A DNA stretch of 64,000 nucleotides from Agrococcus sp. SGAir0287. Its GTDB lineage: Bacteria; Actinomycetota; Actinomycetes; Actinomycetales; Microbacteriaceae. The position numbers and the translations under genes were made by a program. The notes below the pieces were generated by a model that did no database searches, was not told the DNA's origin, and was given only the letters and a program-made list of their open reading frames with translations. The stretch lies in assembly GCF_005484985.1 (NCBI RefSeq), contig NZ_CP027942.1, positions 930,001 through 994,000 on the forward strand. The letters are read 5' to 3'. This document shows positions 1 to 64,000 of this stretch, one piece after another (position 1 is the stretch's first letter; every line of letters starts with the position of its first letter).

Positions 1-791
1 CGAGCGAGATGGCGGCGACGGCGATCGCGCACCGCGTCGCACCCGGGCTCGTGCTCGAGCCGCTGGCCATCGACGTCGCGCGTGCCAGGCTGCTCACGGC
101 GGACGCGGGCGTGCTGCACGAGGGCGGTCACGCGCCCATCGCGACCCGCATCGCGCTGGGGGAGACCATGGGCCGGCTGCAACGGGCGCTCGAGCCGCAC
201 GCCGACGAGCTCGTCGCCGCGGGCGTGCCGGACATCCGTCCCGCACGTGTCGTCGCGCGCCTGCGCGAGCGCGTCGCGCAAGCGGGCGCGCTGCCGCCCG
301 AGCATCCGCTCCACCTCGACGACGAGGCGCGGGCCGCGATCCTCGCCCGCGTCCCGCGCGTCGACGAGCTGCTCGCCGTGCTCGCCGACGCCGGCATCCC
401 CGCGAGCCTCGAGCACGACGACCTGCACCTCGGCAACGCCTTCGAGGTCGGCGGCGCGCTGCGCATCGGCGACCTCGGCGACGCGGTCGTCGCGCACCCG
501 TTCGGCACCCTGCGCGTGCTGCTCGGCAGTGCTCGTGCGCGCGGCGTCGCCAGCGACGACCTCGAACGGATCCGCGCGGCGTACCTCGCCGGGTGGCGCG
601 GGCGAGCCGGCGGCAGGACGCTCGAGCGCGCGGCCGACGCAGCGATCGCCCTGTCGGGCGTGCAGCGGTGGGAGGCGTGGTGGCGGCTCACGCGCGACGC
701 GCCCGTGTCCGCCGTCGACGAGTACCGCCCCTACGTGCAGCCGCTGCTGCGCACGCTCGGCGACGTCGAGGCCTCGCTCACCCACGTGTGA
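1..791 (+). CDS. Aminoglycoside phosphotransferase-family protein (5'-truncated by window edge)
   Basis: This is the C-lobe of an APH/choline-kinase-fold phosphotransferase. The reading frame is open to the first base, and about 260 residues are visible against the usual 300 or more, so the ATP-binding N-lobe with its Lys lies upstream. The Brenner-type catalytic loop HDDLHLGN is at about residues 138-145 of the visible part. It is followed by RIGDLGDAVV, which replaces the DxD metal motif of the family (D in IGDLGDA). The substrate cannot be told; these enzymes act on aminoglycosides, sugars or small alcohols and many are uncharacterised. It is convergent with the SDR gene, with 15 nt between the stops. 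Confidence 0.75.
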   Translation, partial: SEMAATAIAHRVAPGLVLEPLAIDVARARLLTADAGVLHEGGHAPIATRIALGETMGRLQRALEPHADELVAAGVPDIRPARVVARLRERVAQAGALPPEHPLHLDDEARAAILARVPRVDELLAVLADAGIPASLEHDDLHLGNAFEVGGALRIGDLGDAVVAHPFGTLRVLLGSARARGVASDDLERIRAAYLAGWRGRAGGRTLERAADAAIALSGVQRWEAWWRLTRDAPVSAVDEYRPYVQPLLRTLGDVEASLTHV

Positions 792-806
792 GCGCGGCAC
801 GGCGCC

Positions 807-1640
807 TCAGGCCTTCGCGCGCTCGCCGCCGAACGCTGCGAGGGAGACGTCCTCCCATGCGCGCCACGTCGCGATGCGCTCCTCGTGGATGCCGACGATC
901 GCGGGCACGACGTCGCCGAGGACGAGGCGTCGCGGCGGGCGCTCCGCGTCGACGAGCCGCAGCACGGCCGCGGCCGTCGCCGTCGGGTCGCCGAGCGAGA
1001 ACGTCGACGCGTCGGCGGCCCGCACCGCGTCGTACTCGGGCATGGGCGCGCTCCGACGGATCGCTCCGGAGAAGCCCGTGTCGTACGGTCCCGGCTCGAC
1101 GCACGTCACGTGGATGCCGAACCCGGCGACCTCCTGCGCGAGGGACTCGCTGAGCCCCTCCACGGCCCACTTCGACGCGTGGTACGCCCCGATGCCGGGA
1201 TAGGCGCGCACGCCGCCCTCGCTCGTGACCTGCACGACGTGGCCGGAGCGCTGGCGACGCAGGATGGGCAGCACGGCCTGCGTCACCCAGACGGTGCCGA
1301 GGACGTTCGTCTCCAGCTGCTCCCGCAGCTCGCGCTCGGTGAGCTCCTCGACCATGCCCCACTGGCCGTATCCGGCACCGTTCACGACGACGTCGAGTCG
1401 GCCGAGGTGCTCGTGCGCGGTGGCCACCGCCTCGAGGACCGCCTGCCGATCCGCGACGTCGAGGCGGAGCGGCAGCAGCGCGTCGCCGTGGACCGCCACG
1501 AGGTCGTCGAGCCGTTCGATGCGCCTGCCCGTCGCGACCACGCGGTCGCCGCGCTCGAGCGCTGCCCGGGCCCAGACGCGGCCGAGGCCGTTCGTCGCTC
1601 CCGTGATGAGCCAGGTCTTCGTGCCGTCGTGTGCTGTCAT
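807..1640 (-). CDS. SDR-family NAD(P)-dependent oxidoreductase
   Basis: A 277-residue classical short-chain dehydrogenase. The cofactor motif TGATNGLG is at about residues 13-20, the NGAG structural motif follows strand 4, and the catalytic Ser and YHASK (Tyr/Lys) lie mid-protein. The PG motif after the active site is present (VEPGPYDTG). Classical SDRs of this type oxidise or reduce an alcohol/carbonyl; this one resembles the retinol-dehydrogenase/ketoacyl-reductase-like group, but its substrate is unknown. The ATG at 1640 was chosen because it places the glycine motif at the usual distance. It is transcribed divergently from a LysR regulator 81 nt away, the standard arrangement of a regulator and its target, so LysR control is likely. 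Confidence 0.88.
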   Translation of the reverse strand: MTAHDGTKTWLITGATNGLGRVWARAALERGDRVVATGRRIERLDDLVAVHGDALLPLRLDVADRQAVLEAVATAHEHLGRLDVVVNGAGYGQWGMVEELTERELREQLETNVLGTVWVTQAVLPILRRQRSGHVVQVTSEGGVRAYPGIGAYHASKWAVEGLSESLAQEVAGFGIHVTCVEPGPYDTGFSGAIRRSAPMPEYDAVRAADASTFSLGDPTATAAAVLRLVDAERPPRRLVLGDVVPAIVGIHEERIATWRAWEDVSLAAFGGERAKA

Positions 1641-1683
1641 GCCTCGACGATCTCGAACGGCGAGCCATGCCACCAGCGACGAT

Positions 1684-1696
1684 CCAGCACTGCTGG
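1684..1696. promoter_or_regulatory. Palindromic candidate LysR operator
   Basis: CCAGCA-C-TGCTGG is a perfect 13-bp dyad in the 81-nt gap between the SDR gene and the LysR gene. A further TGCTGG half-site is at 1712-1717. The position between divergent starts suits LysR autoregulation and target control. Assignment is inferred from position and symmetry only. Confidence 0.45.
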
Positions 1697-1721
1697 CAGT
1701 CCGTCCTGGAATGCTGGTGCG

Positions 1722-2639
1722 ATGACGCTCGACGTGCATCCCCAACTGCTCCGCGCGCTGCGCACCGTGCTCGAGGCCGGCTCGCTCACCGCAGCATCGG
1801 AGCGACTCGGCTTCACGCAGTCGGCGCTGTCGAAGCAGATCGCGGCGCTCGAGGCGGCCGCGGGCGCGCCGCTGCTCGTGCGTCGTCCGCGCGGGGTCGT
1901 CCCGACCGAGGCCGGCCGGCGCCTCGCGCGGCACGCCGCGGCAGTGCTCGATCGGCTCGAGGTCGCGGCCCGCGAGCTCGAGGTGCTCGACGCAACCGTC
2001 GGCGGGCGCGTCGCGCTCGGTGCGTTCCCCGCCGCGGCCGCGAGGCTCGTGCCCGTCGCCCTCGCGCGCCTCCGGCACGAGCATCCGGCCGTCGACGTCG
2101 AGCTCGCGATCGCATCGACGCCCGTGCAGCTGCGCCGACTGCGCGCCGGACGTCTGGATCTCGCGCTCGTCGCGTCCGGCGACGACCTGCCGGCGTGGGA
2201 CGACGCGGGCATCGACCTCGAGCCGTTGCCGGTCGGGCGACCCGTGGTCGCGGTGGCCGCCGAGCACCGGCTCGCGGGCGCCGGGCGCGTCGGGGTCGAC
2301 GAGCTGCGGCGCGAGCCGTGGATCGCGGGTGGTGGAGCGCCCGGCGCTCCGCAGTTCGGGCCGTGGCCGACGCTGCCGGATCCCGAGGTCGTCGCGACCC
2401 TCGAGGAGTGGACGGCGAGGCTCGGCTTCGTCGCCGCCGGCCTCGGCGTCACGACGGTGCCGTCGCTGCTGATCGACGCCCTGCCGCCGGGCGTCGTCGC
2501 CGTCGCGGTGGACGACCCCCGCCTCGTGCCGCGGTCGTTGCTGCTCGCGAGCGTCGGCGAGCGGTCGCTGCCCGCAGCGGCCGTGCGCGACGCGGTGCAC
2601 GTCGAGGCGTCGAGCATCGCCGCACGCTCGGGCCGCTGA
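1722..2639 (+). CDS. LysR-family transcriptional regulator
   Basis: A 305-residue LysR-type regulator. The N-terminal winged helix-turn-helix spans about residues 1-65, with the typical pattern GSLTAASERLGFTQSALSKQI and a following wing LLVRRPRGVVPTEAG. The rest is a substrate-binding domain of two alpha/beta lobes that would sense a small molecule. The ATG at 1722 gives the usual short N-terminus before the first helix; an AATGCT hexamer 6 nt before it could act as a -10 for a leaderless transcript. The neighbour on the other strand, an SDR oxidoreductase, is the likely target. The inducer is unknown. Confidence 0.93.
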   Translation: MTLDVHPQLLRALRTVLEAGSLTAASERLGFTQSALSKQIAALEAAAGAPLLVRRPRGVVPTEAGRRLARHAAAVLDRLEVAARELEVLDATVGGRVALGAFPAAAARLVPVALARLRHEHPAVDVELAIASTPVQLRRLRAGRLDLALVASGDDLPAWDDAGIDLEPLPVGRPVVAVAAEHRLAGAGRVGVDELRREPWIAGGGAPGAPQFGPWPTLPDPEVVATLEEWTARLGFVAAGLGVTTVPSLLIDALPPGVVAVAVDDPRLVPRSLLLASVGERSLPAAAVRDAVHVEASSIAARSGR

Positions 2640-2687
2640 CGGCGTGCGTCCAGCATCGGATGCGTCGCCGGGCATACGCTCGCGTCC

Positions 2688-3260
2688 GTGACCGAGCCCC
2701 AGTACGACCGCATCACCGTCCGCCAGCGCCTGAGCCTCACGGTGAACCGCTTCGAGATCCGCGCGGGAGGCAAGGACGGACCCATCCTCGGCATCGCGCA
2801 GCAGAAGCGCATGGCACTGCGGGAGCAGGTCACGTTCTTCGCCGACGAGGAGCGCACCCAGCCGGTCTTCGGCTTCCGCGCCCAGCAGGTGATGGACCTC
2901 GGCGCCACCTACGACATCACGGATGGCGCCGGCCAGCCCATCGGCTGGTTCCGCAAGGACTTCGGCAAGAGCCTGCTGCGCACGACGTTCCACCTCGGCG
3001 TCCCCTCGCAGGGGCTCGAGGGCTCGGGGCAGGAGCGCAGCCAGCTGCTCGCCATCCTGCGCCGCATCTCGGACATCGGCTGGCCCATGCACTTCGACTT
3101 CGCGGCGAACGACGGCACGCCCATCCTCGCGGTCGAGCGCGCCTGGGCGATGCGCGACGTCTACGACGTGCAGCTGCCCGCCGCGCCGAACGGTGCGCGC
3201 CTCGACTGGCGCGTCGCGGCAGCGATCGCCGTCGGCCTCGACGTGCTCCTGCAGCGCTGA
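2688..3260 (+). CDS. LURP-one-related / tubby-like (LOR) protein
   Basis: A 190-residue protein of the LOR (LURP-one-related, phospholipid-scramblase-like) beta-barrel family, known in bacteria as YxjI-like proteins of unknown function. Seen in the sequence: an N-terminal segment RQRLSLTVNRFEI, a barrel-type pattern of alternating hydrophobics, and the central 'Y-D-I-x-D-x-x-G-x-x-I-G' turn (YDITDGAGQPIG), which is typical of the fold. No signal peptide is seen, and a C-terminal hydrophobic segment (VAAAIAVGLDVLLQ) could touch the membrane. The GTG start at 2688 lies 7 nt after TACGCT (2675-2680), a leaderless-type -10. Family assignment is moderately sure; function is not known. Confidence 0.7.
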   Translation: MTEPQYDRITVRQRLSLTVNRFEIRAGGKDGPILGIAQQKRMALREQVTFFADEERTQPVFGFRAQQVMDLGATYDITDGAGQPIGWFRKDFGKSLLRTTFHLGVPSQGLEGSGQERSQLLAILRRISDIGWPMHFDFAANDGTPILAVERAWAMRDVYDVQLPAAPNGARLDWRVAAAIAVGLDVLLQR

Positions 3261-3306
3261 CGCGACAGGGCGAGCCGCTCGGGCGGGCTCTGCGAGGATC
3301 GTCGGC

Positions 3307-4230
3307 ATGAAGGTGCTCGTCCCGTCGACCGTGTCCCTCGACCTGCCCGGCCACGAGGTCGTGGCGTTCGACCCCGATCGGCCGATCCCCGACGAGCATC
3401 GGGACGCGGATGCGCTCGTCGAGTGGGTGCTGCCCGCCGAGCGGCTGGCCGAGGCGACCGCGCTGCCGCGACTGCGTCTCGTGCAGACGCTCTCGGCCGG
3501 GCCCGACGTCATCGCAGCCGCGGGCTTCGACGACGGCGTCGCGCTCGCCTCCGGTCGCTCGCTGCACGACGCGACCGTCGCCGAGCACACGCTCGCCATG
3601 CTGCTCGCGCTCGTGCGCGACCTGCCTCGGCTCGCGAGCGCGCAGGACGAGGGCCGGTGGGACGACGCCTATCGCGCCGACCAGGCCGATCCGCAGACGG
3701 GCGGGCGCTTCACCCTCGACGGTGCCCACGTGGCGATCTGGGGCTTCGGCGGCATCGCGCAGCGCCTCGCGCCGATGCTCGAGGCGCTCGGTGCACGCGT
3801 CACCGGCATCGCGCGCTCCACGGGCGACCGCGGCGGCTACCCGGTCGTCGCGCACGACCTGCTGCCCGAGCTGCTGCCGCGCGTCGACGTGCTCGTCTCG
3901 ATCCTGCCCGCGACCGCCGCGACCGACCGCGTGGTGGACGCAGGCGTCCTCGCGGCGCTGCCCGACCACGCGCTCTTCGTCAACGTCGGCCGCGGCGCCG
4001 TCGTCGACGAGGACGACCTGCGCGCCGCCCTCGAGCAGGGCACGCTGCGCGCCGCCGCGATCGACGTCACGCGCGTCGAGCCCCTGCCCGCCGGCGATCC
4101 GCTGTGGACGACGCCGCACCTGCTCATCACGCCGCACGTCGCAGGCGGTCGACCGAGGGGTGCGGCTGCGCTCGTGCTCGAGAACCTCGCGGCGATCGAG
4201 GCGGGCGAGCCCGTCCGCAACCGCGTGTAG
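3307..4230 (+). CDS. D-isomer-specific 2-hydroxyacid dehydrogenase
   Basis: A 307-residue NAD(P)-dependent dehydrogenase of the D-2-hydroxyacid family (phosphoglycerate dehydrogenase/hydroxypyruvate reductase group). The nucleotide-binding motif GFGGIAQRLAPML is mid-protein, followed by FVNVGRGAVVDEDDL, the family signature around the catalytic acid. The catalytic His is in ITPHVAGG near the C-terminus. It reduces or oxidises a 2-keto/2-hydroxy acid; which one cannot be read from the sequence. Its stop is only 11 nt from that of the convergent hpaI, the last gene of the homoprotocatechuate cluster. This may be coincidence, since it is on the other strand. Confidence 0.88.
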   Translation: MKVLVPSTVSLDLPGHEVVAFDPDRPIPDEHRDADALVEWVLPAERLAEATALPRLRLVQTLSAGPDVIAAAGFDDGVALASGRSLHDATVAEHTLAMLLALVRDLPRLASAQDEGRWDDAYRADQADPQTGGRFTLDGAHVAIWGFGGIAQRLAPMLEALGARVTGIARSTGDRGGYPVVAHDLLPELLPRVDVLVSILPATAATDRVVDAGVLAALPDHALFVNVGRGAVVDEDDLRAALEQGTLRAAAIDVTRVEPLPAGDPLWTTPHLLITPHVAGGRPRGAAALVLENLAAIEAGEPVRNRV

Positions 4231-4241
4231 CGCTCGGCCGC

Positions 4242-5030
4242 TCAGTAGGTGCCGGTCTCGCCCTCGGCGGGCCGCAGGCGCGCGACGGCGGCGCGGGCGC
4301 CGGCCGCGAGCAGCAGGACGTCGGCCGCGACGACCACGAACGCGGCGCCCGCCGCCAGGTAGTGATCGGCGTCGTCGGCGACGAACGCGTTGACGCCGAC
4401 GGGCGTGCCCGCCGCGCGTCCCGCATCGATCACCGACACGACCGCGGCGCGCACCTCGTCGGCGGGCGGGAATCCCATCGACCCGGCGAGGTCCGCGGGG
4501 CCGACGAAGATCGCGTCGACGCCGTCGACGGCGGCGATCGCCTCCGCGTTCGCCACGCCCTCGACGGTCTCGATCTGCACGGCGAGCGCGACGAGCTCGT
4601 GTGCCGTCGCGACGTAGTCGGGCACGGCCGTCCACCGCGACGCCCGCGCGAGCGCGGAGCCGATGCCGCGGATCCCGCGCGGCGGGTAGCGCATCGCCTG
4701 CACCGCGGCTACCGCCTCCGCCTCGGTCGACACCATCGGCACGACGAGGCTCTGCGCGCCGGCGTCGAGCACCTGCTTGATGACGACGGGGTCGTTCCAC
4801 GGTACGCGCACCAGGGTCGTCGCGTCGTACGGCTCGATCGCCTGCAGCACGCCGACGAGGCCGTCGATGCCGACGGGGGAGTGCTCGCCGTCGACGAGCA
4901 CGAGGTCGGCGCCGGAGCCCGCCATGATCTCCGCCGCGATCGGGCTCGACGACGCCGTCCACACGCCCACGAGCGGATGCTCGGCGCCCGCGAGGCGATC
5001 GGCGAGCGTCGGCTTCAGTCGAATCGGCAC
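4242..5030 (-). CDS. hpaI: 4-hydroxy-2-oxoheptane-1,7-dioate aldolase
   Basis: A class II, metal-dependent aldolase of the HpcH/HpaI family, the last step of homoprotocatechuate meta-cleavage. It splits 4-hydroxy-2-oxoheptanedioate into pyruvate and succinic semialdehyde. At 262 residues it is the same length as the enterobacterial enzyme. The catalytic His is in VDGEHSPV, the Arg in LVRVPWND, and the metal ligands in IETVEGV (Glu) and VGPADLAGS (Asp). The GTG start at 5030 lies inside the 3' end of the hydratase gene (16-nt overlap) and puts the first strand at the expected place. As the terminal gene of the minus-strand operon it fits the order of reactions upstream. Confidence 0.92.
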   Translation of the reverse strand: MPIRLKPTLADRLAGAEHPLVGVWTASSSPIAAEIMAGSGADLVLVDGEHSPVGIDGLVGVLQAIEPYDATTLVRVPWNDPVVIKQVLDAGAQSLVVPMVSTEAEAVAAVQAMRYPPRGIRGIGSALARASRWTAVPDYVATAHELVALAVQIETVEGVANAEAIAAVDGVDAIFVGPADLAGSMGFPPADEVRAAVVSVIDAGRAAGTPVGVNAFVADDADHYLAAGAAFVVVAADVLLLAAGARAAVARLRPAEGETGTY

Positions 5031-5821
5031 GTGATGACTCCAAGATCGCGGTAGTCGCAGGCGATCTCGTCGCCGCGCTCGACCCACATGGGCTTCGTGA
5101 AGGATCCTGCCAGCACGATCTCGCCCGCCTCGAGCCGGTCGCCGTGCGCGCCGACCTTGCCGGCGAGCCACGCGACGCCACGGGCGGGATGCCCGAGCAC
5201 GGCACCCGAGACGCCCGAGTCCTCGATCTCGCCGTTGCGAGAGAGCAGCGCGCCCACCCAGCGCAGGTCGACGTCGTCCGGCGCCGCGCGCACGTCGCCG
5301 AGCACCATGGCGCCGAGCGCGGCGTTGTCGCTGATCGTGTCGACGATCGTGCGCCCCTCCATCTGGATGTGGGAGTCGAGCACCTCGAGCGCCGGCACGA
5401 TCGCCTCGGTGGCGGCGAGGACGTCGTGCTCGGTCGCGCCGGCGCCGAGCGGCTCGGCGAGCACGAAGGCCAGCTCGACCTCGACGCGGACGTTCGCGTA
5501 CCGCCCGTGCTCGAGGGTCGAGCCCGATGCGAACACCTGGTCGTCGAAGATGACGCCGTAGTCGGGCTCCGAGATGCCGGTGGCGACCTGCATGACCTTG
5601 CTCGTGAGCCCGATCTTGCGGCCCACGACGCGGTGGCCGTCCGCCTCCCGGCGCGCGCGCCAGATGCGCTGCACCGCGTAGGAGTCGTCGACCGTCATCG
5701 TCGGATGCCGCGTGGTGAGCAGCTCGACGGTGCCGCGCGTGCGCGTCGCCTCGGCGAGCTCGTCGGCGAGCGCCGTGACGGTCGCGTCGTCGAGGCCGCG
5801 ACCGGGCGCGACCTCCGTCAC
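5015..5821 (-). CDS. hpaH: 2-oxohept-3-ene-1,7-dioate hydratase
   Basis: A 268-residue hydratase of the HpcG/MhpD-type FAH-like fold. It adds water to 2-oxohept-3-enedioate in homoprotocatechuate degradation. Characteristic stretches are GRKIGLTSKVMQ and the acidic metal-binding pair in VRVEVELAFVL, with a third Glu in ALEVLDSHI. The length matches the family (about 267). The GTG start at 5821 overlaps the hpaD stop as GTGA, pointing to translational coupling. The 3' end overlaps the start of hpaI. The gene sits between the ring-cleavage dioxygenase and the aldolase, consistent with its step. Confidence 0.92.
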   Translation of the reverse strand: MTEVAPGRGLDDATVTALADELAEATRTRGTVELLTTRHPTMTVDDSYAVQRIWRARREADGHRVVGRKIGLTSKVMQVATGISEPDYGVIFDDQVFASGSTLEHGRYANVRVEVELAFVLAEPLGAGATEHDVLAATEAIVPALEVLDSHIQMEGRTIVDTISDNAALGAMVLGDVRAAPDDVDLRWVGALLSRNGEIEDSGVSGAVLGHPARGVAWLAGKVGAHGDRLEAGEIVLAGSFTKPMWVERGDEIACDYRDLGVITCRFD

Positions 5822-6933
5822 AGCTGGTGCCCCAGCTTGAAGCCCTTCGACGCCTCGCCGCGGTACGTGCCGTCCTCGTCCCCCGCGCGCGTGTACGAGA
5901 AGCCGTCGGCGCCGATCGTCACGGCCATCTCCGACGAGTCGGTGCGTGCGACGGTCTCGACGACGTTCCCGTCGAGGTCGAGCACCGGCGACGCCTCGGT
6001 GTACCAGGAGGGCACGACGGGGTTGCCCCACCAGTCGCGGCGCTGGTTGTCGTGCACGTCCCACGTGATGACCGGGTTGTCGGGGTCGCCCGTCCAGTAG
6101 TCCTGCGTGTAGATCTCGATGCGGTGCCCGTCGGGGTCCGTGATGTACAGGTAGAACGCGTTCGAGACGCCGTGGCGGCCGGGGCCGCGCTCGATGTGGT
6201 CGCTCATGCGCAGGGCGCCGAGCTTGTCGCAGATCTGGATGATGTTGTGCTTCTCGTGCGTCGAGAACGCGACGTGGTGCATGCGGGGGCCGTCGCCGCC
6301 CGTGAGCGCCGTGTCGTGCACGGTGCCCTTGCGGTGCATCCACGCGGCGTACGTCACGCCCTGGTCGTCCTTGATGTCCTCCGTCACGCGGAAGCCGAGG
6401 TCCTCGAGGTAGCCGCGGCCGCGCGGCACGTCGGGCGTGACCTGGTTGAAGTGGTCGAGGCGCACGAGCTCGCCCGCCGAGTAGAGGTCGTAGCGCATGT
6501 GGAGGCGCTCGACGTGCTCGACCTCGTGGAAGAACTCGTAGGGGAAGCCGAGCGGGTCCTCGACGCGCACGGTGTCGCCGACGCCCTTGACGAAGCCGTC
6601 CCTCCGCCGCTCGGTGCGGCAGCCGAGCTCCTGGAACCATGCCTCGGCGCGGTCGACGTCCTCCGGGGTGCGCACGCGGTACGAGAAGGCGGCGACGGCG
6701 GCGACAGGGCCCGTGCGCAGGACGAGGTTGTGGTGGATGAACTCCTCGAACGAGCGCAGGTAGATGACCTCGTCGTCCTCCTCCGTCACGTGCAGTCCGA
6801 GCACGTCGACGTAGAACGCCCGGCTCGCTGCGAGATCGGTGACGACGAGCTCCATGGATGCGCAGCGCACGATGTCGGGTGCGGGCGCCGTGGGCGTGGG
6901 GATGGGGTTCGGGTTGGCGGTCGGGGCGCTCAT
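5818..6933 (-). CDS. hpaD: Homoprotocatechuate (3,4-dihydroxyphenylacetate) 2,3-dioxygenase
   Basis: The extradiol ring-cleavage enzyme of the pathway, of the Gram-positive (Brevibacterium/Arthrobacter) vicinal-oxygen-chelate type, not the enterobacterial LigB type. It is 371 residues long, near the 365 of that group. The 2-His-1-carboxylate metal site is visible: His in LDHFNQV, His in MHHVAFS and Glu in HRIEIYT. A Pro/Thr/Asn-rich N-terminal tail of about 20 residues precedes the first VOC module and may be disordered. A good ribosome-binding site (AGGAG) precedes the ATG at 6933. The gene lies 32 nt after hpaE and overlaps hpaH by 4 nt. Confidence 0.94.
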   Translation of the reverse strand: MSAPTANPNPIPTPTAPAPDIVRCASMELVVTDLAASRAFYVDVLGLHVTEEDDEVIYLRSFEEFIHHNLVLRTGPVAAVAAFSYRVRTPEDVDRAEAWFQELGCRTERRRDGFVKGVGDTVRVEDPLGFPYEFFHEVEHVERLHMRYDLYSAGELVRLDHFNQVTPDVPRGRGYLEDLGFRVTEDIKDDQGVTYAAWMHRKGTVHDTALTGGDGPRMHHVAFSTHEKHNIIQICDKLGALRMSDHIERGPGRHGVSNAFYLYITDPDGHRIEIYTQDYWTGDPDNPVITWDVHDNQRRDWWGNPVVPSWYTEASPVLDLDGNVVETVARTDSSEMAVTIGADGFSYTRAGDEDGTYRGEASKGFKLGHQL

Positions 6934-6965
6934 GGTCTGCTCCTCGTCGAGCTGGTGGTCGGGGG

Positions 6966-8456
6966 TCAGCGGGCGCCGAAGCGCGCGGTGTGGACGTCGC
7001 CGAGCGTGATGTGCACGGCCTGCTGGTCGGAGTAGAAGTCGAGGCTGCGGTAGCCGCCCTCGTGGCCGAGGCCCGAGGCCTTCACGCCGCCGAAGGGGCT
7101 GCGCAGGTCGCGCACGTTGTGGCTGTTGAGCCACACCATGCCCGCCTCGATCGACTGCGCGAAGGTGTGCGCGCGGGTGAGGTCGTTCGTCCACACGTAG
7201 GCGGCGAGGCCGTAGCGGGTGTCGTTCGCGAGTCGCAGCGCCTCCTCGTCGGAGTCGAAGGGCGTGATGGCGACGACGGGGCCGAAGATCTCCTCCTGGA
7301 AGATGCGCGCCGTCGGCGGCACGTCGACGAAGACCGTCGGGGCCACGTAGTTGCCGGTGTCGAGGCCCTCGGGGCGGCCGCCGCCGGCGACGAGGCGGCC
7401 CTCCTCCTTGCCGAGCTCGACGTACGACATGACCTTGTCGTAGTGCTCGGGGTGCACGAGCGCACCCACCTCGGTGGCGGGATCCGACGGGTCGCCGACG
7501 ACGATGCGACGGGCGCGCTCGGCGTAGCGCTCGACGAACTCGTCGTAGACGGCGCGCTCGACGAGGATGCGGCTGCCCGCCGTGCAGCGCTCGCCGTTCA
7601 GCGAGAAGACGCCGAAGAGCGTCGAGTCGATCGCGGCGTCGAGGTCGGCGTCGGCAAAGACGATCGCGGGGCTCTTGCCGCCGAGCTCCATCGACATGGC
7701 CTTGAGGTGCTCGGCGCAGTTGCGGAAGATGAGCTGCCCGGTCGACGACTCGCCCGTGAAGGAGATGAGCGGCACGCCCGGGTGCTTCACGAGCGCGTCG
7801 CCCGCCTCCTCGCCGATGCCGTTGACGAGGTTGAACACGCCGTCGGGCAGGCCCGCCTCGGCGAAGATGCCCGCCCAGAGGGATGCGGACAGCGGGGTGA
7901 ACTCCGCGGGCTTCAGCACGACGGTGCAGCCGGAGGCGAGCGCAGGGCCGAGCTTCCACGACTCGAGCATGAACGGCGTGTTCCACGGCGTGATGAGGCC
8001 GGCGACGCCCTTGGGCTTGCGGTTGACGTAGTTCAGCTGCATGCCGGGCACCTTGTACGCGTCGTCGCGCTGGGCGACGATGAGGTCGGCGAAGAAGCGG
8101 AAGTTCTCGGCGGCGCGCTGCGCCTGGCCCTTCGCCTGGGTGATGGGCAGGCCCGAGTCGAACGACTCGTAGGCGCTCAGCTCGTCGTCGCGCGAGGCGA
8201 CGACGTCGGCGATGCGCATGAGGATGCGGGCGCGCTCGCGCGCCTTCATGCGCGGCCACGGCCCCTCCTCGAACGCGAGCGTCGCGGCGGCGACGGCGGC
8301 GTCGACGTCGGCCTGCTGGCCGGCGGCGGCGGTGGCGTAGACCTCGTTCGAGACGGGGTCGATGACCTCGAAGGTCTCACCCCCGATCGAGTCGACGGCC
8401 TTCCCGCCGATGTGGTGCTGCAGATGGGTGGGCAGGTTCGCAGGACGGTTCGTCAT
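6966..8456 (-). CDS. hpaE: 5-carboxymethyl-2-hydroxymuconate semialdehyde dehydrogenase
   Basis: A 496-residue NAD-dependent aldehyde dehydrogenase that oxidises the ring-opened semialdehyde made by HpaD. The active-site signatures are plain: the Glu motif MELGGKSPAIV and the Cys motif FSLNGERCTAG. The oxyanion-hole Asn in ITPWNTPF and the cofactor segment SFTGESSTGQ are also seen. The length fits the family (about 490). General ALDH motifs do not by themselves fix the substrate; the assignment to HpaE rests on its place between the regulator and the dioxygenase in a complete homoprotocatechuate operon. Confidence 0.92.
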   Translation of the reverse strand: MTNRPANLPTHLQHHIGGKAVDSIGGETFEVIDPVSNEVYATAAAGQQADVDAAVAAATLAFEEGPWPRMKARERARILMRIADVVASRDDELSAYESFDSGLPITQAKGQAQRAAENFRFFADLIVAQRDDAYKVPGMQLNYVNRKPKGVAGLITPWNTPFMLESWKLGPALASGCTVVLKPAEFTPLSASLWAGIFAEAGLPDGVFNLVNGIGEEAGDALVKHPGVPLISFTGESSTGQLIFRNCAEHLKAMSMELGGKSPAIVFADADLDAAIDSTLFGVFSLNGERCTAGSRILVERAVYDEFVERYAERARRIVVGDPSDPATEVGALVHPEHYDKVMSYVELGKEEGRLVAGGGRPEGLDTGNYVAPTVFVDVPPTARIFQEEIFGPVVAITPFDSDEEALRLANDTRYGLAAYVWTNDLTRAHTFAQSIEAGMVWLNSHNVRDLRSPFGGVKASGLGHEGGYRSLDFYSDQQAVHITLGDVHTARFGAR

Positions 8457-8481
8457 GGCTGTCGCTTCCGTGAGGGGGTCG

Positions 8482-9156
8482 TCAGGGGTGCTCGACGGCG
8501 CGGGCGTCCTCGCCCGCGCGATCGAGGTAGGCGTGGAGGGATGCGAGGCGGTGGTCGCGCACGGCGAGCTCCACCTCGCGAGCGGGCGCGCCGGTCTCGA
8601 GCAGGAGGAGGATGCGCTCGTGCTCCTCGACCGACTCGCGGGCGCGACCGGGCACGAAGCCGAAGGTCGACTGGCGCAGCCTCGCGAGGCGCCGCCATCC
8701 GTCGTCGACGAGGCCCTTGAGCTGCTCGTTGGGGCACGGGTCGGTGAGGGTGCGGTGGAAGGCCTCGTTGAGCCGCGTGAGCCGCACGGGATCGAACGCG
8801 TCGAGGCTCTCGCGCATCTGCGCGTTGAGGCGTCGCGCCTCGGCGACGTCGTCGCTCGTGAGCGCCGGCACGGCGAGGCCGATCGCCGCGCCCTCGACCA
8901 TCGCGAGCGTCTCGGTGGTGTCGTGCAGGTCGCCCGGGTCGATCTCGGTGACGCGCGCGCCGACGTTGCGCTCGAACGTCACGACGCCCTCGGCCTCGAG
9001 CCGGCGCAGCGCCTCCCGCACGGGCACGACGCTCACGCCGAGCTCGCGCGCGATCGCGTCGAGCACGAGCCGGTAGCCCGGGCCGTAGACGCCGCGCTCG
9101 ATGCGCTCGTGCAGGTGCTCGTAGGCGAGCTGCGACTTGCTCGACGTGCGCGTCAT
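8482..9156 (-). CDS. GntR-family regulator with FCD domain (probable hpa repressor)
   Basis: A 224-residue GntR/FadR-type regulator. The winged helix at about residues 8-75 shows LVLDAIARELGVSVVPVREALRRLEAEGVV. The all-helical FCD effector domain follows, with the usual metal/ligand residues in LNEAFHRTL, EEHERIL and VRDHRLAS. It lies inside the catabolic operon, overlapping the upstream FAH-RraA gene by ATGA. Sites fitting the FadR-type consensus TNGTNNACNA lie in the divergent promoter region around 10642-10740, so autoregulated repression relieved by a pathway intermediate is likely. Enterobacterial hpa clusters use the MarR-type HpaR instead. Confidence 0.9.
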   Translation of the reverse strand: MTRTSSKSQLAYEHLHERIERGVYGPGYRLVLDAIARELGVSVVPVREALRRLEAEGVVTFERNVGARVTEIDPGDLHDTTETLAMVEGAAIGLAVPALTSDDVAEARRLNAQMRESLDAFDPVRLTRLNEAFHRTLTDPCPNEQLKGLVDDGWRRLARLRQSTFGFVPGRARESVEEHERILLLLETGAPAREVELAVRDHRLASLHAYLDRAGEDARAVEHP

Positions 9157-10634
9157 GCCTGCGCCCCCCGCTCCGCGTCGAAGCGCGCGCGCCACCTGGC
9201 ATCCATGGGGAAGAGCCCGTCGACCGGGTGCCCCTCCTCGACCATGCGGGCGATGAAGGCCTCCTCGGCCTCCTGCACCTCGGCCTCGTCGACGAGCTCG
9301 CGCACGATGCCGGGCGGGATGACGACGATGCCGTCGTCGTCGGCGACGATGACGTCGCCGGGCTGCACGGTCGTGCCGCCGCAGGCGATCGTCTCGTCGA
9401 CGCCCCACGGCACGTGCCAGCGGCCGAGCACGCTCGGATGCGCGCCCGAGTGGTAGGTGGGGATGCCGATCTCGGTCACGGCGGCGAGGTCGCGCACGCC
9501 GCCGTCGGTGACGATGCCGGCGGCGCCGAGGGTGCGGGCGCGCAGCGCGATGATGTCGCCGAGCGTGCCCGAGCGGGTCTCGCCGCGCGCGTCCATCACG
9601 AGCACCTCGCCCGGCCGCAGCGAGTCGACGGCGCGCTTCTGCGCGTTGTAGCCGCCACCGTGGGTGCGGAAGAGGTCCTCGCGGTTGGGGACGTACCGCA
9701 GCGTGCGTGCGAGGCCCGTCATGCGCGTGCCTGGCTGCGAGGGTCGCAGGCCGTCGATCGTCGCGTTCACGATGCCGCGCTTCCGCAACAGCGACGACAG
9801 CGTCGCCGTCGCGACGCGCTCGATGCGTGCGATCAGCGCGTCGTCGAGCACGGGCTCGGCGGGCGCCTGGACGTCGGCGACGGGGCGGCCCGAGGCGTCC
9901 GCCCACTGCTCGGGCGTCGGCTTGGGCTGCGCCGAGTACGGCGGCAGGGGAGCGGTGCCCTGCACGGCCGTCGTCGTGAGGCGCCCCGTCGAGCGCCCCG
10001 CCGCCGCGACCTCGACCTCGACCCGCTGCCCGGGCGCGAAGGTGGAGGCGCCTGCAGGGGTGCCGGTGAGGATGACGTCGCCCGGCTCGAGCGTCATGAG
10101 CTGCGAGAGGTCGGAGACGATCTGCGGCAGCGAGAACAGCAGCGTCGAGGTGTCGTCGGCCTGCACGAGCTCGCCGTCGAGCCAGACGCGGATCTCGATG
10201 GCGGCCGGATCGAGCTCGGCGGCGGGCAGCAGCGTCGGACCGACGGGCGTGAAGCCGTCGCCGCCCTTCGAGCGCACGTTGGCGCCCTTGTCCGCCCACC
10301 TCAGGTCGAAGACGCCGAGGTCGTTCGCCGCGGTCACGAATGCGACGGCGTCCCACGCGTCCGCCTCGTCGACGCGGCGCACCTCGCGGCCGATCACGAG
10401 GGCGATCTCGCCCTCGAAGCCGAGGATCTCGCAGCCGGCGGGCAGCTCGACCGCGCCACCGGTCGTGAGCGACGTCGCGGGCTTCAGGAAGTAGCCGGGC
10501 GCCTCGGGCGTGCGACCCTTCTGCGCGGCCCGGGCGGCGTAGCCGATGTGCATCGCCACGACCTTGCCCGGCTTCGCGCCCAACAGGTCCCATCCGGCGC
10601 GTGCGGCGTCCGCGCTCGTCGTCGAGTCGGTCAT
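9153..10634 (-). CDS. Fumarylacetoacetate-hydrolase domain fused to RraA-like domain (HpaG-like)
   Basis: A 493-residue two-domain protein. Residues about 1-240 form an FAH-family domain with the acidic metal site in LGFEGEIALVIGREV and the conserved FDLRWADKG and FTPVGPTLL. Residues about 270-490 form an RraA/HMG-aldolase-like domain with the GIVTDGGVRD motif (catalytic Arg-Asp). In Escherichia coli, HpaG is two FAH modules acting as isomerase and decarboxylase. Here the second module is replaced by the RraA-like fold, whose HMG/CHA aldolase relatives also decarboxylate oxaloacetate. I infer a role in the isomerisation/decarboxylation steps between HpaE and HpaH; which domain does which is unknown. 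The ATG at 10634 is 7 nt after TACGAT, a leaderless-type -10; an in-frame ATG at 10643 would add three residues. Confidence 0.85.
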   Translation of the reverse strand: MTDSTTSADAARAGWDLLGAKPGKVVAMHIGYAARAAQKGRTPEAPGYFLKPATSLTTGGAVELPAGCEILGFEGEIALVIGREVRRVDEADAWDAVAFVTAANDLGVFDLRWADKGANVRSKGGDGFTPVGPTLLPAAELDPAAIEIRVWLDGELVQADDTSTLLFSLPQIVSDLSQLMTLEPGDVILTGTPAGASTFAPGQRVEVEVAAAGRSTGRLTTTAVQGTAPLPPYSAQPKPTPEQWADASGRPVADVQAPAEPVLDDALIARIERVATATLSSLLRKRGIVNATIDGLRPSQPGTRMTGLARTLRYVPNREDLFRTHGGGYNAQKRAVDSLRPGEVLVMDARGETRSGTLGDIIALRARTLGAAGIVTDGGVRDLAAVTEIGIPTYHSGAHPSVLGRWHVPWGVDETIACGGTTVQPGDVIVADDDGIVVIPPGIVRELVDEAEVQEAEEAFIARMVEEGHPVDGLFPMDARWRARFDAERGAQA

Positions 10635-10641
10635 GGACGTC

Positions 10642-10669
10642 ATCGTATACGATCTGCCGGGCGGCGCAA
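10642..10669 (-). promoter_or_regulatory. Promoter of the hpa operon (minus strand) with operator
   Basis: On the minus strand TTGCGC (10664-10669) is followed after 16 nt by TACGAT (10642-10647), then 7 nt to the ATG at 10634, which implies a leaderless or near-leaderless transcript. The perfect palindrome ATCGTATACGAT (10642-10653) covers the -10 box. It contains TCGTATACGA, a match to the FadR-type TNGTNNACNA operator, so the GntR regulator encoded in the operon would block this promoter. Confidence 0.6.
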
Positions 10670-10709
10670 GGGGCCGAGGGTGGCGCGTCGCCTCGATGGA
10701 GACGGGCTC

Positions 10710-10740
10710 TTGACGAATCGTGCACACGATCGTATATGCT
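10710..10740 (+). promoter_or_regulatory. Plus-strand promoter with second palindromic operator
   Basis: TTGACG (10710-10715), a 17-nt spacer and TATATG (10733-10738) form a good promoter facing the transporter gene. Between the boxes lies the dyad ATCGTG-CA-CACGAT (10717-10730). ATCGTATATGCT (10729-10740) overlaps it and resembles the operator at 10642-10653 at 9 of 12 positions. The two sites are about 75 bp apart, so one regulator could control both directions. Confidence 0.5.
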
Positions 10741-10836
10741 CGCCGCCATCGGGCTCCGGCCCGGTCGAGGACGAGGGCGTCGCGAGCGATCGCGTCGTCG
10801 CTCGGCATTTCCTGACCGATCGTTCGGGAAGTGGGC

Positions 10837-10842
10837 TAGGCT
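10837..10842 (+). promoter_or_regulatory. Proximal -10 box for the transporter gene
   Basis: TAGGCT, a common -10 form in this window, is 44 nt before the GTG at 10886. CTGACC at 10812-10817 is a weak -35 at 19 nt. The dyad CCGATCGTTCGG lies at about 10817-10828 between them. GAAGGAG before the GTG is a clear ribosome-binding site, so this transcript would have a short leader. Confidence 0.35.
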
Positions 10843-10885
10843 CCCGCTTGGTCGATGACGATCCCTCACGGACGAAGGAGTCCCC

Positions 10886-12322
10886 GTGTCCAGCACATCC
10901 ACGCACCGCGTCTCGGCGCGCGAGCGCAACAAGGTCCTCGGCGCAGTCGTCGTCGGTACCACGATCGAGTGGTACGACTTCTTCATCTACGCCTTCATGG
11001 CGAACCTCGTGTTCGCCCAGCTGTTCTTCCAGCCGGCCGGACCCGACGTGGCGGCGATCCTGTCGCTCGTCACCATCGGCATCTCGTTCCTGTTCCGGCC
11101 CCTCGGCGCGTTCCTCGCCGGGCACTTCGGCGACCGGATCGGCCGCCGTCCGATGCTCGTCATCACGCTGCTGCTCATGGGCCTCGCGACGACGCTCGTC
11201 GGCGCGCTGCCGACGTTCGAGCAGGCGGGCATCATCGCGCCGATCCTGCTCATGCTGCTGCGCATCCTGCAGGGCCTCTCGGCGGGCGGCGAGTGGGGCG
11301 GCGCCGTGCTCATGGCCATCGAGCACGCACCGGCGAACCGCCGTGGCCTCTACGGCTCGTTCGTGCAGATGGGCGTGCCCCTCGGGCTCATGCTCGCCAC
11401 CGGCATCCTCGCGGCGATCCGCGCCCTCTTCCCGGGCGACGCCTTCCTCGAGGTCGGCTGGCGCATCCCGTTCTTCGTCTCGATCATCCTCGTCGTCATC
11501 GGCTTCGTCGTGCGCCGCTCGGTCGACGAGTCGCCCGTGTTCCAGGAGATCAAGGAGACGGCGCAGGAGCAGTCGGCGCCCATCGTGCAGGTCTTCAAGC
11601 GCTACGGCCTCGTCGTGCTGACGTGCGCCATGATCTTCTGCGCCAACAACGCCGCCGGCTACATGACGACCGGCGGCTACGTGCAGGGCCTGGCCTCGCG
11701 ACCCGTCGACGGCACGCCTCCCGGCCTCGGATTCGACCCCGTCGGCGTGCAGCTCGCGGCGTTCGCAGGCTCGGTGTCGTGGCTCGTCTTCACCTTCCTC
11801 GCCGGCTACCTCTCCGACCGCATCGGTCGCAAGCGCGTCTACCTCATCGGCTGGGTCGTGCTCGCGATCGGCATCGTGCCGCTGTTCGAGCTCGTCTACA
11901 CCGGCGTCATGGGCGTCGCGTTCGCGACGATCCTGCTCGGCATCGGCCTCGGCCTCACCTACGGCGCGCAGGCGGCCTGGTACGCCGAGTCGTTCCCGGC
12001 ATCGGTGCGCTTCTCGGGCGTCTCGATCGCCTACGCGATCGGCGCCATCATCGGTGGCGCGTTCGCGCCGACCATCGCGCAGGCGCTGCTGCAGTCGACC
12101 GGCACGACGTGGGCGATCGTGGGCTACCTGCTCGTGACCGTCGTCGTCTCGATCGTCGGCACGCTGCTGACGAAGGACCGCACGGGCGTGCCGCTGTCGG
12201 TCGAGTTCGAGCAGTCGGGCAAGTGGGCCGGCTGGCGCCGCGGCGACGCCGTCGAGGAGTCCGACCTGTCGGCCGTCGACCGCGAGGCCATCGCGCAGGC
12301 GGAGGCGCTCGCGAAGCGCTGA
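10886..12322 (+). CDS. MHS-type MFS transporter (probable aromatic acid uptake)
   Basis: A 478-residue, 12-helix major facilitator transporter of the metabolite:H+ symporter group (shikimate/alpha-ketoglutarate permease relatives). It has the MHS N-terminal signature EWYDFFIYAF in helix 1. The cytoplasmic MFS motif GDRIGRRPML lies between helices 2 and 3 and is repeated as SDRIGRKRVYL in the second half. A long soluble C-terminal tail follows helix 12. It is divergent from the homoprotocatechuate catabolic operon and shares its operator region, so it most likely imports homoprotocatechuate or a related aromatic or dicarboxylic acid. The substrate is inferred from context. Confidence 0.88.
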   Translation: MSSTSTHRVSARERNKVLGAVVVGTTIEWYDFFIYAFMANLVFAQLFFQPAGPDVAAILSLVTIGISFLFRPLGAFLAGHFGDRIGRRPMLVITLLLMGLATTLVGALPTFEQAGIIAPILLMLLRILQGLSAGGEWGGAVLMAIEHAPANRRGLYGSFVQMGVPLGLMLATGILAAIRALFPGDAFLEVGWRIPFFVSIILVVIGFVVRRSVDESPVFQEIKETAQEQSAPIVQVFKRYGLVVLTCAMIFCANNAAGYMTTGGYVQGLASRPVDGTPPGLGFDPVGVQLAAFAGSVSWLVFTFLAGYLSDRIGRKRVYLIGWVVLAIGIVPLFELVYTGVMGVAFATILLGIGLGLTYGAQAAWYAESFPASVRFSGVSIAYAIGAIIGGAFAPTIAQALLQSTGTTWAIVGYLLVTVVVSIVGTLLTKDRTGVPLSVEFEQSGKWAGWRRGDAVEESDLSAVDREAIAQAEALAKR

Positions 12323-12340
12323 CGCACCCCGCGACGCACG

Positions 12341-12372
12341 GCGCCCCCGTCGACCTTGGTCGGCGGGGGCGC
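12341..12372. terminator. Hairpin terminator between convergent genes
   Basis: GCGCCCCC (12341-12348) pairs with GGGGGCGC (12365-12372) around a loop containing a further GACC/GGTC pairing. It lies between the transporter and rimK stops and can serve both strands. There is no U-tract, as is usual in high-GC actinobacteria. Confidence 0.65.
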
Positions 12373-12388
12373 TCGCGCGTGCGGCGGG

Positions 12389-13588
12389 TCAGTCCTCCTG
12401 CAGCTCCTGCATGGCGTCCTTCGGCAGGCGCTTCACGCGCTTGCGGCGCTTCGGCCGCTCGGGGATCATCGAGCGCATCTCCTCGAGGCGGCCGAAGCAC
12501 AGCAGGCGGTCCTCCGCCTGCAGCACCTCGCGGCCCTTCGCGTTCGGGATGACGGACGTGCCTCGGTGCACGGTGAGCACCGTGATGTCGCGTTCGAACA
12601 GGCCCGACTCGCGGATCGTGCGCCCGACGATGTCGGCGTCGCCGTGCACGACGAGCTCGGCGACGCCGTAGCCGGTCGAGACCGACAGGCGCTCGCGCAC
12701 GTCGATCTGCGGGAAGGCGACCTGGTCGGCGATGTAGTCGACGATCGCGCCGGCGATGTCGAGGTTCGTCGCACGCTCGATGCCCTCGAGGCCGGGGGAG
12801 GAGTTGACCTCCATGACGAGCGGTCCGTCGGCGCCCTCGAGCATGTCGACGCCCGCGACCTTGAGGCCCATGATCTGCGCGGCCCGCACGGCGACGCGCT
12901 CGTACTCGGCGTCGAGCGTCACGGCCTCCACGGATCCGCCGCGGTGCACGTTCGAGCGGAACTCGTCGCCCTGCGCCACGCGCCGCATCGCCGCGACCAC
13001 CCGGTCGCCGACGACGAGCGCGCGGATGTCGCGGCCGCGCGACTCGGCGACGAAGCGCTGGATGAGCACCTGCTGCCGCGTCGACTGCAGCGTCTCGATG
13101 ATCGCCTCCGCGACCTTCATCGTGGGCGCGAGGATGACGCCGATGCCCTGCGTGCCCTCGAGCAGCTTCAGCACGACGGGCGCGCCGCCGACGCGCTCGA
13201 TCGCGGGGATCACGTCGTTGCGGTCGCGCACGAACGTCGTCGCGGGCATCCCGATGTCGTGGCGCGCGAGGATCTGGGTCGCGCGCAGCTTGTCGCGCGA
13301 GTTCGTGATGCCGTTCGCGGTGTTCGGCGTGTACACGTCCATCTGCTCGAACTGCCGCACGACGGCGGTGCCGAAGTACGTGATCGAGTTGCCGATGCGC
13401 GGCAGGATCGCGTCGTAGTCGCGCAGCTGGCGTCCCCGGAACTGCAGGTCGGGCTCGTCGCCCGAGAGGTCGATCGCGAAGCGCAGCGTGTTGAGCACCT
13501 TGACGTCGTGCCCGCGATCGGCTGCGGCGGCGCGCAGTCGACGCGTCGAGTAGGCGCGCGGGGCGCGGGAGAGGATCGCGAGCCTCAT
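12389..13588 (-). CDS. rimK: RimK-family ATP-grasp ligase with C-terminal TrkA-C-like domain
   Basis: A 399-residue ATP-grasp enzyme. Residues about 1-300 match RimK, which adds glutamate to the C-terminus of ribosomal protein S6 in Escherichia coli: start MRLAILSR, PRIGNSITYFG, the ATP-grasp loop LLEGTQGIGV and the metal-binding EVNSSPGLEGIE. After residue about 310 there is a fused RCK/TrkA-C-like domain (ELVVHGDADIVGRTI, then TVHRGTSVIPN), which usually binds a ligand such as a nucleotide. A Lys/Arg-rich tail of about 30 residues ends the protein. It is divergent, 36 nt apart, from a RimB-like protease gene. Target and amino acid added are not shown by the sequence. Confidence 0.9.
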   Translation of the reverse strand: MRLAILSRAPRAYSTRRLRAAAADRGHDVKVLNTLRFAIDLSGDEPDLQFRGRQLRDYDAILPRIGNSITYFGTAVVRQFEQMDVYTPNTANGITNSRDKLRATQILARHDIGMPATTFVRDRNDVIPAIERVGGAPVVLKLLEGTQGIGVILAPTMKVAEAIIETLQSTRQQVLIQRFVAESRGRDIRALVVGDRVVAAMRRVAQGDEFRSNVHRGGSVEAVTLDAEYERVAVRAAQIMGLKVAGVDMLEGADGPLVMEVNSSPGLEGIERATNLDIAGAIVDYIADQVAFPQIDVRERLSVSTGYGVAELVVHGDADIVGRTIRESGLFERDITVLTVHRGTSVIPNAKGREVLQAEDRLLCFGRLEEMRSMIPERPKRRKRVKRLPKDAMQELQED

Positions 13589-13624
13589 GGGATGTGCACC
13601 TGGCTTCCCTGGTTGGATGGACGC

Positions 13625-14113
13625 ATGACCGCCGACCATCCTGCCAGCCCCGTCGCGGCCGGCTGGCGCGAGTGGGTGGGCCTGCCGGCGTTCGGCATCG
13701 AGCACGTCAAGGCGAAGCTCGACACGGGCGCGCGCTCGTCGGCGCTGCACGCCTTCGACCTGGACGAGCACGTCGTCGACGGCGTCGAGCGGGTGCGCTT
13801 CGCGATCCATCCGTGGCAGCGGTCGACGGCCGACTCGGTGCACGTCGACGTGCCCGTGCACGATCGTCGCGTCGTGCGCTCGTCGAACGGCACCGAGCAG
13901 GAGCGCATCGTGATCCTCGCCGAGCTGCACCTGCTCGACCGCACGATCGCGACGGAGATGACGCTCACGCGCCGCGACGAGATGGGCTTCCGCATGCTCG
14001 TGGGCCGCGAGGCGCTGCGCCAGGGGTTCCTCGTCGACGCGTCGCGCTCGTACCTCGGCGGCCGTCCGTCGCGCGACGTGCGTGCGCGCAACCGGGGCCG
14101 CGGCGATGCGTGA
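13625..14113 (+). CDS. rimB: RimB-like retropepsin-type aspartic protease
   Basis: A 162-residue protein of the family once called 'ATP-dependent zinc protease' (PF05618). The active-site motif LDTGARSSAL is a retropepsin-type D-T-G-A. The other family marks are the opening WREWVGLPAFGIEHVKAK and the end MLVGREALRQGFLVD. Studies on Pseudomonas RimK describe RimB and RimA as its partners; a RimB protease that trims the glutamate tail added by RimK is the proposed role. The gene is divergent from rimK and its stop overlaps the next gene by 8 nt, so the three form one locus. Confidence 0.85.
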   Translation: MTADHPASPVAAGWREWVGLPAFGIEHVKAKLDTGARSSALHAFDLDEHVVDGVERVRFAIHPWQRSTADSVHVDVPVHDRRVVRSSNGTEQERIVILAELHLLDRTIATEMTLTRRDEMGFRMLVGREALRQGFLVDASRSYLGGRPSRDVRARNRGRGDA

Positions 14114-15056
14114 GTCGTTCGCGATCGGCACCGTGCGCGTCCGGGCCGGTCAGCGGCAGGAGGTCGAGCTGCCGATCACGCGGCTCGTGACCGGCGGCGA
14201 CGCGGGGCTGCCCGTGCTCGTCGTGCACGGCCGCGAGCCCGGCCCGACGGTGTGGGTCGACGCGGCGATCCACGGCGACGAGGTGCTCGGCGTCGAGGTC
14301 GTGCGCCAGGTGCTCTCCGCCGTGTCGCCGAGGACGCTGCGGGGCACGCTGCTCGCGGTCCCCGTCGTCAACGTGCTCGGCTTCATGGCCGGCGAGCGGT
14401 ACCTGCCCGACGGCCGCGACCTCAACCGCTCGTTCCCCGGCTCGGCGCGCGGCTCGCTCGCGAGTCGCATCGCCCACCTGCTCATGACCGAGGTCGTCGC
14501 GAAGTGCGACGTCGGCATCGACCTGCACACGGCATCGGCGCGGCGCGCGAACCTCCCGCAGATCCGCGCCGACCTCGAGGATGCCGAGACGCGCCGGCTC
14601 GCGGAGGCGTTCGGCGCGCCCGTCATGCTCCACGCGCGGCTGCGCGACGGCTCGCTGCGGCAGGCGGCGCGCGAGGCGGGCGCGAAGGTGCTGCTCTTCG
14701 AGGCGGGCGAGGCCATGCGCTTCGACGCCGAGCCCATCGCGGCCGGCGTCGCCGGCGTGCTGCGCGTGCTCGCCGCCCTCGACATGCTCGACGCGGAGTC
14801 GACCGACGACGAGCCACCGATCGCCTGCTGGTCGAGCGCCTGGGTGCGCGCCCGCGGCTCCGGCATCCTGCAGATGGAGGTCGACCTGGGCGCGCAGGTC
14901 GAGGACGGCCAGCGCCTCGGCCGGATCGCGGATGCGTTCGGCAGCAACGGACGCATCGTGCGCGCCGATCGCGACGGCATCGTCGTCGGGCTGACGCGCG
15001 CGCCGATCGTCCATGCCGGCGACGCGCTCGTGCACGTCGCGACGCCGGGGGAGTGA
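14106..15056 (+). CDS. Succinylglutamate desuccinylase/aspartoacylase-family zinc deacylase
   Basis: A 316-residue M14-like zinc enzyme of the AstE/AspA family. Zinc ligands are His and Glu in AAIHGDEVLG and the His in GIDLHTAS, with the substrate-binding Arg/Asn in RDLNRSFPG. The C-terminal about 90 residues form the small barrel-sandwich-like domain usual for this subgroup (SGILQMEVDLGAQVEDGQRLG). The start was taken at the ATG at 14106, overlapping the rimB stop. Association of this family with rimK and rimB is recurrent in bacteria, so it likely removes or edits an acyl/amino-acid group in that system; the substrate is unknown. Confidence 0.85.
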   Translation: MRESFAIGTVRVRAGQRQEVELPITRLVTGGDAGLPVLVVHGREPGPTVWVDAAIHGDEVLGVEVVRQVLSAVSPRTLRGTLLAVPVVNVLGFMAGERYLPDGRDLNRSFPGSARGSLASRIAHLLMTEVVAKCDVGIDLHTASARRANLPQIRADLEDAETRRLAEAFGAPVMLHARLRDGSLRQAAREAGAKVLLFEAGEAMRFDAEPIAAGVAGVLRVLAALDMLDAESTDDEPPIACWSSAWVRARGSGILQMEVDLGAQVEDGQRLGRIADAFGSNGRIVRADRDGIVVGLTRAPIVHAGDALVHVATPGE

Positions 15057-16096
15057 CCGTGGCGCGCGGGCCGCTGCATCACGCGCGCGGCGTCCTCGGC
15101 GAGAGCGTGCGCGTCGCGCCTGCGCCCGGCGCGCACCGTGTCGCGATCCGCGGTGCGACGGTGCTCGCCGTCGCGCTCGGCGTGCTGCTGGCGCTCGATC
15201 GGCTCGACCTCGGCATCGCGGCGGCGTTCGGCGCCTTCGCGTCGATCTACGGCGGCCGGCGGCCGACGCCGACGCGGTGGCGCATGCAGGCGTGGATGGG
15301 CGCGCTGCTCACGACGACGGCCGCGCTCGGCGCCCTCGTCGGCCAGATGCCGTGGCGCACCTGGCTCGCGATCGCGCTCGTCGGCGTCGTCGCCGGGCTC
15401 GCGACATGGGCGTCGGATGCGCAGGGCTGGCGGCCGCCCGGGCCGTTCTTCCTCGTCTTCGCTGCCGGTGCGTGCTCGGCCGTGCCGTTCGCACTCGCCG
15501 ACGTGCCGCTCGTGCCCGTCGTCGCGGCGTCGACGGCTGCGCTCGCGGTCGCGCTCGGCGCCCTCGAGCAGGTCGTGCTGCCCACCAGGGCGCCGGCTCC
15601 GCCCGCGCCACCGCGCGATCCGATGCTGCGCTGGCAGGTCGCCCGGGCCGTCGTCGCAGTCGTGGTGGCGGGGCTGCTCGCGACGCTCGCCGTCGGCAGG
15701 CTGCCGGGCGCCGACCATCCGTACTGGGCGATGCTCGCCGCCTCCGTCGCCTTCGCGGTGCCGCATGCGCACGGCCAGCTCGCGCGCGGCATCCAGCGCG
15801 TCGTCGGCACCGCGCTCGGCCTCGGCGTCGCCTGGCTGCTGCTGTCGGCGAGCCTGTCGCCCGTCGCGACGATCGCGGTCGTCGTCGTGCTGCAGCTCGT
15901 CATCGAGCTCGTGATCGGCTGGAACTACGCGGTCGGGCTCGTCGCGATCACGCCACTCGCGCTGCTGCTCGTGCATCTCGCCGCGCCGGTGCCCATCGAC
16001 GGACTGCTGCTGTCGCGGCTCGTCGAGACGGTGCTCGGCGTGGCCGTCGCAGCGGTCGCGATCGTGACGATCCGCCCCTGGCGCCGCCCGTCCTGA
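15053..16096 (+). CDS. FUSC-like / aromatic acid exporter-type membrane protein
   Basis: A roughly 347-residue polytopic membrane protein with two blocks of about five to six hydrophobic helices (residues about 30-170 and 200-345) and a short cytosolic linker between them. This is the layout of FUSC/ArAE exporters. The second half carries the DHPYWAMLAASVAF and GIQRVVGTALG pattern typical of FUSC-like domains, and YGGRRPTPTR follows the second helix of the first block. It may begin at GTG 15053, overlapping the previous stop as GTGA, or at GTG 15059. Whether it works with the rimK locus or only shares its transcript is unclear. Confidence 0.75.
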   Translation: MTVARGPLHHARGVLGESVRVAPAPGAHRVAIRGATVLAVALGVLLALDRLDLGIAAAFGAFASIYGGRRPTPTRWRMQAWMGALLTTTAALGALVGQMPWRTWLAIALVGVVAGLATWASDAQGWRPPGPFFLVFAAGACSAVPFALADVPLVPVVAASTAALAVALGALEQVVLPTRAPAPPAPPRDPMLRWQVARAVVAVVVAGLLATLAVGRLPGADHPYWAMLAASVAFAVPHAHGQLARGIQRVVGTALGLGVAWLLLSASLSPVATIAVVVVLQLVIELVIGWNYAVGLVAITPLALLLVHLAAPVPIDGLLLSRLVETVLGVAVAAVAIVTIRPWRRPS

Positions 16097-16119
16097 CCCG
16101 AGGGGTCATTCCCGACGCT

Positions 16120-16176
16120 CGAGTGGGCGCGAGTGGCTCGCGACACGCCGATGCGCGAGCCACTGGCGCCCACTCG
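16120..16176. repeat. Long imperfect inverted repeat between convergent genes (copy 1)
   Basis: Arms at 16120-16142 and 16154-16176 (23 nt each) are complementary at 22 of 23 positions around an 11-nt loop. The left arm carries GAGTGGGC then GAGTGGCTCGC. The element sits between the stops of the FUSC and gatD genes. A relative with the same plan is at 21487-21543. It may act as a bidirectional terminator and belong to a dispersed palindromic family. Confidence 0.8.
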
Positions 16177-16223
16177 GCGACGGTCGCGAGGATCACGGCG
16201 GACCGGGTCGGCCGGGCTGAGCG

Positions 16224-16937
16224 TCAGCGCGGTCGCTTCGCCGCGACCTCCGCGGCCTGCAGCGCGAGCGCGTCGTCGAGCGGGGCGAGGTCGCCCGAGT
16301 CGCCGCGGCGCGTCAGCGCTCGGCGGAGCAGCTCGTCCGCGAAGCGCGGGCTCTTCGCGAGCACCGGGCCGTGCAGGTAGGTGCCGAACACGTTGCCCTG
16401 CACGCAGCCCTCCGTCCCGTCCTTGCCGTCGTTGCCGCGGCCGGGCACGGTGCGCGCGAGCGGCGTCGCCTCGCCGCCGAGGGTCGTGAGTCCCGAGTGG
16501 TTCTCGTAGCCGACGAGCCGACCCCACTCGGAGTCGACGGCGTGGTTGCCGATGAGCCGGGTGCCGGAGCCGTTCGTGACGACGTCGAGCACGCCGACGC
16601 CCGGGATGCGCGTGCCGGCGGAGGTGTTGAACTCGTGGCCGAGCAGCTGGTACGCGCCGCAGATCGCCAGCATGACGACGCCGTCGGCGGCCGCGGCGCG
16701 CAGCTCGGGCCCGCGTCGCTGGAAGTCCTCGCCGATCTCGCCCTGCGCCGCATCCTGACCGCCGCCGCCGAGGATGAGGTCCACGTCGCCGGGCAGGTCG
16801 TCGCCGACCCCGACGGGCACGATCTCGACGGGCAGATCGCGCCACTCGAGCCGCCTCCGCAGCACGACGACGTTGCCGGTGTCGCCGTAGATGTTCATCT
16901 CGTGCGGATACAGGTGCACGATGCGCAGCGGCCTCAT
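16224..16937 (-). CDS. gatD: Lipid II isoglutaminyl synthase, glutaminase subunit
   Basis: A 237-residue class I glutamine amidotransferase of the CobB/CobQ-like type. With MurT it converts the alpha-carboxyl of D-Glu in lipid II to the amide, so the cell wall stem carries D-isoglutamine. The N-terminus LRIVHLYPHEMNIYGDTGN, the nucleophile Cys in LAICGAYQLLG and the catalytic His in TYLHGPVLAK are all seen. The length is near that of the Staphylococcus GatD (243). Its ATG overlaps the murT stop as ATGA, so the two subunits are translationally coupled on the minus strand. Confidence 0.93.
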   Translation of the reverse strand: MRPLRIVHLYPHEMNIYGDTGNVVVLRRRLEWRDLPVEIVPVGVGDDLPGDVDLILGGGGQDAAQGEIGEDFQRRGPELRAAAADGVVMLAICGAYQLLGHEFNTSAGTRIPGVGVLDVVTNGSGTRLIGNHAVDSEWGRLVGYENHSGLTTLGGEATPLARTVPGRGNDGKDGTEGCVQGNVFGTYLHGPVLAKSPRFADELLRRALTRRGDSGDLAPLDDALALQAAEVAAKRPR

Positions 16938-18196
16938 GCGCGCACCTCCTTCGCGCGGGCGACGAGGTGCCGGTGCAGCCCCCACATCGCGGTGTAGGTC
17001 GAGAAGATCAGCAGGCGCTCGCCCGGACGCGTCGCGGTCAGCGCGCGGTCGACGGCCGGCGCGAGCGCGGCGTCGACCGCGGCCGCCTCGACGCCGTCGT
17101 AGCGCAGGCGCACCGCCATGTCGGCGGCGCGGACGCCGGCCGTCGACACCGGGACGCCGTCGGCGAGGCCGGTGAAGTCGACGTCCCACAGCCACGACAC
17201 GTCGCGGCCGTCGGCGTCGTCGTCGTTGATGACGATGCAGATGCGGGCGGGATCCTCGACGCGGGCGGCGGCGAGCGACTGCCGGAAGCCCGCGGGGTTC
17301 TTCACGAGGTGCAGCGAGACGTCGCGCCCGTCGATCTCGAACGACTGCCCGCGACCGAATGCGGGCTCGACGGCGCGGAGGCCCTGGAAGATGTCGTCGG
17401 GGGAGAGGTCGAACGTGCTCGCGATCGCGGCGGCAGCCGTCGCGTTCTGCGCATTGTGGGCGCCGGACGCGCGCAGCGGGAACGTCTGCTGCGTCTCGCC
17501 GATGCGGATGGTCGTGCCCTCGGCGTCCCACGCGACGAGCTCTGCGGCGGCGCCGTCGGAGGCGCGGGCCGCACGCGAGCCACCGCCGTACAGCTCCTCA
17601 TCGGTGGGGAAGAGGTGCCGCAGCTCCTCGGCGACCTGGTACCAGACGGGCTGCGCGTCGATAGCGGAGGCGATGGCGGCGATGCGGGCGTCGTCGCGGT
17701 TGAGGCCGACGGCGACGGTCGCGGCGCTCGCGACTCGCTGCAGCAGCCGAGCGGTGTGATCGATCTCGCCGAACCGGTCGAGCTGGTCGCGCATGACGTT
17801 GAGCAGCAGCACGCGCTCGGGGCGGTAGCGCTCGACGAACCGCACGGCGTGCGCCTCGTCGAGCTCGAACACGGCCACGTCGGCGTCGAGCCGCCCGGTC
17901 CACGTCGACGACGACACGGCGGCGCCGATCGTGCCGCGCACGAAGTTCGAGCCCGTGTCGTTCGTGAGGACGCGGAAGCGCTGCCGGAGGATCTCGGCGA
18001 CCATCTTCGTGGTCGTGGTCTTGCCGTTCGTGCCGGACACGACGACCACGCCGTGCGGCAGCGCCGCGAGCGTCCGCGCGAGGTAGCGCGGGAACAGGCG
18101 CTCGACGACGAGACCCGGCAGGGCGTTGCCGCTGCGGCCGAGCAGTCTCAGGCCCGCGAGGGCGAGCTTGCCGGTCACCACGGGGAGCATCGCCAT
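16934..18196 (-). CDS. murT: Lipid II isoglutaminyl synthase, Mur-ligase-like subunit, lacking the zinc ribbon
   Basis: The ATP-dependent partner of GatD, 420 residues. Mur-ligase core: P-loop VSGTNGKTTTTKMV at about residues 53-66, NVMRDQLDRFGEID, and GAHNAQNATAA. The C-terminal DUF1727 domain that binds GatD contains NPAGFRQSL and NDDDADGRDVSWLWDVDF. Staphylococcal and pneumococcal MurT carry a four-cysteine zinc ribbon in the middle of the protein. Here the matching stretch (about residues 195-235, from AEELRHLFPTDEELYGGG) has no cysteine, and the whole protein has only one. AGTCTA (18205-18210), reading TAGACT on this strand, is 8 nt before the ATG and suggests a leaderless start. Confidence 0.92.
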   Translation of the reverse strand: MAMLPVVTGKLALAGLRLLGRSGNALPGLVVERLFPRYLARTLAALPHGVVVVSGTNGKTTTTKMVAEILRQRFRVLTNDTGSNFVRGTIGAAVSSSTWTGRLDADVAVFELDEAHAVRFVERYRPERVLLLNVMRDQLDRFGEIDHTARLLQRVASAATVAVGLNRDDARIAAIASAIDAQPVWYQVAEELRHLFPTDEELYGGGSRAARASDGAAAELVAWDAEGTTIRIGETQQTFPLRASGAHNAQNATAAAAIASTFDLSPDDIFQGLRAVEPAFGRGQSFEIDGRDVSLHLVKNPAGFRQSLAAARVEDPARICIVINDDDADGRDVSWLWDVDFTGLADGVPVSTAGVRAADMAVRLRYDGVEAAAVDAALAPAVDRALTATRPGERLLIFSTYTAMWGLHRHLVARAKEVRA

Positions 18197-18236
18197 GGTG
18201 CTCGAGTCTACGAGGGGCGCGGCGCACCCGCCGTCG

Positions 18237-18719
18237 TCACGCGGCGGGCTCGGGGAAGGTGAGCGGCTGCCACGACGCCCGCAGCCAGTCGAGGTCGCCG
18301 GGGAAGCCGGTGACGCGCGCGAGCAACGTGCCCAGCCGTGCCTCGTCGAGCGGCCCCGCCGTCTCCTCCGGCAGAGGAGCGCCGGTCTCGTCGGCGATCC
18401 GACCCTGGCTCCAGACGATGCGACGCTGCGGTCGACCGGGCACGTCGAGCTGGAACAGCCACGTGTCGCTCGTGCCGCCGAAGAGGGCCGTCGCCACCGG
18501 TCGGCCGAGCGCTGCCGCGACCCGCTCGCCCACGTCGATCCACGCGTATCCGGCGTCGAGCAGCACGACGTTGCGACCGTGCTGCAGCGCGGAGAGGTCC
18601 GCGCGCGACGAGGCGGCGACGTCGCCGCCGATGGCCGCGCCAGTGGGGCGGTATCCGAGCGGCGCGAGGTCGGCGACGCGCGCATCCCGCACCACTACGA
18701 CCGCCAGATCCACGCCCAC
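18237..18719 (-). CDS. Uncharacterised 160-residue protein
   Basis: I do not recognise a family. The protein is soluble, with alternating hydrophobic strands (VDLAVVVVRD, RNVVLLDAGYAWIDVG) and a Trp/Gln-rich middle (DTWLFQLDVPGRPQRRIVWSQG). Nothing resembles a signal peptide or membrane helix. The GTG at 18719 is chosen because TAGCGT lies 7 nt upstream on this strand (18727-18732), like other leaderless genes here. The stop lies 40 nt before the murT start on the same strand, so it may contribute to transcription of murT-gatD. A link to cell-wall work is only contextual. Confidence 0.65.
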   Translation of the reverse strand: MGVDLAVVVVRDARVADLAPLGYRPTGAAIGGDVAASSRADLSALQHGRNVVLLDAGYAWIDVGERVAAALGRPVATALFGGTSDTWLFQLDVPGRPQRRIVWSQGRIADETGAPLPEETAGPLDEARLGTLLARVTGFPGDLDWLRASWQPLTFPEPAA

Positions 18720-18769
18720 GGCGCCGACGCTAGCAGCGGCCCGCGCACGCGCGCTGGGTGCGTCGAGCG

Positions 18770-19519
18770 TCAGGCGACGAGCCCGACGATGCCCGTCACG
18801 AGCACGGCGATGCCGGACAGCAGCGAGAACGCGATGACCGCGCGACGTGCGGTGCGCTGGTCGATGCGCGCGGCGACGCGCTCGCCGACGACGACGCCGA
18901 GCAGCACGGGCACGACCGCGACGAGCCACATCCACCACGACCACGGCGGGGCGCCGCCCGGCGCGACGACCTGGCGCGCGATCACCGTCGAGAGGCTCAG
19001 CAGGATCCAGAACGGCTGCATCGTCGCGGCGAAGACCCGGTGGTCCCAGCGCGACAGGATCGCGAACATGCCGATGACGGGCGCGCCGAGGCCGACGCTC
19101 GAGTTCAGCACCCCGACGAGCGCGCCGGTGCCGAGGCGCAGGGGCGCGCCGTCGAGGGCGCGCTCGGTCGAGGCGAAGCCGGCCGAGACCGCGACGCCCA
19201 CGAGGGCGAGCACGCCGACGGCGACCTTGAGCACGTCGGCGTCCGCGGCCTGCGCGAGCAGGATGCCCGGGATCGTGAGCGCGATCGCAGGCAGCACGAG
19301 CCACGCGAGGCCGCGCCAGTCGACGTCGCGCCAGACGCGACCGATGATCATGGCGCACGTGACGACGCCGAAGGCGTTGACGACGAGCACGGCCTCGATC
19401 GGCCCGACGGCGAGCACCATCGTCGGCGTCACGACGAGGCCGAAGCCCATGCCGACCGTGCGCTGCGCGAGCGCGCCGATGGCGAGCGCGACGAGCGCGA
19501 CGAGGAACGTCCACTCCAC
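18770..19519 (-). CDS. TauE/SafE-family membrane exporter
   Basis: A 249-residue membrane protein with about eight hydrophobic helices in two repeats, the layout of TauE/SafE (TSUP) sulfite/organosulfonate exporters. Family features are the Gly-rich start of each repeat (AQRTVGMGFGLVVTPTMV and LVGVLNSSVGLGAPVIGM) and a short cytosolic loop between them. Transported anion unknown. The GTG start at 19519 is only 5 nt after the stop of the IclR regulator gene, so both are on one transcript and the exporter is probably a target of that regulator. Confidence 0.85.
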   Translation of the reverse strand: MEWTFLVALVALAIGALAQRTVGMGFGLVVTPTMVLAVGPIEAVLVVNAFGVVTCAMIIGRVWRDVDWRGLAWLVLPAIALTIPGILLAQAADADVLKVAVGVLALVGVAVSAGFASTERALDGAPLRLGTGALVGVLNSSVGLGAPVIGMFAILSRWDHRVFAATMQPFWILLSLSTVIARQVVAPGGAPPWSWWMWLVAVVPVLLGVVVGERVAARIDQRTARRAVIAFSLLSGIAVLVTGIVGLVA

Positions 19520-19524
19520 GAGCG

Positions 19525-20220
19525 TCAGCCGAGGTCCGCCGCGATGGCGCGCGCAGCCTCGGCGGAGGCTGCGCCGAGCGCGTCGAGGTCGGCGGCGCCG
19601 ACCGTGACCACGCCGACGGCGGCGCGCGGCGGCAGCGGATGCCGGATGGGGGCGGCGACGCCCGAGAGCCCCGGCACGACCTCGTCGGAGCTCGTCGCGA
19701 ACCCGCGCTCGGCGGCGAGCGCGACCTCCGCGCGCATGGCGTCGTCGTGGCCGAGGGCCGCCCACTCGGGCTGCGACAGCATCGTCTGCAGCGCGATGCC
19801 GGGTGCGCCGAGGGCGAGCGGATGCCGGGTGCCGGGCCGCTGCGCCACCGAGGCGCGGGCGCCGCGCGACTCCACGCTCACGAGCGTCACGACGTCGTCG
19901 CCGTCCTGCACCGCCACGAATGCCGTGCATCCCGTCGCCTGTGCGAGCGCGGTGAGGTGGGGGAGCGCCGCGCCGCGCAGGTCGCGGTCGACGGACTGCG
20001 CGAGCACCGCGAGCTGCGCGCCGAGCTCGAGCCGACCGCCCGCGTCGCGCACGACGAGCCGATGCGCCTCGAGCGTGCGCACGATGCGGTACGCGATCGA
20101 TCGGTGCACGCCGAGCTCCTCGCTCAGCTGCTGGATCGTCAGCGGCGACCGCTCGGCGAGGATCTCGAGCGCGCGCAGCCCGCGCGAGAGGGTCTGGGCT
20201 CCTGCGAGCTGCTCGGCCAT
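19525..20220 (-). CDS. IclR-family transcriptional regulator
   Basis: A 231-residue IclR-type regulator. The N-terminal winged helix (about residues 5-70) shows SRGLRALEILAERSPLTIQQL followed by RSIAYRIVRTLEAHRLV. The C-terminal effector domain (about 80-231) shows HPLALGAPGIAL and the late ERGFATSSDEVVPGLSGVAAPI motif, both usual in the family. Its ATG at 20220 lies 6 nt after TATGCT on this strand (20227-20232), so the transcript may be leaderless. A palindrome just upstream (20241-20257) is a likely autoregulatory site. It probably controls the downstream TauE exporter. Confidence 0.92.
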   Translation of the reverse strand: MAEQLAGAQTLSRGLRALEILAERSPLTIQQLSEELGVHRSIAYRIVRTLEAHRLVVRDAGGRLELGAQLAVLAQSVDRDLRGAALPHLTALAQATGCTAFVAVQDGDDVVTLVSVESRGARASVAQRPGTRHPLALGAPGIALQTMLSQPEWAALGHDDAMRAEVALAAERGFATSSDEVVPGLSGVAAPIRHPLPPRAAVGVVTVGAADLDALGAASAEAARAIAADLG

Positions 20221-20240
20221 GTGACGAGCATAGGACGCAG

Positions 20241-20257
20241 CGTTCGCATATCGAACG
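20241..20257. promoter_or_regulatory. Palindromic operator upstream of the IclR gene
   Basis: CGTTCG-CATAT-CGAACG is a perfect dyad with 6-bp arms. It lies 9 bp upstream of the presumed -10 (20227-20232) of the IclR gene and directly abuts the stop of the TetR gene. The position suits repressor or autoregulator binding. Confidence 0.5.
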
Positions 20258-20833
20258 TCACGGGGATTCGGGCAGCAGCCGATCGACGAGCGCGTCGACG
20301 GCGGCGTCGACGTCGATGCCCGGATCGATGGACGTCGTGAGCCGGTCGAGCATGAGGCCGTCGATCGCATAGTGCAGCAGCGCGATCTCGAACGCCCCGC
20401 CGGGCAGGCCCGCCGCGGCGTTGAACGCGACGTCGCCGGCGAAGCCGTCTCGCATCCATCCGCCCAGCGCCTCCGCGACCTCGGGCCGACGGGCGGCCTC
20501 CAGGCGCAGCTCGAGCAGTGCGAGGGTCGTCTCGCGGGATGCGGTGAGGCGTGCGACGATCTCGCGGACGTGCGCGGCGAAGCGATCTCGATCGGGGGCG
20601 CGTGCGGCGAGCGCGGCCTGCACGTCCGGGTCGGGTGCGAGGCGCTCGCCGATGCGCGCGACGAGCAGCGCCACGAGCTGCGCGCGGCTCCGGCAGTAGT
20701 TGGAGGTCGTGCCGACGGGGACGTCCGCCTCTGCGTCGACGGCCCGATGCGTGAGGCCGCGGGCCCCCTCTCGCGCGAGGATCGCGAGCCCCGCGTCGCC
20801 GAGCGCACGTCGCCGACCATCGTTCCGTGCCAC
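20258..20833 (-). CDS. TetR-family transcriptional regulator
   Basis: A 191-residue TetR regulator. The helix-turn-helix at about residues 5-50 reads RRRALGDAGLAILAREGARGLTH then VPVGTTSNYCRSRAQL, close to the TetR pattern of 'G-T-x-x-x-Y-F/C-x-x-K/R'. The remaining helical domain would bind a ligand. The GTG at 20833 was chosen because TACCGT is 6 nt upstream on this strand (20840-20845), a leaderless-type start. It is divergent from a RibD-like reductase gene. A dyad in the gap (20854-20867) is a likely binding site. Confidence 0.9.
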   Translation of the reverse strand: MARNDGRRRALGDAGLAILAREGARGLTHRAVDAEADVPVGTTSNYCRSRAQLVALLVARIGERLAPDPDVQAALAARAPDRDRFAAHVREIVARLTASRETTLALLELRLEAARRPEVAEALGGWMRDGFAGDVAFNAAAGLPGGAFEIALLHYAIDGLMLDRLTTSIDPGIDVDAAVDALVDRLLPESP

Positions 20834-20853
20834 GGGTCGACGGTAGCGTATCC

Positions 20854-20867
20854 ACGACATCCGTCGT
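20854..20867. promoter_or_regulatory. Dyad in the TetR/RibD-like divergent promoter region
   Basis: ACGAC-ATCC-GTCGT lies between the -10 of the TetR gene (20840-20845) and a plus-strand -10 TAGTCT (20867-20872) for the reductase. A TetR dimer here could affect both promoters. Confidence 0.4.
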
Positions 20868-20911
20868 AGTCTCGACGCGACCACGACACCCATCGTGAAT
20901 GGAGTCGCAGC

Positions 20912-21481
20912 GTGCGCGAGCTCACCTACCTCGTCGCGACGAGCCTCGACGGCTGCATCGCGAGCCCCGACGGCGCGTTCGACGCCTTCCCGGTCTCGGG
21001 CGACCACATGGCCGCGGTCGTGGACGACTACGCCGACACGCTGCCGATCCACGCGCAGCGGGCGCTCGGCGTGCGCCCGGAACGCTCGCGCTTCGACACG
21101 GTCGTCATGGGCTGGCGCACGCTCGAGCCCGCGCTCGCGATCGGCGTCGCGAGCCCGTATCCGCACCTGCGCCAGGTCGTCGCGACCCGACGCGAGCGCG
21201 ACGTGGATGCGGCGATCGAGACCACGGACGACCCGATCGCGACCGTGCGCGCGCTCAAGCGCGAGTCGGGCACGGGCATCTGGCTCGCCGGCGGCGGCGA
21301 GCTGGCCGGCGCCCTCCTGCCCGAGATCGACCGCCTCGTGCTCAAGGTCAACCCGATCGCGTTCGGCTCCGGCATCCGCCTCCTCGGCGACGCCCCCTAC
21401 GATCCGACGGCGTTCGAGCGCGTGGCCGTGCGTGCGTTCGACTCGGGCGTGACGATCCTCGAGCTCGTGCGAGCCCGCTGA
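20912..21481 (+). CDS. RibD C-terminal/dihydrofolate-reductase-like protein
   Basis: A 189-residue member of the bacterial RibD-C/DHFR-like reductase family, which probably uses NADPH; most members have no known substrate. Seen are the N-terminal strand with LVATSLDGCIASPDG (the family opening), VMGWRTLE (as in VxGRxTxE), GTGIWLAGGGELAGALL and the late IDRLVLKVNPIAFGSG. The GTG start at 20912 has a ribosome-binding site (GGAG) about 9 nt upstream. It is divergent from a TetR regulator, and is convergent with a metallo-hydrolase gene across a long inverted repeat. Confidence 0.88.
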   Translation: MRELTYLVATSLDGCIASPDGAFDAFPVSGDHMAAVVDDYADTLPIHAQRALGVRPERSRFDTVVMGWRTLEPALAIGVASPYPHLRQVVATRRERDVDAAIETTDDPIATVRALKRESGTGIWLAGGGELAGALLPEIDRLVLKVNPIAFGSGIRLLGDAPYDPTAFERVAVRAFDSGVTILELVRAR

Positions 21482-21486
21482 GCCGT

Positions 21487-21543
21487 CGATTGGGCAGGAG
21501 TGGCTCGCTGTGCGGCGTGTCGTCGACCACTGCTGCCCAATCG
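21487..21543. repeat. Long imperfect inverted repeat between convergent genes (copy 2)
   Basis: Arms at 21487-21503 and 21527-21543 (17 nt each) match at 16 of 17 positions. The left arm reads CGATTGGGCAGGAGTGG and continues GCTCGC. It shares the order TGGGC, GAGTGG, CTCGC with the repeat at 16120-16176 and, like that copy, lies between two convergent stop codons. Confidence 0.75.
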
Positions 21544-21577
21544 AGCGTCAGAGGCGACCAATCGGCGGGGAGGGGCG

Positions 21578-22210
21578 TCAGACCGTGAGCACGGTGCCGG
21601 GCTCGACGACGTGGTGCTCGCCGCCGCCCTGCTCGACGGCCCAGCGGATGCGGTCGTCAGCCATCTGGCGGCCGAAGCTCGAGATCGGCTGCTCGTGGGT
21701 CGCGAACGTGCGTCGAGGAGCCACATCGAGCACGAAGTCCATGGCCTCCCCGATCTTCAGCCACGGCGCCCCGCAGGGTGTCGCGAGCAGCTCGACGGGG
21801 CGGTCCGGCACCGCGAAGGAGTCACCCGGGTAGTAGAGCGCGTCGTCGACCATGACGCCGACGTTGTCCACGAGCGGGATCGACGAGTGGATCTCGGCGT
21901 GGCGACCGCCGAAGAAGCGCAGCGCGAACGACCCGAGCGTGCGCTCGTCGCCGGGGCCGACGACGTCGACGTCGAAGTCGGATGCGGCGGCCGCGACCCC
22001 CGCCGGCGCGACGATCGGCACGCCGCCCGACGCATCCTGCAGGCGTCGCAGATGCTCGGGCGTCCAGTGGTCGGCGTGCTCGTGGGTCACGACGATGCCG
22101 ACGAGGCCGTCGACGTCGAAGTCGGGCGTCAGCATCCCGGGGTCGACGACGAGCGCCTCGTCGCCCTTGCGCAGGACGAGGCAGGCGTGCACGTGCTTCG
22201 TGATCTCCAT
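21578..22210 (-). CDS. Metallo-beta-lactamase-fold hydrolase
   Basis: A 210-residue MBL-fold hydrolase of the UlaG-like/beta-lactamase-superfamily group. The metal motif THEHADHW is at about residues 41-48, the later Asp is in YYPGDSF and the His in FATHEQP; the His expected between them may be in GGRHAEIH. The fold strands VVDPGML and VGIVVTH are typical. Substrate unknown; similar proteins act on cyclic phosphates, lactones or are uncharacterised. The ATG at 22210 is 7 nt after TACGGT on this strand (22218-22223), a leaderless-type start. It is divergent from a small zinc-ribbon protein gene. Confidence 0.88.
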   Translation of the reverse strand: MEITKHVHACLVLRKGDEALVVDPGMLTPDFDVDGLVGIVVTHEHADHWTPEHLRRLQDASGGVPIVAPAGVAAAASDFDVDVVGPGDERTLGSFALRFFGGRHAEIHSSIPLVDNVGVMVDDALYYPGDSFAVPDRPVELLATPCGAPWLKIGEAMDFVLDVAPRRTFATHEQPISSFGRQMADDRIRWAVEQGGGEHHVVEPGTVLTV

Positions 22211-22270
22211 GGCGCACACCGTACGCCCGCGCGAGGCGTGCTTCCAGCCGGCGCGAGGATGCTGGCGCCC

Positions 22271-22483
22271 ATGACCGACGACGCCGCAGCGACGCATCCA
22301 CCGGCCCTCGACCGAGCCGTCCTCCGCTGCCCGCTGTGCGGCGCGCAGGACTTCTCGTGGGAGCGCATCGAGCCGTTCCGCGACGGCGTCTCGAGCACGT
22401 TCTGGGGCATCTTCGCCGAGACGCTCGTCCTGTTCATGGCTACCTGCCGCGGCTGCACCCACGTGCTGTGGTTCCGCGAATGA
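22271..22483 (+). CDS. Small zinc-ribbon-like protein
   Basis: A 70-residue protein with two Cys pairs, RCPLCGAQDF and ATCRGCTHV, set about 35 residues apart and enclosing a hydrophobic stretch (WGIFAETLVLFMATC). This spacing is that of a short zinc ribbon. The start at ATG 22271 follows weak ribosome-binding context; the frame stays open upstream, but earlier starts would run into the opposite gene. Function unknown. Confidence 0.65.
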   Translation: MTDDAAATHPPALDRAVLRCPLCGAQDFSWERIEPFRDGVSSTFWGIFAETLVLFMATCRGCTHVLWFRE

Positions 22484-22518
22484 GCAGGCGCACGCGCACG
22501 CGACCGTAGGCTGCCGAC

Positions 22519-23415
22519 GTGCACGTGGTCGTCGCCTCCAACCCGCAGGCCCGCTTCGGTCGGTCCGGGCCCGTCGGCGAGCGCGTCGTGCAGGCGCTGC
22601 GCGCCGCCGGGCACGAGGTCGTGCATCGCACCGCGCCGGACTTCGCGGCGCTGCAGCGGGCGGCGCGCGCGTCGGCCGCGAAGGCCGACGCGCTCGTGGT
22701 CGTCGGCGGCGACGGCATGGTGCATCTCGGCGTCAACGCCGTCGGCGGCACGTCGACGCCGCTCGCGGTCGTGCCGGCGGGCAGCGGCAACGACTTCGCC
22801 ACGGAGATCGGGATGCCCGGGGTCGACGAGGCGATCGCAGGGCTCCCCGCACTGCTCTCGACGGAGCCGCAGCGGTGCGACCTCATCCGCATCCGCCACC
22901 CCGACGGCGAGACGTTCGCGGCGGGCATCGTCTCCGTCGGCTTCGACGCCGACGTCAACGTGCGGTCGTTCCGCATGACGCGCGTCCCGGCGCGGATGCG
23001 CTACCAGGCGGCGATCCTCGCGACGCTCGCGAACCTCACGCACCGCACCTTCCGCATCCGCATCGACGGCGGCGAGGAGCGCACCTGGCGCACCGTCATC
23101 GCGGCGATCGCCAACCACCGCGTCTTCGGCGGCGGCATCCCCATCGCGCCGACGGCGTCGACGACCGACGGTCGCCTCACGGGCATCCTCGCCGACGAGC
23201 TCACCAGGCCGCAGTTCCTCGGCCTGCTCGCGAAGGCGCTGCGGGGGCGACACCTCGCCGACCCGCGCGTCCACGTCGAGGACATCGGCACCGTCGCCAT
23301 CGCGTGCGACGACGCCGCCGTGCTCGCGTGCGCCGACGGCGAGATCGTCGGTCGGCTGCCGATCGAGTGCAGCGTCGCCGCTGGCGCGCTGCGCGTGTTC
23401 GGCACGCCGCGCTGA
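22519..23415 (+). CDS. Diacylglycerol kinase-catalytic-domain lipid kinase
   Basis: A 298-residue DagK/YegS-type lipid kinase that phosphorylates diacylglycerol or a similar lipid with ATP. The nucleotide loop VVGGDGMVHLGVN is at about residues 68-80 and the second motif VPAGSGNDFA at about 91-100; both match the family signatures GGDGT and PxGTxND with minor changes. A beta-rich C-terminal domain includes GGGIPIAPTASTTDG, which also matches. The GTG at 22519 is 6 nt downstream of TAGGCT (22507-22512), pointing to a leaderless transcript. Confidence 0.9.
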   Translation: MHVVVASNPQARFGRSGPVGERVVQALRAAGHEVVHRTAPDFAALQRAARASAAKADALVVVGGDGMVHLGVNAVGGTSTPLAVVPAGSGNDFATEIGMPGVDEAIAGLPALLSTEPQRCDLIRIRHPDGETFAAGIVSVGFDADVNVRSFRMTRVPARMRYQAAILATLANLTHRTFRIRIDGGEERTWRTVIAAIANHRVFGGGIPIAPTASTTDGRLTGILADELTRPQFLGLLAKALRGRHLADPRVHVEDIGTVAIACDDAAVLACADGEIVGRLPIECSVAAGALRVFGTPR

Positions 23416-23513
23416 GACCGTGCGGACGGAGCCGACACGCCGTCCCGACCGGGCGACATGCCTCGTTTTGCATCGTGCGCGAGCCGTGTGGCATCCTTGT
23501 CAGGTTGCAATGC

Positions 23514-23589
23514 GGCCCCATCGTATAGCGGCCTAGTACGTCGCCCTCTCACGGCGGTAACGCGGGTTCGAATCCCGCTGGGGTCACCA
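23514..23589 (+). tRNA. tRNA-Glu (anticodon CTC)
   Basis: A 76-nt cloverleaf ending in an encoded CCA (23587-23589). The acceptor stem GGCCCCA pairs with TGGGGTC, including one G-T pair. The anticodon stem-loop has CGCC/GGCG with loop CTCTCAC, giving anticodon CTC at 23548-23550. The T-arm is GCGGG-TTCGAAT-CCCGC. CTC reads GAG, the main Glu codon in this GC-rich genome. Confidence 0.95.
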
Positions 23590-23596
23590 ACGACAT

Positions 23597-23628
23597 CGAA
23601 GGCCCGGGCTTCCACGCCCGGGCCTTCG
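23597..23628 (+). terminator. Strong terminator after tRNA-Glu
   Basis: A perfect 13-bp stem with arms at 23597-23609 and 23616-23628 and a 6-nt loop. It starts 8 nt after the tRNA CCA end and separates the tRNA from the HNH nuclease gene. Confidence 0.85.
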
Positions 23629-23708
23629 TCGTGCCTACGGGAACTCAGGTCAAGCGGCGAAGATTGAGCATGAGGATCGTCACAGTCCCGCGCCGTGAGG
23701 AGGGCAAC

Positions 23709-24425
23709 ATGGTCGACTGGATCTACGACGAAATCGTGCTCGCCGCTGACGTTGTCAGTCGCAACGGTTGGAAGTCCGTTAGGAGCAATTCGAAGGAAGC
23801 GAAGGCGCTCTCCGCTTTGCTCCGACGCGGAGCGTTGCATGCGGGCGCCGACCTGCCGGCGAACTTCCGTTCAGTGGCAAGCATCCAGCGCAAGACTGCC
23901 GATCTAGAGACGGCTCGGCCCGGCTACCAAGGCAAGGCCACGCGCGGGAACCGTCTCGACAGGATTGTCATCGTGCAGTTCGAGCAGGATCCCACGGGTA
24001 TGCAGCAACGAGCGAGCATGATTCGGCGGCTGCTCGAGGAGGGGGAGGAACTTCCGATGTCTGTCGGCGATGCCGACGACTACGGCGACGAGGGCGGACT
24101 GGTGGAGTTCGTAGGGCGTCGTCGCGAACGCGATCCCAAGTTGCGTTCTCGGAAGCTCGATGCAGTTGAGGCGTCAGGTCTCCCGATCGCCTGTGAGGTC
24201 TGCAGCTTCGACTTCGGTGAACGCTATGGCAGCCGTGGAAAGGGATACATCGAAGTGCACCACCGGCACCCGCTACATGTGACCGGAGCCACGCGGACGC
24301 ATCTCGACGAACTGGCACTTCTTTGCGCCAACTGTCACCGCATGTGTCATCGCGGGGACTGGATCACGCCGGACTCGCTCCGAGCGATTATGCATGCTGA
24401 GGTCGCGAGTCGGTCGGCGCCATAG
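23709..24425 (+). CDS. HNH endonuclease (McrA-like), lower GC than neighbours
   Basis: A 238-residue protein with a C-terminal HNH nuclease domain at about residues 160-225: zinc Cys in IACEVCSFDFG, the catalytic HH in IEVHHRHPLH, and ALLCANCHRMCHR with the second Cys pair. The N-terminal about 150 residues hold a helical opening (IYDEIVLAADVV) and a basic middle, and I do not recognise them as a known domain. Similar HNH proteins act in modification-dependent restriction or as mobile-element nucleases. The ATG at 23709 has a strong ribosome-binding site (GAGGAGGG, 23697-23704); an ATG at 23670 lacks one. GC in two lines I counted is about 57-62%, against about 70% nearby, which suggests acquisition next to the tRNA gene. 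Confidence 0.85.
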   Translation: MVDWIYDEIVLAADVVSRNGWKSVRSNSKEAKALSALLRRGALHAGADLPANFRSVASIQRKTADLETARPGYQGKATRGNRLDRIVIVQFEQDPTGMQQRASMIRRLLEEGEELPMSVGDADDYGDEGGLVEFVGRRRERDPKLRSRKLDAVEASGLPIACEVCSFDFGERYGSRGKGYIEVHHRHPLHVTGATRTHLDELALLCANCHRMCHRGDWITPDSLRAIMHAEVASRSAP

Positions 24426-24462
24426 GTCGCGCATGGGCGCGCTGGGCATCGTGATGGACGAC

Positions 24463-24478
24463 GCGACCGATCGGTCGC
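24463..24478. promoter_or_regulatory. 16-bp perfect palindrome upstream of the zinc-ribbon gene
   Basis: GCGACCGATCGGTCGC is a perfect dyad ending 22 nt before the ATG at 24501. It overlaps the likely promoter or leader region of this gene. It may be an operator; no regulator is adjacent. Confidence 0.4.
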
Positions 24479-24500
24479 ACGACCGCACGAGGAGACGCCC

Positions 24501-24878
24501 ATGCAGTGCCCCACGGACGGCGCGACGCTCGTCATGAGCGAGCGCAGCGGCATCGAGATCGACTACTGCCCCGACTGCCGCGGCATCTGGCTGGACCGCG
24601 GCGAGCTCGACAAGCTCATCGAGCGCTCGTACGCCGAGCCGATGCCTCCGCAGCCGGTGCACGGCCAGCCGGGCCAGCAGGGCTACGGCCAGCCGGGCCA
24701 GCAGGGCTACGGCCAGTCCGGCCAGGGCCAGCAGTCCGGCACCGCCGCGATGGTCGGCAAGGTCGCGGATCAGGTGCTGAAGCAGGTGCAGCAGCGCTCC
24801 GGTGGCCAGCGCCATGGCTCGCAGGGCTACGGCCAGCAGCAGGGCCGCCGCAGCTGGCTCGGCGACATCCTGCGCTGA
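24501..24878 (+). CDS. TFIIB-type zinc-ribbon protein with Gly/Gln-rich repeats
   Basis: A 125-residue protein. The N-terminal 45 residues are a 'zf-TFIIB'-type zinc ribbon: MQCPTDGATLV and YCPDCRGIWLDRGELDKL. Then comes a low-complexity stretch of GQPGQQGY-type repeats (about residues 53-75), a short helix and a Gly/Gln-rich C-terminus ending SWLGDILR. Such proteins are common and of unknown role; the disordered tail may mediate contacts. A ribosome-binding site (GAGGAG) is about 8 nt before the ATG. The gene is single, between two hairpins or palindromes, and is convergent with the MetE-like gene. Confidence 0.85.
   Translation: MQCPTDGATLVMSERSGIEIDYCPDCRGIWLDRGELDKLIERSYAEPMPPQPVHGQPGQQGYGQPGQQGYGQSGQGQQSGTAAMVGKVADQVLKQVQQRSGGQRHGSQGYGQQQGRRSWLGDILR
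24663..24710. repeat. Two tandem 24-nt repeats inside the zinc-ribbon gene
   Basis: A 24-nt unit beginning GGCCAGCCGGGCCAGC is repeated exactly at 24663-24686 and 24687-24710, with a partial third copy after it. The period is a multiple of three, so the protein repeats GQPGQQGY in frame. Slippage could change the copy number. Confidence 0.9.
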
Positions 24879-24898
24879 CCTCGCGAGCGTCGAGGAAT

Positions 24899-24928
24899 TC
24901 GGCCCGATGCGACCTCGCATCGGGCCGA
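24899..24928. terminator. Bidirectional terminator hairpin
   Basis: Arms at 24899-24912 and 24915-24928 are perfectly complementary over 14 nt with almost no loop (pairing may open to give a 4-nt loop). It lies between the convergent stops at 24878 and 24934. Confidence 0.75.
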
Positions 24929-24933
24929 GAACC

Positions 24934-26136
24934 TCAACGCTTCGAGGCGAGGGCGGCGCCGTCGCCGATCGCCGCGAGCTTCGCCCACGCGATCTCGGGA
25001 TGCACGCGGCCGCCGAGGCCGCAGTCCGTGGACGCGACGACGCGCTCAGGGCCGACGATGCCGGCGAGCCGCTCGATGCGGTCGGCGACGAGTCGCGGAT
25101 GCTCGACGACGTTCGTCGCGTGGCTCACCACGCCGGGCAGCAGCCGCACGTGCTCGGGCAGGGCGACGTCCTGCCACACGCGCCACTCGTGCTCGTGCCG
25201 GACGTTCGCCGCCTCGAACGAGATGGCCCCTGCGCCGACCTCCAGCACCTGGTCGACGATGTGCTCGAGGCCGATGTCGGTGACGTGCGGACCGTGCCAC
25301 GAGCCCCAGCACACGTGCAGCCGCACGCGCTCCGGCGGGATGCCGCGCAGCGCATGCCGGAGCGCATCCACCCGAACCTGCAGCCACGCGCGGTAGTCGG
25401 CGACGGTCGGCTCGGGCGAGATCTGATCCCAGCTCTCGGCGAGCGACGGGTCGTCGACCTGCACCGTGAGCCCGGCGTCGACGATCGCGAGGTACTCCTC
25501 GCGCAGCACCTCGGCCCAGGCCCACACATGCTCCTCGTCGCTCGCGTAGTGCTCGTTCGCGACGCGGGCGCCGGAGCCGGGGGAGAGCGCGGTGAGGAAG
25601 CCCTCCTCGACGCCGGCGGCGTCGATCGCCGCGCGCAGGTTCCGCGCGTCGGCCGCGACGGCATCCTGCCCGACGTACGCGAGCGGCCCGGTCGTCGCGG
25701 GGAAGCGCACGGCCCGACGACCGGCGAGCACCCCGTCGGGGTCGCCGTACGCGCCCGGGAACAGCACGCGATCGCGGCGGTGCGGGAAGGACGTGAGGCG
25801 GATGTCGCCGGGGGCCGAGGGCGTGTGGCCGGACCGGTAGACGTCGTCGTCGGTGAGCGACAGGCCCGCGACCCGCTGGAACGCGTACGACCACCAGGCG
25901 CCGTAGTCGACCGCCGTCGACATGGCCTTGCCGTACTCGCCGTCGTTCACGATGCGGATGCCGGCGTCGCGCTGGCGCACGACGACGTCGGCGACCGCGG
26001 CGGCCACGAGGGCGTCGTGCTCGTCGGACCGCTCGAGCGTGAAGCCGTCGTCGGCGACGCGGCGTGCGGCGTTCGCGGCGAGGAGGGCGGGCGTGCGCGG
26101 CAGCGAGCCCGCGTGGGTCGTGAGGATCTCGGTCAT
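24934..26136 (-). CDS. MetE C-terminal-like zinc methyltransferase (methionine synthase II family)
   Basis: A 400-residue single-barrel protein of the cobalamin-independent methionine synthase/5-methyltetrahydropteroyltriglutamate-homocysteine methyltransferase II family. Family marks are the N-terminal THAGSLPRTP, the zinc ligands in RLHVCWGSWHGPH and ASTDCGLGGR, and NDGEYGKAM. At half the length of full MetE it lacks the N-terminal folate-binding repeat. Proteins of this length include MesD-like core methionine synthases and epoxyalkane:coenzyme M transferase relatives, so methyl or alkyl transfer to a thiol is likely and the actual substrate is open. Confidence 0.85.
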   Translation of the reverse strand: MTEILTTHAGSLPRTPALLAANAARRVADDGFTLERSDEHDALVAAAVADVVVRQRDAGIRIVNDGEYGKAMSTAVDYGAWWSYAFQRVAGLSLTDDDVYRSGHTPSAPGDIRLTSFPHRRDRVLFPGAYGDPDGVLAGRRAVRFPATTGPLAYVGQDAVAADARNLRAAIDAAGVEEGFLTALSPGSGARVANEHYASDEEHVWAWAEVLREEYLAIVDAGLTVQVDDPSLAESWDQISPEPTVADYRAWLQVRVDALRHALRGIPPERVRLHVCWGSWHGPHVTDIGLEHIVDQVLEVGAGAISFEAANVRHEHEWRVWQDVALPEHVRLLPGVVSHATNVVEHPRLVADRIERLAGIVGPERVVASTDCGLGGRVHPEIAWAKLAAIGDGAALASKR

Positions 26137-26190
26137 CGTCGCCAGCCTCGCATCGGCACGGGACCGCGCGCCAGGATGCGTCGCTCCGAG

Positions 26191-26859
26191 TCAGCCCTCG
26201 GTCGCCTGCACCCGACCACGCGTGCCGTGGGCGATCGCCGCCGCGACGGCCTCGAGGCCCGGCACGAGGCCGACGCCGCCGATCATGATGCCGCGACGCT
26301 CGACGCGGGCGCGCTCGCGGGGCGAGAGGTCCGACCGGATCGCCGACGCCATCGCGAGCCGCAGCGTGAGACGACGGCGTCTGCCGCTGCCCTGGATGCG
26401 GGCCGCGAGCACCCCGTCCCACGGCACGTGCACGCGACCGGAGATCGTCTGCACCCGTAGACCGGCGTCGTCGGCGACGACGACCTCGTCGATCGAGCGC
26501 CGCGCGCCCCACAGGTACGCCTGCGTGCCGATCTGGAGCGACGAGCTGATCGCGACCAGCACGAAGGGCAGCATCGAGAGGACCGGCGTCGAGAGCGAGA
26601 GCCCGTCGGCGGCCCACCCGACGAGCAGCATCATCATCGCGAGGCACAGCGCGAGCAGCACGGCGGAGACGATGAGGATCGGCAGGTGCACGCGGTCGAT
26701 GGCCGCACGATCGGTGCGGACGACGAGCGCGTCGGCGAGCTGCGACGGCTGCGCGGCCGGATGGGATGGGTGCGCAGGCGGTGGCGGGGCGGCGGATCGC
26801 GCGGCGGGCGCCTGCGAAGCGGCGCCCTGCGGGTGCTGCGGCGGCTGGGGAGGGAGCAT
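26191..26859 (-). CDS. Membrane protein with PH-like C-terminal domain
   Basis: A 222-residue protein. Residues about 1-45 are Pro/Gln/Ala-rich and likely disordered. Two hydrophobic helices follow (about residues 58-82, LPILIVSAVLLALCLAMMML, and about 90-112). The C-terminal part has the strands of a bacterial PH-like (bPH2/DUF-type) domain: DAGLRVQTISGRVHVPWDGVL, then RRRRLTLRL. No catalytic motif is visible. Bacterial PH-like membrane proteins are mostly uncharacterised. The gene stands alone on the minus strand upstream of the divergent leuC operon. Confidence 0.7.
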   Translation of the reverse strand: MLPPQPPQHPQGAASQAPAARSAAPPPPAHPSHPAAQPSQLADALVVRTDRAAIDRVHLPILIVSAVLLALCLAMMMLLVGWAADGLSLSTPVLSMLPFVLVAISSSLQIGTQAYLWGARRSIDEVVVADDAGLRVQTISGRVHVPWDGVLAARIQGSGRRRRLTLRLAMASAIRSDLSPRERARVERRGIMIGGVGLVPGLEAVAAAIAHGTRGRVQATEG

Positions 26860-26951
26860 GCCCTCATCCTCGCCGCCGCCCGCATGAGGATCCTGGGAGG
26901 CGCGTCGTCGAGGGCGGGGCGACGCCGGGAGGGCCCGAACGACCCCGGGCG

Positions 26952-26957
26952 TAGACT
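26952..26957 (+). promoter_or_regulatory. -10 box of the leuC operon
   Basis: TAGACT lies 27 nt before the leuC ATG, giving a leader of about 20 nt with the ribosome-binding site AGAGGAGGG. A -35 is not convincing. No T-box or leader-peptide attenuator fits in the short leader. Confidence 0.45.
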
Positions 26958-26984
26958 GGCCGACTGGAGCAGAGGAGGGTGTCG

Positions 26985-28421
26985 ATGGGCAGGACGCTGG
27001 CCGAGAAGGTCTGGGACGACCACGTCGTCGTCAAGGGGGAGGACGGCTCGCCCGACCTCATCTACATCGACCTCCACCTCGTGCACGAGGTGACGAGCCC
27101 GCAGGCGTTCGACGGCCTCCGTCAGGCCGGGCGCCCGCTGCGGCGCGTCGACCTCACGGTCGCGACCGAGGACCACAACACGCCGACGCTCGCGATCGAC
27201 AAGCCCATCCAGGACCCGACGAGCGCGAAGCAGATCTCGACGCTGCGCGAGAACGCGGCCGAGTTCGGCGTGCGCCTCCACTCGCTCGGCGACAAGGAGC
27301 AGGGCATCGTCCACATCGTCGGCCCCCAGCTGGGCCTCACGATGCCGGGCATCACCGTCGTCTGCGGCGACTCCCACACCTCGACGCACGGCGCGTTCGG
27401 CGCGATGGCGTTCGGCATCGGCACGAGCGAGGTCGAGCACGTCATGGCGACGCAGACGCTGCCGCTCAAGCCGTTCAAGACCATGGCGATCACGGTCGAG
27501 GGCGAGCTGCGACCCGGCGTCACGGCGAAGGACATCATCCTCGCCGTCATCGCCCAGATCGGCACCGGTGGCGGCGCCGGCTACGTCTTCGAGTACCGCG
27601 GCTCCGCGATCCGCTCGCTCTCCATCGAGGGCCGCATGACGATCTGCAACATGTCGATCGAGGCCGGCGCTCGCGCGGGCATGGTCGCCCCCGACCAGAC
27701 GACGTTCGACTACATCCAGGGCCGCGACCACGCCCCGAAGGGCGCCGACTGGGATGCCGCCGTCGCGTACTGGAAGACGCTGCCGACCGACGACGACGCC
27801 GTCTTCGACGCCGAGGTCGTCATCGACGCGAACGAGCTCGAGCCGTTCGTGACGTGGGGCACGAACCCCGGCCAAGGATCGCCGCTGTCGGAGACGGTGC
27901 CCGACCCGGCGTCGTTCTCCGACCCCGTCGACCGCGCGGCGGCCGAGAAGGCGCTCGCCTACATGGACCTCGCGCCCGGCACGCCCCTCAAGGACGTGAA
28001 GGTCGACACCGTCTTCATCGGCTCGTGCACGAACTCCCGCATGGAGGACCTGCGCGCCGCCGCCGCGATCCTGCGCGGCAAGCGCAAGGCCGAGGGCCTG
28101 CGCGTCATGGTCGTGCCCGGCTCGGCGCGCGTGCGCCTCGAGGCGGAGGCCGAGGGCCTCGACAAGGTCTTCACCGACTTCGGCGCCGAGTGGCGCTTCG
28201 CCGGCTGCTCGATGTGCCTCGGCATGAACCCCGACCAGCTCGCGCCCGGCGAGCGCTGCGCATCCACGTCGAACCGCAACTTCGAGGGCAGGCAGGGCAA
28301 GGGCGGTCGCACGCACCTCGTCTCGCCGCTCGTCGCGGCGGCGACCGCGATCCGCGGCACGCTCTCGAGCCCGTGGGACCTCGAGATGGATGCGCGACAG
28401 CACGAGGAGGCGATGGCCTGA
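26985..28421 (+). CDS. leuC: 3-isopropylmalate dehydratase large subunit
   Basis: The iron-sulfur subunit of isopropylmalate isomerase (leucine biosynthesis), 478 residues. Conserved stretches include [28 protein letters not shown] and the three 4Fe-4S ligands in [10 protein letters not shown] and [12 protein letters not shown]. The ATG at 26985 is preferred over the in-frame GTG at 26979 because the ribosome-binding site AGAGGAGGG (26971-26979) is at the right distance from the ATG and overlaps the GTG. It is the first gene of a seven-gene overlapping operon; its stop overlaps the leuD start by one nucleotide (TGATG). Confidence 0.97.
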
Positions 28422-29029
28422 TGGAGAAGATCGCACAGCTGACCGGCCCGATCATCCCGCTGCGGTCGTCGAACACCGACACCGACCAGATCATCCCGGC
28501 CGTCTTCCTCAAGCGCGTCACGAAGACGGGCTACGACGACGCCCTCTTCCACCATTGGCGCCAGGACCCGTCGTTCGTGCTGAACCAGGAGCCCTACCGG
28601 CACGGCGGCATCCTCGTCACCGGTGCGGACTTCGGCACGGGCTCGAGCCGCGAGCACGCCGTGTGGGCGCTGCGCGACTTCGGCATCACCGCCGTGCTCA
28701 GCCCGCGCTTCGGCGAGATCTTCCGCGGCAACGCCGGCAAGCAGGGCCTGCTCACGGGCGTGATCCCGGAGGAGGCGGTCGAGCGCCTGTGGGCGGCGGC
28801 CGAGGCGAGTCCGGGAATGCAGACCACCGTCGATCTGGTTGCCCGTACGGTGACGATCGCCGACGAGACGATCGACTTCGAGATCGACGACTACACGCGC
28901 TGGCGCCTCCTCGAGGGCCTCGACGACATCGCGCTCACCTTGCGCGACGAGGAGCGGATCACCGCCTTCGAGGCCTCCCGTCCCTCCTGGATGCCGAGGA
29001 CGCTGCCGGTGCAGACGGGAACCCAGTGA
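28421..29029 (+). CDS. leuD: 3-isopropylmalate dehydratase small subunit
   Basis: The swivel-domain subunit that completes isopropylmalate isomerase with LeuC, 202 residues. Family motifs are the N-terminal [39 protein letters not shown] and [17 protein letters not shown]. The length is usual for the family. It overlaps leuC by 1 nt and murA by GTGA. Confidence 0.97.
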
Positions 29030-30387
29030 ACGCCGACCAGCTGTCCGCCACCTCGGCCAGGGCCATCGGGCTCGACGTCGACGCCCTCACCGTCCGCGGC
29101 GGCAAGCCGCTGAACGGACGCATCGAGATGAAGGGCGCGAAGAACCTCGTCACGAAGGCGATGGTCGCCGCGCTGCTCGCCGACACCCCCTCCGAGCTGC
29201 GCTCCGTGCCGGAGATCAGCGACGTGCGCGTCGTGCGGGGCCTGCTCGAGATCCACGGCGTCATCGTCGAGTCGATCGGCGACACCATGCGCCTCGACCC
29301 CGTGAACGTCGAGAGCGCCCACGAGACGTCGATCAACGCGCACGCCGGATCGAGCCGGATCCCGATCCTCTTCTGCGGGCCGCTGCTGCACCGCCTCGGC
29401 GAGGCGTTCATCCCCGACCTCGGCGGCTGCCACATCGGCGATCGCCCGATCGACTACCACCTCGACGTGCTGCGCAACTTCGGCGCCGTCGTCGACAAGC
29501 TGCCCACGGGCATCCGCATGACGGCGCCCGACGGCCTGCACGGCGCCAAGGTGCGCCTGCCGTACCCGTCGGTCGGCGCCACCGAGCAGGTGCTGCTCAC
29601 GGCGACGCTCGCGAAGGGGCGCACGGAGCTGTCGAACGCGGCCGTCGAGCCCGAGATCCTCGACCTCATCGCGATCCTGCAGAAGATGGGCGCCGAGATC
29701 CAGGTCGACACCGACCGCACGATCCGCATCGAGGGCGTCGAGCGTCTCGTCGGCTACAGCCACACGGCGCTCTTCGACCGCAACGAGGCCGCCTCGTGGG
29801 CCTGCGCGGCCCTCGCGACCGGCGGCGACATCTTCGTCGGCGGCGCGCGGCAGCAGGAGATGACGACGTTCCTCAACGTCTACCGCAAGGTGGGCGGCGC
29901 GTTCGAGATCTCCGACGACGGCATCCGCTTCTGGCACCCGGGCGGCGACCTCAAGCCCGTCGTCGTCGAGACCGACGTGCACCCCGGCTTCATGACCGAC
30001 TGGCAGCAGCCGCTCGTCGTCGCGCTCGCGAAGGCCAAGGGCATCTCGATCGTGCACGAGACGGTCTACGAGCAGCGGTTCGGCTTCACGGAGGCCCTCG
30101 TCGACATGGGCGCGACGATCCAGATCCACACGGAGTGCCTCGGCAGCCACGCGTGCCGCTTCGGCCAGCGCAACTACGAGCACTCCGCCGTCATCGCGGG
30201 CCCCGCGACGCTGCACGGCGCCGACATCGTCGTGCCCGACCTGCGCGGCGGCTTCAGCCACCTCGTGGCGGCGCTCACCGCCGAGGGCGAGTCGCGGATC
30301 TCGAACGTCGGGATCATCGCGCGCGGCTACGAGCGCTTCATCGAGAAGCTGCAGGTGCTCGGAGCCGACTTCGACGTCGACGGATGA
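29026..30387 (+). CDS. murA: UDP-N-acetylglucosamine 1-carboxyvinyltransferase
   Basis: The first committed enzyme of peptidoglycan synthesis, transferring enolpyruvate from PEP to UDP-GlcNAc. It is 453 residues; the N-terminus is about 20 residues longer than in Escherichia coli. The inside-out barrel motif [17 protein letters not shown] holds the conserved Lys. The active-site Cys is in [15 protein letters not shown], so the target of fosfomycin is present and intrinsic resistance through Cys-to-Asp replacement is not expected. The GTG start overlaps the leuD stop as GTGA. Its place after leuCD and before plsC is the order seen in many actinobacteria. Confidence 0.96.
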
Positions 30388-31130
30388 CGATGCCCCGCCG
30401 CAGCGAGCGCACGCCGCTCTTCCGGGCGCTCGCCGGCGTCGTGCTGCCCTCGATGGCGGCGATGGCAGACATCCGGCTGCACCACGCCGACCGTGTGCCG
30501 CAGGACGGCGCGTTCGTCATGGCGCCGAACCACATGAGCGAGATCGACCCGCTCGTGACCGCGGTGGCGCTGTGGAAGGCGGGCCGCGTGCCGCGGTTCA
30601 TGGCGAAGGAGAGCCTCTTCCGCGTGCCCGGCCTCGGCGCCATCATGCGCGGCACGGGGCAGATCCCCGTCGACCGCGGCGGCATCGTGCGCGGCGCGGA
30701 CCCCATGGCGGCGGCGCGCGCGCTCGTCGAGCAGCGCCTCGCCGTCATCATCTACCCCGAGGGCACGCTCACGCGCGATCCGGACCTGTGGCCCATGCGC
30801 GGCAAGACGGGCGCCGTGCGCATGGCGCTGCAGGCGGACGTGCCGCTCATCCCGGTCGCCCACTGGGGCGCGCAGCGGCTCATGCCGCGCTACGCGCGCG
30901 GCATCCGCCCCATCCCGCGCAAGCGCATCGACGTCGTCTTCGGCGAGCCCGTCGACCTCGCCGCGTACCGTGGGGGAGCGATGGACCAGGCGACGCTGCT
31001 GCGAGCGACCGACGCGGTCATGCAGTCGATCACCGACCTGCTCGAGGAGCTGCGCGGCGAGACGGCGCCCGCCGAGCGCTGGGATCCCGCGAAGCGCGGG
31101 CAGGACGAGACGGGGCGGTTCGATGGCTGA
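30384..31130 (+). CDS. plsC: 1-acyl-sn-glycerol-3-phosphate acyltransferase
   Basis: A 248-residue PlsC-type acyltransferase of phospholipid synthesis that acylates lysophosphatidate at the membrane. Block I APNHMSEIDPL is the catalytic H-x4-D, block II is GTGQIPVDRGG and block III YPEGTLTRDPDL. A hydrophobic N-terminal segment (ALAGVVLPSMAAMADI) may anchor it. It overlaps murA as ATGA and gpsA by 8 nt. Together with GpsA it supplies the early part of phospholipid synthesis from this operon. Confidence 0.94.
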   Translation: MTMPRRSERTPLFRALAGVVLPSMAAMADIRLHHADRVPQDGAFVMAPNHMSEIDPLVTAVALWKAGRVPRFMAKESLFRVPGLGAIMRGTGQIPVDRGGIVRGADPMAAARALVEQRLAVIIYPEGTLTRDPDLWPMRGKTGAVRMALQADVPLIPVAHWGAQRLMPRYARGIRPIPRKRIDVVFGEPVDLAAYRGGAMDQATLLRATDAVMQSITDLLEELRGETAPAERWDPAKRGQDETGRFDG

Positions 31131-32133
31131 CGTCGCCGTGCTCGGCGCCGGCTCCTGGGGCACGACGTTCGCGAAGGTGCTCGCCGACGGCGGCAACCGC
31201 GTCACGATGTGGGCCAGGCGCCCCGAGGCGGCGCGCGAGATCGCCGAGTCGCGCCGCAACACGCGCTACCTGCCCGGCATCACGCTGCCGGATGCGCTCA
31301 CGGCGACGTCGGATGCCGCGGCGGCGGTCGCGGGGGCGCAGCAGGTCTACCTCGCCGTGCCGAGCCAGCAGCTGCGCGCGACCCTCACCGATCTGCTCCC
31401 CGTGCTGCCGACCGACGCGCCGCTCGTGAGCCTCATGAAGGGCGTCGAGGCGGGCACGCGCCTGCGCATGAGCGAGGTCGTCGCCGAGGCGGCGCACGTC
31501 GGCCCCGAGCGCGTCGCGGTCGTCTCCGGCCCCAACCTCGCGCTCGAGATCGCGCAGGAGCAGCCGACCGCCGCCGTCGTCTCGTGCAGCGACCTCGACG
31601 CGGCCATGGCCGTCGCGCGCGTCGCCCGCAACGACTACTTCCACTCGTTCGTGAACGACGACGTCATCGGCACCGAGTTCGGCGGGGTGCTGAAGAACCT
31701 CGTCGCCGTCGCGATCGGCATCGTCGACGGCGTCGGCTACGGCGAGAACACGAAGGCGTCGATCATCACGCGCGGCCTCGCCGAGGTGACGGCGTTCGCG
31801 GTCGCGCATGGCGCGAAGCCCGAGACCATGCAGGGCCTCGCCGGACTCGGCGACCTCATCGCCACATGCGCGTCGCCGCTGTCGCGCAACTTCACCGCCG
31901 GCCGCCTGCTCGGCCTCGGCTATTCGCGGCAGGACGTCGTCGCGCGCATGAACCAGGTCGCCGAGGGGCTGTCGTCGATCGCGCCCGTCGCCGAGCTCGC
32001 CGCCGCCCGCGGCATCCCGATGCCCATCCTCGAGCAGGTCCGCCTCGTCATCGACGAGGCGATGGACCCGCGCGACATCGCCCCGCACCTCACGACCGAC
32101 GATGCCGAACCCACCCTGGAGATGCTCTCGTGA
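31123..32133 (+). CDS. gpsA: NAD(P)-dependent glycerol-3-phosphate dehydrogenase
   Basis: A 336-residue enzyme making sn-glycerol 3-phosphate from dihydroxyacetone phosphate for phospholipids. The Rossmann motif VLGAGSWGTTFAKVLA is at the N-terminus. SGPNLALEIAQ, the catalytic Lys in GVLKNLVAVAIGI and LAGLGDLIATCASPLSRN are family signatures. The ATG at 31123 overlaps the plsC stop; the stop overlaps ddl as GTGA. Confidence 0.96.
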   Translation: MADVAVLGAGSWGTTFAKVLADGGNRVTMWARRPEAAREIAESRRNTRYLPGITLPDALTATSDAAAAVAGAQQVYLAVPSQQLRATLTDLLPVLPTDAPLVSLMKGVEAGTRLRMSEVVAEAAHVGPERVAVVSGPNLALEIAQEQPTAAVVSCSDLDAAMAVARVARNDYFHSFVNDDVIGTEFGGVLKNLVAVAIGIVDGVGYGENTKASIITRGLAEVTAFAVAHGAKPETMQGLAGLGDLIATCASPLSRNFTAGRLLGLGYSRQDVVARMNQVAEGLSSIAPVAELAAARGIPMPILEQVRLVIDEAMDPRDIAPHLTTDDAEPTLEMLS

Positions 32134-33218
32134 CCGACCGCATCCGCGTCGCCCTGCTGTTCGGCGGGCGCTCGAGCGAGCACGTGATCTCGTGCGCCAC
32201 CGCCGGCAGCGTGCTGGCGCACATCGACCGCGACCGCTTCGACGTCGTGCCCATCGGCATCACGCGCTCCGGCGCCCTCGTGCTGCAGCCCGACGATCCG
32301 GCCTCGATGACGCTCGAGCGCATGCCCGAGGTCGGCGACGGCGACCGCGTGCTGCTGCCCGACACGACGCGCACGCGCGAGCTGACGGCGATCGACGCGT
32401 CCGGCGCGCGCCGCTCGCTCGGCGAGATCGACGTCGCCTTCCCCATCCTCCACGGCCGCTTCGGCGAGGACGGCACGGTGCAGGGCATGCTCGAGCTCGC
32501 CGGCATCCCCTACGTCGGCAACGGCGTGCTCGCGAGCGCCGTCGGCATGGACAAGCACTTCACGAAGACCGTGCTCGCGCACGCGGGCATCACCGTCGCG
32601 CCGTGGATCACCGTGCAGCGCCGCGAGTGGGAGGCGGATCCCGAGGCGATCCGCACGCGGTTGGGCGACCTCACGCTGCCGCTGTTCGTGAAGCCCGCCC
32701 GCGCCGGATCGAGCGTCGGCGTCTCGCGCGTCGCGTCGCTCATCGATCTCGACGGGGCGATGCGCGAGGCGTTCGCCGAGGACTCGCGCGTGCTCATCGA
32801 GGCCGGATGCCCCGGCCGCGAGGTCGAGGTCGCCGTGCTGCAGGGCCGCGACGGCGCGATGCCGCGCGCGTCGCTGCCCGGCGAGATCGTGCTGCGACCC
32901 GGCGAGTTCTACGACTTCGACGCGAAGTACGTCGACCCGGAGCGCGCGAGGGTCGTCTGCCCGGCCGACCTCGACGAGCGGACGCTCGCGGCGGTGCAGC
33001 AGTCGGCCGTCCGCGCCTTCGAGGCCATCGAGGGGTCGGGACTCGCGCGCGTCGACTTCTTCGTCTCCGACGAGCACGGCGTCGTCGTCAACGAGATCAA
33101 CACCATGCCGGGCTTCACGACGATCTCGATGTTCCCGCTCGCATGGGGCGCGACCGGCATCGGCTACGCCGACCTCATCACCGAACTCGTCGAGCTGGGG
33201 CTCGCGGAGGAGCGGTGA
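32130..33218 (+). CDS. ddl: D-alanine--D-alanine ligase
   Basis: An ATP-grasp ligase forming D-Ala-D-Ala for peptidoglycan, 362 residues. Signatures are VALLFGGRSSEHVISC, PILHGRFGEDGTVQGMLE, the ATP site LFVKPARAGSSVGVSRV and the metal site VNEINTMPGFT. The residue pattern near EFYDFDAKYVD is that of D-Ala-D-Ala enzymes: Tyr before the acidic pair, with no obvious D-Lac or D-Ser change. It is the sixth gene of the operon, coupled by GTGA to both neighbours. Confidence 0.95.
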   Translation: MTDRIRVALLFGGRSSEHVISCATAGSVLAHIDRDRFDVVPIGITRSGALVLQPDDPASMTLERMPEVGDGDRVLLPDTTRTRELTAIDASGARRSLGEIDVAFPILHGRFGEDGTVQGMLELAGIPYVGNGVLASAVGMDKHFTKTVLAHAGITVAPWITVQRREWEADPEAIRTRLGDLTLPLFVKPARAGSSVGVSRVASLIDLDGAMREAFAEDSRVLIEAGCPGREVEVAVLQGRDGAMPRASLPGEIVLRPGEFYDFDAKYVDPERARVVCPADLDERTLAAVQQSAVRAFEAIEGSGLARVDFFVSDEHGVVVNEINTMPGFTTISMFPLAWGATGIGYADLITELVELGLAEER

Positions 33219-33964
33219 GCCCCTGGTGGGCGGTGGCGACGTACGTCGTCGCGCTCTTCACCGCAAGCGGGCTCATCCGCCTCCTCGACCCGACGGCCTC
33301 GACGGCCAGCCCGTCGTGGCTGTGGCTCGCGCCGGCGCTCGCCGCCGGCATCACGTGGCTCGTGGGGCGTCGCGCGCTCGCGATCATGCTGCCGGCGCCC
33401 GTGTCGACGCGGCAGGTGCGCGCCCACACGATCCTCGGCGTCGGCGCGGCTGTCGTGCTGCTCGCGCTCGTCGGCATCGGGCTCGTGCTGCTCGGGCGCG
33501 ACGCGCTCGCCGGTGCGGCGCTGGGGGCGTCCGTGCTGCCGACCGTGCTGCTGCTCGTGCCGCTCGCGTTCGCGCTCGAGCTCGGCTGGCGCGGCACGCT
33601 GCAGCCGCTGCTCGAGCCGCGCATCGGGCGGCTGTGGGCGTGCCTGGCGGTCGGCGTGGCGTGGGCCGCCTGGCGCCTCGAGGTCGACGACGCGGCCGGC
33701 ATCGTCGCCACCCTCGTGACGTCGGTCGCGCTCTCGGTGCTGCTCGGCTACCTCGGCACCGGCTCCTGGTGGCAGCGGTGGATCACCGCGGGCGTCGTGC
33801 AGGCGCTCGTGTCGGTCGGGCTCGTGCTCGTCGCCGGGTCCGCTCGCTTCGAGGGCGCGGGCTCGCTCGTGGTGGCAGGCGCCTCGGTCGTGGTCGCCGT
33901 CGTCTGGCTGCTCATGTTCCGCGCGGCGCAGCGCCGCCGTGCGGCGAGGGCCGCATCGGCCTGA
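33215..33964 (+). CDS. CPBP-like (CAAX-protease-related) membrane protein
   Basis: A 249-residue membrane protein with seven to eight hydrophobic helices. In the middle FALELGWRGTLQPLLEPRIG resembles motif 1 of CPBP/CAAX intramembrane proteases (E-E-x3-R-G), but only one Glu of the pair is kept, and the following AVGVAWAAWRLE has no His where motif 2 expects one. It may therefore be a non-catalytic relative. Its GTG overlaps the ddl stop (GTGA), making it the last gene of the leuC operon. Role unknown. Confidence 0.65.
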   Translation: MSPWWAVATYVVALFTASGLIRLLDPTASTASPSWLWLAPALAAGITWLVGRRALAIMLPAPVSTRQVRAHTILGVGAAVVLLALVGIGLVLLGRDALAGAALGASVLPTVLLLVPLAFALELGWRGTLQPLLEPRIGRLWACLAVGVAWAAWRLEVDDAAGIVATLVTSVALSVLLGYLGTGSWWQRWITAGVVQALVSVGLVLVAGSARFEGAGSLVVAGASVVVAVVWLLMFRAAQRRRAARAASA

Positions 33965-33979
33965 GCATCGCGGTCGCTG

Positions 33980-34025
33980 CACCGATCGCTCCTCGAGGTG
34001 CGAGCGAAGCGAGCCTCGAACGGTG
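33980..34025. repeat. Nested inverted repeat between convergent genes
   Basis: CACCG (33980-33984) pairs with CGGTG (34021-34025), and TCGAGG (33993-33998) pairs with CCTCGA (34014-34019) inside it, around a GCGAGCGAAGCGAG core. It lies between the stops at 33964 and 34051 and may serve as a bidirectional terminator. Its sequence is unrelated to the repeats at 16120 and 21487. Confidence 0.55.
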
Positions 34026-34050
34026 CCCGGCCAGGCACGCCTCGGGCAGG

Positions 34051-35214
34051 CTAGCCGGTCACGAACGTCGCTCGCGCGCCCTCTGCATCGGCGACGACGA
34101 CGCGTCCGTCGCCCTGCTCGAGCACGCGCCCGCCCGCGGCGACGACCGCGTCGAGCCGCGCCTCGAGCGCGTCGGAGGGCACGAGCACCTCGACGTGCAC
34201 GCGCGGGCGCTGCGCACGGCGCTCGAGGTCGTCGGCGTCCATGTCCTGCAGGAACAGCACGTGCCCGAGCCCGAGCGGGTCGACGAGGTCCGTGACGTGC
34301 GCACGCGGATCGTCCTCGGCGGCGAGCACGGCCCGCCAGACGGCGCGCGCAGCGGGTACGTCGACCGCGTCGAGCCCCAGCTGCACGAAGCGGAGGTCTG
34401 CGGGCTCGGGGGTCGCACCGGCCCGCAGCGCAGCGTCGGCGATCGCGGCGGCGACGCCGACGAACGGGGCGCGGGCGCCTTCGTCGCCCTCCCACGCGTC
34501 CTTGCCGCCGTCGAGCGTGACGGAGCCCGGTCGCACGTCGATGCCCACGCGCTCGCCCGCCGCGTCGGCGAGCCGCGCCGCAGCGCTCGCGACCAGGGCG
34601 GCGACGTCGGCCGTGGGCGTCGCGAACCGCGCCACGGCGGCGAAGAGCGTCCACCACGACGCAGCGCCCTCGAGCGCGTCGCCCGGCACGGCGTCGACCT
34701 CGATGCCGTCGTCGTCGGCGTGCCGCACGCCGTACGGGCCGGTCGGCGCGCCGACGGCCTCCGCGATCGCCGCGACGGCCGCGGCCGGTCGCACGACGTC
34801 GAGGTGGATGCGCTCGCGATGCGGACGCGCCTCGTGGTCGCGCACGAGCACGATCGTTGGATCCCTGCGCCACGGGTCGACGAGCACGTCGCCGCGACGC
34901 TCGTAGCCGAGCGCGAGCGCCCAGAACGGCGCGATGTGCTCGGGATCCGGCGACTCCAGCACGATCCGGATCGACTGCAGCCGCCGTGGCTCGGGAGCGA
35001 GGCCGAGATCCTCGGCCGCCGCGGCGATCGCCGGTGCCAGCGACGCGTCGGGGCGCTCGAGCGCGACGCGCACGCAGCGCGCTCGGACGTCGACGTCGAC
35101 GACGCGGCCGGCGATGCCCACGATGCGCTCGACGAGCGCTGCGCCCGCGGCGTGCGACGGAGTCGCGAACCACGCCAGCAGCCGATCGCCGATGCTCCGC
35201 CATGCGTCGTCCAT
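34051..35214 (-). CDS. Duplicated pterin-dehydratase-like/VOC protein
   Basis: A 387-residue protein that appears to be two copies of one module. Each copy starts with a helical region like 4a-hydroxytetrahydrobiopterin dehydratase (about residues 1-80, WRSIGDRLLAWFATPSHAAGAALVERI; and about 188-275, WWTLFAAVARFATPTADVAALV). Each then has a glyoxalase/VOC fold (about 85-185 and 278-387). The His-His-Pro active-site motif of true dehydratases is not visible in either copy. Proteins combining these two folds are annotated as VOC or glyoxalase-like in actinobacteria and have no assigned reaction. It stands at the head of a minus-strand pair with acylphosphatase. Confidence 0.65.
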   Translation of the reverse strand: MDDAWRSIGDRLLAWFATPSHAAGAALVERIVGIAGRVVDVDVRARCVRVALERPDASLAPAIAAAAEDLGLAPEPRRLQSIRIVLESPDPEHIAPFWALALGYERRGDVLVDPWRRDPTIVLVRDHEARPHRERIHLDVVRPAAAVAAIAEAVGAPTGPYGVRHADDDGIEVDAVPGDALEGAASWWTLFAAVARFATPTADVAALVASAAARLADAAGERVGIDVRPGSVTLDGGKDAWEGDEGARAPFVGVAAAIADAALRAGATPEPADLRFVQLGLDAVDVPAARAVWRAVLAAEDDPRAHVTDLVDPLGLGHVLFLQDMDADDLERRAQRPRVHVEVLVPSDALEARLDAVVAAGGRVLEQGDGRVVVADAEGARATFVTG

Positions 35215-35231
35215 CGTCGGCCTCCTCGTGC

Positions 35232-35501
35232 TCAGCGGATGGCGAAGCCCGACGCATCCCGCGGGGAGCGCTCGGCGACGTCGACCTGCGTGACGGTCGC
35301 CGACGGCGGTCCCTGCCGCAGCCAGGCGAGCATGGCGTCGACCGCGGCCGGCTCGCCCTCGGCGACGACCTCGACGGTGCCGTCGACGAGGTTCCGCGCG
35401 CTGCCCGCGACGCCGAGCCGCTCGGCCTCGGCGCGCGCCGCCCAGCGGAAGCCGACGCCCTGCACCATGCCGTGCACCGTCGCCACCACCGCCGTCGTCA
35501 T
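35232..35501 (-). CDS. acyP: Acylphosphatase
   Basis: A small 89-residue enzyme that hydrolyses acyl phosphates such as acetyl phosphate. The phosphate-binding Arg is in VQGVGFRWAARAEA and the catalytic Asn in GSARNLVDGTVEV, both in the usual places. The length is typical (about 90). It lies 17 nt upstream of the VOC gene on the same strand, so the two are probably cotranscribed. Confidence 0.93.
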   Translation of the reverse strand: MTTAVVATVHGMVQGVGFRWAARAEAERLGVAGSARNLVDGTVEVVAEGEPAAVDAMLAWLRQGPPSATVTQVDVAERSPRDASGFAIR

Positions 35502-35545
35502 GCAGCCGACCCTACGACCCTTCGCCGACGTGCGGCAGGGGCCGG

Positions 35546-36328
35546 TCAGGGCTCGTCGACGAGCACGGTCGGCAGCGTGAAGCTCGTCGAGACCCGCGAT
35601 GCGACGAGCACGCTCTCGGGCGTGCGCGTCGCGACGCCCTCGAACCCGGCGGCCTCGAGCAGCCCGTCGTCGAGATGCACGAGCTCGGCGGTGCGCAGCG
35701 GCCAGGGCTCGTGCTCGTTGCGGCACAGGATCGTACGGCCGAGGTGTCGCTCGTGGAAGCCCCAGCGGCCCGTGAGGAACGTCGCGAGCGACGCATCGTC
35801 GGGCGTCGCATCCACGTCCGGCGCAGGCGTGCGCACGATGAGGTGCGAGCGCGCGTGCGGCTGCCCGTGCCGACGCGTGCGATAGGCGAGCAGCTCGCCG
35901 CGGCGCCCCGTGCGCATCGTCGCCCAGCGGTACGGCAGCCCGAAGGCCGCACGTGCGACGAGCACGGGCACGAGGTGCTGCGCGTCGAGGCTCGCGAAGA
36001 CGACGGAGCGCCGACCGTGGGCGTCGACGGCGTAGAGGCGCACGTTGACCTCGGGGAAGTCGCCGAGCCATGGCACCGGCGGACCGCCGAGGAACGTGCT
36101 GCGCGACATGTGGAAGGCGATGAGGCCCACCCAGGACGAGCCGTCGTGCTCGTCTGGCGTGCACCCCGGCGGCAGATGCGGTGCCACGAGCGCCGCGTCG
36201 ACGCGCCAGTGCACGAAGACGACGTCGCTCCACCGCTGGCTGAGGATGCGCGGACCGCCGAGGGGCGGGGCTGCGATGCTCACGGGCAGCGGCGCGGGGG
36301 TGGGCACGACCTCATCGTGCCATCGCAT
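35546..36328 (-). CDS. DUF2071 (YqjF-like) protein
   Basis: A 260-residue protein of the DUF2071/YqjF family, whose function is unknown. The family opening LSQRWSDVVFVHWRVDAALVAPHLPPG is plain, followed by WVGLIAFHMSRSTFLG, then VPWLGDFPEVNVRLYAVD and VVFASLDAQHLVPVL. These proteins adopt an acetoacetate-decarboxylase-like fold, but no catalytic Lys can be pointed to here. It is alone on the minus strand, divergent from the VOC/PPOX pair. Confidence 0.85.
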   Translation of the reverse strand: MRWHDEVVPTPAPLPVSIAAPPLGGPRILSQRWSDVVFVHWRVDAALVAPHLPPGCTPDEHDGSSWVGLIAFHMSRSTFLGGPPVPWLGDFPEVNVRLYAVDAHGRRSVVFASLDAQHLVPVLVARAAFGLPYRWATMRTGRRGELLAYRTRRHGQPHARSHLIVRTPAPDVDATPDDASLATFLTGRWGFHERHLGRTILCRNEHEPWPLRTAELVHLDDGLLEAAGFEGVATRTPESVLVASRVSTSFTLPTVLVDEP

Positions 36329-36406
36329 CCGCTCGCGCTCGCTGTCGGCGGAACCCGTTGCGGCGCGCGGCACCGCTGACCATGCTCGAACCAGGAGGAG
36401 GTGGCC

Positions 36407-36805
36407 ATGCCGGACTACACCGAGGGATTCAGCGGCTTCGCCGTGCCCGACGCCGCCGCGGCGGCGACGTTCTACCGCGACGTGCTCGGCCTCGTCGTGA
36501 CCGACGACCACGGCATGCTCTGGATCGACCTGCCCGGCGGCGCGCGCGTGCTCGCCTACCCGAAGGGCGATCACGAGCCTGCGGGATTCACGGTGCTGAA
36601 CCTCGTCGTGCCCGACCTGCCCGCTGCGATCGACGATCTCGTCGCGAAGGGCGCCGCGTTCGTGCGCTACGACGGGTTCGGGCAGGACGAGCGGGGCATC
36701 GCGCACGGCCGCGGCCAGGGACCCGACATCGCCTGGACCACCGATCCTGGCGGCAACGTCATCGCCGTCATGGAGCGCATCCCGGAGCCGGAAGGCGCCG
36801 CGTGA
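36407..36805 (+). CDS. VOC (glyoxalase/bleomycin-resistance-like) protein
   Basis: A 132-residue single VOC protein with paired beta-alpha-beta modules: FAVPDAAAAATFYRDVLGL, then FTVLNLVVPDLPAAIDDLVAKGA and ending IAWTTDPGGNVIAVMER. The final Glu (AVMER) is at the metal-ligand position of the fold, but a full metal site is not clear. The ATG at 36407 follows AGGAGGAGG at the right distance; the GTG at 36401 overlaps that site. It overlaps the PPOX gene as GTGA. Confidence 0.85.
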   Translation: MPDYTEGFSGFAVPDAAAAATFYRDVLGLVVTDDHGMLWIDLPGGARVLAYPKGDHEPAGFTVLNLVVPDLPAAIDDLVAKGAAFVRYDGFGQDERGIAHGRGQGPDIAWTTDPGGNVIAVMERIPEPEGAA

Positions 36806-37194
36806 GCGCGCCCAGCATCCCGGACGAGGCGGCCGACCTGCTGGAGGAGCCGAACGTCGCGGCCCTCGCGACGATCGAGCCGGACGGCTCGCCGCAGGTC
36901 ACGGCTGTCTGGGTCGGTCGCGACGGCGACACGCTGCTCATCCCGATGAAGCGCCATCTGCGGAAGACGCAGAACATCCGCCGCGATCCGCGCGTCAGCG
37001 TGCTCGTGACGTCGCGCGCGGACCCCGAGCACTTCCTGGAGGTGCGCGGCACGGTCGAGCTCGTCGACGATCCGACGTCGTCGCTCGCGACCGGGCTCGC
37101 CGTCAAGTACGACGGGGCGCCGCTGCCGCCCGACGACGAGGGGCACCTGCGGATGATCGCGCGGGTCACGCCGACGCGCGTGCGCGTGGGCTGA
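36802..37194 (+). CDS. PPOX-class flavin/F420-dependent oxidoreductase-like protein
   Basis: A 130-residue split-barrel protein of the pyridoxamine-5'-phosphate-oxidase-like superfamily, in the actinobacterial group that binds F420 or FMN. Family features: PNVAALATIEPDGSPQVTAVWV, then TLLIPMKRHLRKTQNIRRDPRVSVLV and FLEVRGTVELVDD. The cofactor cannot be decided by eye. The GTG start overlaps the VOC gene stop (GTGA), so both are translated together. Confidence 0.85.
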   Translation: MSAPSIPDEAADLLEEPNVAALATIEPDGSPQVTAVWVGRDGDTLLIPMKRHLRKTQNIRRDPRVSVLVTSRADPEHFLEVRGTVELVDDPTSSLATGLAVKYDGAPLPPDDEGHLRMIARVTPTRVRVG

Positions 37195-37274
37195 CTCGTC
37201 GCATCCGCACGTCAGCGACCCCTCGCGTGCATCCTGCGCGCGAGCCGGGGCTCAGGTGCGGGTTCGACGACGCA

Positions 37275-37751
37275 TCAGCCGACGGCGACAGCCAGGACCG
37301 CGGCGACGACCTCGTCGAGCGGACGCGACGCGTCGACCTCGTGCGTGGCGCCGGCGCGCAGCAGCGGCTCGATCTCGGCGAGGTCGCGCAGGACCTGGGC
37401 GCGCTCGGCCTCGGACTTGCCGAAGTCGTTCGTCGTGCGCGTGGCGAGCCGCGCGAGGATGACGTCCGACGGCGCCGACAGCAGCACGACGGCGTCGAAC
37501 CGGTCGTACGTCGCGCCCTGGTTCGCGACGGTGCCCTGCACGACGAGCGGACGCGCGCGCGGCCGCTCGAGCAGCGCGGCGACGCGGTCGAGCCTCCAGA
37601 GCGGCTCGCCGTCGACGGCCTCGATCCACGGCCCGTGCGCATCGGGCTCGTCGGTGTCGACGACGTCGCACCCGCGCTCGGCGAGCCCGCGCAGCACGGT
37701 GGACTTGCCTGTGCCCGACATGCCGGTGACGAGGACGGCCCGATGCGTCAT
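37275..37751 (-). CDS. P-loop nucleotide kinase
   Basis: A 158-residue P-loop kinase-like protein with Walker A GMSGTGKST at about residues 10-18, then VVDTDEPDAHG and the short LID-like arginine region ILARLATRTTNDFGKSEAER. It is of the AAA_18/shikimate-kinase-like group and probably phosphorylates a small molecule; which one is unknown. Its start overlaps the nucleotidyltransferase stop as ATGA, so the two may function together. Confidence 0.85.
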   Translation of the reverse strand: MTHRAVLVTGMSGTGKSTVLRGLAERGCDVVDTDEPDAHGPWIEAVDGEPLWRLDRVAALLERPRARPLVVQGTVANQGATYDRFDAVVLLSAPSDVILARLATRTTNDFGKSEAERAQVLRDLAEIEPLLRAGATHEVDASRPLDEVVAAVLAVAVG

Positions 37752-38446
37752 CGCACGAAGCCCGTCGACAGCCTCCCGCCCGCGGCGTCCAGCTCGGTCG
37801 ACGCGGCGGCGTGGAACGCGGCGAGATCGCCCGCGACGTACGGATCGGTCAGGCGCGCCGCGCGCTCGGGATCCCAGTGCCGCAGCTCGCGGGCCAGGTG
37901 CTTGCCGGTCGCGATCCATCGGTGGCTCGTCACGAGGACGAGCGCGGCGACCTGTCGCAGCAGCGCATCGGCGATCACGCGGCGCTCGAGCTCGTCGCTC
38001 GCATCCTGGAGGTCGTCGAGCAGGTCGGTCACCGCGTATCGCAGCGCGTCGACCTCGGCCCGCGTCGGCTGCGGACCACGCTCGGACACCTCCGCCCAGC
38101 GCTCGCGCAGGTCGTCCAGGTCCCGGTCGCCGACGAGCGCCCGGCCTTCGAGGAGCATCCGCACGATGACCGGCCGCCGATCCTCGACGCCGCGTCGCGC
38201 CCATCGTTCGAAGCCGTGACGCGCGTACGCGAACACCTCGATCGTCTCGCCCTCGTGGGCGTACGTGGCGGCGAGCGAGTCGGCGCCGTCGGCGAGGAAG
38301 CCCTCGGGACCCAGCAGCAGGAGGTCCACGTCGCTCGTCGCCGTGCGCTCGCCGCGCACGGTGCTCCCTGCGACGATCACGGACGTCGCGCCGGGGAACC
38401 GCTGCTCGACGAAGCGGTGGATGAGGTCCTCGTACCCGGTGCGCAT
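37748..38446 (-). CDS. Minimal nucleotidyltransferase-like protein
   Basis: A 232-residue DNA-polymerase-beta-type nucleotidyltransferase. The signature GSTVRGERTATSDVDLLLL (about residues 27-45) holds the catalytic Asp pair, with a third acid expected in TIEVFAYA. A helical C-terminal domain follows, like that in aminoglycoside-adenylyltransferase- or KNTase-like proteins. The substrate is unknown. On this strand TAGCCT (38453-38458) is 6 nt before the ATG, a leaderless-type start. A two-gene unit with the P-loop kinase. Confidence 0.85.
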   Translation of the reverse strand: MRTGYEDLIHRFVEQRFPGATSVIVAGSTVRGERTATSDVDLLLLGPEGFLADGADSLAATYAHEGETIEVFAYARHGFERWARRGVEDRRPVIVRMLLEGRALVGDRDLDDLRERWAEVSERGPQPTRAEVDALRYAVTDLLDDLQDASDELERRVIADALLRQVAALVLVTSHRWIATGKHLARELRHWDPERAARLTDPYVAGDLAAFHAAASTELDAAGGRLSTGFVR

Positions 38447-38522
38447 GCATCGAGGCTAGGGGCGCCCGCTGCAGGTGCCACCGTTCGACGCCGAGCGGCC
38501 TCCCGATCCGGGTCCGCGACGC

Positions 38523-39221
38523 TCAGGCGCAGCCGTCGGGGCCGCACACCTCGCCATCGGTCGGTGCGCCGACCGTCTGCAGCGGCGCCTGCGCGGCGTA
38601 CGCCTGCGTGAGCGCATCGAGGAAGACCTCGGCCGGCTGCGCGCCCGACACCGCGTACCGGCGATCGAGTACGACGGTCGGGACGCCCTGGATGCCGAGC
38701 GCGCGCGCCTCGGCGGTGTCCTGCTGCACCGAGGGGATGCGCGAGCCCGTCGCGAGCTCCTCGCGCACGGCCTCGGCCGGCACGCCCTCCGCCGAGGCGA
38801 CGCACTCGAGCAGCGACGCGTCGCCGATGTCGCGACCCTGCTCGAAGTGGGCGGCGAGCAGCGCCTCCTTCACCTCGGCCTGCACGCCGTACTCCTTCGC
38901 GAGGTGCAGGATCTGGTGCGCCCGCATGCTGTTGGCGACGACGAGCGCGTCGAAGTCGTACGAGAGCCCGACCGAGCGCGCCTGCTGCGCGACGTGCGCG
39001 AACATCTGCTCCGCCTGCTCGACCGACACGCCCTTGCGAGTCGCGAGGTACTCGGCCTCGGTGCCGTCGTAGTGCTCGGGCAGCGTGGGGTCGAGCTGGT
39101 ACGAGCGGTACGTGACCTCGACGTCGTCGCGATGCTCGAAGCGCGCAAGCGCCTCCTCGAAGCGGCGCTTGCCGATGTAGCACCAGGGGCACGCGACGTC
39201 GGACCAGATCTCCACCTGCAT
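38523..39221 (-). CDS. DsbA-family (FrnE-like) thiol oxidoreductase
   Basis: A 232-residue cytosolic DsbA-like protein of the FrnE/2-hydroxychromene-2-carboxylate isomerase-like group. The CxxC active site is in SDVACPWCYIGKRRFE near the N-terminus. The cis-Pro is in GIQGVPTVVLDRRYAVSG near the C-terminus, and a helical insertion lies between them. The C-terminal tail carries a second Cys pair, EVCGPDGCA, which could carry a further disulfide or metal. No signal peptide is seen. Such proteins serve in oxidative-stress thiol exchange; the partner is unknown. Confidence 0.88.
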   Translation of the reverse strand: MQVEIWSDVACPWCYIGKRRFEEALARFEHRDDVEVTYRSYQLDPTLPEHYDGTEAEYLATRKGVSVEQAEQMFAHVAQQARSVGLSYDFDALVVANSMRAHQILHLAKEYGVQAEVKEALLAAHFEQGRDIGDASLLECVASAEGVPAEAVREELATGSRIPSVQQDTAEARALGIQGVPTVVLDRRYAVSGAQPAEVFLDALTQAYAAQAPLQTVGAPTDGEVCGPDGCA

Positions 39222-39326
39222 GCCGTACGCCAACGCATCCGCGCCCCGTCCATTCCCCGGGCGAGGTCGACACCGGCACCGGGGGACGTCCCGGGCGTCG
39301 CGGTGCCGCCGGTAGGCTCGTCGGTC

Positions 39327-40400
39327 GTGGCACTCACGATCGGCATCGTCGGACTCCCCAACGTGGGCAAGTCGACCCTCTTCAACGCACTGACCAAGAA
39401 CCAGGTGCTCGCCGCGAACTACCCGTTCGCGACGATCGAGCCGAACGTCGGCGTCGTCGAGCTGCCCGATCCGCGCCTGGAGCGCCTCGCCGAGATCCAC
39501 GGCAGCGCGAAGATCCTGCCCGCCACCGTGTCGTTCGTCGACATCGCGGGCATCGTCGCCGGCGCGAGCGAGGGGGAGGGGCTCGGCAACCAGTTCCTCG
39601 CGAACATCCGCGAGGCCGACGCGATCGCGCAGGTCGTGCGCGGCTTCGCCGACGGCGACGTCGTGCACGTCGCAGGTGCCGTGAACCCCGCGAGCGACCT
39701 CGAGACGATCAACACCGAGCTCATCCTCGCCGACATGCAGACGCTCGAGAAGGCGATCACGCGTCTCGAGAAGGAGGTGCGCGGCAAGAAGGCGGACCCT
39801 GCGGTGCTCGCGGCGGCCGAGCAGGCGAAGGCCGCGCTCGACGCGGGCACGCTGCTGTCGGCCTCCGACGTCGACCTCGCGCTCGTGAAGGACCTCGGCC
39901 TCATGACGGCGAAGCCGATGCTCTTCGTCTTCAACGTCGACGAGGCCGTGCTGACCGACGACGCCCGCACGGCCGAGCTCGCGGCGCTCGTCGCCCCGGC
40001 GAAGGCCGTCTTCCTCGACGCGAAGGTCGAGTCGGAGCTCGTCGACCTCGAGCCCGACGAGGCGCTCGAGCTGCTGCAGTCGCTCGGCCAGGAGGAGTCG
40101 GGCCTCGACCAGCTCGCCCGCATCGGCTTCGACACGCTCGGCCTGCAGACCTACCTCACGGCGGGCCCGAAGGAGTCGCGCGCCTGGACGATCCGGAAGG
40201 GATGGACCGCGCCGCAGGCCGCCGGCGTCATCCACACGGACTTCGAGAGGGGCTTCATCAAGGCCGAGGTCGTCTCGTTCGACGACCTGGACGCGGCGGG
40301 CTCGATGGCGGAGGCGAAGGCGAAGGGCCGCGTGCGCATCGAGGGCAAGGACTACGTCATGGCCGACGGCGACGTCGTGGAGTTCCGCTTCAACGTGTGA
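39327..40400 (+). CDS. ychF: Ribosome-binding ATPase YchF (Obg-family)
   Basis: A 357-residue P-loop ATPase of the YchF/OLA1 family. G1 GLPNVGKSTLFNAL is near the N-terminus, G3 FVDIAGIVAGAS, and the NTP-specificity motif FNVDEA (replacing NKxD, giving ATP preference). The C-terminal TGS-type domain ends MADGDVVEFRFNV, as is usual. It binds ribosomes and is linked to stress responses. The GTG at 39327 is 8 nt after TAGGCT (39313-39318), a leaderless-type start. It is followed by a 17-bp hairpin terminator. Confidence 0.96.
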   Translation: MALTIGIVGLPNVGKSTLFNALTKNQVLAANYPFATIEPNVGVVELPDPRLERLAEIHGSAKILPATVSFVDIAGIVAGASEGEGLGNQFLANIREADAIAQVVRGFADGDVVHVAGAVNPASDLETINTELILADMQTLEKAITRLEKEVRGKKADPAVLAAAEQAKAALDAGTLLSASDVDLALVKDLGLMTAKPMLFVFNVDEAVLTDDARTAELAALVAPAKAVFLDAKVESELVDLEPDEALELLQSLGQEESGLDQLARIGFDTLGLQTYLTAGPKESRAWTIRKGWTAPQAAGVIHTDFERGFIKAEVVSFDDLDAAGSMAEAKAKGRVRIEGKDYVMADGDVVEFRFNV

Positions 40401-40423
40401 CGAGCGGCCCGCGCCACGCACGA

Positions 40424-40461
40424 CGACGCCCTCGCGATCCGCACGGATCGCGAGGGCGTCG
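40424..40461. terminator. Strong bidirectional hairpin terminator
   Basis: Arms at 40424-40440 and 40445-40461 are perfectly complementary over 17 nt around a GCAC loop. It lies between the ychF stop (40400) and the stop of the small peptide gene (40477), which is on the other strand. Confidence 0.85.
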
Positions 40462-40476
40462 CCCGTGCAGCGGGGC

Positions 40477-40587
40477 TCAGTTGTAGCCCGGGATGCAGAT
40501 CGTGTCGGTGGGCGGCTCGGCGCCCGTGGGCACCGGGCCGGTGCCGGCGTCCAGCAGCGCGCTCAGCTCGTCCAGGTCCATCGGCAT
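40477..40587 (-). CDS. Small 36-residue peptide gene
   Basis: An encoded 36-residue peptide, starting MPMDLDELSALLDAGTG and ending DTICIPGYN. It has a good ribosome-binding site (GAGGAG, about 7-8 nt before the ATG at 40587). Its transcript would be ended by the 17-bp hairpin 16 nt after the stop. The first half is acidic and helical (LDELSALLDA); the middle is Pro/Gly/Thr-rich; the tail holds one Cys and a Tyr-Asn end. This two-part layout resembles a leader plus core peptide, but no modification enzyme lies next to it. I do not recognise a family. A second in-frame ATG is at 40581. Confidence 0.65.
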   Translation of the reverse strand: MPMDLDELSALLDAGTGPVPTGAEPPTDTICIPGYN

Positions 40588-40731
40588 GCGTCCACTCCTC
40601 GCGTCTCGTCCGGTCACGGCGCGGTGCCGGCATCCGACGGTCCGACAGCGCGCAGACCGATCATCCTGGGCGCGAGGGATCAGCGCATCGCGTGCCGCAC
40701 CTGTCGACGCGCTAGGAATGCGGATGCGCGC

Positions 40732-40869
40732 TCACGTCGGCGACTGGAACTCCTCGGGCACGAGCTCGTCGTCGCCCGAAGTCTCGGGCTGCGCGGTCTC
40801 GGGGTCGGTGGAGACGTCGGGGTCCGGCTGCGTCGGGTCGCCGGTGCTGCCGCTGATCGTGTCGCTCAT
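40732..40869 (-). CDS. Small acidic protein (45 residues)
   Basis: A short, disordered-looking protein, MSDTISGSTGDPTQP... ending ELVPEEFQSPT, rich in Asp, Glu, Pro and Thr, with no Cys or hydrophobic core. The ATG at 40869 fits the series of minus-strand small acidic genes in this region. GATGCT lies 6 nt upstream as a weak -10. Function unknown; similar tiny acidic proteins at 41862 and 42080 begin with MSD or MST. Confidence 0.5.
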   Translation of the reverse strand: MSDTISGSTGDPTQPDPDVSTDPETAQPETSGDDELVPEEFQSPT

Positions 40870-41041
40870 CCCATGAGCATCGCCCGCGGTCGGCGCGCGT
40901 GCCAGGGCTTGTGCCCCCGAGCGACGAGGGCCACGGTCCGTCACCCGAAGTCCTCGACGGGAGCGCGTCGCCGGAGCCTGCACGAACCTGACGGTTTGTC
41001 AACGCTGCGCGCCCGCGCCGATCGTTCGACAGGCTAGCGAT

Positions 41042-41353
41042 GTGGAGAAGACCTTCCTCGGAGCCGCCTGGGTGATGGCGCTCGTGACGAGCATCGTGCT
41101 GCTCGCGATCTCCGCCATCGCGGTCGTGATGGCAGCGACCGCTCCCGCCTCGTCCACCCTGCAGCTCGACGCGTGGCGCGGGGCGCTGCTCGCGATCGTC
41201 TCGCTCGTCGTGGCCTCCACGATCCTCGCCGCCCTCACGGTCGCTCGACTCCGCCGCGGCGAGGAGCTCGTCGTGCCGGAGGTCGTCGGCGAGGAGGTCC
41301 GCCCGGCGGTCGTGCCGATCGAGCCCGAGACCGACCTGCGCCCGCAGCCCTGA
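41042..41353 (+). CDS. Small two-helix membrane protein
   Basis: A 103-residue protein with two hydrophobic helices (about residues 5-32 and 46-68), joined by a short Ala/Ser loop, and an acidic Pro-rich tail (VVPEVVGEEVRPAVVPIEPETD). The GTG at 41042 is the only start that keeps helix 1 whole. It is divergent from the small acidic protein gene and ends 16 nt before the arfB stop. Family not recognised. Confidence 0.65.
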   Translation: MEKTFLGAAWVMALVTSIVLLAISAIAVVMAATAPASSTLQLDAWRGALLAIVSLVVASTILAALTVARLRRGEELVVPEVVGEEVRPAVVPIEPETDLRPQP

Positions 41354-41368
41354 TCGCAGCGCGGCCCG

Positions 41369-41809
41369 TCAGTCGCCGGGCGGACGGCTCCGGTTGCGCT
41401 TCACCTCGCCGCGCCGCCGCTTCTCGTCGAGCCGTCGCCGCCTGGAGCCGAGCGTGGGCCGCGTCGCTCGACGCGGCGTCGCGGGAATCAACGCGTCGCG
41501 AAGGAGGTCGGCGAGCCGATCGCGCGCCTCGGCGCGATTCTGCCGCTGCGACCGCTGCGTGGCGACGGCGACCATCAACGTCGTCCCCGACAGTCGAGGC
41601 GCCAGGCGCGCCAGCGCACGGGCGCGCTGCGTCGGAGTCAGGGCGCTCGTCGTCGCGAGGTCCAGCGAGAGCTGGACCCGGGAGTCGGTCGTGTTCACAC
41701 CCTGCCCGCCAGGCCCGGAGGCGTGCGAGAAGCGCTCCTGCAGCTCGCTCGCCGGGATGCGCAGCCCGTGCGGCGCCCCCGGCCCGGCTGCCACGTGCAG
41801 GTCGTCCAT
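41369..41809 (-). CDS. arfB: Peptidyl-tRNA hydrolase ArfB (alternative ribosome rescue)
   Basis: A 146-residue class-I release-factor-like protein without codon-recognition domains. The catalytic loop SHASGPGGQGVNTTDSRV holds the GGQ that cleaves peptidyl-tRNA. A long basic tail (about residues 110-146, RRRRLDEKRRRGEVKRNRS) is the part that reaches into the empty mRNA channel of stalled ribosomes in this family. The opening residues LRIPASELQERF also match. Length usual (about 140). Confidence 0.94.
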   Translation of the reverse strand: MDDLHVAAGPGAPHGLRIPASELQERFSHASGPGGQGVNTTDSRVQLSLDLATTSALTPTQRARALARLAPRLSGTTLMVAVATQRSQRQNRAEARDRLADLLRDALIPATPRRATRPTLGSRRRRLDEKRRRGEVKRNRSRPPGD

Positions 41810-41861
41810 GCCCTCGAGTCTGCCGGGCGCGGACGTCAGGACTGCGCGTCGTCACCGCGGG

Positions 41862-42017
41862 TCATGGCGGGCCGCCCACCGTCGACTCCTCGTCGTCGAC
41901 GGGGTCGCCCGACGGGGTCAGCGGGCCGCCATCCGGCGCGCCGTCGGGCAGCAGGGTCTCGTCGTCACCCGGCGCGGCGTCGTCCGTCCCGCGCCGATCG
42001 GCATGTGCATCGCTCAT
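41862..42017 (-). CDS. Small acidic protein (51 residues)
   Basis: Reads MSDAHADRRGTDDAAPG and ends STVGGPP; Asp/Pro/Gly-rich and probably disordered. The ATG at 42017 is 6 nt after CATGCT on this strand. No family recognised. It resembles the products at 40732 and 42080 in size, start and composition. Confidence 0.5.
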   Translation of the reverse strand: MSDAHADRRGTDDAAPGDDETLLPDGAPDGGPLTPSGDPVDDEESTVGGPP

Positions 42018-42079
42018 GCGTCGAGCATGCGCTGCCGGCGGGCCGGGCGCGACGGGCTTGCGCGCCCCGCCCGTGGGCG

Positions 42080-42250
42080 TCAGCCTTCGCGCGGGGCGTC
42101 GTCGGCGCGGTCGTCCGCGCGCATCGCGGCGACGTCGGGCATGATCCCCGTGCTGCGCAGCGCCTCCGCGCGATCGTCGACGGCTGCATCCTCTGCGCCG
42201 CCGAGGCGTGCGTCGTCGTCGTGCTGCGGGGCGTGTGCGTCGGTGCTCAT
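42080..42250 (-). CDS. Small acidic protein (56 residues)
   Basis: Begins MSTDAHAPQHDDDARLGG and ends RADDRADDAPREG. The middle (DDRAEALRSTGIMPDVAAMRADD) may form a helix. TAGCGT (42257-42262) lies 6 nt before the ATG at 42250 on this strand, a clear leaderless-type -10, which supports expression. Function unknown. Confidence 0.55.
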   Translation of the reverse strand: MSTDAHAPQHDDDARLGGAEDAAVDDRAEALRSTGIMPDVAAMRADDRADDAPREG

Positions 42251-42303
42251 GCGGCGACGCTAGGGGAGCGGAGGCGGCCGGCGGAGGGGGTGGACAGCGA
42301 CGA

Positions 42304-42636
42304 TCACACCGCGCACGCGACGCACGTGAGAGCCTGGGGCCGAGCCTCGAGCCTGCCGGAGGGGATGGGGGCGCCGCATCGGATGCACGTCGGCACCTCG
42401 CCCCGCGCAGCGGCCTCGGCGGCGCGGTCGAGCTCCGCGAGCGTGCGAACCGCCCGCTCGCGCAGCCCCTCGAGGCGCGACCACTCCTCGGACAGCGGCA
42501 CGCCGTCGGGATCGTGCTCGTCGTCGTCCTGCTCGCCGCGCCGCAGGGCGCGCAGCTCGACGAGCTGCTGCTCGAGCCGCGTCAGGCGGTCGGCGGCGGC
42601 GATGCGCTGCGACGCGATCCGCGCTGCGTGGTCCAT
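42304..42636 (-). CDS. TraR/DksA-type zinc-finger protein
   Basis: A 110-residue protein of the TraR/DksA family. A long helical coiled-coil (about residues 1-75, RIAAADRLTRLEQQLVELRAL) leads to a four-Cys zinc finger, TCIRCGAPIPSGRLEARPQALTCVAC (split here: CIRCG at the start, CVAC at the end). DksA-like proteins enter the secondary channel of RNA polymerase; whether this one does is not known, and the acidic tip residues of DksA are not obvious. Confidence 0.85.
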   Translation of the reverse strand: MDHAARIASQRIAAADRLTRLEQQLVELRALRRGEQDDDEHDPDGVPLSEEWSRLEGLRERAVRTLAELDRAAEAAARGEVPTCIRCGAPIPSGRLEARPQALTCVACAV

Positions 42637-42677
42637 GCGATCACCCCATCACGAGCCACCCACGGCGGGCGAGGCGG

Positions 42678-43019
42678 TCAGGCGCCGCAGCGTCGTCGGA
42701 CCGAGCGCTCCACGATCGTCCGCGTCGCGCCCGGCGGCTGCGGCAGTCGCAGCACCTCCGCGAGCCGCTCTGTCACGACGGCGGTGGCGACGTCGTCGTC
42801 GCCCACGCTCGCGAGACGCACCGGCAGCGAGCGCACGAGGCGCTCGAGATCCGCCCGGATCGCGGGATCGGCGTCGTCGTCGAGCGCGTTCGACAGCAGC
42901 TCGACGGCGTCCCACAACCCGGCGAGTGCGTACGCGACCGCCCTGTCGGGATCGCGCTCGGCCCGCATGCGCCCCATCGAGCGCTCGCGGATCTCGCGAA
43001 CTGCCCCCTGGGTGCTCAT
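42678..43019 (-). CDS. Uncharacterised helical protein, related to the product at 43168
   Basis: A 113-residue, mostly helical protein. The start MSTQGAVREIRERSMGRMRAE then VAYALAGLWDAVELLSNALDD resembles that of the next upstream gene (MSTAKRLQEIREETAARAM, then MRGIWAALEEIAAAVDSR), so they may be paralogues. The C-terminal half has ERLVRSLPVRLASVGDDDVATAVVTERLAEVLRL and a basic end with one Cys. A GGAGG ribosome-binding site is 8-9 nt before the ATG at 43019. Family unknown. Confidence 0.6.
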   Translation of the reverse strand: MSTQGAVREIRERSMGRMRAERDPDRAVAYALAGLWDAVELLSNALDDDADPAIRADLERLVRSLPVRLASVGDDDVATAVVTERLAEVLRLPQPPGATRTIVERSVRRRCGA

Positions 43020-43167
43020 CGGAATACCTCCCCTGACATAGGGTTTTCGTCCGCCGAAAGCGTACTCCGAGAGGGGTACGACGTCACCCGGCTGGCGCTC
43101 AGATACGCGAATCGCGACCTTCGTCGCGCCGTACGGCGGCGGGAAGGTCGCAGGGACGCGTCGCGCG

Positions 43168-43503
43168 TCAGCTCGAGAAGCGCTTGCGGACCCGGTCCGC
43201 ATCCTCGGGGCCGAGGCTCCAGTGCTTGTGCTTCGTGTGGGTGAACGCGGGGCCGCCGTCGTCGGGCTCGCGCAGGAAAGCGCGGATGCGGCGGTCGGGC
43301 TGGCCGAGCTCGCGTCCGAGCTCGCGCGGCGTGATGCCGTCGCCGGAGGATGCTCGACCGCGCGAGTCGACCGCCGCGGCGATCTCCTCGAGCGCAGCCC
43401 AGATGCCGCGCATGGCCTCCGCCATCTCGTCGGTCATGTCGGCGCGCATGGCGCGCGCTGCGGTCTCCTCGCGAATCTCCTGCAGCCGCTTGGCAGTCGA
43501 CAC
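43168..43503 (-). CDS. Uncharacterised protein with C-terminal HTH-like region
   Basis: A 111-residue protein with a helical N-terminus similar to the product at 42678. The C-terminal part, GITPRELGRELGQPDRRIRAFLRE followed by HTKHKHWSLGPEDADRVRKRF, reads like a small DNA-binding helix-turn-helix that ends in a basic segment. The GTG at 43503 has GAGGAGG 5-8 nt upstream. Possibly a nucleoid-associated or phage-type regulator; not recognised. Confidence 0.6.
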   Translation of the reverse strand: MSTAKRLQEIREETAARAMRADMTDEMAEAMRGIWAALEEIAAAVDSRGRASSGDGITPRELGRELGQPDRRIRAFLREPDDGGPAFTHTKHKHWSLGPEDADRVRKRFSS

Positions 43504-43607
43504 TTCGCCTCCTCATGTGGAGCGTTCGTCACGCTCGTGCCCGATGGTATGGCCCATCCGGTGAGAGGCCTGCTACCACCCGGGGGACATGCGTCGTGGT
43601 GGAGGCG

Positions 43608-43949
43608 TCACGCTCGCGACGCGTGTCGCATCGGTCGGGCGGCCATCCCGGGCTCGGCGCGACTCGCCGGAGGCGGCTTCATGGGCACGAGCGGCACGGT
43701 CGGCGCGCCGGAGCCCCCTGCCGCGAGCGAGCGACCCGTGCGCCGCTCGTAGAGCGCGAGGACGCCGCGATGCGCCTCGTCGGGCGATGCCCAGTAGCCG
43801 ATGAGCGCGCGGCGCGCGCGATCCTCCTCGGGCGTGACGGCGCGCGCGTACCACTCGCGCCGCGGCCCGAGCGCGACCATGCGGACGATCGCGATGAGCT
43901 CGCCGCTCGCGGGGTGCCGCACCTCCCACTCCACGGGCCGCATCGTCAT
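43608..43949 (-). CDS. Uncharacterised 113-residue protein
   Basis: Begins MTMRPVEWEVRHPASGELIAI and contains REWYARAVTPEEDRARRALIGYWASPDEAHRGVLALYERRTGR; the C-terminus is Pro/Ala-rich and likely disordered. The AGCGTA at 43957-43962 reads TACGCT on this strand, 7 nt before the ATG at 43949, a leaderless-type start. No family recognised; the region from 40477 to here holds several such small genes. Confidence 0.55.
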   Translation of the reverse strand: MTMRPVEWEVRHPASGELIAIVRMVALGPRREWYARAVTPEEDRARRALIGYWASPDEAHRGVLALYERRTGRSLAAGGSGAPTVPLVPMKPPPASRAEPGMAARPMRHASRA

Positions 43950-44023
43950 GGGCGCGAGCGTAGGGCGCACCATCGACACGGCTCGCGGCGGGCCGCGTCG
44001 CGCGACCCGCCGCGATCGCGGCG

Positions 44024-44872
44024 TCAGGCGATGGCGCGCAGCCCCTCGACGAGCGGCGTCGTCGGGCGGCCGATGAGCTGCGAGAGCGTGCGGTCGGAGG
44101 AGTCGAGCGCGCCCTGCGCGATGCCGGCGTCGAGCGCGGCGACGAATCCCGCCGTGCCGGCGTCGAGGCCCGCGGCCTGCAGCGCGGCCACGTGCTCGTC
44201 GGTCGTCAGGTGGACGTAGCGAACCTCGCGGCCCACGACCTCGGAGATCGCGGCGGCGAGCTCGTCGAACGTCCAGCTCACGTCGCCGGCGAGCTCGTGG
44301 ATGCGGCCCGCGTGGCTGTCGTCGAGGGCGACGACCGCCGCGGCGTCGGCGTAGTCGATGCGGCTCGCGCTCGCGACGCGACCCTCGCCGGCCGATCCCG
44401 CGATCTCGCCGGTCTCGCGCGCGCGGGCGACGTCCGCGGCGTAGTTCTCGGTGTACCAGTCGTTGCGGAGGATCGTGGTCGGGATGCCGGAGGCGGCGAG
44501 GAGCCGCTCGGTCTCGACGTGCTCGGGCGCGAGCGGCAGCGGCGAGGTCTCGGCGCTGAGGATGCTCGTGTAGACGATGCGGCCGACGCCGGCCGCCTTC
44601 GCGGCGTCGATGACCGCGGCGTGCTGCGGCACGCGCTTGCCGGGCTCCGACGCCGACACGAGCACGAGCACGTCGACGCCCTCGAGCGCGGGCGCGAGGG
44701 TCTCGGGGCGGTCGTAGTCGACGTGCGCCGTCGCGACGCCCTCGGGCGCCTCGACGCGCTCGGGCGATCGGGCGCCCGCGACCACGTCGGCGGGGGCGGC
44801 GCCACGAGCGACGAGCCGCTCGACGATGAGACGGCCGAGGTGGCCGGTGGATCCGGTGACGAGGACGGTCAT
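44024..44872 (-). CDS. NAD(P)H:quinone oxidoreductase QorB-like (NmrA/atypical SDR)
   Basis: A 282-residue NmrA-like atypical SDR of the QorB (YtfG) group. The NAD(P) motif VTGSTGHLGRLIVERL is at the N-terminus, then VYTSILSAET and the late LRNDWYTENYAADV and TFDELAAAISEVVGREVRYVHLT. In Corynebacterium and Escherichia coli such enzymes reduce quinones and the gene is next to an HxlR-type regulator, as here (110 nt, divergent). A role in quinone detoxification is likely. Confidence 0.85.
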   Translation of the reverse strand: MTVLVTGSTGHLGRLIVERLVARGAAPADVVAGARSPERVEAPEGVATAHVDYDRPETLAPALEGVDVLVLVSASEPGKRVPQHAAVIDAAKAAGVGRIVYTSILSAETSPLPLAPEHVETERLLAASGIPTTILRNDWYTENYAADVARARETGEIAGSAGEGRVASASRIDYADAAAVVALDDSHAGRIHELAGDVSWTFDELAAAISEVVGREVRYVHLTTDEHVAALQAAGLDAGTAGFVAALDAGIAQGALDSSDRTLSQLIGRPTTPLVEGLRAIA

Positions 44873-44954
44873 GGGGTTCCCTTCGCTGTCGGCACGCGGT
44901 CGCGCGCTCGTCGGCGTGCAGCGACCGAGCGGCGTGCCGCATTCCCGATCGCGG

Positions 44955-44993
44955 GTACCCACCTTCCGGTACGGTACTGACGTGACGGTCAGT
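44955..44993. promoter_or_regulatory. Operator region of the HxlR regulator
   Basis: Two dyads overlap the start of the regulator gene. GTACC (44955-44959) faces GGTAC (44968-44972), with GGTAC repeated at 44973-44977. ACTGAC-N6-GTCAGT at 44976-44993 spans the GTG start at 44982. TACGGT (44970-44975) is 6 nt before the GTG and looks like a leaderless -10, so binding here would block the gene's own promoter. HxlR/QorR proteins usually bind such dyads in the divergent gap. Confidence 0.55.
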
Positions 44994-45353
44994 CTTGCGC
45001 AGATCCGGGCCCAGCATCCCGGCGCCTTCACCCATGCGTGTCCCACGCGCACCGTGCTCGATCACGTCATGAGCCGATGGGGCGTGCTCGTGCTGTGCGA
45101 GCTCGGCGAGGGCACGCGGCGGTGGAGCGAGCTCCGCCGCGAGGTCGACGGCATCAGCGAGAAGATGCTCGGGCAGACGCTGCGCGTGCTCGTCGCCGAC
45201 GGGCTCGTCGAGCGCGAGTCGCGGCCGACCGTGCCGCCGCACGTCGACTACCGCCTCACCGAGCGCGGTCGAGCGCTCGTCGATCGCATGCTGCCGCTGC
45301 TCGCGTGGATCGGCGAGAACGCCGACGCCATGCTCGGCGGACGACGCGACTGA
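44982..45353 (+). CDS. HxlR/QorR-type redox regulator (DUF24)
   Basis: A 123-residue HxlR-family winged-helix regulator. RTVLDHVMSRWGVLVLCELGEG, then RRWSELRREVDGISEKMLGQTLRVLVADGLVERE, and the wing VPPHVDYRLTERGRAL match the family. A Cys at about residue 20 (HACPTRT) is at the position used for redox sensing by QorR of Corynebacterium; a second is at about residue 39. It is divergent from the quinone oxidoreductase gene, the standard QorR/Qor2 layout, so oxidation by quinones or diamide-like stress would derepress both. Confidence 0.9.
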   Translation: MTVSLAQIRAQHPGAFTHACPTRTVLDHVMSRWGVLVLCELGEGTRRWSELRREVDGISEKMLGQTLRVLVADGLVERESRPTVPPHVDYRLTERGRALVDRMLPLLAWIGENADAMLGGRRD

Positions 45354-45386
45354 CGCGAGCGCGCGGCTCGCACCTAGGCTCTCGCC

Positions 45387-46691
45387 ATGGACGAGCGCAT
45401 CGTGCAGGCGTCCCGCGTGGTGCGCGCGCCCGCGGCGACGATCTTCGAGCTCATCGCCGATCCCGGACGGCAGCCCGAGTGGGACGGCAACGACAACCTC
45501 GCCGCGGCCGCGCCCGGTCAGCGCGTGCACGCGGTGGGCGACGTCTTCGTCATGACGATCACGAACGGCGAGGATCGCCACAACCACGTCGTCGCGTTCG
45601 AGGAGGGACGCAGGATCGCGTGGCGCCCCGCGGAGCCGGGCGCGGCGCCGGTCGGCCACGAGTGGCGGTGGGAGGTCGAGGACCTGGGCGACGGCACGAG
45701 CCGCGTCACCCACTCCTACGACTGGCGCGACCTGCGCGACGAGCGCCGGATACCGAGGGCGACGGCGACGACGCATGAGCGGCTGCTCGCATCCGTCGAT
45801 CGGCTCGCCGAGCTTGCCGCCTCGATCGCGGATGCGGGCGGCTCGGTGCCGGACGGGGAGGAGGCGGGCGCACCCCCGACGGCCATGCGCATCGTCGTGC
45901 TCGTGCCCGCCGACGACGTCGACGAGCTCGACGTGCTCGTGCCCGAGGTGCTCGGCACCGCGGAGGGCGCCGAGCTCGACCTCGAGGTCGTCATCGTGCC
46001 GGCGACGGCGGTCGTGGCGGACGCGGCCGCTGCGCTCGCGGCCCTCGACGCACGGATCGGCGTCGCCCCGGCACCGCTCGCGTCCTCCGCGTCCGCGACG
46101 CTCGCGCGGGCGCTGCGGGAGGCCGCACCGCGGGCCGACGTCGTCGTGGCGCTGGGTGCGCACGGTCGCAACGATCCCGCCGAGCTGCCCGCGCTGCTCG
46201 CGCGTCTCGACGAGGGCGACGTCGACGTCGTCGTCGGCAGCGGACTCGCCCAGGCCGCGTCGCCCGGCTTCGTGGCGATGCGGGCGCCCGTCGCCGCGGC
46301 GGTCGCCGCTCGCGTCGCAGGCGGCGTCGGCCGCATCCCCGTCGTCGTGGCGTCCCTCGGCCTGGCGGTCGCGACCGTCGACGTCGAGGACCGCGCAGCG
46401 AGGAGCGTCGTCGATGTCGTGGACGGCTGGCACGCGTGGCACGACCGACTCGCGCTCGCGCTGCTCGACCGCCGCGTCCTGCGCCTCGTCGTCCTCGTCG
46501 GCCTCGTGCTCGTCGCGTCTGGGGCCCTGCTCGGCCTCGCCCTGGTCGTGCCCGCGATCGTCGGCCTCGCCGGTGCGCAGGGGTTCGTGGTCGCCGGATG
46601 CCTGGCGGTGACGGGCGTCGTCGTCGCGGCGGCGGGGCTCGCGCTCGACGCCCTCGGCATCGCCGGTCGGATGCGCGCGCGCGAGCGCTGA
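45387..46691 (+). CDS. SRPBCC-domain protein fused to a degenerate GT2-like membrane protein
   Basis: A 434-residue fusion. Residues about 1-148 are an SRPBCC/START-like lipid-binding fold (MDERIVQASRVVRAPAATIFELIADPGRQPEWDG, split here from HEWRWEVEDLGDGTSRVTHSYDWRDL). After an acidic linker, residues about 168-345 resemble a GT2 glycosyltransferase such as dolichyl-phosphate mannosyltransferase (PAELPALLARLDEGDVDVVVGSG), but the DxD region reads ALGAHG, so catalysis is doubtful. Two hydrophobic helices follow (about 366-393, 398-424). The frame has no stop between the parts. TAGGCT lies 6 nt before the ATG. Function unknown. Confidence 0.7.
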   Translation: MDERIVQASRVVRAPAATIFELIADPGRQPEWDGNDNLAAAAPGQRVHAVGDVFVMTITNGEDRHNHVVAFEEGRRIAWRPAEPGAAPVGHEWRWEVEDLGDGTSRVTHSYDWRDLRDERRIPRATATTHERLLASVDRLAELAASIADAGGSVPDGEEAGAPPTAMRIVVLVPADDVDELDVLVPEVLGTAEGAELDLEVVIVPATAVVADAAAALAALDARIGVAPAPLASSASATLARALREAAPRADVVVALGAHGRNDPAELPALLARLDEGDVDVVVGSGLAQAASPGFVAMRAPVAAAVAARVAGGVGRIPVVVASLGLAVATVDVEDRAARSVVDVVDGWHAWHDRLALALLDRRVLRLVVLVGLVLVASGALLGLALVVPAIVGLAGAQGFVVAGCLAVTGVVVAAAGLALDALGIAGRMRARER

Positions 46692-46700
46692 GCAGGCGCT

Positions 46701-46718
46701 GCGGGCAATCGTGCCCGC
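46701..46718 (+). terminator. Hairpin after the SRPBCC fusion gene
   Basis: GCGGGCA (46701-46707) pairs with TGCCCGC (46712-46718) around ATCG, 10 nt after the stop at 46691. It is short and GC-rich, without a U-tract. The following stretch to 46903 carries TAGCAT as a possible -10 for the helicase gene. Confidence 0.5.
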
Positions 46719-46903
46719 GAGGCGCTAGCATCGATGGTGCACCGGCGTCCGGCCGGCCGTGGCCGTCATCTCTGGCACGACCGATCCCGCCCCTCGCCCG
46801 TCGCAGCACTCGCCGATCCTCCCTCGAGCGGATCCGCCAGGCGTCGACGGCGATCTTGACGCCTCGTGCGGCACGACGACGCGTTCGCGTCGAGAGGAGA
46901 GAC

Positions 46904-49021
46904 GTGGCAGACAGCCAGGGTGCGGGCACCGCGACGGCCGAGCGGCCGCAGCAGCGCCAGCAGCAGCAGCGCCGCGAGGGCGGCATCATCCCTCGGCTCG
47001 CGCGCGCTGCGCGCGAGGTCGAGGGCAGCGTGCAGCGCGGTGCGGCGAGCCGCAGCGCACGCGCGAAGCTCCAGGCGGCGGCCATGCTCGTCCGCGAGGA
47101 GCGCGCGCGCGTCAAGGCCGACGCGGAGCTGAGCCACGAGCGTCGCGCCGAGGAGCTGAAGCGCCTCGACGGCGTCGCGCTCATCCTCGGCAAGGCCGCC
47201 TCGCGCGACCCCTCCCTGCTGCCGCTGCTCGGCGAGGGCGCTCCGCCGTCGGCCGCGGCGCAGGAGGCGCGTCGCACGATGCTGCAGGCGGCGGGCATCG
47301 AGGTCGAGCCCGAGCCGCAGCCCGCGCCCGATCCCGTCGAGACCATCGAGCTCGAGCGGCAGGTCGTGCCGTCGTCGGTGCTGTCGCAGCAGCTCGCCAA
47401 CCCGTTCCTCGCGCCGGACCTCGACACGCCCAGGCGCGTACCGAAGCCGGACAGGCTCGCGGGATTCGACCTGCTCGACCCCCTGTTCCACTCCTTCGAG
47501 TACGGCGCCGACGGCACCGCCGCGACCATGGAGCTGCCGGAGCGCGTCGACCGCTTCACGCCGCGCGGCCTCGAGCTCATGCAGCACCAGGCGCAGCTCG
47601 TCGGCGCGGTCGCCGAGGGGCACCGATCCTTCCTGCTCGCCGACGAGCCCGGCCTCGGCAAGACGGCGCAGGCGCTCATCGCGGCGGAGGCCGCGGGCGC
47701 GTTCCCGCTGCTCGTCGTGAGTCCCGCCGTGGTGAAGATGAACTGGGCGCGCGAGGCCGAGCGATGGATCCCCGGCCGCTCCGTGTCGATCGTGCAGGGC
47801 GACGGCGCGTCGCTCGACGGCTTCGCCGACGTCATCGTCATCAACTACGAGGTGCTCGACCGACACGTCGGCTGGCTGCGTCGGCACGGCTTCCGCGGGC
47901 TCGTCGTCGACGAGGCGCACTTCATCAAGAACACGACCTCGAAGCGCTCGCGGCACGTGCTCGACATCGCCGCGTCGATCCGCGCCCGCCACGCGAAGCC
48001 GCTGCTCATGGCGCTCACGGGCACGCCCCTCATCAACGACATCGAGGACTTCCGCGCCATCTGGCAGCTCCTGGGCTGGATCGACGGCCGGCAGCCGAAC
48101 GCCGAGCTCACCGAGGCGCTCGAGGCCACGCACCTCACGCCCATGGACGCCGCCTTCTACCGTGCGGCGCGGCACGCGGTCGTCGACATGGGCATCGTGC
48201 GCCGCCGCAAGGTCGACGTCGCCTCCGACATCCCCGCGCGCACGATCGCCGACCTGCCCGTCGAGCTCGACGACGCGGCGGCGCGGTCGATCCGCGAGGC
48301 GGAGCGCGAGCTCGCGACGCGTCTCGTGCAGCGCTACGACCGCGCGGTCGCGGCCCGCACCGAGCCGACGATCGGCATCGACCACGACCTCGTGCGCCGC
48401 ATCGCGACGAGCGAGGTCGACGGCGACGACTCGTCGGGCACGGGTGAGAACGTCTTCCGCCTCGTGCGCCAGATCGGCACGGCGAAGGCGGCGCTCGCCG
48501 CCGACTACGCCGCGCAGCTCGCGCGCAGCGTCGGCAAGGTCGTCCTGTTCGCGAAGCACGTGGATGCGATGGACATCGCCGAGCGCACGCTCGCCGAGCG
48601 CGGTCTGAAGACCGTGTCGATCCGCGGCGACCAGACGCCGGCCGCGCGGCAGGCGGCGATCGACGCGTTCGTCGAGGACCCGGCGGTCACCGTCGCGGTC
48701 TGCTCGCTCACCGCAGCCGGCATCGGCATCAACCTGCAGGTCGCCTCGAACATGGTGCTCGCCGAGCTCTCGTGGACCGACGCGGAGCAGACGCAGGCGA
48801 TCGACCGCATCCACCGCATCGGCCAGTCGATGCCGGTGACGGTGTGGCGCATCGTGGCCGCGCACACGGTCGACACGCGCATCGCCGAGCTGCTCGACTC
48901 GAAGGCCGGCCTCGCGCAGGCCGCGCTCGACGGCATCGAGCAGGAGGCGACGAGCCTCGACCTGCGGCTCGAGACGCTCGTGGGCCTGCTCGAGCAGGCG
49001 CTGCGCGCTCGCGGCGACTGA
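46904..49021 (+). CDS. SNF2-family DEAD/DEAH-box helicase
   Basis: A 705-residue SNF2-type ATPase. The N-terminal about 220 residues are Gln/Glu/Arg-rich and probably extended or coiled. Helicase motifs: Walker A DEPGLGKTAQAL (near residue 247), DEAH in LVVDEAHFIKN (near 336), ALTGTPLIND, and motifs V-VI in ASNMVLAELSWTDAEQTQAIDRIHRIGQS (split here at the end, near 637). It translocates on double-stranded DNA in known relatives and is closest in style to SMARCAL1/HepA-like annealing helicases; its task is not known. The GTG at 46904 follows GAGAGGAGAG. Confidence 0.9.
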   Translation: MADSQGAGTATAERPQQRQQQQRREGGIIPRLARAAREVEGSVQRGAASRSARAKLQAAAMLVREERARVKADAELSHERRAEELKRLDGVALILGKAASRDPSLLPLLGEGAPPSAAAQEARRTMLQAAGIEVEPEPQPAPDPVETIELERQVVPSSVLSQQLANPFLAPDLDTPRRVPKPDRLAGFDLLDPLFHSFEYGADGTAATMELPERVDRFTPRGLELMQHQAQLVGAVAEGHRSFLLADEPGLGKTAQALIAAEAAGAFPLLVVSPAVVKMNWAREAERWIPGRSVSIVQGDGASLDGFADVIVINYEVLDRHVGWLRRHGFRGLVVDEAHFIKNTTSKRSRHVLDIAASIRARHAKPLLMALTGTPLINDIEDFRAIWQLLGWIDGRQPNAELTEALEATHLTPMDAAFYRAARHAVVDMGIVRRRKVDVASDIPARTIADLPVELDDAAARSIREAERELATRLVQRYDRAVAARTEPTIGIDHDLVRRIATSEVDGDDSSGTGENVFRLVRQIGTAKAALAADYAAQLARSVGKVVLFAKHVDAMDIAERTLAERGLKTVSIRGDQTPAARQAAIDAFVEDPAVTVAVCSLTAAGIGINLQVASNMVLAELSWTDAEQTQAIDRIHRIGQSMPVTVWRIVAAHTVDTRIAELLDSKAGLAQAALDGIEQEATSLDLRLETLVGLLEQALRARGD

Positions 49022-49029
49022 CGAACGGC

Positions 49030-49056
49030 GCCGAGGGCTGCCACGCAGCCCTCGGC
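49030..49056 (+). terminator. Hairpin terminator between helicase and clp genes
   Basis: GCCGAGGGCTGC (49030-49041) pairs perfectly with GCAGCCCTCGGC (49045-49056) around a CAC loop. It ends 65 nt before the clpP start, so clpP has its own promoter. Confidence 0.7.
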
Positions 49057-49121
49057 AGCGCCGGGCAGCCCTGAGCGGCGCGGGCTGGATGGCGAGGTCC
49101 GCTGCGCGCGAGCGTGGGCGC

Positions 49122-49733
49122 ATGGCAGAGCAACCATCCATCCCCGCATTCTCCGAGCAGCTCCGCGCGCAGCTCCTCTCGCGTCGCGTGCTCGTGCTCG
49201 ACGGCGCGCTCGACGACGACGGCGGCGTCGCGCTGCAGGCCCAGCTCCTGCAGCTCGCGTTCGACGACGCGCGCGCCGACGTCGCCCTGTGGATCCATTC
49301 GCCCGGCGGCTCCGTGCCGTCGATGCTCGCGATCCGCGACCTCATGCGGCTCGTGCCGAACGACGTCGCGACCGTCGCGCTCGGGCTCGCGTGCTCGGCC
49401 GGGCAGTTCCTGCTCTCGGCCGGCACGCCGGGCAAGCGCATGGCGCTGCCGCACGCGCGCATCCTCATGCATCAGGGATCGGCGGGCATCGGCGGCTCGG
49501 CCGTGGAGGTCGACGTGCAGGCGAGCGACCTGCGGCACGTGCGCGACACGGTGCTCGAGTGCATCGCCGCCGACACGGGTCAGCCGGTCGAGCGCATCTT
49601 CGAGGATTCGCTGCACGACCGGTGGTACACGGCGCAGGAGGCGCTCGACTACGGCTTCGTCGATCGCATCGTGTCGTCGATCGACGAGCTGCGCCCCGAT
49701 CGCGCGCCCGTGGGCCTGGGAGGCGCGCGATGA
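49122..49733 (+). CDS. ClpP-type protease subunit with intact catalytic Ser/His
   Basis: A 203-residue ClpP-family subunit. The nucleophile Ser is in LACSAGQFLLSAG (Ser92, matching Ser of the GxxSxG loop), the His in MALPHARILMH (His111), and the acidic region near DSLHDRWYTAQEALDYGFVD. GxxSPGGS-type loop HSPGGSVPSM is also present. It differs from housekeeping ClpP1/ClpP2 by divergent helical handle residues, so it looks like an accessory ClpP (as ClpP3/ClpP4 in Streptomyces). No Clp ATPase is next to it. It overlaps the second clpP-like gene by ATGA. Confidence 0.88.
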   Translation: MAEQPSIPAFSEQLRAQLLSRRVLVLDGALDDDGGVALQAQLLQLAFDDARADVALWIHSPGGSVPSMLAIRDLMRLVPNDVATVALGLACSAGQFLLSAGTPGKRMALPHARILMHQGSAGIGGSAVEVDVQASDLRHVRDTVLECIAADTGQPVERIFEDSLHDRWYTAQEALDYGFVDRIVSSIDELRPDRAPVGLGGAR

Positions 49734-50359
49734 GCGGCTACGCCATCCCCAACGTCGTCGCCGAGAGCCCGCGCGGCGATCGGGTGCTCGACGTCTACTC
49801 GCATCTGCTCGCCGAGCGCATCGTCTCCCTCGGCACGCCGATCGACGCCGGCGTGGCCAACGTGCTCATCGCGCAGCTGCTGCACCTCGACGCCGTCGGT
49901 GCCGAGCGCGAGATCCAGCTGTACGTGAACAGCGAGGGTGGAGATCCGCAGGCCGCACTCGCCGTGTACGACACGATGCGCTTCGTGCGCTCGCCGATCG
50001 CCACGACCTGCGTCGGGCAGGCCAAGGGACCCGCGGCGGTGCTGCTCGCCGCGGGCGCGCCGGGCAGGCGCGCCGCGCTGCCGCATGCGCGCATCGTGCT
50101 GCATCAGCCGGCGACGAGCGCGCGCGGCACGATCCCCGACCTCATCCTCGAGGCCGACGAGCTCTCGCGCGTGCGCGGCGACCTCGAGGCGATCCTCGCC
50201 GAGCACACGGGCAGGGACGCGGCGACGCTGCGGCACGACACCGACCGCGATCGCGTGCTCACCGCGCACGATGCGGTCGCGTACGGCGTGATCGACCGGG
50301 TCGTCGAGCGACGTGCGGGCGATCAGGCGGCGAGCGCGAGCACGACGCCGCCGGGCTGA
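49730..50359 (+). CDS. ClpP-like subunit with catalytic Ser replaced by Gly
   Basis: A 209-residue ClpP-fold subunit. The His is kept in AALPHARIVLHQP (His119) and the acidic stretch DTDRDRVLTAHDAVAYG is canonical, but the nucleophile loop reads CVGQAKGPAAVLLAAG: where GQAAS has Ser there is Gly100, preceded by Lys99. The loop before it also reads NSEGGDPQA in place of NSPGGSV. It is therefore probably non-proteolytic, like ClpR subunits of cyanobacteria and plastids, and would form mixed rings with the active subunit encoded just upstream. Coding overlaps the convergent regulator gene by 37 bp. Confidence 0.85.
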   Translation: MSGYAIPNVVAESPRGDRVLDVYSHLLAERIVSLGTPIDAGVANVLIAQLLHLDAVGAEREIQLYVNSEGGDPQAALAVYDTMRFVRSPIATTCVGQAKGPAAVLLAAGAPGRRAALPHARIVLHQPATSARGTIPDLILEADELSRVRGDLEAILAEHTGRDAATLRHDTDRDRVLTAHDAVAYGVIDRVVERRAGDQAASASTTPPG

Positions 50360-50709
50360 TCGGTCCAGGCCACGGAGGCGAGCGCATCGGACGGACGGGC
50401 GGCGAGGTCGAGCACGCCGCCGCTCGACCACTCGACCTCGAGCGACCGCGCGACCTGCACCGTCAGGTCGAGCAGCGTGACGCCGAGCGCTCCGGCGATC
50501 GCCGCGACCATCTCGCTCGAGGGATCCTTCCTGCCGCGCTCGACCTCCGAGAGGTACTGCGGCGCGATGCCCGCGCGGGCGGCGACGTCGGCGAGCGTCG
50601 CGCCGCGGCGCAGCCGCAGGGCTCGCAGTCGCCGACCGAGCGCCTCGCGCCACAGCGGCTCGTGCGCCGATCGATCGATCGCGGGGCGGTGGGGGAGGTG
50701 CGCGCTCAT
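50323..50709 (-). CDS. XRE-family regulator (ClgR/PopR-like) with C-terminal LAA end
   Basis: A 128-residue regulator. The helix-turn-helix at about residues 25-80, RLRALRLRRGATLADVAARAG then APQYLSEVERGRKDPSSEMV, is close to ClgR and PopR, the activators of clpP genes in actinobacteria (shared segment YLSEVERGxKxxSSE). The protein ends VVLALAA. PopR and ClgR carry C-terminal Ala-rich ends by which ClpP-containing proteases degrade them; this end fits the same loop. It faces the two clp genes, so it likely controls them and is itself a substrate. That is inference. Confidence 0.85.
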   Translation of the reverse strand: MSAHLPHRPAIDRSAHEPLWREALGRRLRALRLRRGATLADVAARAGIAPQYLSEVERGRKDPSSEMVAAIAGALGVTLLDLTVQVARSLEVEWSSGGVLDLAARPSDALASVAWTDQPGGVVLALAA

Positions 50710-50801
50710 GCGCTCATCCCACCAGCGCGTAGCCGGCGCGCCCAGCGCATCCGCTCAGAGCAGAACCCGCATGCGTCGGCGGTCGGGTGCATGCTCGGTG
50801 C

Positions 50802-51380
50802 ATGGACGACGAGAAGGCCACGCTGCATCGGTACCTCCGCGCGCAGACCGACGCGCTGGTGTGGAAGCTCGAGGGCATCTCCGAGCGCGACGCCCGCATG
50901 CCGCGCACCGCGACCGGCACGAACCTGCTGGGCATCGTGAAGCACGTCGCGGCGTGCGAGGCCGACTACTTCGGCCTGGTCTTCGACCGGCCGTGGCCCG
51001 AGCCGCAGCCGTGGCTCGACGACGATGCCGAGCCGAACGCCGACATGTGGGCGACCGCCGACGAGACGATGGCCGACGTCGTCGCCTTCGCCGGTCGCGT
51101 GCGGGCGTTCGCCGACGAGACCATCGACGCGCTCGCCCTCGACGCACGCGGGCGCGTGCCGTGGTGGGGCGATCGCGGCGACGTGACGCTGCACCGCGTG
51201 CTCGTGCACATGATCGCCGAGGTCGCCAGGCACGCAGGACACATGGACGTGCTGCGCGAGCAGATCGACGAGTCCGCCGGGCTCCGCGCCGACGTGTCGA
51301 ACCTCCCGGAGGTCGACGCCGACTGGTGGGAGGCGTACGTCGCGCGCCTGCGCGCGATCGCCGAGGCCGCGCCCGACTGA
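50802..51380 (+). CDS. DinB-family protein
   Basis: A 192-residue four-helix DinB/DUF664 protein. Likely metal ligands are the His in IVKHVAACEADYFG and the His pair in VHMIAEVARHAGHMD. W residues in the loop (PEPQPWLDD, VPWWGDRGD) are usual. Relatives include mycothiol-dependent maleylpyruvate isomerase-like transferases, so use of mycothiol is possible. Start ATG 50802 is 6 nt after CATGCT, a weak leaderless-type -10. Function unknown. Confidence 0.85.
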   Translation: MDDEKATLHRYLRAQTDALVWKLEGISERDARMPRTATGTNLLGIVKHVAACEADYFGLVFDRPWPEPQPWLDDDAEPNADMWATADETMADVVAFAGRVRAFADETIDALALDARGRVPWWGDRGDVTLHRVLVHMIAEVARHAGHMDVLREQIDESAGLRADVSNLPEVDADWWEAYVARLRAIAEAAPD

Positions 51381-51398
51381 CGCCGGGCGCGGCGCGCG

Positions 51399-52454
51399 TC
51401 ACGCGTGGACGAGGCGCTTCGCCTCGATCCGCTCGCGTGCGATGCTCTCGGCCGCGTCGAGCGACGTGACGCCGCGCTCGCGCGCCGTCGCGAACACGCG
51501 CCTGGTCGTGTCGCCGATGCCGAGCAGGCGTCGCTCGACCTCCGCCGCGGAGGCGCCGGCGTCCAGCAGCGTGAGGTGGATGACGCCTCCGGCGTTGACG
51601 ACGAAGTCGGGTGCGTAGACGATGCCGCGCTCGGCGAGCTCGGCGGCGCCCTCGCGCTCGTCGAGCGGGTTGTTCGCGGGGCCGACGACGGCGCGCACGG
51701 GCAGGGTGCGGATGGCGGACGACGTGAGCACGCCGCCGAGCCCGGCGGGCACGAGGACGTCGGCGGGCGTGACGAGCGCGTCCTCAGGCGCGATCCAGCG
51801 CGCGCCGAGCTCGTCTGCGAGGGCGCGCTTGGCGGGCACGACGTCGGTGACGACGAGGTCGGCGCCCGCGTCGGCCAGCATGCGGGCGAGACGGCCGCCG
51901 ACCTGCCCGAGGCCCGAGACGACGAACGAGCGGCCGGCGATGCGGTCGTCGCCGAACGCCTCCTCGAGCGTCGGCGCGATGGCCGCGAACACGCCGAGCG
52001 CCGTGCCGACCGCGGGCTCGCCGACGCCGCCGGCCTCGGCGGGCAGGCCCACGACGTGCGCGGTGCGCTCGCGCACGACGAGCATGTCGTGCTCGGTCGT
52101 CCCGACGTCCTCCGCCGTGCGGTAGAGGCCGTCGAGCGTCTCGACGAGGTCGCCGAGGTCGAGCAGGGCCGCCCGGCGCAGCTCGTCGCCGAGCACGGTG
52201 CCCATCGGCAGGGCGATCACCGACTTCCCACCGCCGGCATCCAGACCGGCCGCCGCGTTCTTGAGCGTCATGGCAGCCGAGAGCCGCAGCGCGTCGGCCT
52301 GCCCATCCGCCCAGGTCGGGTACGTCCACATGCGGCAGCCGCCGAGGGCGGGGCCGAGCACGGACGAGTGCAGCGCGACCGTGATCGGCAGGCCCGACCT
52401 CGATCCGGATGCGGTGACGACGCGTTCGTGGGCGAGATCGGGGATGGCGCTCAT
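51399..52454 (-). CDS. Leucine/valine dehydrogenase (Glu/Leu/Phe/Val family)
   Basis: A 351-residue NAD-dependent amino acid dehydrogenase. The glycine-rich, catalytic-Lys region GGCRMWTYPTWADGQADALRLSAAMTLKNAAAGLDAGGGKSVI (shown here only by its parts MTLKNAAAGL and GGGKSV) is typical. The Rossmann motif GLGQVGGRLARML follows mid-protein. It deaminates a branched-chain amino acid, most likely valine or leucine, giving the 2-oxo acid. No biosynthetic neighbours support a specific one. Confidence 0.88.
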   Translation of the reverse strand: MSAIPDLAHERVVTASGSRSGLPITVALHSSVLGPALGGCRMWTYPTWADGQADALRLSAAMTLKNAAAGLDAGGGKSVIALPMGTVLGDELRRAALLDLGDLVETLDGLYRTAEDVGTTEHDMLVVRERTAHVVGLPAEAGGVGEPAVGTALGVFAAIAPTLEEAFGDDRIAGRSFVVSGLGQVGGRLARMLADAGADLVVTDVVPAKRALADELGARWIAPEDALVTPADVLVPAGLGGVLTSSAIRTLPVRAVVGPANNPLDEREGAAELAERGIVYAPDFVVNAGGVIHLTLLDAGASAAEVERRLLGIGDTTRRVFATARERGVTSLDAAESIARERIEAKRLVHA

Positions 52455-52553
52455 GGCGGTGACTCCTCTGTCATCGGGTGGTCGCGGATCGCGCGACGTG
52501 CACCCATGGTGCGCCCACCGTGCCAGGCGCGCAATCGTGGCGCGCCGCGATGC

Positions 52554-52593
52554 GCAGGATGCGTCGCTCGCGCCATCGCGCGACGCATCCTGC
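52554..52593 (-). terminator. Inverted repeat downstream of pgsA-like gene
   Basis: Arms at 52554-52567 (GCAGGATGCGTCGC) and 52580-52593 are perfectly complementary over 14 nt around a 12-nt loop. On the minus strand it starts 48 nt past the stop of the phosphatidyltransferase gene, so it is the likely terminator before the dehydrogenase gene. Confidence 0.6.
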
Positions 52594-52641
52594 CCAGCCT
52601 GAGGGGAACGGCGAGGGCGTCGAGCGCCGCGCGTCAGCCGC

Positions 52642-53217
52642 TCAGCGGGTGGTGGCGCGGCGCGCGATGCCCTGGCGCACGGCCGAGACGCTGTAGCCGA
52701 CGGTCGACACGACGTGCAGCGCGAGGCCCGCGACGAGCAGCACGAACGCGACCGGATGCAGCGCCGGCAGCACGGTGACCGCTGCGACGAGCAGCACGAG
52801 CCCGACGAAGAGGACGGCCGTGCGCACCTTGCCGACCCACGTCACCGGCAGGCGTCCCTCGGCGGCGGCCTTGACGCCCAGCACGGTCGCGAGCACGTCG
52901 AACGCGAGCAGCACCGCGAGCATCCACCACGGCAGGGCGCCGATGACGGCGAGCGTCACGGCGATGACGGCGGTGCCGAGCCGGTCGACGAACGGGTCGA
53001 GCTTCGCCCCGATGACGGAGACCTGGCCCAGCCGCCTCGCGAGCTGCCCGTCGATCCAGTCGGTCGACGCCCACACGCCCAGCAGCACGACCGGCAGCCA
53101 GTCGCCCTCGCCGCCGCGCAGCAGCACCACGACGACGGGCACGATGAGCAGGAAGCGCAGCACCGTCACGAGGTTCGGGATCGTGGCCCAGCCCGCATCG
53201 CGCGGCGTCGACTCCAT
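52642..53217 (-). CDS. CDP-alcohol phosphatidyltransferase (PgsA-like)
   Basis: A 191-residue membrane enzyme with about five hydrophobic helices. The CDP-alcohol signature is complete: DWIDGQLARRLGQVSVIGAKLDPFVD (D-x2-D-G-x2-A-R-x8-G-x3-D-x3-D; the parts DWIDGQLARRL and GAKLDPFVD). It moves a phosphatidyl group from CDP-diacylglycerol to an alcohol, probably glycerol phosphate. Which phospholipid is made cannot be told. Confidence 0.9.
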   Translation of the reverse strand: MESTPRDAGWATIPNLVTVLRFLLIVPVVVVLLRGGEGDWLPVVLLGVWASTDWIDGQLARRLGQVSVIGAKLDPFVDRLGTAVIAVTLAVIGALPWWMLAVLLAFDVLATVLGVKAAAEGRLPVTWVGKVRTAVLFVGLVLLVAAVTVLPALHPVAFVLLVAGLALHVVSTVGYSVSAVRQGIARRATTR

Positions 53218-53401
53218 GACGCCAGTCTGGCAGCATGGGCATCTGCCCGCGGCGCATGGCCGCGGACCGTGTCGCCCGATCGTGGCGACAGGGGGAATGC
53301 CGATCGCACTCGCGCCGTTGCCCCACCCGTCGTCCTGCGCGCACCGCCGGACGCACCACGTCTCCGACGCCGTCGCGTCGCCGATCCCCGAGAGCACCCC
53401 C

Positions 53402-54889
53402 ATGGCATCCACCGACGCCCCCGTCGCCGCGCAGTCCGCCGAGCGGCCGCGCCTCGATCCGCGCGACAAGGTCACGATCACCGTCCTGCTGCTGTCGGCG
53501 TTCGTCGTCATCCTCAACGAGACGGCGATGAACGTCGCGCTCGACGCGATCATCGACGACCTCGGCATCACCGAGCGCCTCGCGCAGTGGCTCACGACGG
53601 GCTTCCTGCTCACGATGGCCGTCGTCATCCCCATCACGGGGTGGCTGCAGCAGCGGCTCACGACGCGCCAGACGTACGCGCTCGCGATGGGACTCTTCGT
53701 GCTCGGCACGCTCGTCGCCGCGGCGTCCTTCGGATTCTGGATGCTGCTCGCGGGCCGCATCGTGCAGGCGGCGGGGACCGCGATCGTCTTCCCGCTCATG
53801 ATGAAGACCGTCATGGACCTCGTCCCGCCCGGGCTGCGCGGCCTCGTCATGGGCAACGTCTCGATGGTCATCGCGTGCGCGCCCGCGCTCGGTCCGACGC
53901 TGTCGGGCGTCATCCTGCAGCAGCTGCACTGGCGGTTCGTGTTCATCGTCGTGCTGCCCATCGCGATCGGCTTCGCCGTCGTCGGCCTGTCGCGCCTCAG
54001 CGACGTCAACGAGGTCGTCGCGGCGCGTCTCGACTGGCCATCGGTGCCGCTCGCGGCGCTCGGCTTCGGCGGCTCCGTCTACGCGCTCTCGCTCATCGGC
54101 GACGCCGCGGCGCCCGCGTGGGAGCTGCCGCTCGCGGCCGTGGTCGGCGTCGCGGCGCTCGTCGCGTTCGTGCTGCGCCAGCGAGTGCTGCAGCGCACCG
54201 ACGATGCGCTGCTCGACCTGCGCACCTTCCGCTACGCGCTCTTCACGAGGTCGCTGCTCGTCATGGCGATCGCGATGATGGCGATGTTCGGATCGATCAT
54301 CGCCCTGCCGCTCGTGCTGCAGCGGGCGCTCGGCCTCGATCCGCTGCTCGTCGGCCTCGTCACGCTGCCAGGGGCACTGCTCATGGGCCTCCTCGGGCCG
54401 GTGGTCGGCCGCATCTACGACCGTCGCGGCCCTCGCGTCCTGCTCGTGCCCGGGTCGCTCGTCGTGCTCGCGGCCCTCGTGGGCTTCGCGACGCTGCTGT
54501 CGGTCGACACGCCCCTGTGGATGGTGCTCGCGCTCCACGTGACGATGAGCCTCGGCTTCGCCGCGACGTTCCCCGTCCTCTTCACGGTCGCGCTCGGCTC
54601 GGTGCCCCGCCGCCTGTACGGCTCGGGCTCGGCGATGGTGTCCACGCTGCAGCAGGTGGCGGGGGCAGCAGGCACGGCGCTCTTCGTCACGGTGCTCGCG
54701 TCGCAGTCGGCCGCGCTGCAGGCGGCTGGCACGCCGTTCGACGAGGCCTTCGTGCAGGGCGCGCGCGTCGCCTTCCTCGGCGGCGCGATCGTCTGGGTCG
54801 CCGGCATCCTGCTCGCCACGACGGTGCGCCGACCCGACGACGTCGTCGTCGACCGCGACCACCCGGCCGAGGAGGCTCCGGCCGTCTGA
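53402..54889 (+). CDS. MFS drug exporter (DHA2/EmrB type)
   Basis: A 495-residue transporter with about 14 hydrophobic helices. N-terminal motif LNETAMNVALDAI in helix 1 and QWLTTGFLLTMAVVIPITGWL are those of EmrB/QacA proteins. GRIVQAAGTAIVFPLMMKTV and the antiporter motif C-like ALGPTLSGVI follow. It is likely a proton-driven exporter of hydrophobic compounds. ATG 53402 was chosen; the frame also has an ATG at 53298, without a spaced ribosome-binding site. Confidence 0.88.
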   Translation: MASTDAPVAAQSAERPRLDPRDKVTITVLLLSAFVVILNETAMNVALDAIIDDLGITERLAQWLTTGFLLTMAVVIPITGWLQQRLTTRQTYALAMGLFVLGTLVAAASFGFWMLLAGRIVQAAGTAIVFPLMMKTVMDLVPPGLRGLVMGNVSMVIACAPALGPTLSGVILQQLHWRFVFIVVLPIAIGFAVVGLSRLSDVNEVVAARLDWPSVPLAALGFGGSVYALSLIGDAAAPAWELPLAAVVGVAALVAFVLRQRVLQRTDDALLDLRTFRYALFTRSLLVMAIAMMAMFGSIIALPLVLQRALGLDPLLVGLVTLPGALLMGLLGPVVGRIYDRRGPRVLLVPGSLVVLAALVGFATLLSVDTPLWMVLALHVTMSLGFAATFPVLFTVALGSVPRRLYGSGSAMVSTLQQVAGAAGTALFVTVLASQSAALQAAGTPFDEAFVQGARVAFLGGAIVWVAGILLATTVRRPDDVVVDRDHPAEEAPAV

Positions 54890-54925
54890 CCGTGCCGTGC
54901 AGGCTGCGGGGCTAGGGTCGGGCGC

Positions 54926-55645
54926 GTGGACGGCTTCTTCGACTTCCTCGGGAACTACTGGTGGCTCGTCTTCCCCTTCGGCGGCTTCATCTGGGCCGGC
55001 ATCGGCGGCCTCGGCCACTACCTGGAGCGCGGTCGTCGCGAGCGGCACGAGATGCGGATGGAGCGACTGCGCCTGCGCCATCAGGTGACGTCGGGCGTCG
55101 CCGCACCGGCGGCGGGCGTGCCGCAGTCGCCCACGCCCGACGCGCTGGCGCGCGACCTCGACCGCGTCGTCGCCAGGCACGACGCGGTCTTGCGGCGGTG
55201 GCTCGACCACGAGCTCGACGCGGCGAAGGTCATCGACTATCCGCTCATGACGGACATGCGCGAGCCCCTCACGCGCGACTTCCACCGCGCGAAGCGCCGC
55301 GCCGACGCGCTGCGGCCCGACGACGGCGAGCAGCTCGATGCCACCCGTCTCGCCGAGTACCGCGACGCGGTGGAGCAGTTCGAGGACGCGTTCGAGGTCG
55401 CGCTCGCCGAGGCGCGCCGGCGCAAGCAGCAGGACTTCACCGACGCCGAGCGGAAGCGGCTGCAGACGGCGCGGATGCTCGTGGGCATCGCCGTCGACGA
55501 GGCGGCGTCGGCCGCCGAGCGCCAGAGCGCGTATCGCCGTGCGCGCGCGGAGCTCGACGGGCTGATCGTGCTGCCCGACGCGACGGCTGCCGACATCGAG
55601 CAGCGCATCGCCGGCGCGATCGACCGCGGCACGACGACCGCCTGA
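54926..55645 (+). CDS. Uncharacterised membrane-anchored coiled-coil protein
   Basis: A 239-residue protein with one N-terminal hydrophobic segment (about residues 8-30, NYWWLVFPFGGFIWAGIGGLG) and then a long, charged, mostly helical region (from LERGRRERHEMRMERLRLRHQ, and ARRRKQQDFTDAERKRLQTAR). This suggests a single membrane anchor with a cytosolic coiled coil. No catalytic motif is visible. TAGGGT (54913-54918) lies 7 nt before the GTG at 54926. Not recognised. Confidence 0.7.
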   Translation: MDGFFDFLGNYWWLVFPFGGFIWAGIGGLGHYLERGRRERHEMRMERLRLRHQVTSGVAAPAAGVPQSPTPDALARDLDRVVARHDAVLRRWLDHELDAAKVIDYPLMTDMREPLTRDFHRAKRRADALRPDDGEQLDATRLAEYRDAVEQFEDAFEVALAEARRRKQQDFTDAERKRLQTARMLVGIAVDEAASAAERQSAYRRARAELDGLIVLPDATAADIEQRIAGAIDRGTTTA

Positions 55646-55654
55646 CCGGATCGG

Positions 55655-56758
55655 TCAGCGCTCCGACCGGAGGATCGCCTCGACCGCCTCGTCGACGGTG
55701 TCGACGAGCGCGAGGCCCTGCGCGCCCGGCCGGCCGCGCATGACCGCCTCGAGCAGCTGCCACGCGGGATAGCGCTCGGTCCAGTAGGCGCGCCCGACGA
55801 GCACGATCGGCGTCCATCCCGCCTCGTCGGCGTAGGAGACCTCGCATGCGTCCTGGAAGATCTCCTGCACCGTGCCGCCCTCGCCGGGCAGCACGACGAG
55901 GCCCGCCGTCGCGACGCGCAGCAGCAGGTCCTCGCGCACGGAGTTCTGGAAGTACTTCGCCGCCGCGGTCTGGAAGACGTTCGGCGGCTCGTGGCCGTAG
56001 TGCCACGTCGGCACGCCGAGGGTGTCGGACGCCGGCTCGAGCAGGGCGCGCGCGTCGAGCCCGGAGCGCAGCCACGCGGCCATGCGGCCCACGTACGTCG
56101 GCACGCGGGCGACGATCGCGAGGGCCTCCGCGAGCGCCGACTCCGACGCGCCTGCGGCACGAGCGCCGAGGTTCGCAGCCTCCATCGCCCCGGGCCCGCC
56201 GCCCGTGGCGACCGTGCGACCCGCCGCGCCGAGCGCACGACCGAGGCGAGCGGCGTCCGCGTAGGCGCGCTCGTCGCGCTGCACGCGATGCCCGCCCATG
56301 ACGCCGACGACGCGCCTGCCGCGCACCCACGCTGCGAGCGCGTCGTCGATCGCGTGGTCGTGCATCGCGGCGGCGAGCGTGAGGGCGACGTCGCGCGAGC
56401 GCTGCCGCGACCATGCGTAGACGCGAGCGTCGAGGCTGCGCTCGTAGTCCTCCGGGGCGACATCGAGCAGCTCGTCGGGGGAGTAGAGCGTGGAGCGGTA
56501 GGCGTTGAACGGCGCGTCGGGCACGTCGCGGAACACGAGGGCGCCGCCCGCCACGAGCCGCGTCTCCTGCTCGGGCGTCAGGTCGCAGCCGAGCAGCACT
56601 GCCCCGCGCGGGTCGAGCTGCCGCAGCTGTGCGTCGCGCTCGCGCAGGTCGAGATCCTGCAGGCGCCAGCCGCGCATGGCGCGCGCGCCGCGCACGAGCA
56701 GCCGATCCAGCTGGTCGAGGGAGTCGACGTCGACGATCCGTCCGTGCTCGGCGCGCAT
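55655..56758 (-). CDS. LOG-family (TIGR00730-like) protein with long N-terminal region
   Basis: A 367-residue protein. The C-terminal about 220 residues hold the LOG Rossmann fold: ATGGGPGAMEAANLGA (the GGGxGxM motif) and VVLPGEGGTVQEIFQ (PGGxGTxxE). LOG proteins are cytokinin-type nucleoside-5'-monophosphate phosphoribohydrolases or related, and were often called lysine decarboxylases. The N-terminal about 145 residues (RGWRLQDLDLRERDAQLRQLD) are additional to the core. AGCCTA at 56766-56771 reads TAGGCT, 7 nt before the ATG. Confidence 0.82.
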   Translation of the reverse strand: MRAEHGRIVDVDSLDQLDRLLVRGARAMRGWRLQDLDLRERDAQLRQLDPRGAVLLGCDLTPEQETRLVAGGALVFRDVPDAPFNAYRSTLYSPDELLDVAPEDYERSLDARVYAWSRQRSRDVALTLAAAMHDHAIDDALAAWVRGRRVVGVMGGHRVQRDERAYADAARLGRALGAAGRTVATGGGPGAMEAANLGARAAGASESALAEALAIVARVPTYVGRMAAWLRSGLDARALLEPASDTLGVPTWHYGHEPPNVFQTAAAKYFQNSVREDLLLRVATAGLVVLPGEGGTVQEIFQDACEVSYADEAGWTPIVLVGRAYWTERYPAWQLLEAVMRGRPGAQGLALVDTVDEAVEAILRSER

Positions 56759-56832
56759 GGGCGCGAGCCTAGCGATGGGCGACCGGGCGGCGTCGATGGG
56801 TGCAGAATCGGCTCACGACCGAAGGAGGCGCC

Positions 56833-58398
56833 ATGGCGACGACCGACGAGCCCACGAGCGCGACGCCGCCCGCGACGACCGACGAGCGCGGCGGCAAGGG
56901 CCTGAAGGCGAACGCCATCGGCTTCTGGGACGGTCTCGCGATCGGCCTCGACTCCACGGCGCCGGCCTACTCGCTCGCCGCCGTCCTCGGGTCGATCGTC
57001 GTGATCGTCGGCGTGAAGGCGCCCGCGGTGCTGCTCGTGTCGTTCATCCCCATGTTCCTCATCGCCGGCGCGTTCTCGTACATGAACCGAGCCGACCAGG
57101 ACTGCGGCACGACGTTCTCCTGGGTCACCCGCGCGATGGGGCCGTGGGTCGGATGGATGGGCGGCTGGGCCATCTTCACGACGGGCGTGCTCGTCATCGG
57201 CGCGCAGGCCGACGTCTCGGCCTACTACCTGCTCGACATCGTCGGGCTGCACGACCTGCGCGACACGCGCTGGGTCGTCGTCGCGCTCGCGGTGATCATC
57301 ATCGTGATCATGACGCTCATCTGCGTCATCGGCACCGAGCTGTCGGCCATGGTGCAGCGCGTCATGGTGCTCGCGCAGGTCGGCGCCGTGCTGCTCTTCG
57401 CGGGCCTCGGCATCGCCGCGATGGCGACCGGGAACGTCGCCGCCGACGCGCCCGCCTTCTCGCTCGACTGGCTGAACCCCGTCGGCGTCGAGCCGAGCGC
57501 GCTCATCGCCGGGATGCTGCTGGGCGTCTTCATCTACTGGGGCTGGGAGTCGGCGGTCAACCTCTCCGAGGAGTCCAAGGACTCGGCGACCGCGCCCGGC
57601 CTCGCGGGCATCGTGTCGACCGTGCTGCTGCTCGTGACCTACCTCACGACCGCGATCGCGATCATCGGCGTCGCGGGGCTGTCGACCGTCGAGGCGTACG
57701 ACGACGACGCCGGCCTCTTCGGGGCCGTGGCGAGCCAGGTCATGGGGCCCTTCGGTTGGGTCCTCGTGCTCTCGATCATCATCTCGGGGCTCGCGTCGAC
57801 GCAGACGACGATCCTGCCCGCATCCCGCACGTCCCTCTCGATGGCGGTCGCAGGCGCCTTCCCCAAGGCGTTCGGGCGCGTGCACGAGCGCTTCGAGACG
57901 CCGGCGTTCGGCACCTGGGTCATCGGCATCGTCGCGATCGTCTGGTACGTCGCCGCATCGATCGTGAGCGAGAACTTCCTCTTCGACTCGCTCACGGCGC
58001 TGTCGATCGTCGTCGCCTTCTACTACGCGCTGACGGGCATCGCCTGCGTCATCTACTGGCGGCACGCGCTGCTGCGCAGCGTGCGCGGATTCCTGCTCGT
58101 CGGCGTCGGGCCGGCGATCGGCTCGGTCGTGCTGCTCGTCCTGCTCGTCGCCGCAGCGATCGAGCAGGCCGATCCCGAGGCGTCGTACTCGGGCACGCCG
58201 ATCCTCGGCGTCGGCGCACCGCTCGCGATCGCGATCGGGCTCTTCCTCGTCGGCATCGGGCTCATGGTCGCGTGGTACCTCACCGAGGGACGCGCGTTCT
58301 TCGCCAGGCGCGGCGGGGAGGCCGTGTCGCAGGAGGTCGCGACCGCGGCGCTCGGGCCCATCGAGCTCGCGCGCTCGGGCGCACGCGACGGCGCATAG
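56833..58398 (+). CDS. APC-family amino acid/polyamine permease
   Basis: A 521-residue transporter with about 12-14 hydrophobic helices. The N-terminal helix 1 pattern GLAIGLDSTAPAYSLAAVLG, then DQDCGTTFSWVTRAMGPWVGWMGGW, and IYWGWESAVNLSEESKDSA (the APC helix 6 region) place it in the amino acid-polyamine-organocation family. The substrate is unknown. It follows a strong ribosome-binding site, AAGGAGG (56822-56828), 4 nt before the ATG. Confidence 0.9.
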   Translation: MATTDEPTSATPPATTDERGGKGLKANAIGFWDGLAIGLDSTAPAYSLAAVLGSIVVIVGVKAPAVLLVSFIPMFLIAGAFSYMNRADQDCGTTFSWVTRAMGPWVGWMGGWAIFTTGVLVIGAQADVSAYYLLDIVGLHDLRDTRWVVVALAVIIIVIMTLICVIGTELSAMVQRVMVLAQVGAVLLFAGLGIAAMATGNVAADAPAFSLDWLNPVGVEPSALIAGMLLGVFIYWGWESAVNLSEESKDSATAPGLAGIVSTVLLLVTYLTTAIAIIGVAGLSTVEAYDDDAGLFGAVASQVMGPFGWVLVLSIIISGLASTQTTILPASRTSLSMAVAGAFPKAFGRVHERFETPAFGTWVIGIVAIVWYVAASIVSENFLFDSLTALSIVVAFYYALTGIACVIYWRHALLRSVRGFLLVGVGPAIGSVVLLVLLVAAAIEQADPEASYSGTPILGVGAPLAIAIGLFLVGIGLMVAWYLTEGRAFFARRGGEAVSQEVATAALGPIELARSGARDGA

Positions 58399-58431
58399 CA
58401 GGCGCAGAGGATGCGGGAGCAGGCTGACGCC

Positions 58432-58911
58432 ATGACGACGATCGCCGACTTCACCATGACCAGGAACGACGGATCCGAGCAGCCGCTCGCCGAGTACGCG
58501 GGCAAGGTCGTGCTCGTGGTGAACACGGCCTCGTCGTGCGGCTTCACGCCGCAGTACGAGGGCCTCGAGGAGCTGCACCGGCAGTACGGCGACCAGGGCC
58601 TCGTCGTGCTCGGCTTCCCCTCCGACCAGTTCAAGCAGGAGACGGGCGACGACGCGGCCATCGCGGAGTTCTGCCAGGTCAACTACGGCGTGACGTTCCC
58701 GCTGTCGACGAAGGTCGCGGTGAACGGCAAGGATGCGCACCCGCTCTTCCAGTGGCTGCGCAAGGAGAAGGGCGGCATCCTCGGCGACGCCATCAAGTGG
58801 AACTTCACCAAGTTCCTCGTCGGCCGCGACGGCGCCGTGGTCGAGCGGTACGCGCCGAGGGTCGAGCCGAAGGACATCGCGCCCGACGTCGAGCGCGCGC
58901 TCGCGGCCTGA
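58432..58911 (+). CDS. Glutathione peroxidase-family thiol peroxidase
   Basis: A 159-residue Cys-type GPx. Peroxidatic Cys36 is in NTASSCGFTPQYE, the Gln is in GFPSDQFKQE, and the Trp/Asn in IKWNFTKFLV. A likely resolving Cys81 is in AEFCQVNYGVTFP. In the second motif FPCNQF, Ser-Asp replace Cys-Asn. As actinobacteria lack glutathione, such enzymes probably use thioredoxin. The ATG at 58432 gives the usual start; an ATG 21 nt upstream is in frame. Confidence 0.9.
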   Translation: MTTIADFTMTRNDGSEQPLAEYAGKVVLVVNTASSCGFTPQYEGLEELHRQYGDQGLVVLGFPSDQFKQETGDDAAIAEFCQVNYGVTFPLSTKVAVNGKDAHPLFQWLRKEKGGILGDAIKWNFTKFLVGRDGAVVERYAPRVEPKDIAPDVERALAA

Positions 58912-58989
58912 CGGCAGGCGCGTCGTCGCCGGACGCGGCGGCGCGCCCGGGCTCCGGCACGGGAATGCCACGTTCGCCGAGCGCGTGCC

Positions 58990-59006
58990 CCGAGGTGCAT
59001 CCTCGG
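58990..59006. terminator. Short hairpin after the peroxidase gene
   Basis: CCGAGG-TGCAT-CCTCGG lies 79 nt after the peroxidase stop and upstream of the Mrp promoter region. It is short (6 bp), so a terminator role is only possible. Confidence 0.35.
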
Positions 59007-59031
59007 CGCGCGCCTCCCATGCCGCTGACGG

Positions 59032-59037
59032 TATGCT
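59032..59037 (+). promoter_or_regulatory. -10 box for the mrp operon
   Basis: TATGCT lies 51 nt before the mrpA GTG. GAGAGAGG before the GTG is an acceptable ribosome-binding site. A -35 is not evident. Confidence 0.35.
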
Positions 59038-59088
59038 GGGAGGACACTCCGACCCCATCCGCGTCTTCGGGATGCGAGAGAGGCCGCC

Positions 59089-61965
59089 GTGATCGCACTC
59101 GTCGCCGCATACGCCATCGTGGCGCTGGTCGCGAGCGCGCTCAGCGCCCGCCTCGGTCGACGCGTCTTCCTCGTGCCCGCCGTGCTCAGCGCGGCCGGCG
59201 CGGTCTGGTTCGCCCTGCAGGCGCCTGCGGTCGCCGCCGGCGAGGTGCTGCAGGAGCGCATCGAGTGGATGCCGACGCTCGACGTCGCCATCGACCTCCG
59301 GCTCACGCCGCCGGCTTGGCTCCTCGCGATGGTCGTGACGGGCGTCGGCGCCCTGATCTTCGCCTACTGCGCGTGGTACTTCCGATCGGCGTCGCTGGCG
59401 CCGCGCACGGTCGGGCTGCTCACGGGCTTCGCGGGCAGCATGCTCGGCCTCGTGCTCTCCGACGACCTCGTGCTGCTCGTCGTGTTCTGGGAGCTCACGA
59501 CGGTGTTCAGCTACCTCCTCGTCGGCCTGAACCACCACGTCCGCAAGAACCGCATCGCGGCCCACTCGGCGCTCGTCGTCACGACGATCGGCGGCCTGTC
59601 CCTGCTCGTCGGCGTGCTCATGGTCGGGCACGAGGCCGGCTCCCTCTCGCTGGCCGCCGTGCTCGCGGAGGCGCCGCAGACCGCCGTCGCGTCCGTCGGC
59701 GTCGCGCTCGCCGTCGTCGGCGCGCTCGCGAAGTCGGCGATCGTGCCCTTCCAGTTCTGGCTGCCGGGCGCCATGGCCGCGCCGACGCCGGTCTCCGCGT
59801 TCCTCCACGCGGCGGCGATGGTCAAGGCGGGCGTCTTCCTCGTCGCCGTCCTCACGCCGGCCTTCGCGGACCTGCCGTGGTGGCGGCCGACGCTCATCGT
59901 GCTCGGTGCCGTCACCATGCTGCTCGGCGCCGCCCGCGCCCTCAAGCAGCTGGACGCGAAGGTGCTGCTCGCGCACGGCACGGTGAGCCAGCTCGGCCTG
60001 CTCATCACGATCATCGGCATCGGCACGGCGCAGGCGATGCTCGCGGGCCTCGCCATGCTGGCAGCGCACGCGATGTTCAAGGCCGCGCTGTTCATGGTGG
60101 TCGGGGCCGTCGATCGCGCGTACGGCACGCGCGACCTGCGGCGGCTCGGAGGGGTGGGCCGAGACCATCCCGTCCTCGCGGTCGCGGCGTTCGTCGCCGC
60201 GGCCGCCATGGCAGGGGTGCCGCCCGCCCTCGCGTTCGTCGCGAAGGAGTCGGGCCTCGCCGCCGCCGAGCACGCGTCGCACATGGAGGGCCTCGACCCG
60301 TGGGTCGGGTACGTCGCCCTCGTCGCGCTCGCGATCGGCGCGGCCATGACCGTCGCGTACACGCTGCGCCTCACGGTCGCCGTCTTCCTCGGTCCTCGTC
60401 GCGACGACGCGACGACCTCCGACCGCCTCGTCTGGCCCATGGTCGCGATGCCCGTCGTGCTCGCGGCCGTCGGGCTCGGGCTCGGCTTCGCGGGCGAGCC
60501 GCTCACGCAGGTGCTCGAGCCCGCGATCGCGCCGGCGCTCGGCGCCGACGACATCGAGCGTCTCGCGCTCTGGCACGGCGTGAGCGTGCCGCTGCTGCTC
60601 ACGATCGCGGCGCTGCTCGTGGGTGCCCTCGTCTGGCTGACCCTCGGGCGCCGGATGGGCGAGCAGACCGCCGTCGACCCGTTCGAGCGCGGCTTCCGCG
60701 GGCTCATCCGCGGCATCGACCGCCTCGCGGTCGAGGTGACCGGCCGCACCCAGACGGGCTCGCTGCCGCTGCACGTCGCGACGATCCTCGCGACGGTCGT
60801 CGCCCTGCCGGGCGTCGTCGTGCTCGCGAGCGGCGCGTTCCTGCAGCCCGTCCGCCTCGCCGACGGACCCGGCCAGCTGCTCGTCGTCGTCGCCGTGGTC
60901 ATCGCCGGCGTGTTCGCGGCGAACACGCGCGGTCGCCTGAAGACCTTCATGCTGCTCTCCGTCGTCGGCTACGGCGTCGCCGTCCTCTTCCTCCTGCACG
61001 GCGCACCCGATCTCGCGCTCACGCAGGTGCTCTGCGAGACGGTGCTGCTCGTGCTGCTCGTGCTCGTGCTGCGACGCCAGCCGAAGTACTTCACCGACCG
61101 CCCGCTGCGCTCGAGCAGGTGGCTGCGCGCGGCCCTCGCGATCGGCGTCGGCGCCGTCGCCTCGCTCATCGCGGTCGCCGCGGCGGGCGCGCGCATCGAC
61201 GTGCCCATCTCCGAGGGCTTCTACGAGCGGGCGTACGACTTCGGCTACGGCTCGAACATCGTGAACGTGACCCTCGTCGACATCCGCTCGTGGGACACGC
61301 TCGGCGAGATCGCGGTGCTGCTCGTCGCCGCGACCGGCGTCGCGAGCCTCATCTTCATCCGCACCCGGGCCGCGGACCCGCGCGGCACGCTCCGCGGCGA
61401 CCGCGGGCGCCCGGACGCGACGGGCGGCCGCGCGAGCACGTTCCTGCGCGGCGGTCGCGGCGTCGAGGCGCAGGATGCCGCACCCGTGCTCGAGATGATG
61501 ACGCGCCTCATGTTCCCCGTCATGGTCGTCGTGTCGATCTACCTGCTGCTCGTCGGCCACAACCTGCCCGGCGGCGGCTTCGCGGGCGGACTCGTGGGCG
61601 GACTCGCGATCGCCCTGCGCTACCTCGCCGCGGGCCGCGACGAGCTCGCGAACGCCGCGCCCTTCGACGCCGGACGCCTCCTCGGCGTGGGCATCGCGGT
61701 GGCGGCGGTCAGCATGCTGTGGCCGGTGCTGATCGGCGGGCGCATCGGCGAGTCGTACCGCATCGACCTCGACCTGCCCGTGCTCGGCGAGTCCTATCTC
61801 GTGACGACCGTCGTCTTCGACGTCGGCGTGTACTTCATCGTCGTCGGCGCCATGCTCGACTTCGTGCGCAGCCTCGGCGCCGGCATCGACGTGCAGGTGC
61901 GGCAGGGCATGGCGCCCGTGCCGATCGCGCAGTCCGACCGCGTGCGGACGTGGGAGTCGTCGTGA
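59089..61965 (+). CDS. mrpA: Mrp Na+/H+ antiporter subunit A fused with subunit B
   Basis: A 958-residue membrane protein, the large subunit of the multi-gene Mrp (Mnh) cation/proton antiporter. The N-terminal about 500 residues are the complex-I NuoL-like proton channel (DDLVLLVVFWELTTVFSYLLVG; GALAKSAIVPFQFWLPGAMAAPTPVSAFLHAAAMVKAG, here cited by its parts AKSAIVPFQFWLPGAM and LHAAAMVKAG). The MrpA C-terminal part and a final MnhB domain (about residues 800-940, PVMVVVSIYLLLVGHNLPGGGFAGGLVGGLA) follow in frame, so subunits A and B are fused. Its stop overlaps mrpC as GTGA. Confidence 0.94.
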   Translation: MIALVAAYAIVALVASALSARLGRRVFLVPAVLSAAGAVWFALQAPAVAAGEVLQERIEWMPTLDVAIDLRLTPPAWLLAMVVTGVGALIFAYCAWYFRSASLAPRTVGLLTGFAGSMLGLVLSDDLVLLVVFWELTTVFSYLLVGLNHHVRKNRIAAHSALVVTTIGGLSLLVGVLMVGHEAGSLSLAAVLAEAPQTAVASVGVALAVVGALAKSAIVPFQFWLPGAMAAPTPVSAFLHAAAMVKAGVFLVAVLTPAFADLPWWRPTLIVLGAVTMLLGAARALKQLDAKVLLAHGTVSQLGLLITIIGIGTAQAMLAGLAMLAAHAMFKAALFMVVGAVDRAYGTRDLRRLGGVGRDHPVLAVAAFVAAAAMAGVPPALAFVAKESGLAAAEHASHMEGLDPWVGYVALVALAIGAAMTVAYTLRLTVAVFLGPRRDDATTSDRLVWPMVAMPVVLAAVGLGLGFAGEPLTQVLEPAIAPALGADDIERLALWHGVSVPLLLTIAALLVGALVWLTLGRRMGEQTAVDPFERGFRGLIRGIDRLAVEVTGRTQTGSLPLHVATILATVVALPGVVVLASGAFLQPVRLADGPGQLLVVVAVVIAGVFAANTRGRLKTFMLLSVVGYGVAVLFLLHGAPDLALTQVLCETVLLVLLVLVLRRQPKYFTDRPLRSSRWLRAALAIGVGAVASLIAVAAAGARIDVPISEGFYERAYDFGYGSNIVNVTLVDIRSWDTLGEIAVLLVAATGVASLIFIRTRAADPRGTLRGDRGRPDATGGRASTFLRGGRGVEAQDAAPVLEMMTRLMFPVMVVVSIYLLLVGHNLPGGGFAGGLVGGLAIALRYLAAGRDELANAAPFDAGRLLGVGIAVAAVSMLWPVLIGGRIGESYRIDLDLPVLGESYLVTTVVFDVGVYFIVVGAMLDFVRSLGAGIDVQVRQGMAPVPIAQSDRVRTWESS

Positions 61966-62507
61966 TCCCCAGCCTCGCCCTCGTCGTCGCCGGCGGCGCG
62001 CTCATCGCGTGCGGCGTCTACCTCATCCTCGAGCGCTCGATCCTGCGCATCATGGCGGGCGTCATCCTCGCCGGCAACGGCGTCAACCTGCTCTTCATCG
62101 TCGCGAGCGGCCCCGCGGGTCGTGCGCCGATCATCGGCGAGGGGCAGGACGCGATCGCCGACCCGCTGCCGCAGGCGTTCGTGCTCACGGCGATCGTCAT
62201 CTCGCTCGCGGCGAGCGCCTTCCTGCTCGCGCTCTCGTACCGGTCGTTCCAGCTCGACGGCCACGACGAGGTCGCCGACGACGTCGAGGACGCGCTGGTG
62301 CGTCGCCGTGCCGAGGCCGACCTCACCTCGGCGTCGTTCGCCGAGCGGCCCGGGGTCGACGACGACACCGAGTCGGGCGGCGTGCAGGCGCCCGACGCGG
62401 TGCCCGAGGACGCCGTGCCCGACGACGCGACCGAGGAGCACATGCCCGAGCCGGGTGCCGACCACACCGACAGCGAGCACGCGATCGAGCCGGAGGGGAG
62501 GGGCTGA
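61962..62507 (+). CDS. mrpC: Mrp antiporter subunit C with acidic C-terminal extension
   Basis: A 181-residue NuoK-like subunit. Three hydrophobic helices occupy about residues 4-108 (CGVYLILERSILRIMAGVILAGNGVNLLF then DPLPQAFVLTAIVISLAASAFLLAL), the typical MrpC core of about 110 residues. An extra acidic, disordered tail of about 65 residues follows (rich in Asp, Glu and Pro), ending EHAIEPEGRG. The GTG start overlaps mrpA, and the stop overlaps mrpD by 1 nt. Confidence 0.92.
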   Translation: MIPSLALVVAGGALIACGVYLILERSILRIMAGVILAGNGVNLLFIVASGPAGRAPIIGEGQDAIADPLPQAFVLTAIVISLAASAFLLALSYRSFQLDGHDEVADDVEDALVRRRAEADLTSASFAERPGVDDDTESGGVQAPDAVPEDAVPDDATEEHMPEPGADHTDSEHAIEPEGRG

Positions 62508-64000
62508 TGGATGCCGTGAACCTCATCCCGCTGCCGGTGCTGCTGCCGCTCGTCGGCGCTGGCGTCGCCATGTGCTTCCCGCGCAGCCCGCGCGTGCAGC
62601 GCATCGTCTCGGCGATCTCGCTGTCGCTCGTGCTCGTCGTCGCCGTCCTGCTCGTGGCGCTGTCCACCGCCGGGCCGCAGGCGCTCTGGGTCGGCGCGTG
62701 GCCCGAGGGGCTCGGCATCGTGCTCGTCGCCGATCGGCTCTCGTCGCTCATGGTGCTCGTGTCGAGCATCGTCACGATCACGGTGCTCGTCTTCGCCACG
62801 CGCCAGGACCAGGATGCCGGCACGCGCGAGGCGCCGGTGTCGATCTTCCATCCGACCTACCTCGTGCTCTCGGCGGGCGTCGCGAACGCGTTCCTCGCCG
62901 GCGACCTCTTCAACCTGTTCGTCGGCTTCGAGATGCTGCTGTTCGCGTCGTACGTGCTGCTCACGCTCGGCGCGCCGCGCGAGCGCGTCCGCGCCGGCAG
63001 CACGTACATCGTCGTGAGCATCGTCTCCTCGACGCTCTTCCTGGTCGCGATCGCCGTCGTCTACGGCGCGGTCGGCACCGTGAACTTCGCGCAGATGGCC
63101 GAGCGGCTGCCGCAGCTCGGCGAGGGCATCCAGCTCACGATCCAGCTGCTGCTGCTCACGGTCTTCGCGATCAAGGCGGCGATCTTCCCGCTGTCGGCCT
63201 GGCTGCCGGACTCGTACCCGACCGCGCCGGCCTCGGTCACCGCCGTCTTCGCCGGCCTGCTGACGAAGGTCGGCGTCTACGCCATCATCCGGCTGCAGAC
63301 GCTGCTGTTCCCGCAGAGCCCGCTCACCGACCTGCTGCTGTGGGTCGCGCTCGCGACCATGGTCGTCGGCATCCTCGGCGCGCTCGCGCAGAACGAGATC
63401 AAGCGACTGCTGTCGTTCACGCTCGTGAGCCACATCGGCTACATGGTGCTCGGCATCGGCCTCGCGACCGAGGCGGGGCTCGCGGGCTCGATCTTCTACG
63501 TGGCGCACCACATCCTGATCCAGACGGCGCTGTTCCTCGTCGTCGGGCTCATCGAGCGCGCGGGCGGCTCGACGTCGATGTCCCGGATCGGCGGCCTCGC
63601 CTCCATCCCGGTGCTCGCGGTGCTGTTCTTCGTCCCTGCCATCAACCTCGCGGGACTGCCGCCCTTCTCGGGCTTCCTCGGCAAGGTCGCGCTCTTCCAG
63701 GCGGGCATCGCCGAGGGCACGCCGCTCGCGTACGCGCTCGTGTTCGGCGGCATCGCCACGAGCCTGCTCACGCTGCTCGCGATCATCCGCGTGTGGCATC
63801 GTGCGTTCTGGGAGCCCGCGCAGGAGGAGCACGCCGAGCACCGCAGGCTCCCGGCGTCGTGGCTCGTGACGGCCGGCGCGCTCGTGGCCGTGACGTGCGC
63901 GATCTCGATCGTCGCCGGCCCGCTCTCGACGTTCTCGACCGACGCCGCGCACGATCTGCGCGCCCAGACGTACGTGACCGCGGTCGAGGAGGCGGTGCCG
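62507..64000 (+). CDS. mrpD: Mrp antiporter subunit D (3'-truncated by window edge)
   Basis: At least 498 residues; the frame is open to the last base, so a little of the C-terminus is missing (usual length about 490-550). A NuoN/NuoL-like 14-helix proton channel: AGDLFNLFVGFEMLLFASYVLLTLGA, AIKAAIFPLSAWLPDSYPTAPASVTAVFAGLLTKVGVYAIIR (cited by its parts KAAIFPLSAWLPDSYPTAP and GLLTKVGVYA), and NLAGLPPFSGFLGK. Conserved Glu in GFEMLL and Lys in FAIKAA are those of the proton path. Subunits E, F and G should follow beyond the window. Confidence 0.94.
   Translation, partial: MDAVNLIPLPVLLPLVGAGVAMCFPRSPRVQRIVSAISLSLVLVVAVLLVALSTAGPQALWVGAWPEGLGIVLVADRLSSLMVLVSSIVTITVLVFATRQDQDAGTREAPVSIFHPTYLVLSAGVANAFLAGDLFNLFVGFEMLLFASYVLLTLGAPRERVRAGSTYIVVSIVSSTLFLVAIAVVYGAVGTVNFAQMAERLPQLGEGIQLTIQLLLLTVFAIKAAIFPLSAWLPDSYPTAPASVTAVFAGLLTKVGVYAIIRLQTLLFPQSPLTDLLLWVALATMVVGILGALAQNEIKRLLSFTLVSHIGYMVLGIGLATEAGLAGSIFYVAHHILIQTALFLVVGLIERAGGSTSMSRIGGLASIPVLAVLFFVPAINLAGLPPFSGFLGKVALFQAGIAEGTPLAYALVFGGIATSLLTLLAIIRVWHRAFWEPAQEEHAEHRRLPASWLVTAGALVAVTCAISIVAGPLSTFSTDAAHDLRAQTYVTAVEEAVP

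Follow-up and report, generated by a model that had tools for sequence, protein, structure and literature searches.

An accessory ClpP pair in Agrococcus sp. SGAir0287 and other actinobacteria whose ClpP2-type subunit often lacks a catalytic residue

The 64-kb stretch of Agrococcus sp. SGAir0287 DNA analysed here (the window) carries, besides the housekeeping pair elsewhere in the genome, two neighbouring clpP genes, of which the upstream one (clpP-A) encodes a ClpP1-type subunit with a complete catalytic triad and the downstream one (clpP-B) a ClpP2-type subunit with glycine in place of the catalytic serine. We consider it quite likely that the two make up an accessory Clp core of the ClpP3-ClpP4 kind in which labour would be fully divided, with a single active ring formed by A and the ATPases docked by B. 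The genome holds four ClpPs as found with PF00574, namely the window pair and a pair at C1:1283164-1284365. All four matches to PF10431, the C-terminal domain of Clp ATPases, fall outside the window, so that no ATPase gene is found with this domain in the 64 kb and the original prediction of an accessory pair without an ATPase gene of its own holds; the match 1.9 kb beyond the second clpP pair is probably clpX, judging from its place and size. The features of the locus are as follows:

49065..49079, no strand: weak, degenerate box candidate GCAGCCCTGAGCGGC preceding clpP-A
49122..49733, + strand: clpP-A (ClpP1-type), 203 aa, complete triad Ser92-His117-Asp162, docking-pocket positions Ala55/Trp57/Leu77
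49730..49733, + strand: ATGA stop/start overlap of clpP-A and clpP-B, 4 nt
49730..50359, + strand: clpP-B (ClpP2-type), 209 aa, catalytic Ser replaced by Gly100, His125 and Asp170 retained
50323..50709, - strand: ClgR/PopR-like XRE regulator, convergent, 37-nt overlap with the 3' end of clpP-B
50750..50764, no strand: PopR-type palindrome TCCGCTCAGAGCAGA, sole strict match in the 64-kb window

Both products match CLP_protease (PF00574 in Pfam), with 171.6 bits for clpP-A and 206.7 bits for clpP-B, and the two reading frames and their 4-nt overlap lie exactly where they had been predicted. When all collected ClpPs were aligned, clpP-A showed S-H-D at the catalytic columns and clpP-B G-H-D; residues 96-103 of the latter are GQAKGPAA, and Gly100 is aligned with Ser92 of clpP-A. 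This bears out the claimed replacement of serine by glycine in the second subunit, and the retention of its histidine and acidic residue is likewise confirmed. For clpP-A the prediction was right about Ser92 and wrong about His111, which lies in LPHAR, the catalytic histidine being His117 in LMHQ. The docking pocket of clpP-B retains Tyr65 and Phe85. AlphaFold single-chain models of both proteins are ClpP-like (mean pLDDT 84.8 for A and 83.4 for B), with the first helix beginning at residue 12 of A and residue 22 of B and the segment before it about 10 residues shorter in A. The best Foldseek matches for A are mycobacterial ClpP1 (M. tuberculosis and M. smegmatis), and those for B are Thermus ClpP and M. 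tuberculosis ClpP1P2 chains, of which ClpP2 is the match by sequence. Directly behind the helicase-like gene that lies upstream (a name given by eye), at 49030-49056 of the window, there is also a 12-bp inverted repeat that is perfect, has a loop of 3 nt and lacks a T run.

The accessory B is present in 6 of the 24 genomes of the genus, and the serine is absent in all six. A B match above 200 bits was obtained in 36 of the 249 sampled Microbacteriaceae genomes, and the serine is lost in all 36 of these B subunits (20 to Ala and 16 to Gly), which include that of L299, whose A and B genes were left unpaired by the script, and that of L173 (identical with G101). A strain-specific or sequencing change at Gly100 is thus ruled out, and the original prediction is not refuted on the point that it had named itself, absence of the Gly form from close relatives. 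Glycine is not the characteristic replacement, alanine being as common across the relatives and other residues occurring too. The supposition that a serine-less subunit is exceptional for the Microbacteriaceae is not supported, the loss being the rule wherever the pair occurs among the loci examined. The B proteins of the Microbacteriaceae locus L043 and of the Pseudolysinimonas yzui locus L128 are identical.

Beyond the family, named genomes were scanned with an alignment of 20 B proteins as the query, and the best 80 loci were kept, spanning Microbacterium, Actinomadura, Mycolicibacterium, Nocardia, Kribbella, Glycomyces and others. Among these 80 the triad is broken in 78 B and A is intact in all 77 readable cases, a list that is biased toward the broken type because the query proteins all lack the serine. 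For a class-wide sample of 394 genomes, loci were fetched at a B-profile match of at least 281.5 bits, which gave 107 genomes and 108 loci, or 107 after L228, a repeat of L170, was removed by hand. Here the triad is broken in 65 of the 107 B and intact in 42, a share of broken forms that may be overstated because a profile made from serine-less B may miss lower-scoring pairs, while none of the 106 readable A is broken. The lesions differ: the serine is replaced by Ala in 22 (one of them also with His to Gln), Glu in 11, Gly in 10, Trp in 4 and Phe in 1, and where it is kept the histidine is changed to Gly in 16 and to Asp in 1. Extra histidine changes occur in some B already without the serine (two Glycomyces, L120, L205). 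Another nucleophile at the serine site is unlikely, because Ala, Gly, Trp, Glu, Phe and Asp are all found there. In the housekeeping control, counted on distinct sequences, the triad is intact in 49 of 49 ClpP1 and in all 48 complete ClpP2 (one further ClpP2 sequence is cut short), and it is in this respect that B of the window differs from housekeeping ClpP2. Five B with the serine (L080, L141, L168, L169 and L172) are nested among serine-less relatives and have perhaps regained it; together with the 42 intact B they indicate that an inactive B is common and not required.

A midpoint-rooted tree of 570 distinct ClpPs divides them by gene position. One clade (support 1.0) unites the upstream genes, A and ClpP1, and all of its 281 triads are intact, 280 of the sequences being in pairs and 1 unpaired, and the downstream genes (B and ClpP2) form the other (support 0.865), so A and B of the window fall into the two clades of the housekeeping ClpP1P2 of Mycobacterium and Streptomyces. 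When the downstream clade was rebuilt without the serine column, its two neighbours and the histidine column, parsimony gave at least four independent losses with three apparent regains, or 14 losses if regain is barred; one of these four losses concerns just one sequence (L200), and 155 sequences make up the largest clade of broken forms (support 0.87). A Streptomyces-type clade of 17 (support 1.0), which contains the named Streptomyces fungicidicus plasmid, keeps the serine and has Gly for His, whereas B of the window has lost the serine and kept the histidine. A clade of 11 with Glu for Ser (support 0.994) is nested in a larger group of 17 (support 1.0), and the triad is intact in the remaining 6 members. 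The independence of the losses is supported by the fact that the lesions strike different residues. Streptomyces-type ClpP4 with the serine and LLGQP for LLHQP were seen at L206-L211, L213, L229, L261 and L287-L294.

The ATPase-docking pocket shows an opposite pattern in the two partners. At the position of E. coli Y62, all 175 broken B have Tyr, whereas the A partners of broken B have Trp in 143 of 173 and Tyr in 27; at the F82 position the A partners have Leu in 141 of 173, against an aromatic residue in 49 of 49 housekeeping ClpP1. The A partners have thus mostly lost the aromatic residues of this pocket. The change is not special to the pair, since M. tuberculosis ClpP1 likewise has Leu at the F82 position, as stated in the part of PMC4416901 consulted. 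In addition, Glu replaces the Pro that precedes the glycine pair of the SPGG motif in 126 of the 175 broken B.

That the same partner is broken by different mutations in many actinobacteria suggests that one ring cuts and the other docks the motor. From sequence, and by analogy with known Clp systems, we infer the assembly, docking, activity and regulation of such a core: A would form its sole proteolytically active ring, and B an inactive ring that would complete the chamber and dock the ClpX/ClpC unfoldases shared by the cell. A PopR-like activator with a C-terminal Ala-Ala would normally be degraded by the housekeeping ClpP1P2 and, when the latter fails, would accumulate and switch on the spare core. 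The analogy is drawn from several systems, known to us through excerpts of the papers cited. In Streptomyces hawaiiensis ClpP1P2, ClpP2-S131A is fully active, ClpP1-S113A abolishes activity and the ATPases dock solely via ClpP2 (PMC9765437); ClpP2 is also the docking ring in M. tuberculosis, and in the mycobacterial particle a ClpP1 ring is combined with a ClpP2 ring, one of each (PMC4416901). It seems natural to view the accessory pair as carrying this division of labour to completion. Among the observations that count against the model are that 42 of 107 accessory B keep the full triad, some of them with a like regulator and tail, and that the 27 A partners mentioned above retain Tyr at the Y62 position; the five nested B with the serine, the Leu of M. 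tuberculosis ClpP1 and the place of the strict box in the window (see below) count against it as well.

The closest described system is ClpP3-ClpP4/PopR of S. lividans, for which the excerpts of PMC9765437 and PMC9775585 report adjacent clpP genes, a regulator paralogous to ClgR, a PopR palindrome and a C-terminal Ala-Ala of PopR that serves as degradation signal; viability with clpP3clpP4 as the sole functional pair is reported in the former. The window shares with it the adjacent clpP pair, the ClgR-like regulator, the PopR-type palindrome and the Ala-Ala end, and the plasmid of Streptomyces fungicidicus has the same gene order and -AA regulator tail. One difference is that the PopR box of S. 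lividans lies before the clpP operon, while the strict box of the window lies before the regulator only; with no strict box before clpP-A, the locus is related to the S. lividans operon and not a full match of it. The excerpts seen, which come from papers other than the original S. lividans ones, state of no actinobacterial ClpP4/ClpP2-type subunit that it lacks a triad residue.

The regulator of the window ends in ...VVLALAA, which is ssrA-like, and its best NCBIfam match is trans_regClgR with 62.3 bits, under the cut-off of 170, so it is not ClgR itself. A relative was found in 74 of the best 80 named loci (with an -AA end in 72 of 74) and, in 85 further loci, in 43 of 45 with a broken B (-AA end in 42 of 43) and in 38 of 40 with an intact B (37 of 38). 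The palindrome at 50750-50764 precedes the start of the regulator by about 40 bp; it is flanked by the regulator on one side and by a divergent mycothiol-S-transferase-like gene (PF04978, + strand) on the other, and might serve both. The candidate box at 49065-49079 has a matrix score of -8.97, under the 99.9th percentile of the window (-7.2). Upstream of clpP-A there is no strict box in the window or in its two closest relatives, which have it only before the regulator, and this weakens the case for such a control of clpP-A in the window. Upstream of A, the palindrome TCYGCY-N3-RGCRGA was identified de novo; it agrees with the S. lividans PopR site as quoted in the excerpt of PMC9775585. It is present in 121 of 173 broken-B loci against a mean of 0.15 in mononucleotide shuffles, and is thus usual and not universal; since 42 of 106 intact-B or housekeeping pairs carry it as well, it is no mark of a broken B. 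Within 200 bp upstream it was found for A in 58, for the regulator in 47 and for both in 37 of the best 80 named loci. The ClgR box GTTCGC-N5-GCG, on the other hand, occurs upstream of A in only 1 of the 173 broken-B loci. A regulon drawn from the strict box over the whole genome was uninformative (8 sites versus 30 for the reversed control pattern). One strict box-like match (G000:C1:314255) has a PF10431 ATPase match (C1:313109-313351) at a distance of about 0.9 kb, which is probably a coincidence.

A different arrangement, which we regard as improbable, is that A and B alternate in each heptamer, as the subunits of cyanobacterial ClpP3/R do within their ring, leaving some active sites per ring. 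Translationally coupled genes could supply A and B evenly for this, and B is short of a catalytic residue like ClpR (PMC7966870, in excerpt). However, A and B sit in the ClpP1 and ClpP2 clades, respectively, which makes two stacked rings a better guess than a mixed one, and their closest solved relatives, ClpP1 of M. tuberculosis and M. smegmatis for A and Thermus ClpP and M. tuberculosis ClpP2 for B, argue in the same direction, as does the stacking of one ClpP1 ring on one ClpP2 ring in the mycobacterial particle. The ClpR of cyanobacteria, plastids and apicoplasts resembles B of the window as a triad-defective ClpP homologue beside an active ClpP, and apicoplast ClpP and the inactive ClpR are described as separate homoheptameric rings, probably stacked (PMC7966870, in excerpt), which is the layout proposed for A and B. 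The original prediction called B ClpR-like, and this stands for the loss of the nucleophile, B being without one triad residue (Gly100 for Ser) as ClpR is, and is not supported for descent: B scores 159.6 bits with NF009204, which we take to be the ClpR model, versus a cut-off of 263, and falls in the ClpP2 clade of a tree that held no ClpR, so its origin is apparently separate.

Slightly less probable still is an exchange of the accessory subunits into the housekeeping ClpP1P2, which they would modulate or protect in the manner of ClpP-ADEP of Streptomyces hawaiiensis. A, being ClpP1-type, might pair with ClpP2, and the excerpt of PMC12607617 describes ClpP-ADEP as disrupting the complexes of ClpP1 and pairing with ClpP2; but the same source describes ClpP3P4 as a separate back-up core, and B has an A of its own in a conserved pair, with a 4-nt overlap in 143 of the 175 distinct pairs with a broken B. 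A ClpP-ADEP-type resistance subunit would be encoded by a single accessory clpP beside an ADEP biosynthesis cluster; the locus in the window is a pair. It is very improbable that B has lost its site without function and decays toward a pseudogene. Its catalytic positions mutate freely and a second lesion is found in some lineages, yet B has an open frame, is conserved (mean column identity of 69% in 20 sequences), keeps the pocket tyrosine in every broken form and is under purifying selection, as is A (dN/dS of 0.02-0.49 over 18 comparisons, nine pairs per gene), on account of which this explanation is rejected.

Returning to the core with one active ring, we lean towards the assumption that actinobacterial accessory Clp cores repeatedly became one-ring-active by reciprocal loss, of catalysis in the ClpP2-type subunit and of the docking pocket in the ClpP1-type subunit, where the His to Gly change of the Streptomyces-type ClpP4 would be counted among the ClpP2-type lesions. 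The roles of the rings in hetero-ClpP have so far been studied with engineered mutants, and several times nature seems to have arrived at a core with a single active ring, the silenced partner being the same in every case. By extension from the Streptomyces-type B sequences, ClpP4 of S. lividans may be inactive too, so that the textbook Streptomyces ClpP4 may have no activity of its own, which bears on how the work on ClpP3P4 as a back-up protease is read. If S. lividans ClpP4 has the His to Gly change, the reported viability of this species with clpP3clpP4 alone would show that a cell can live on seven active sites.
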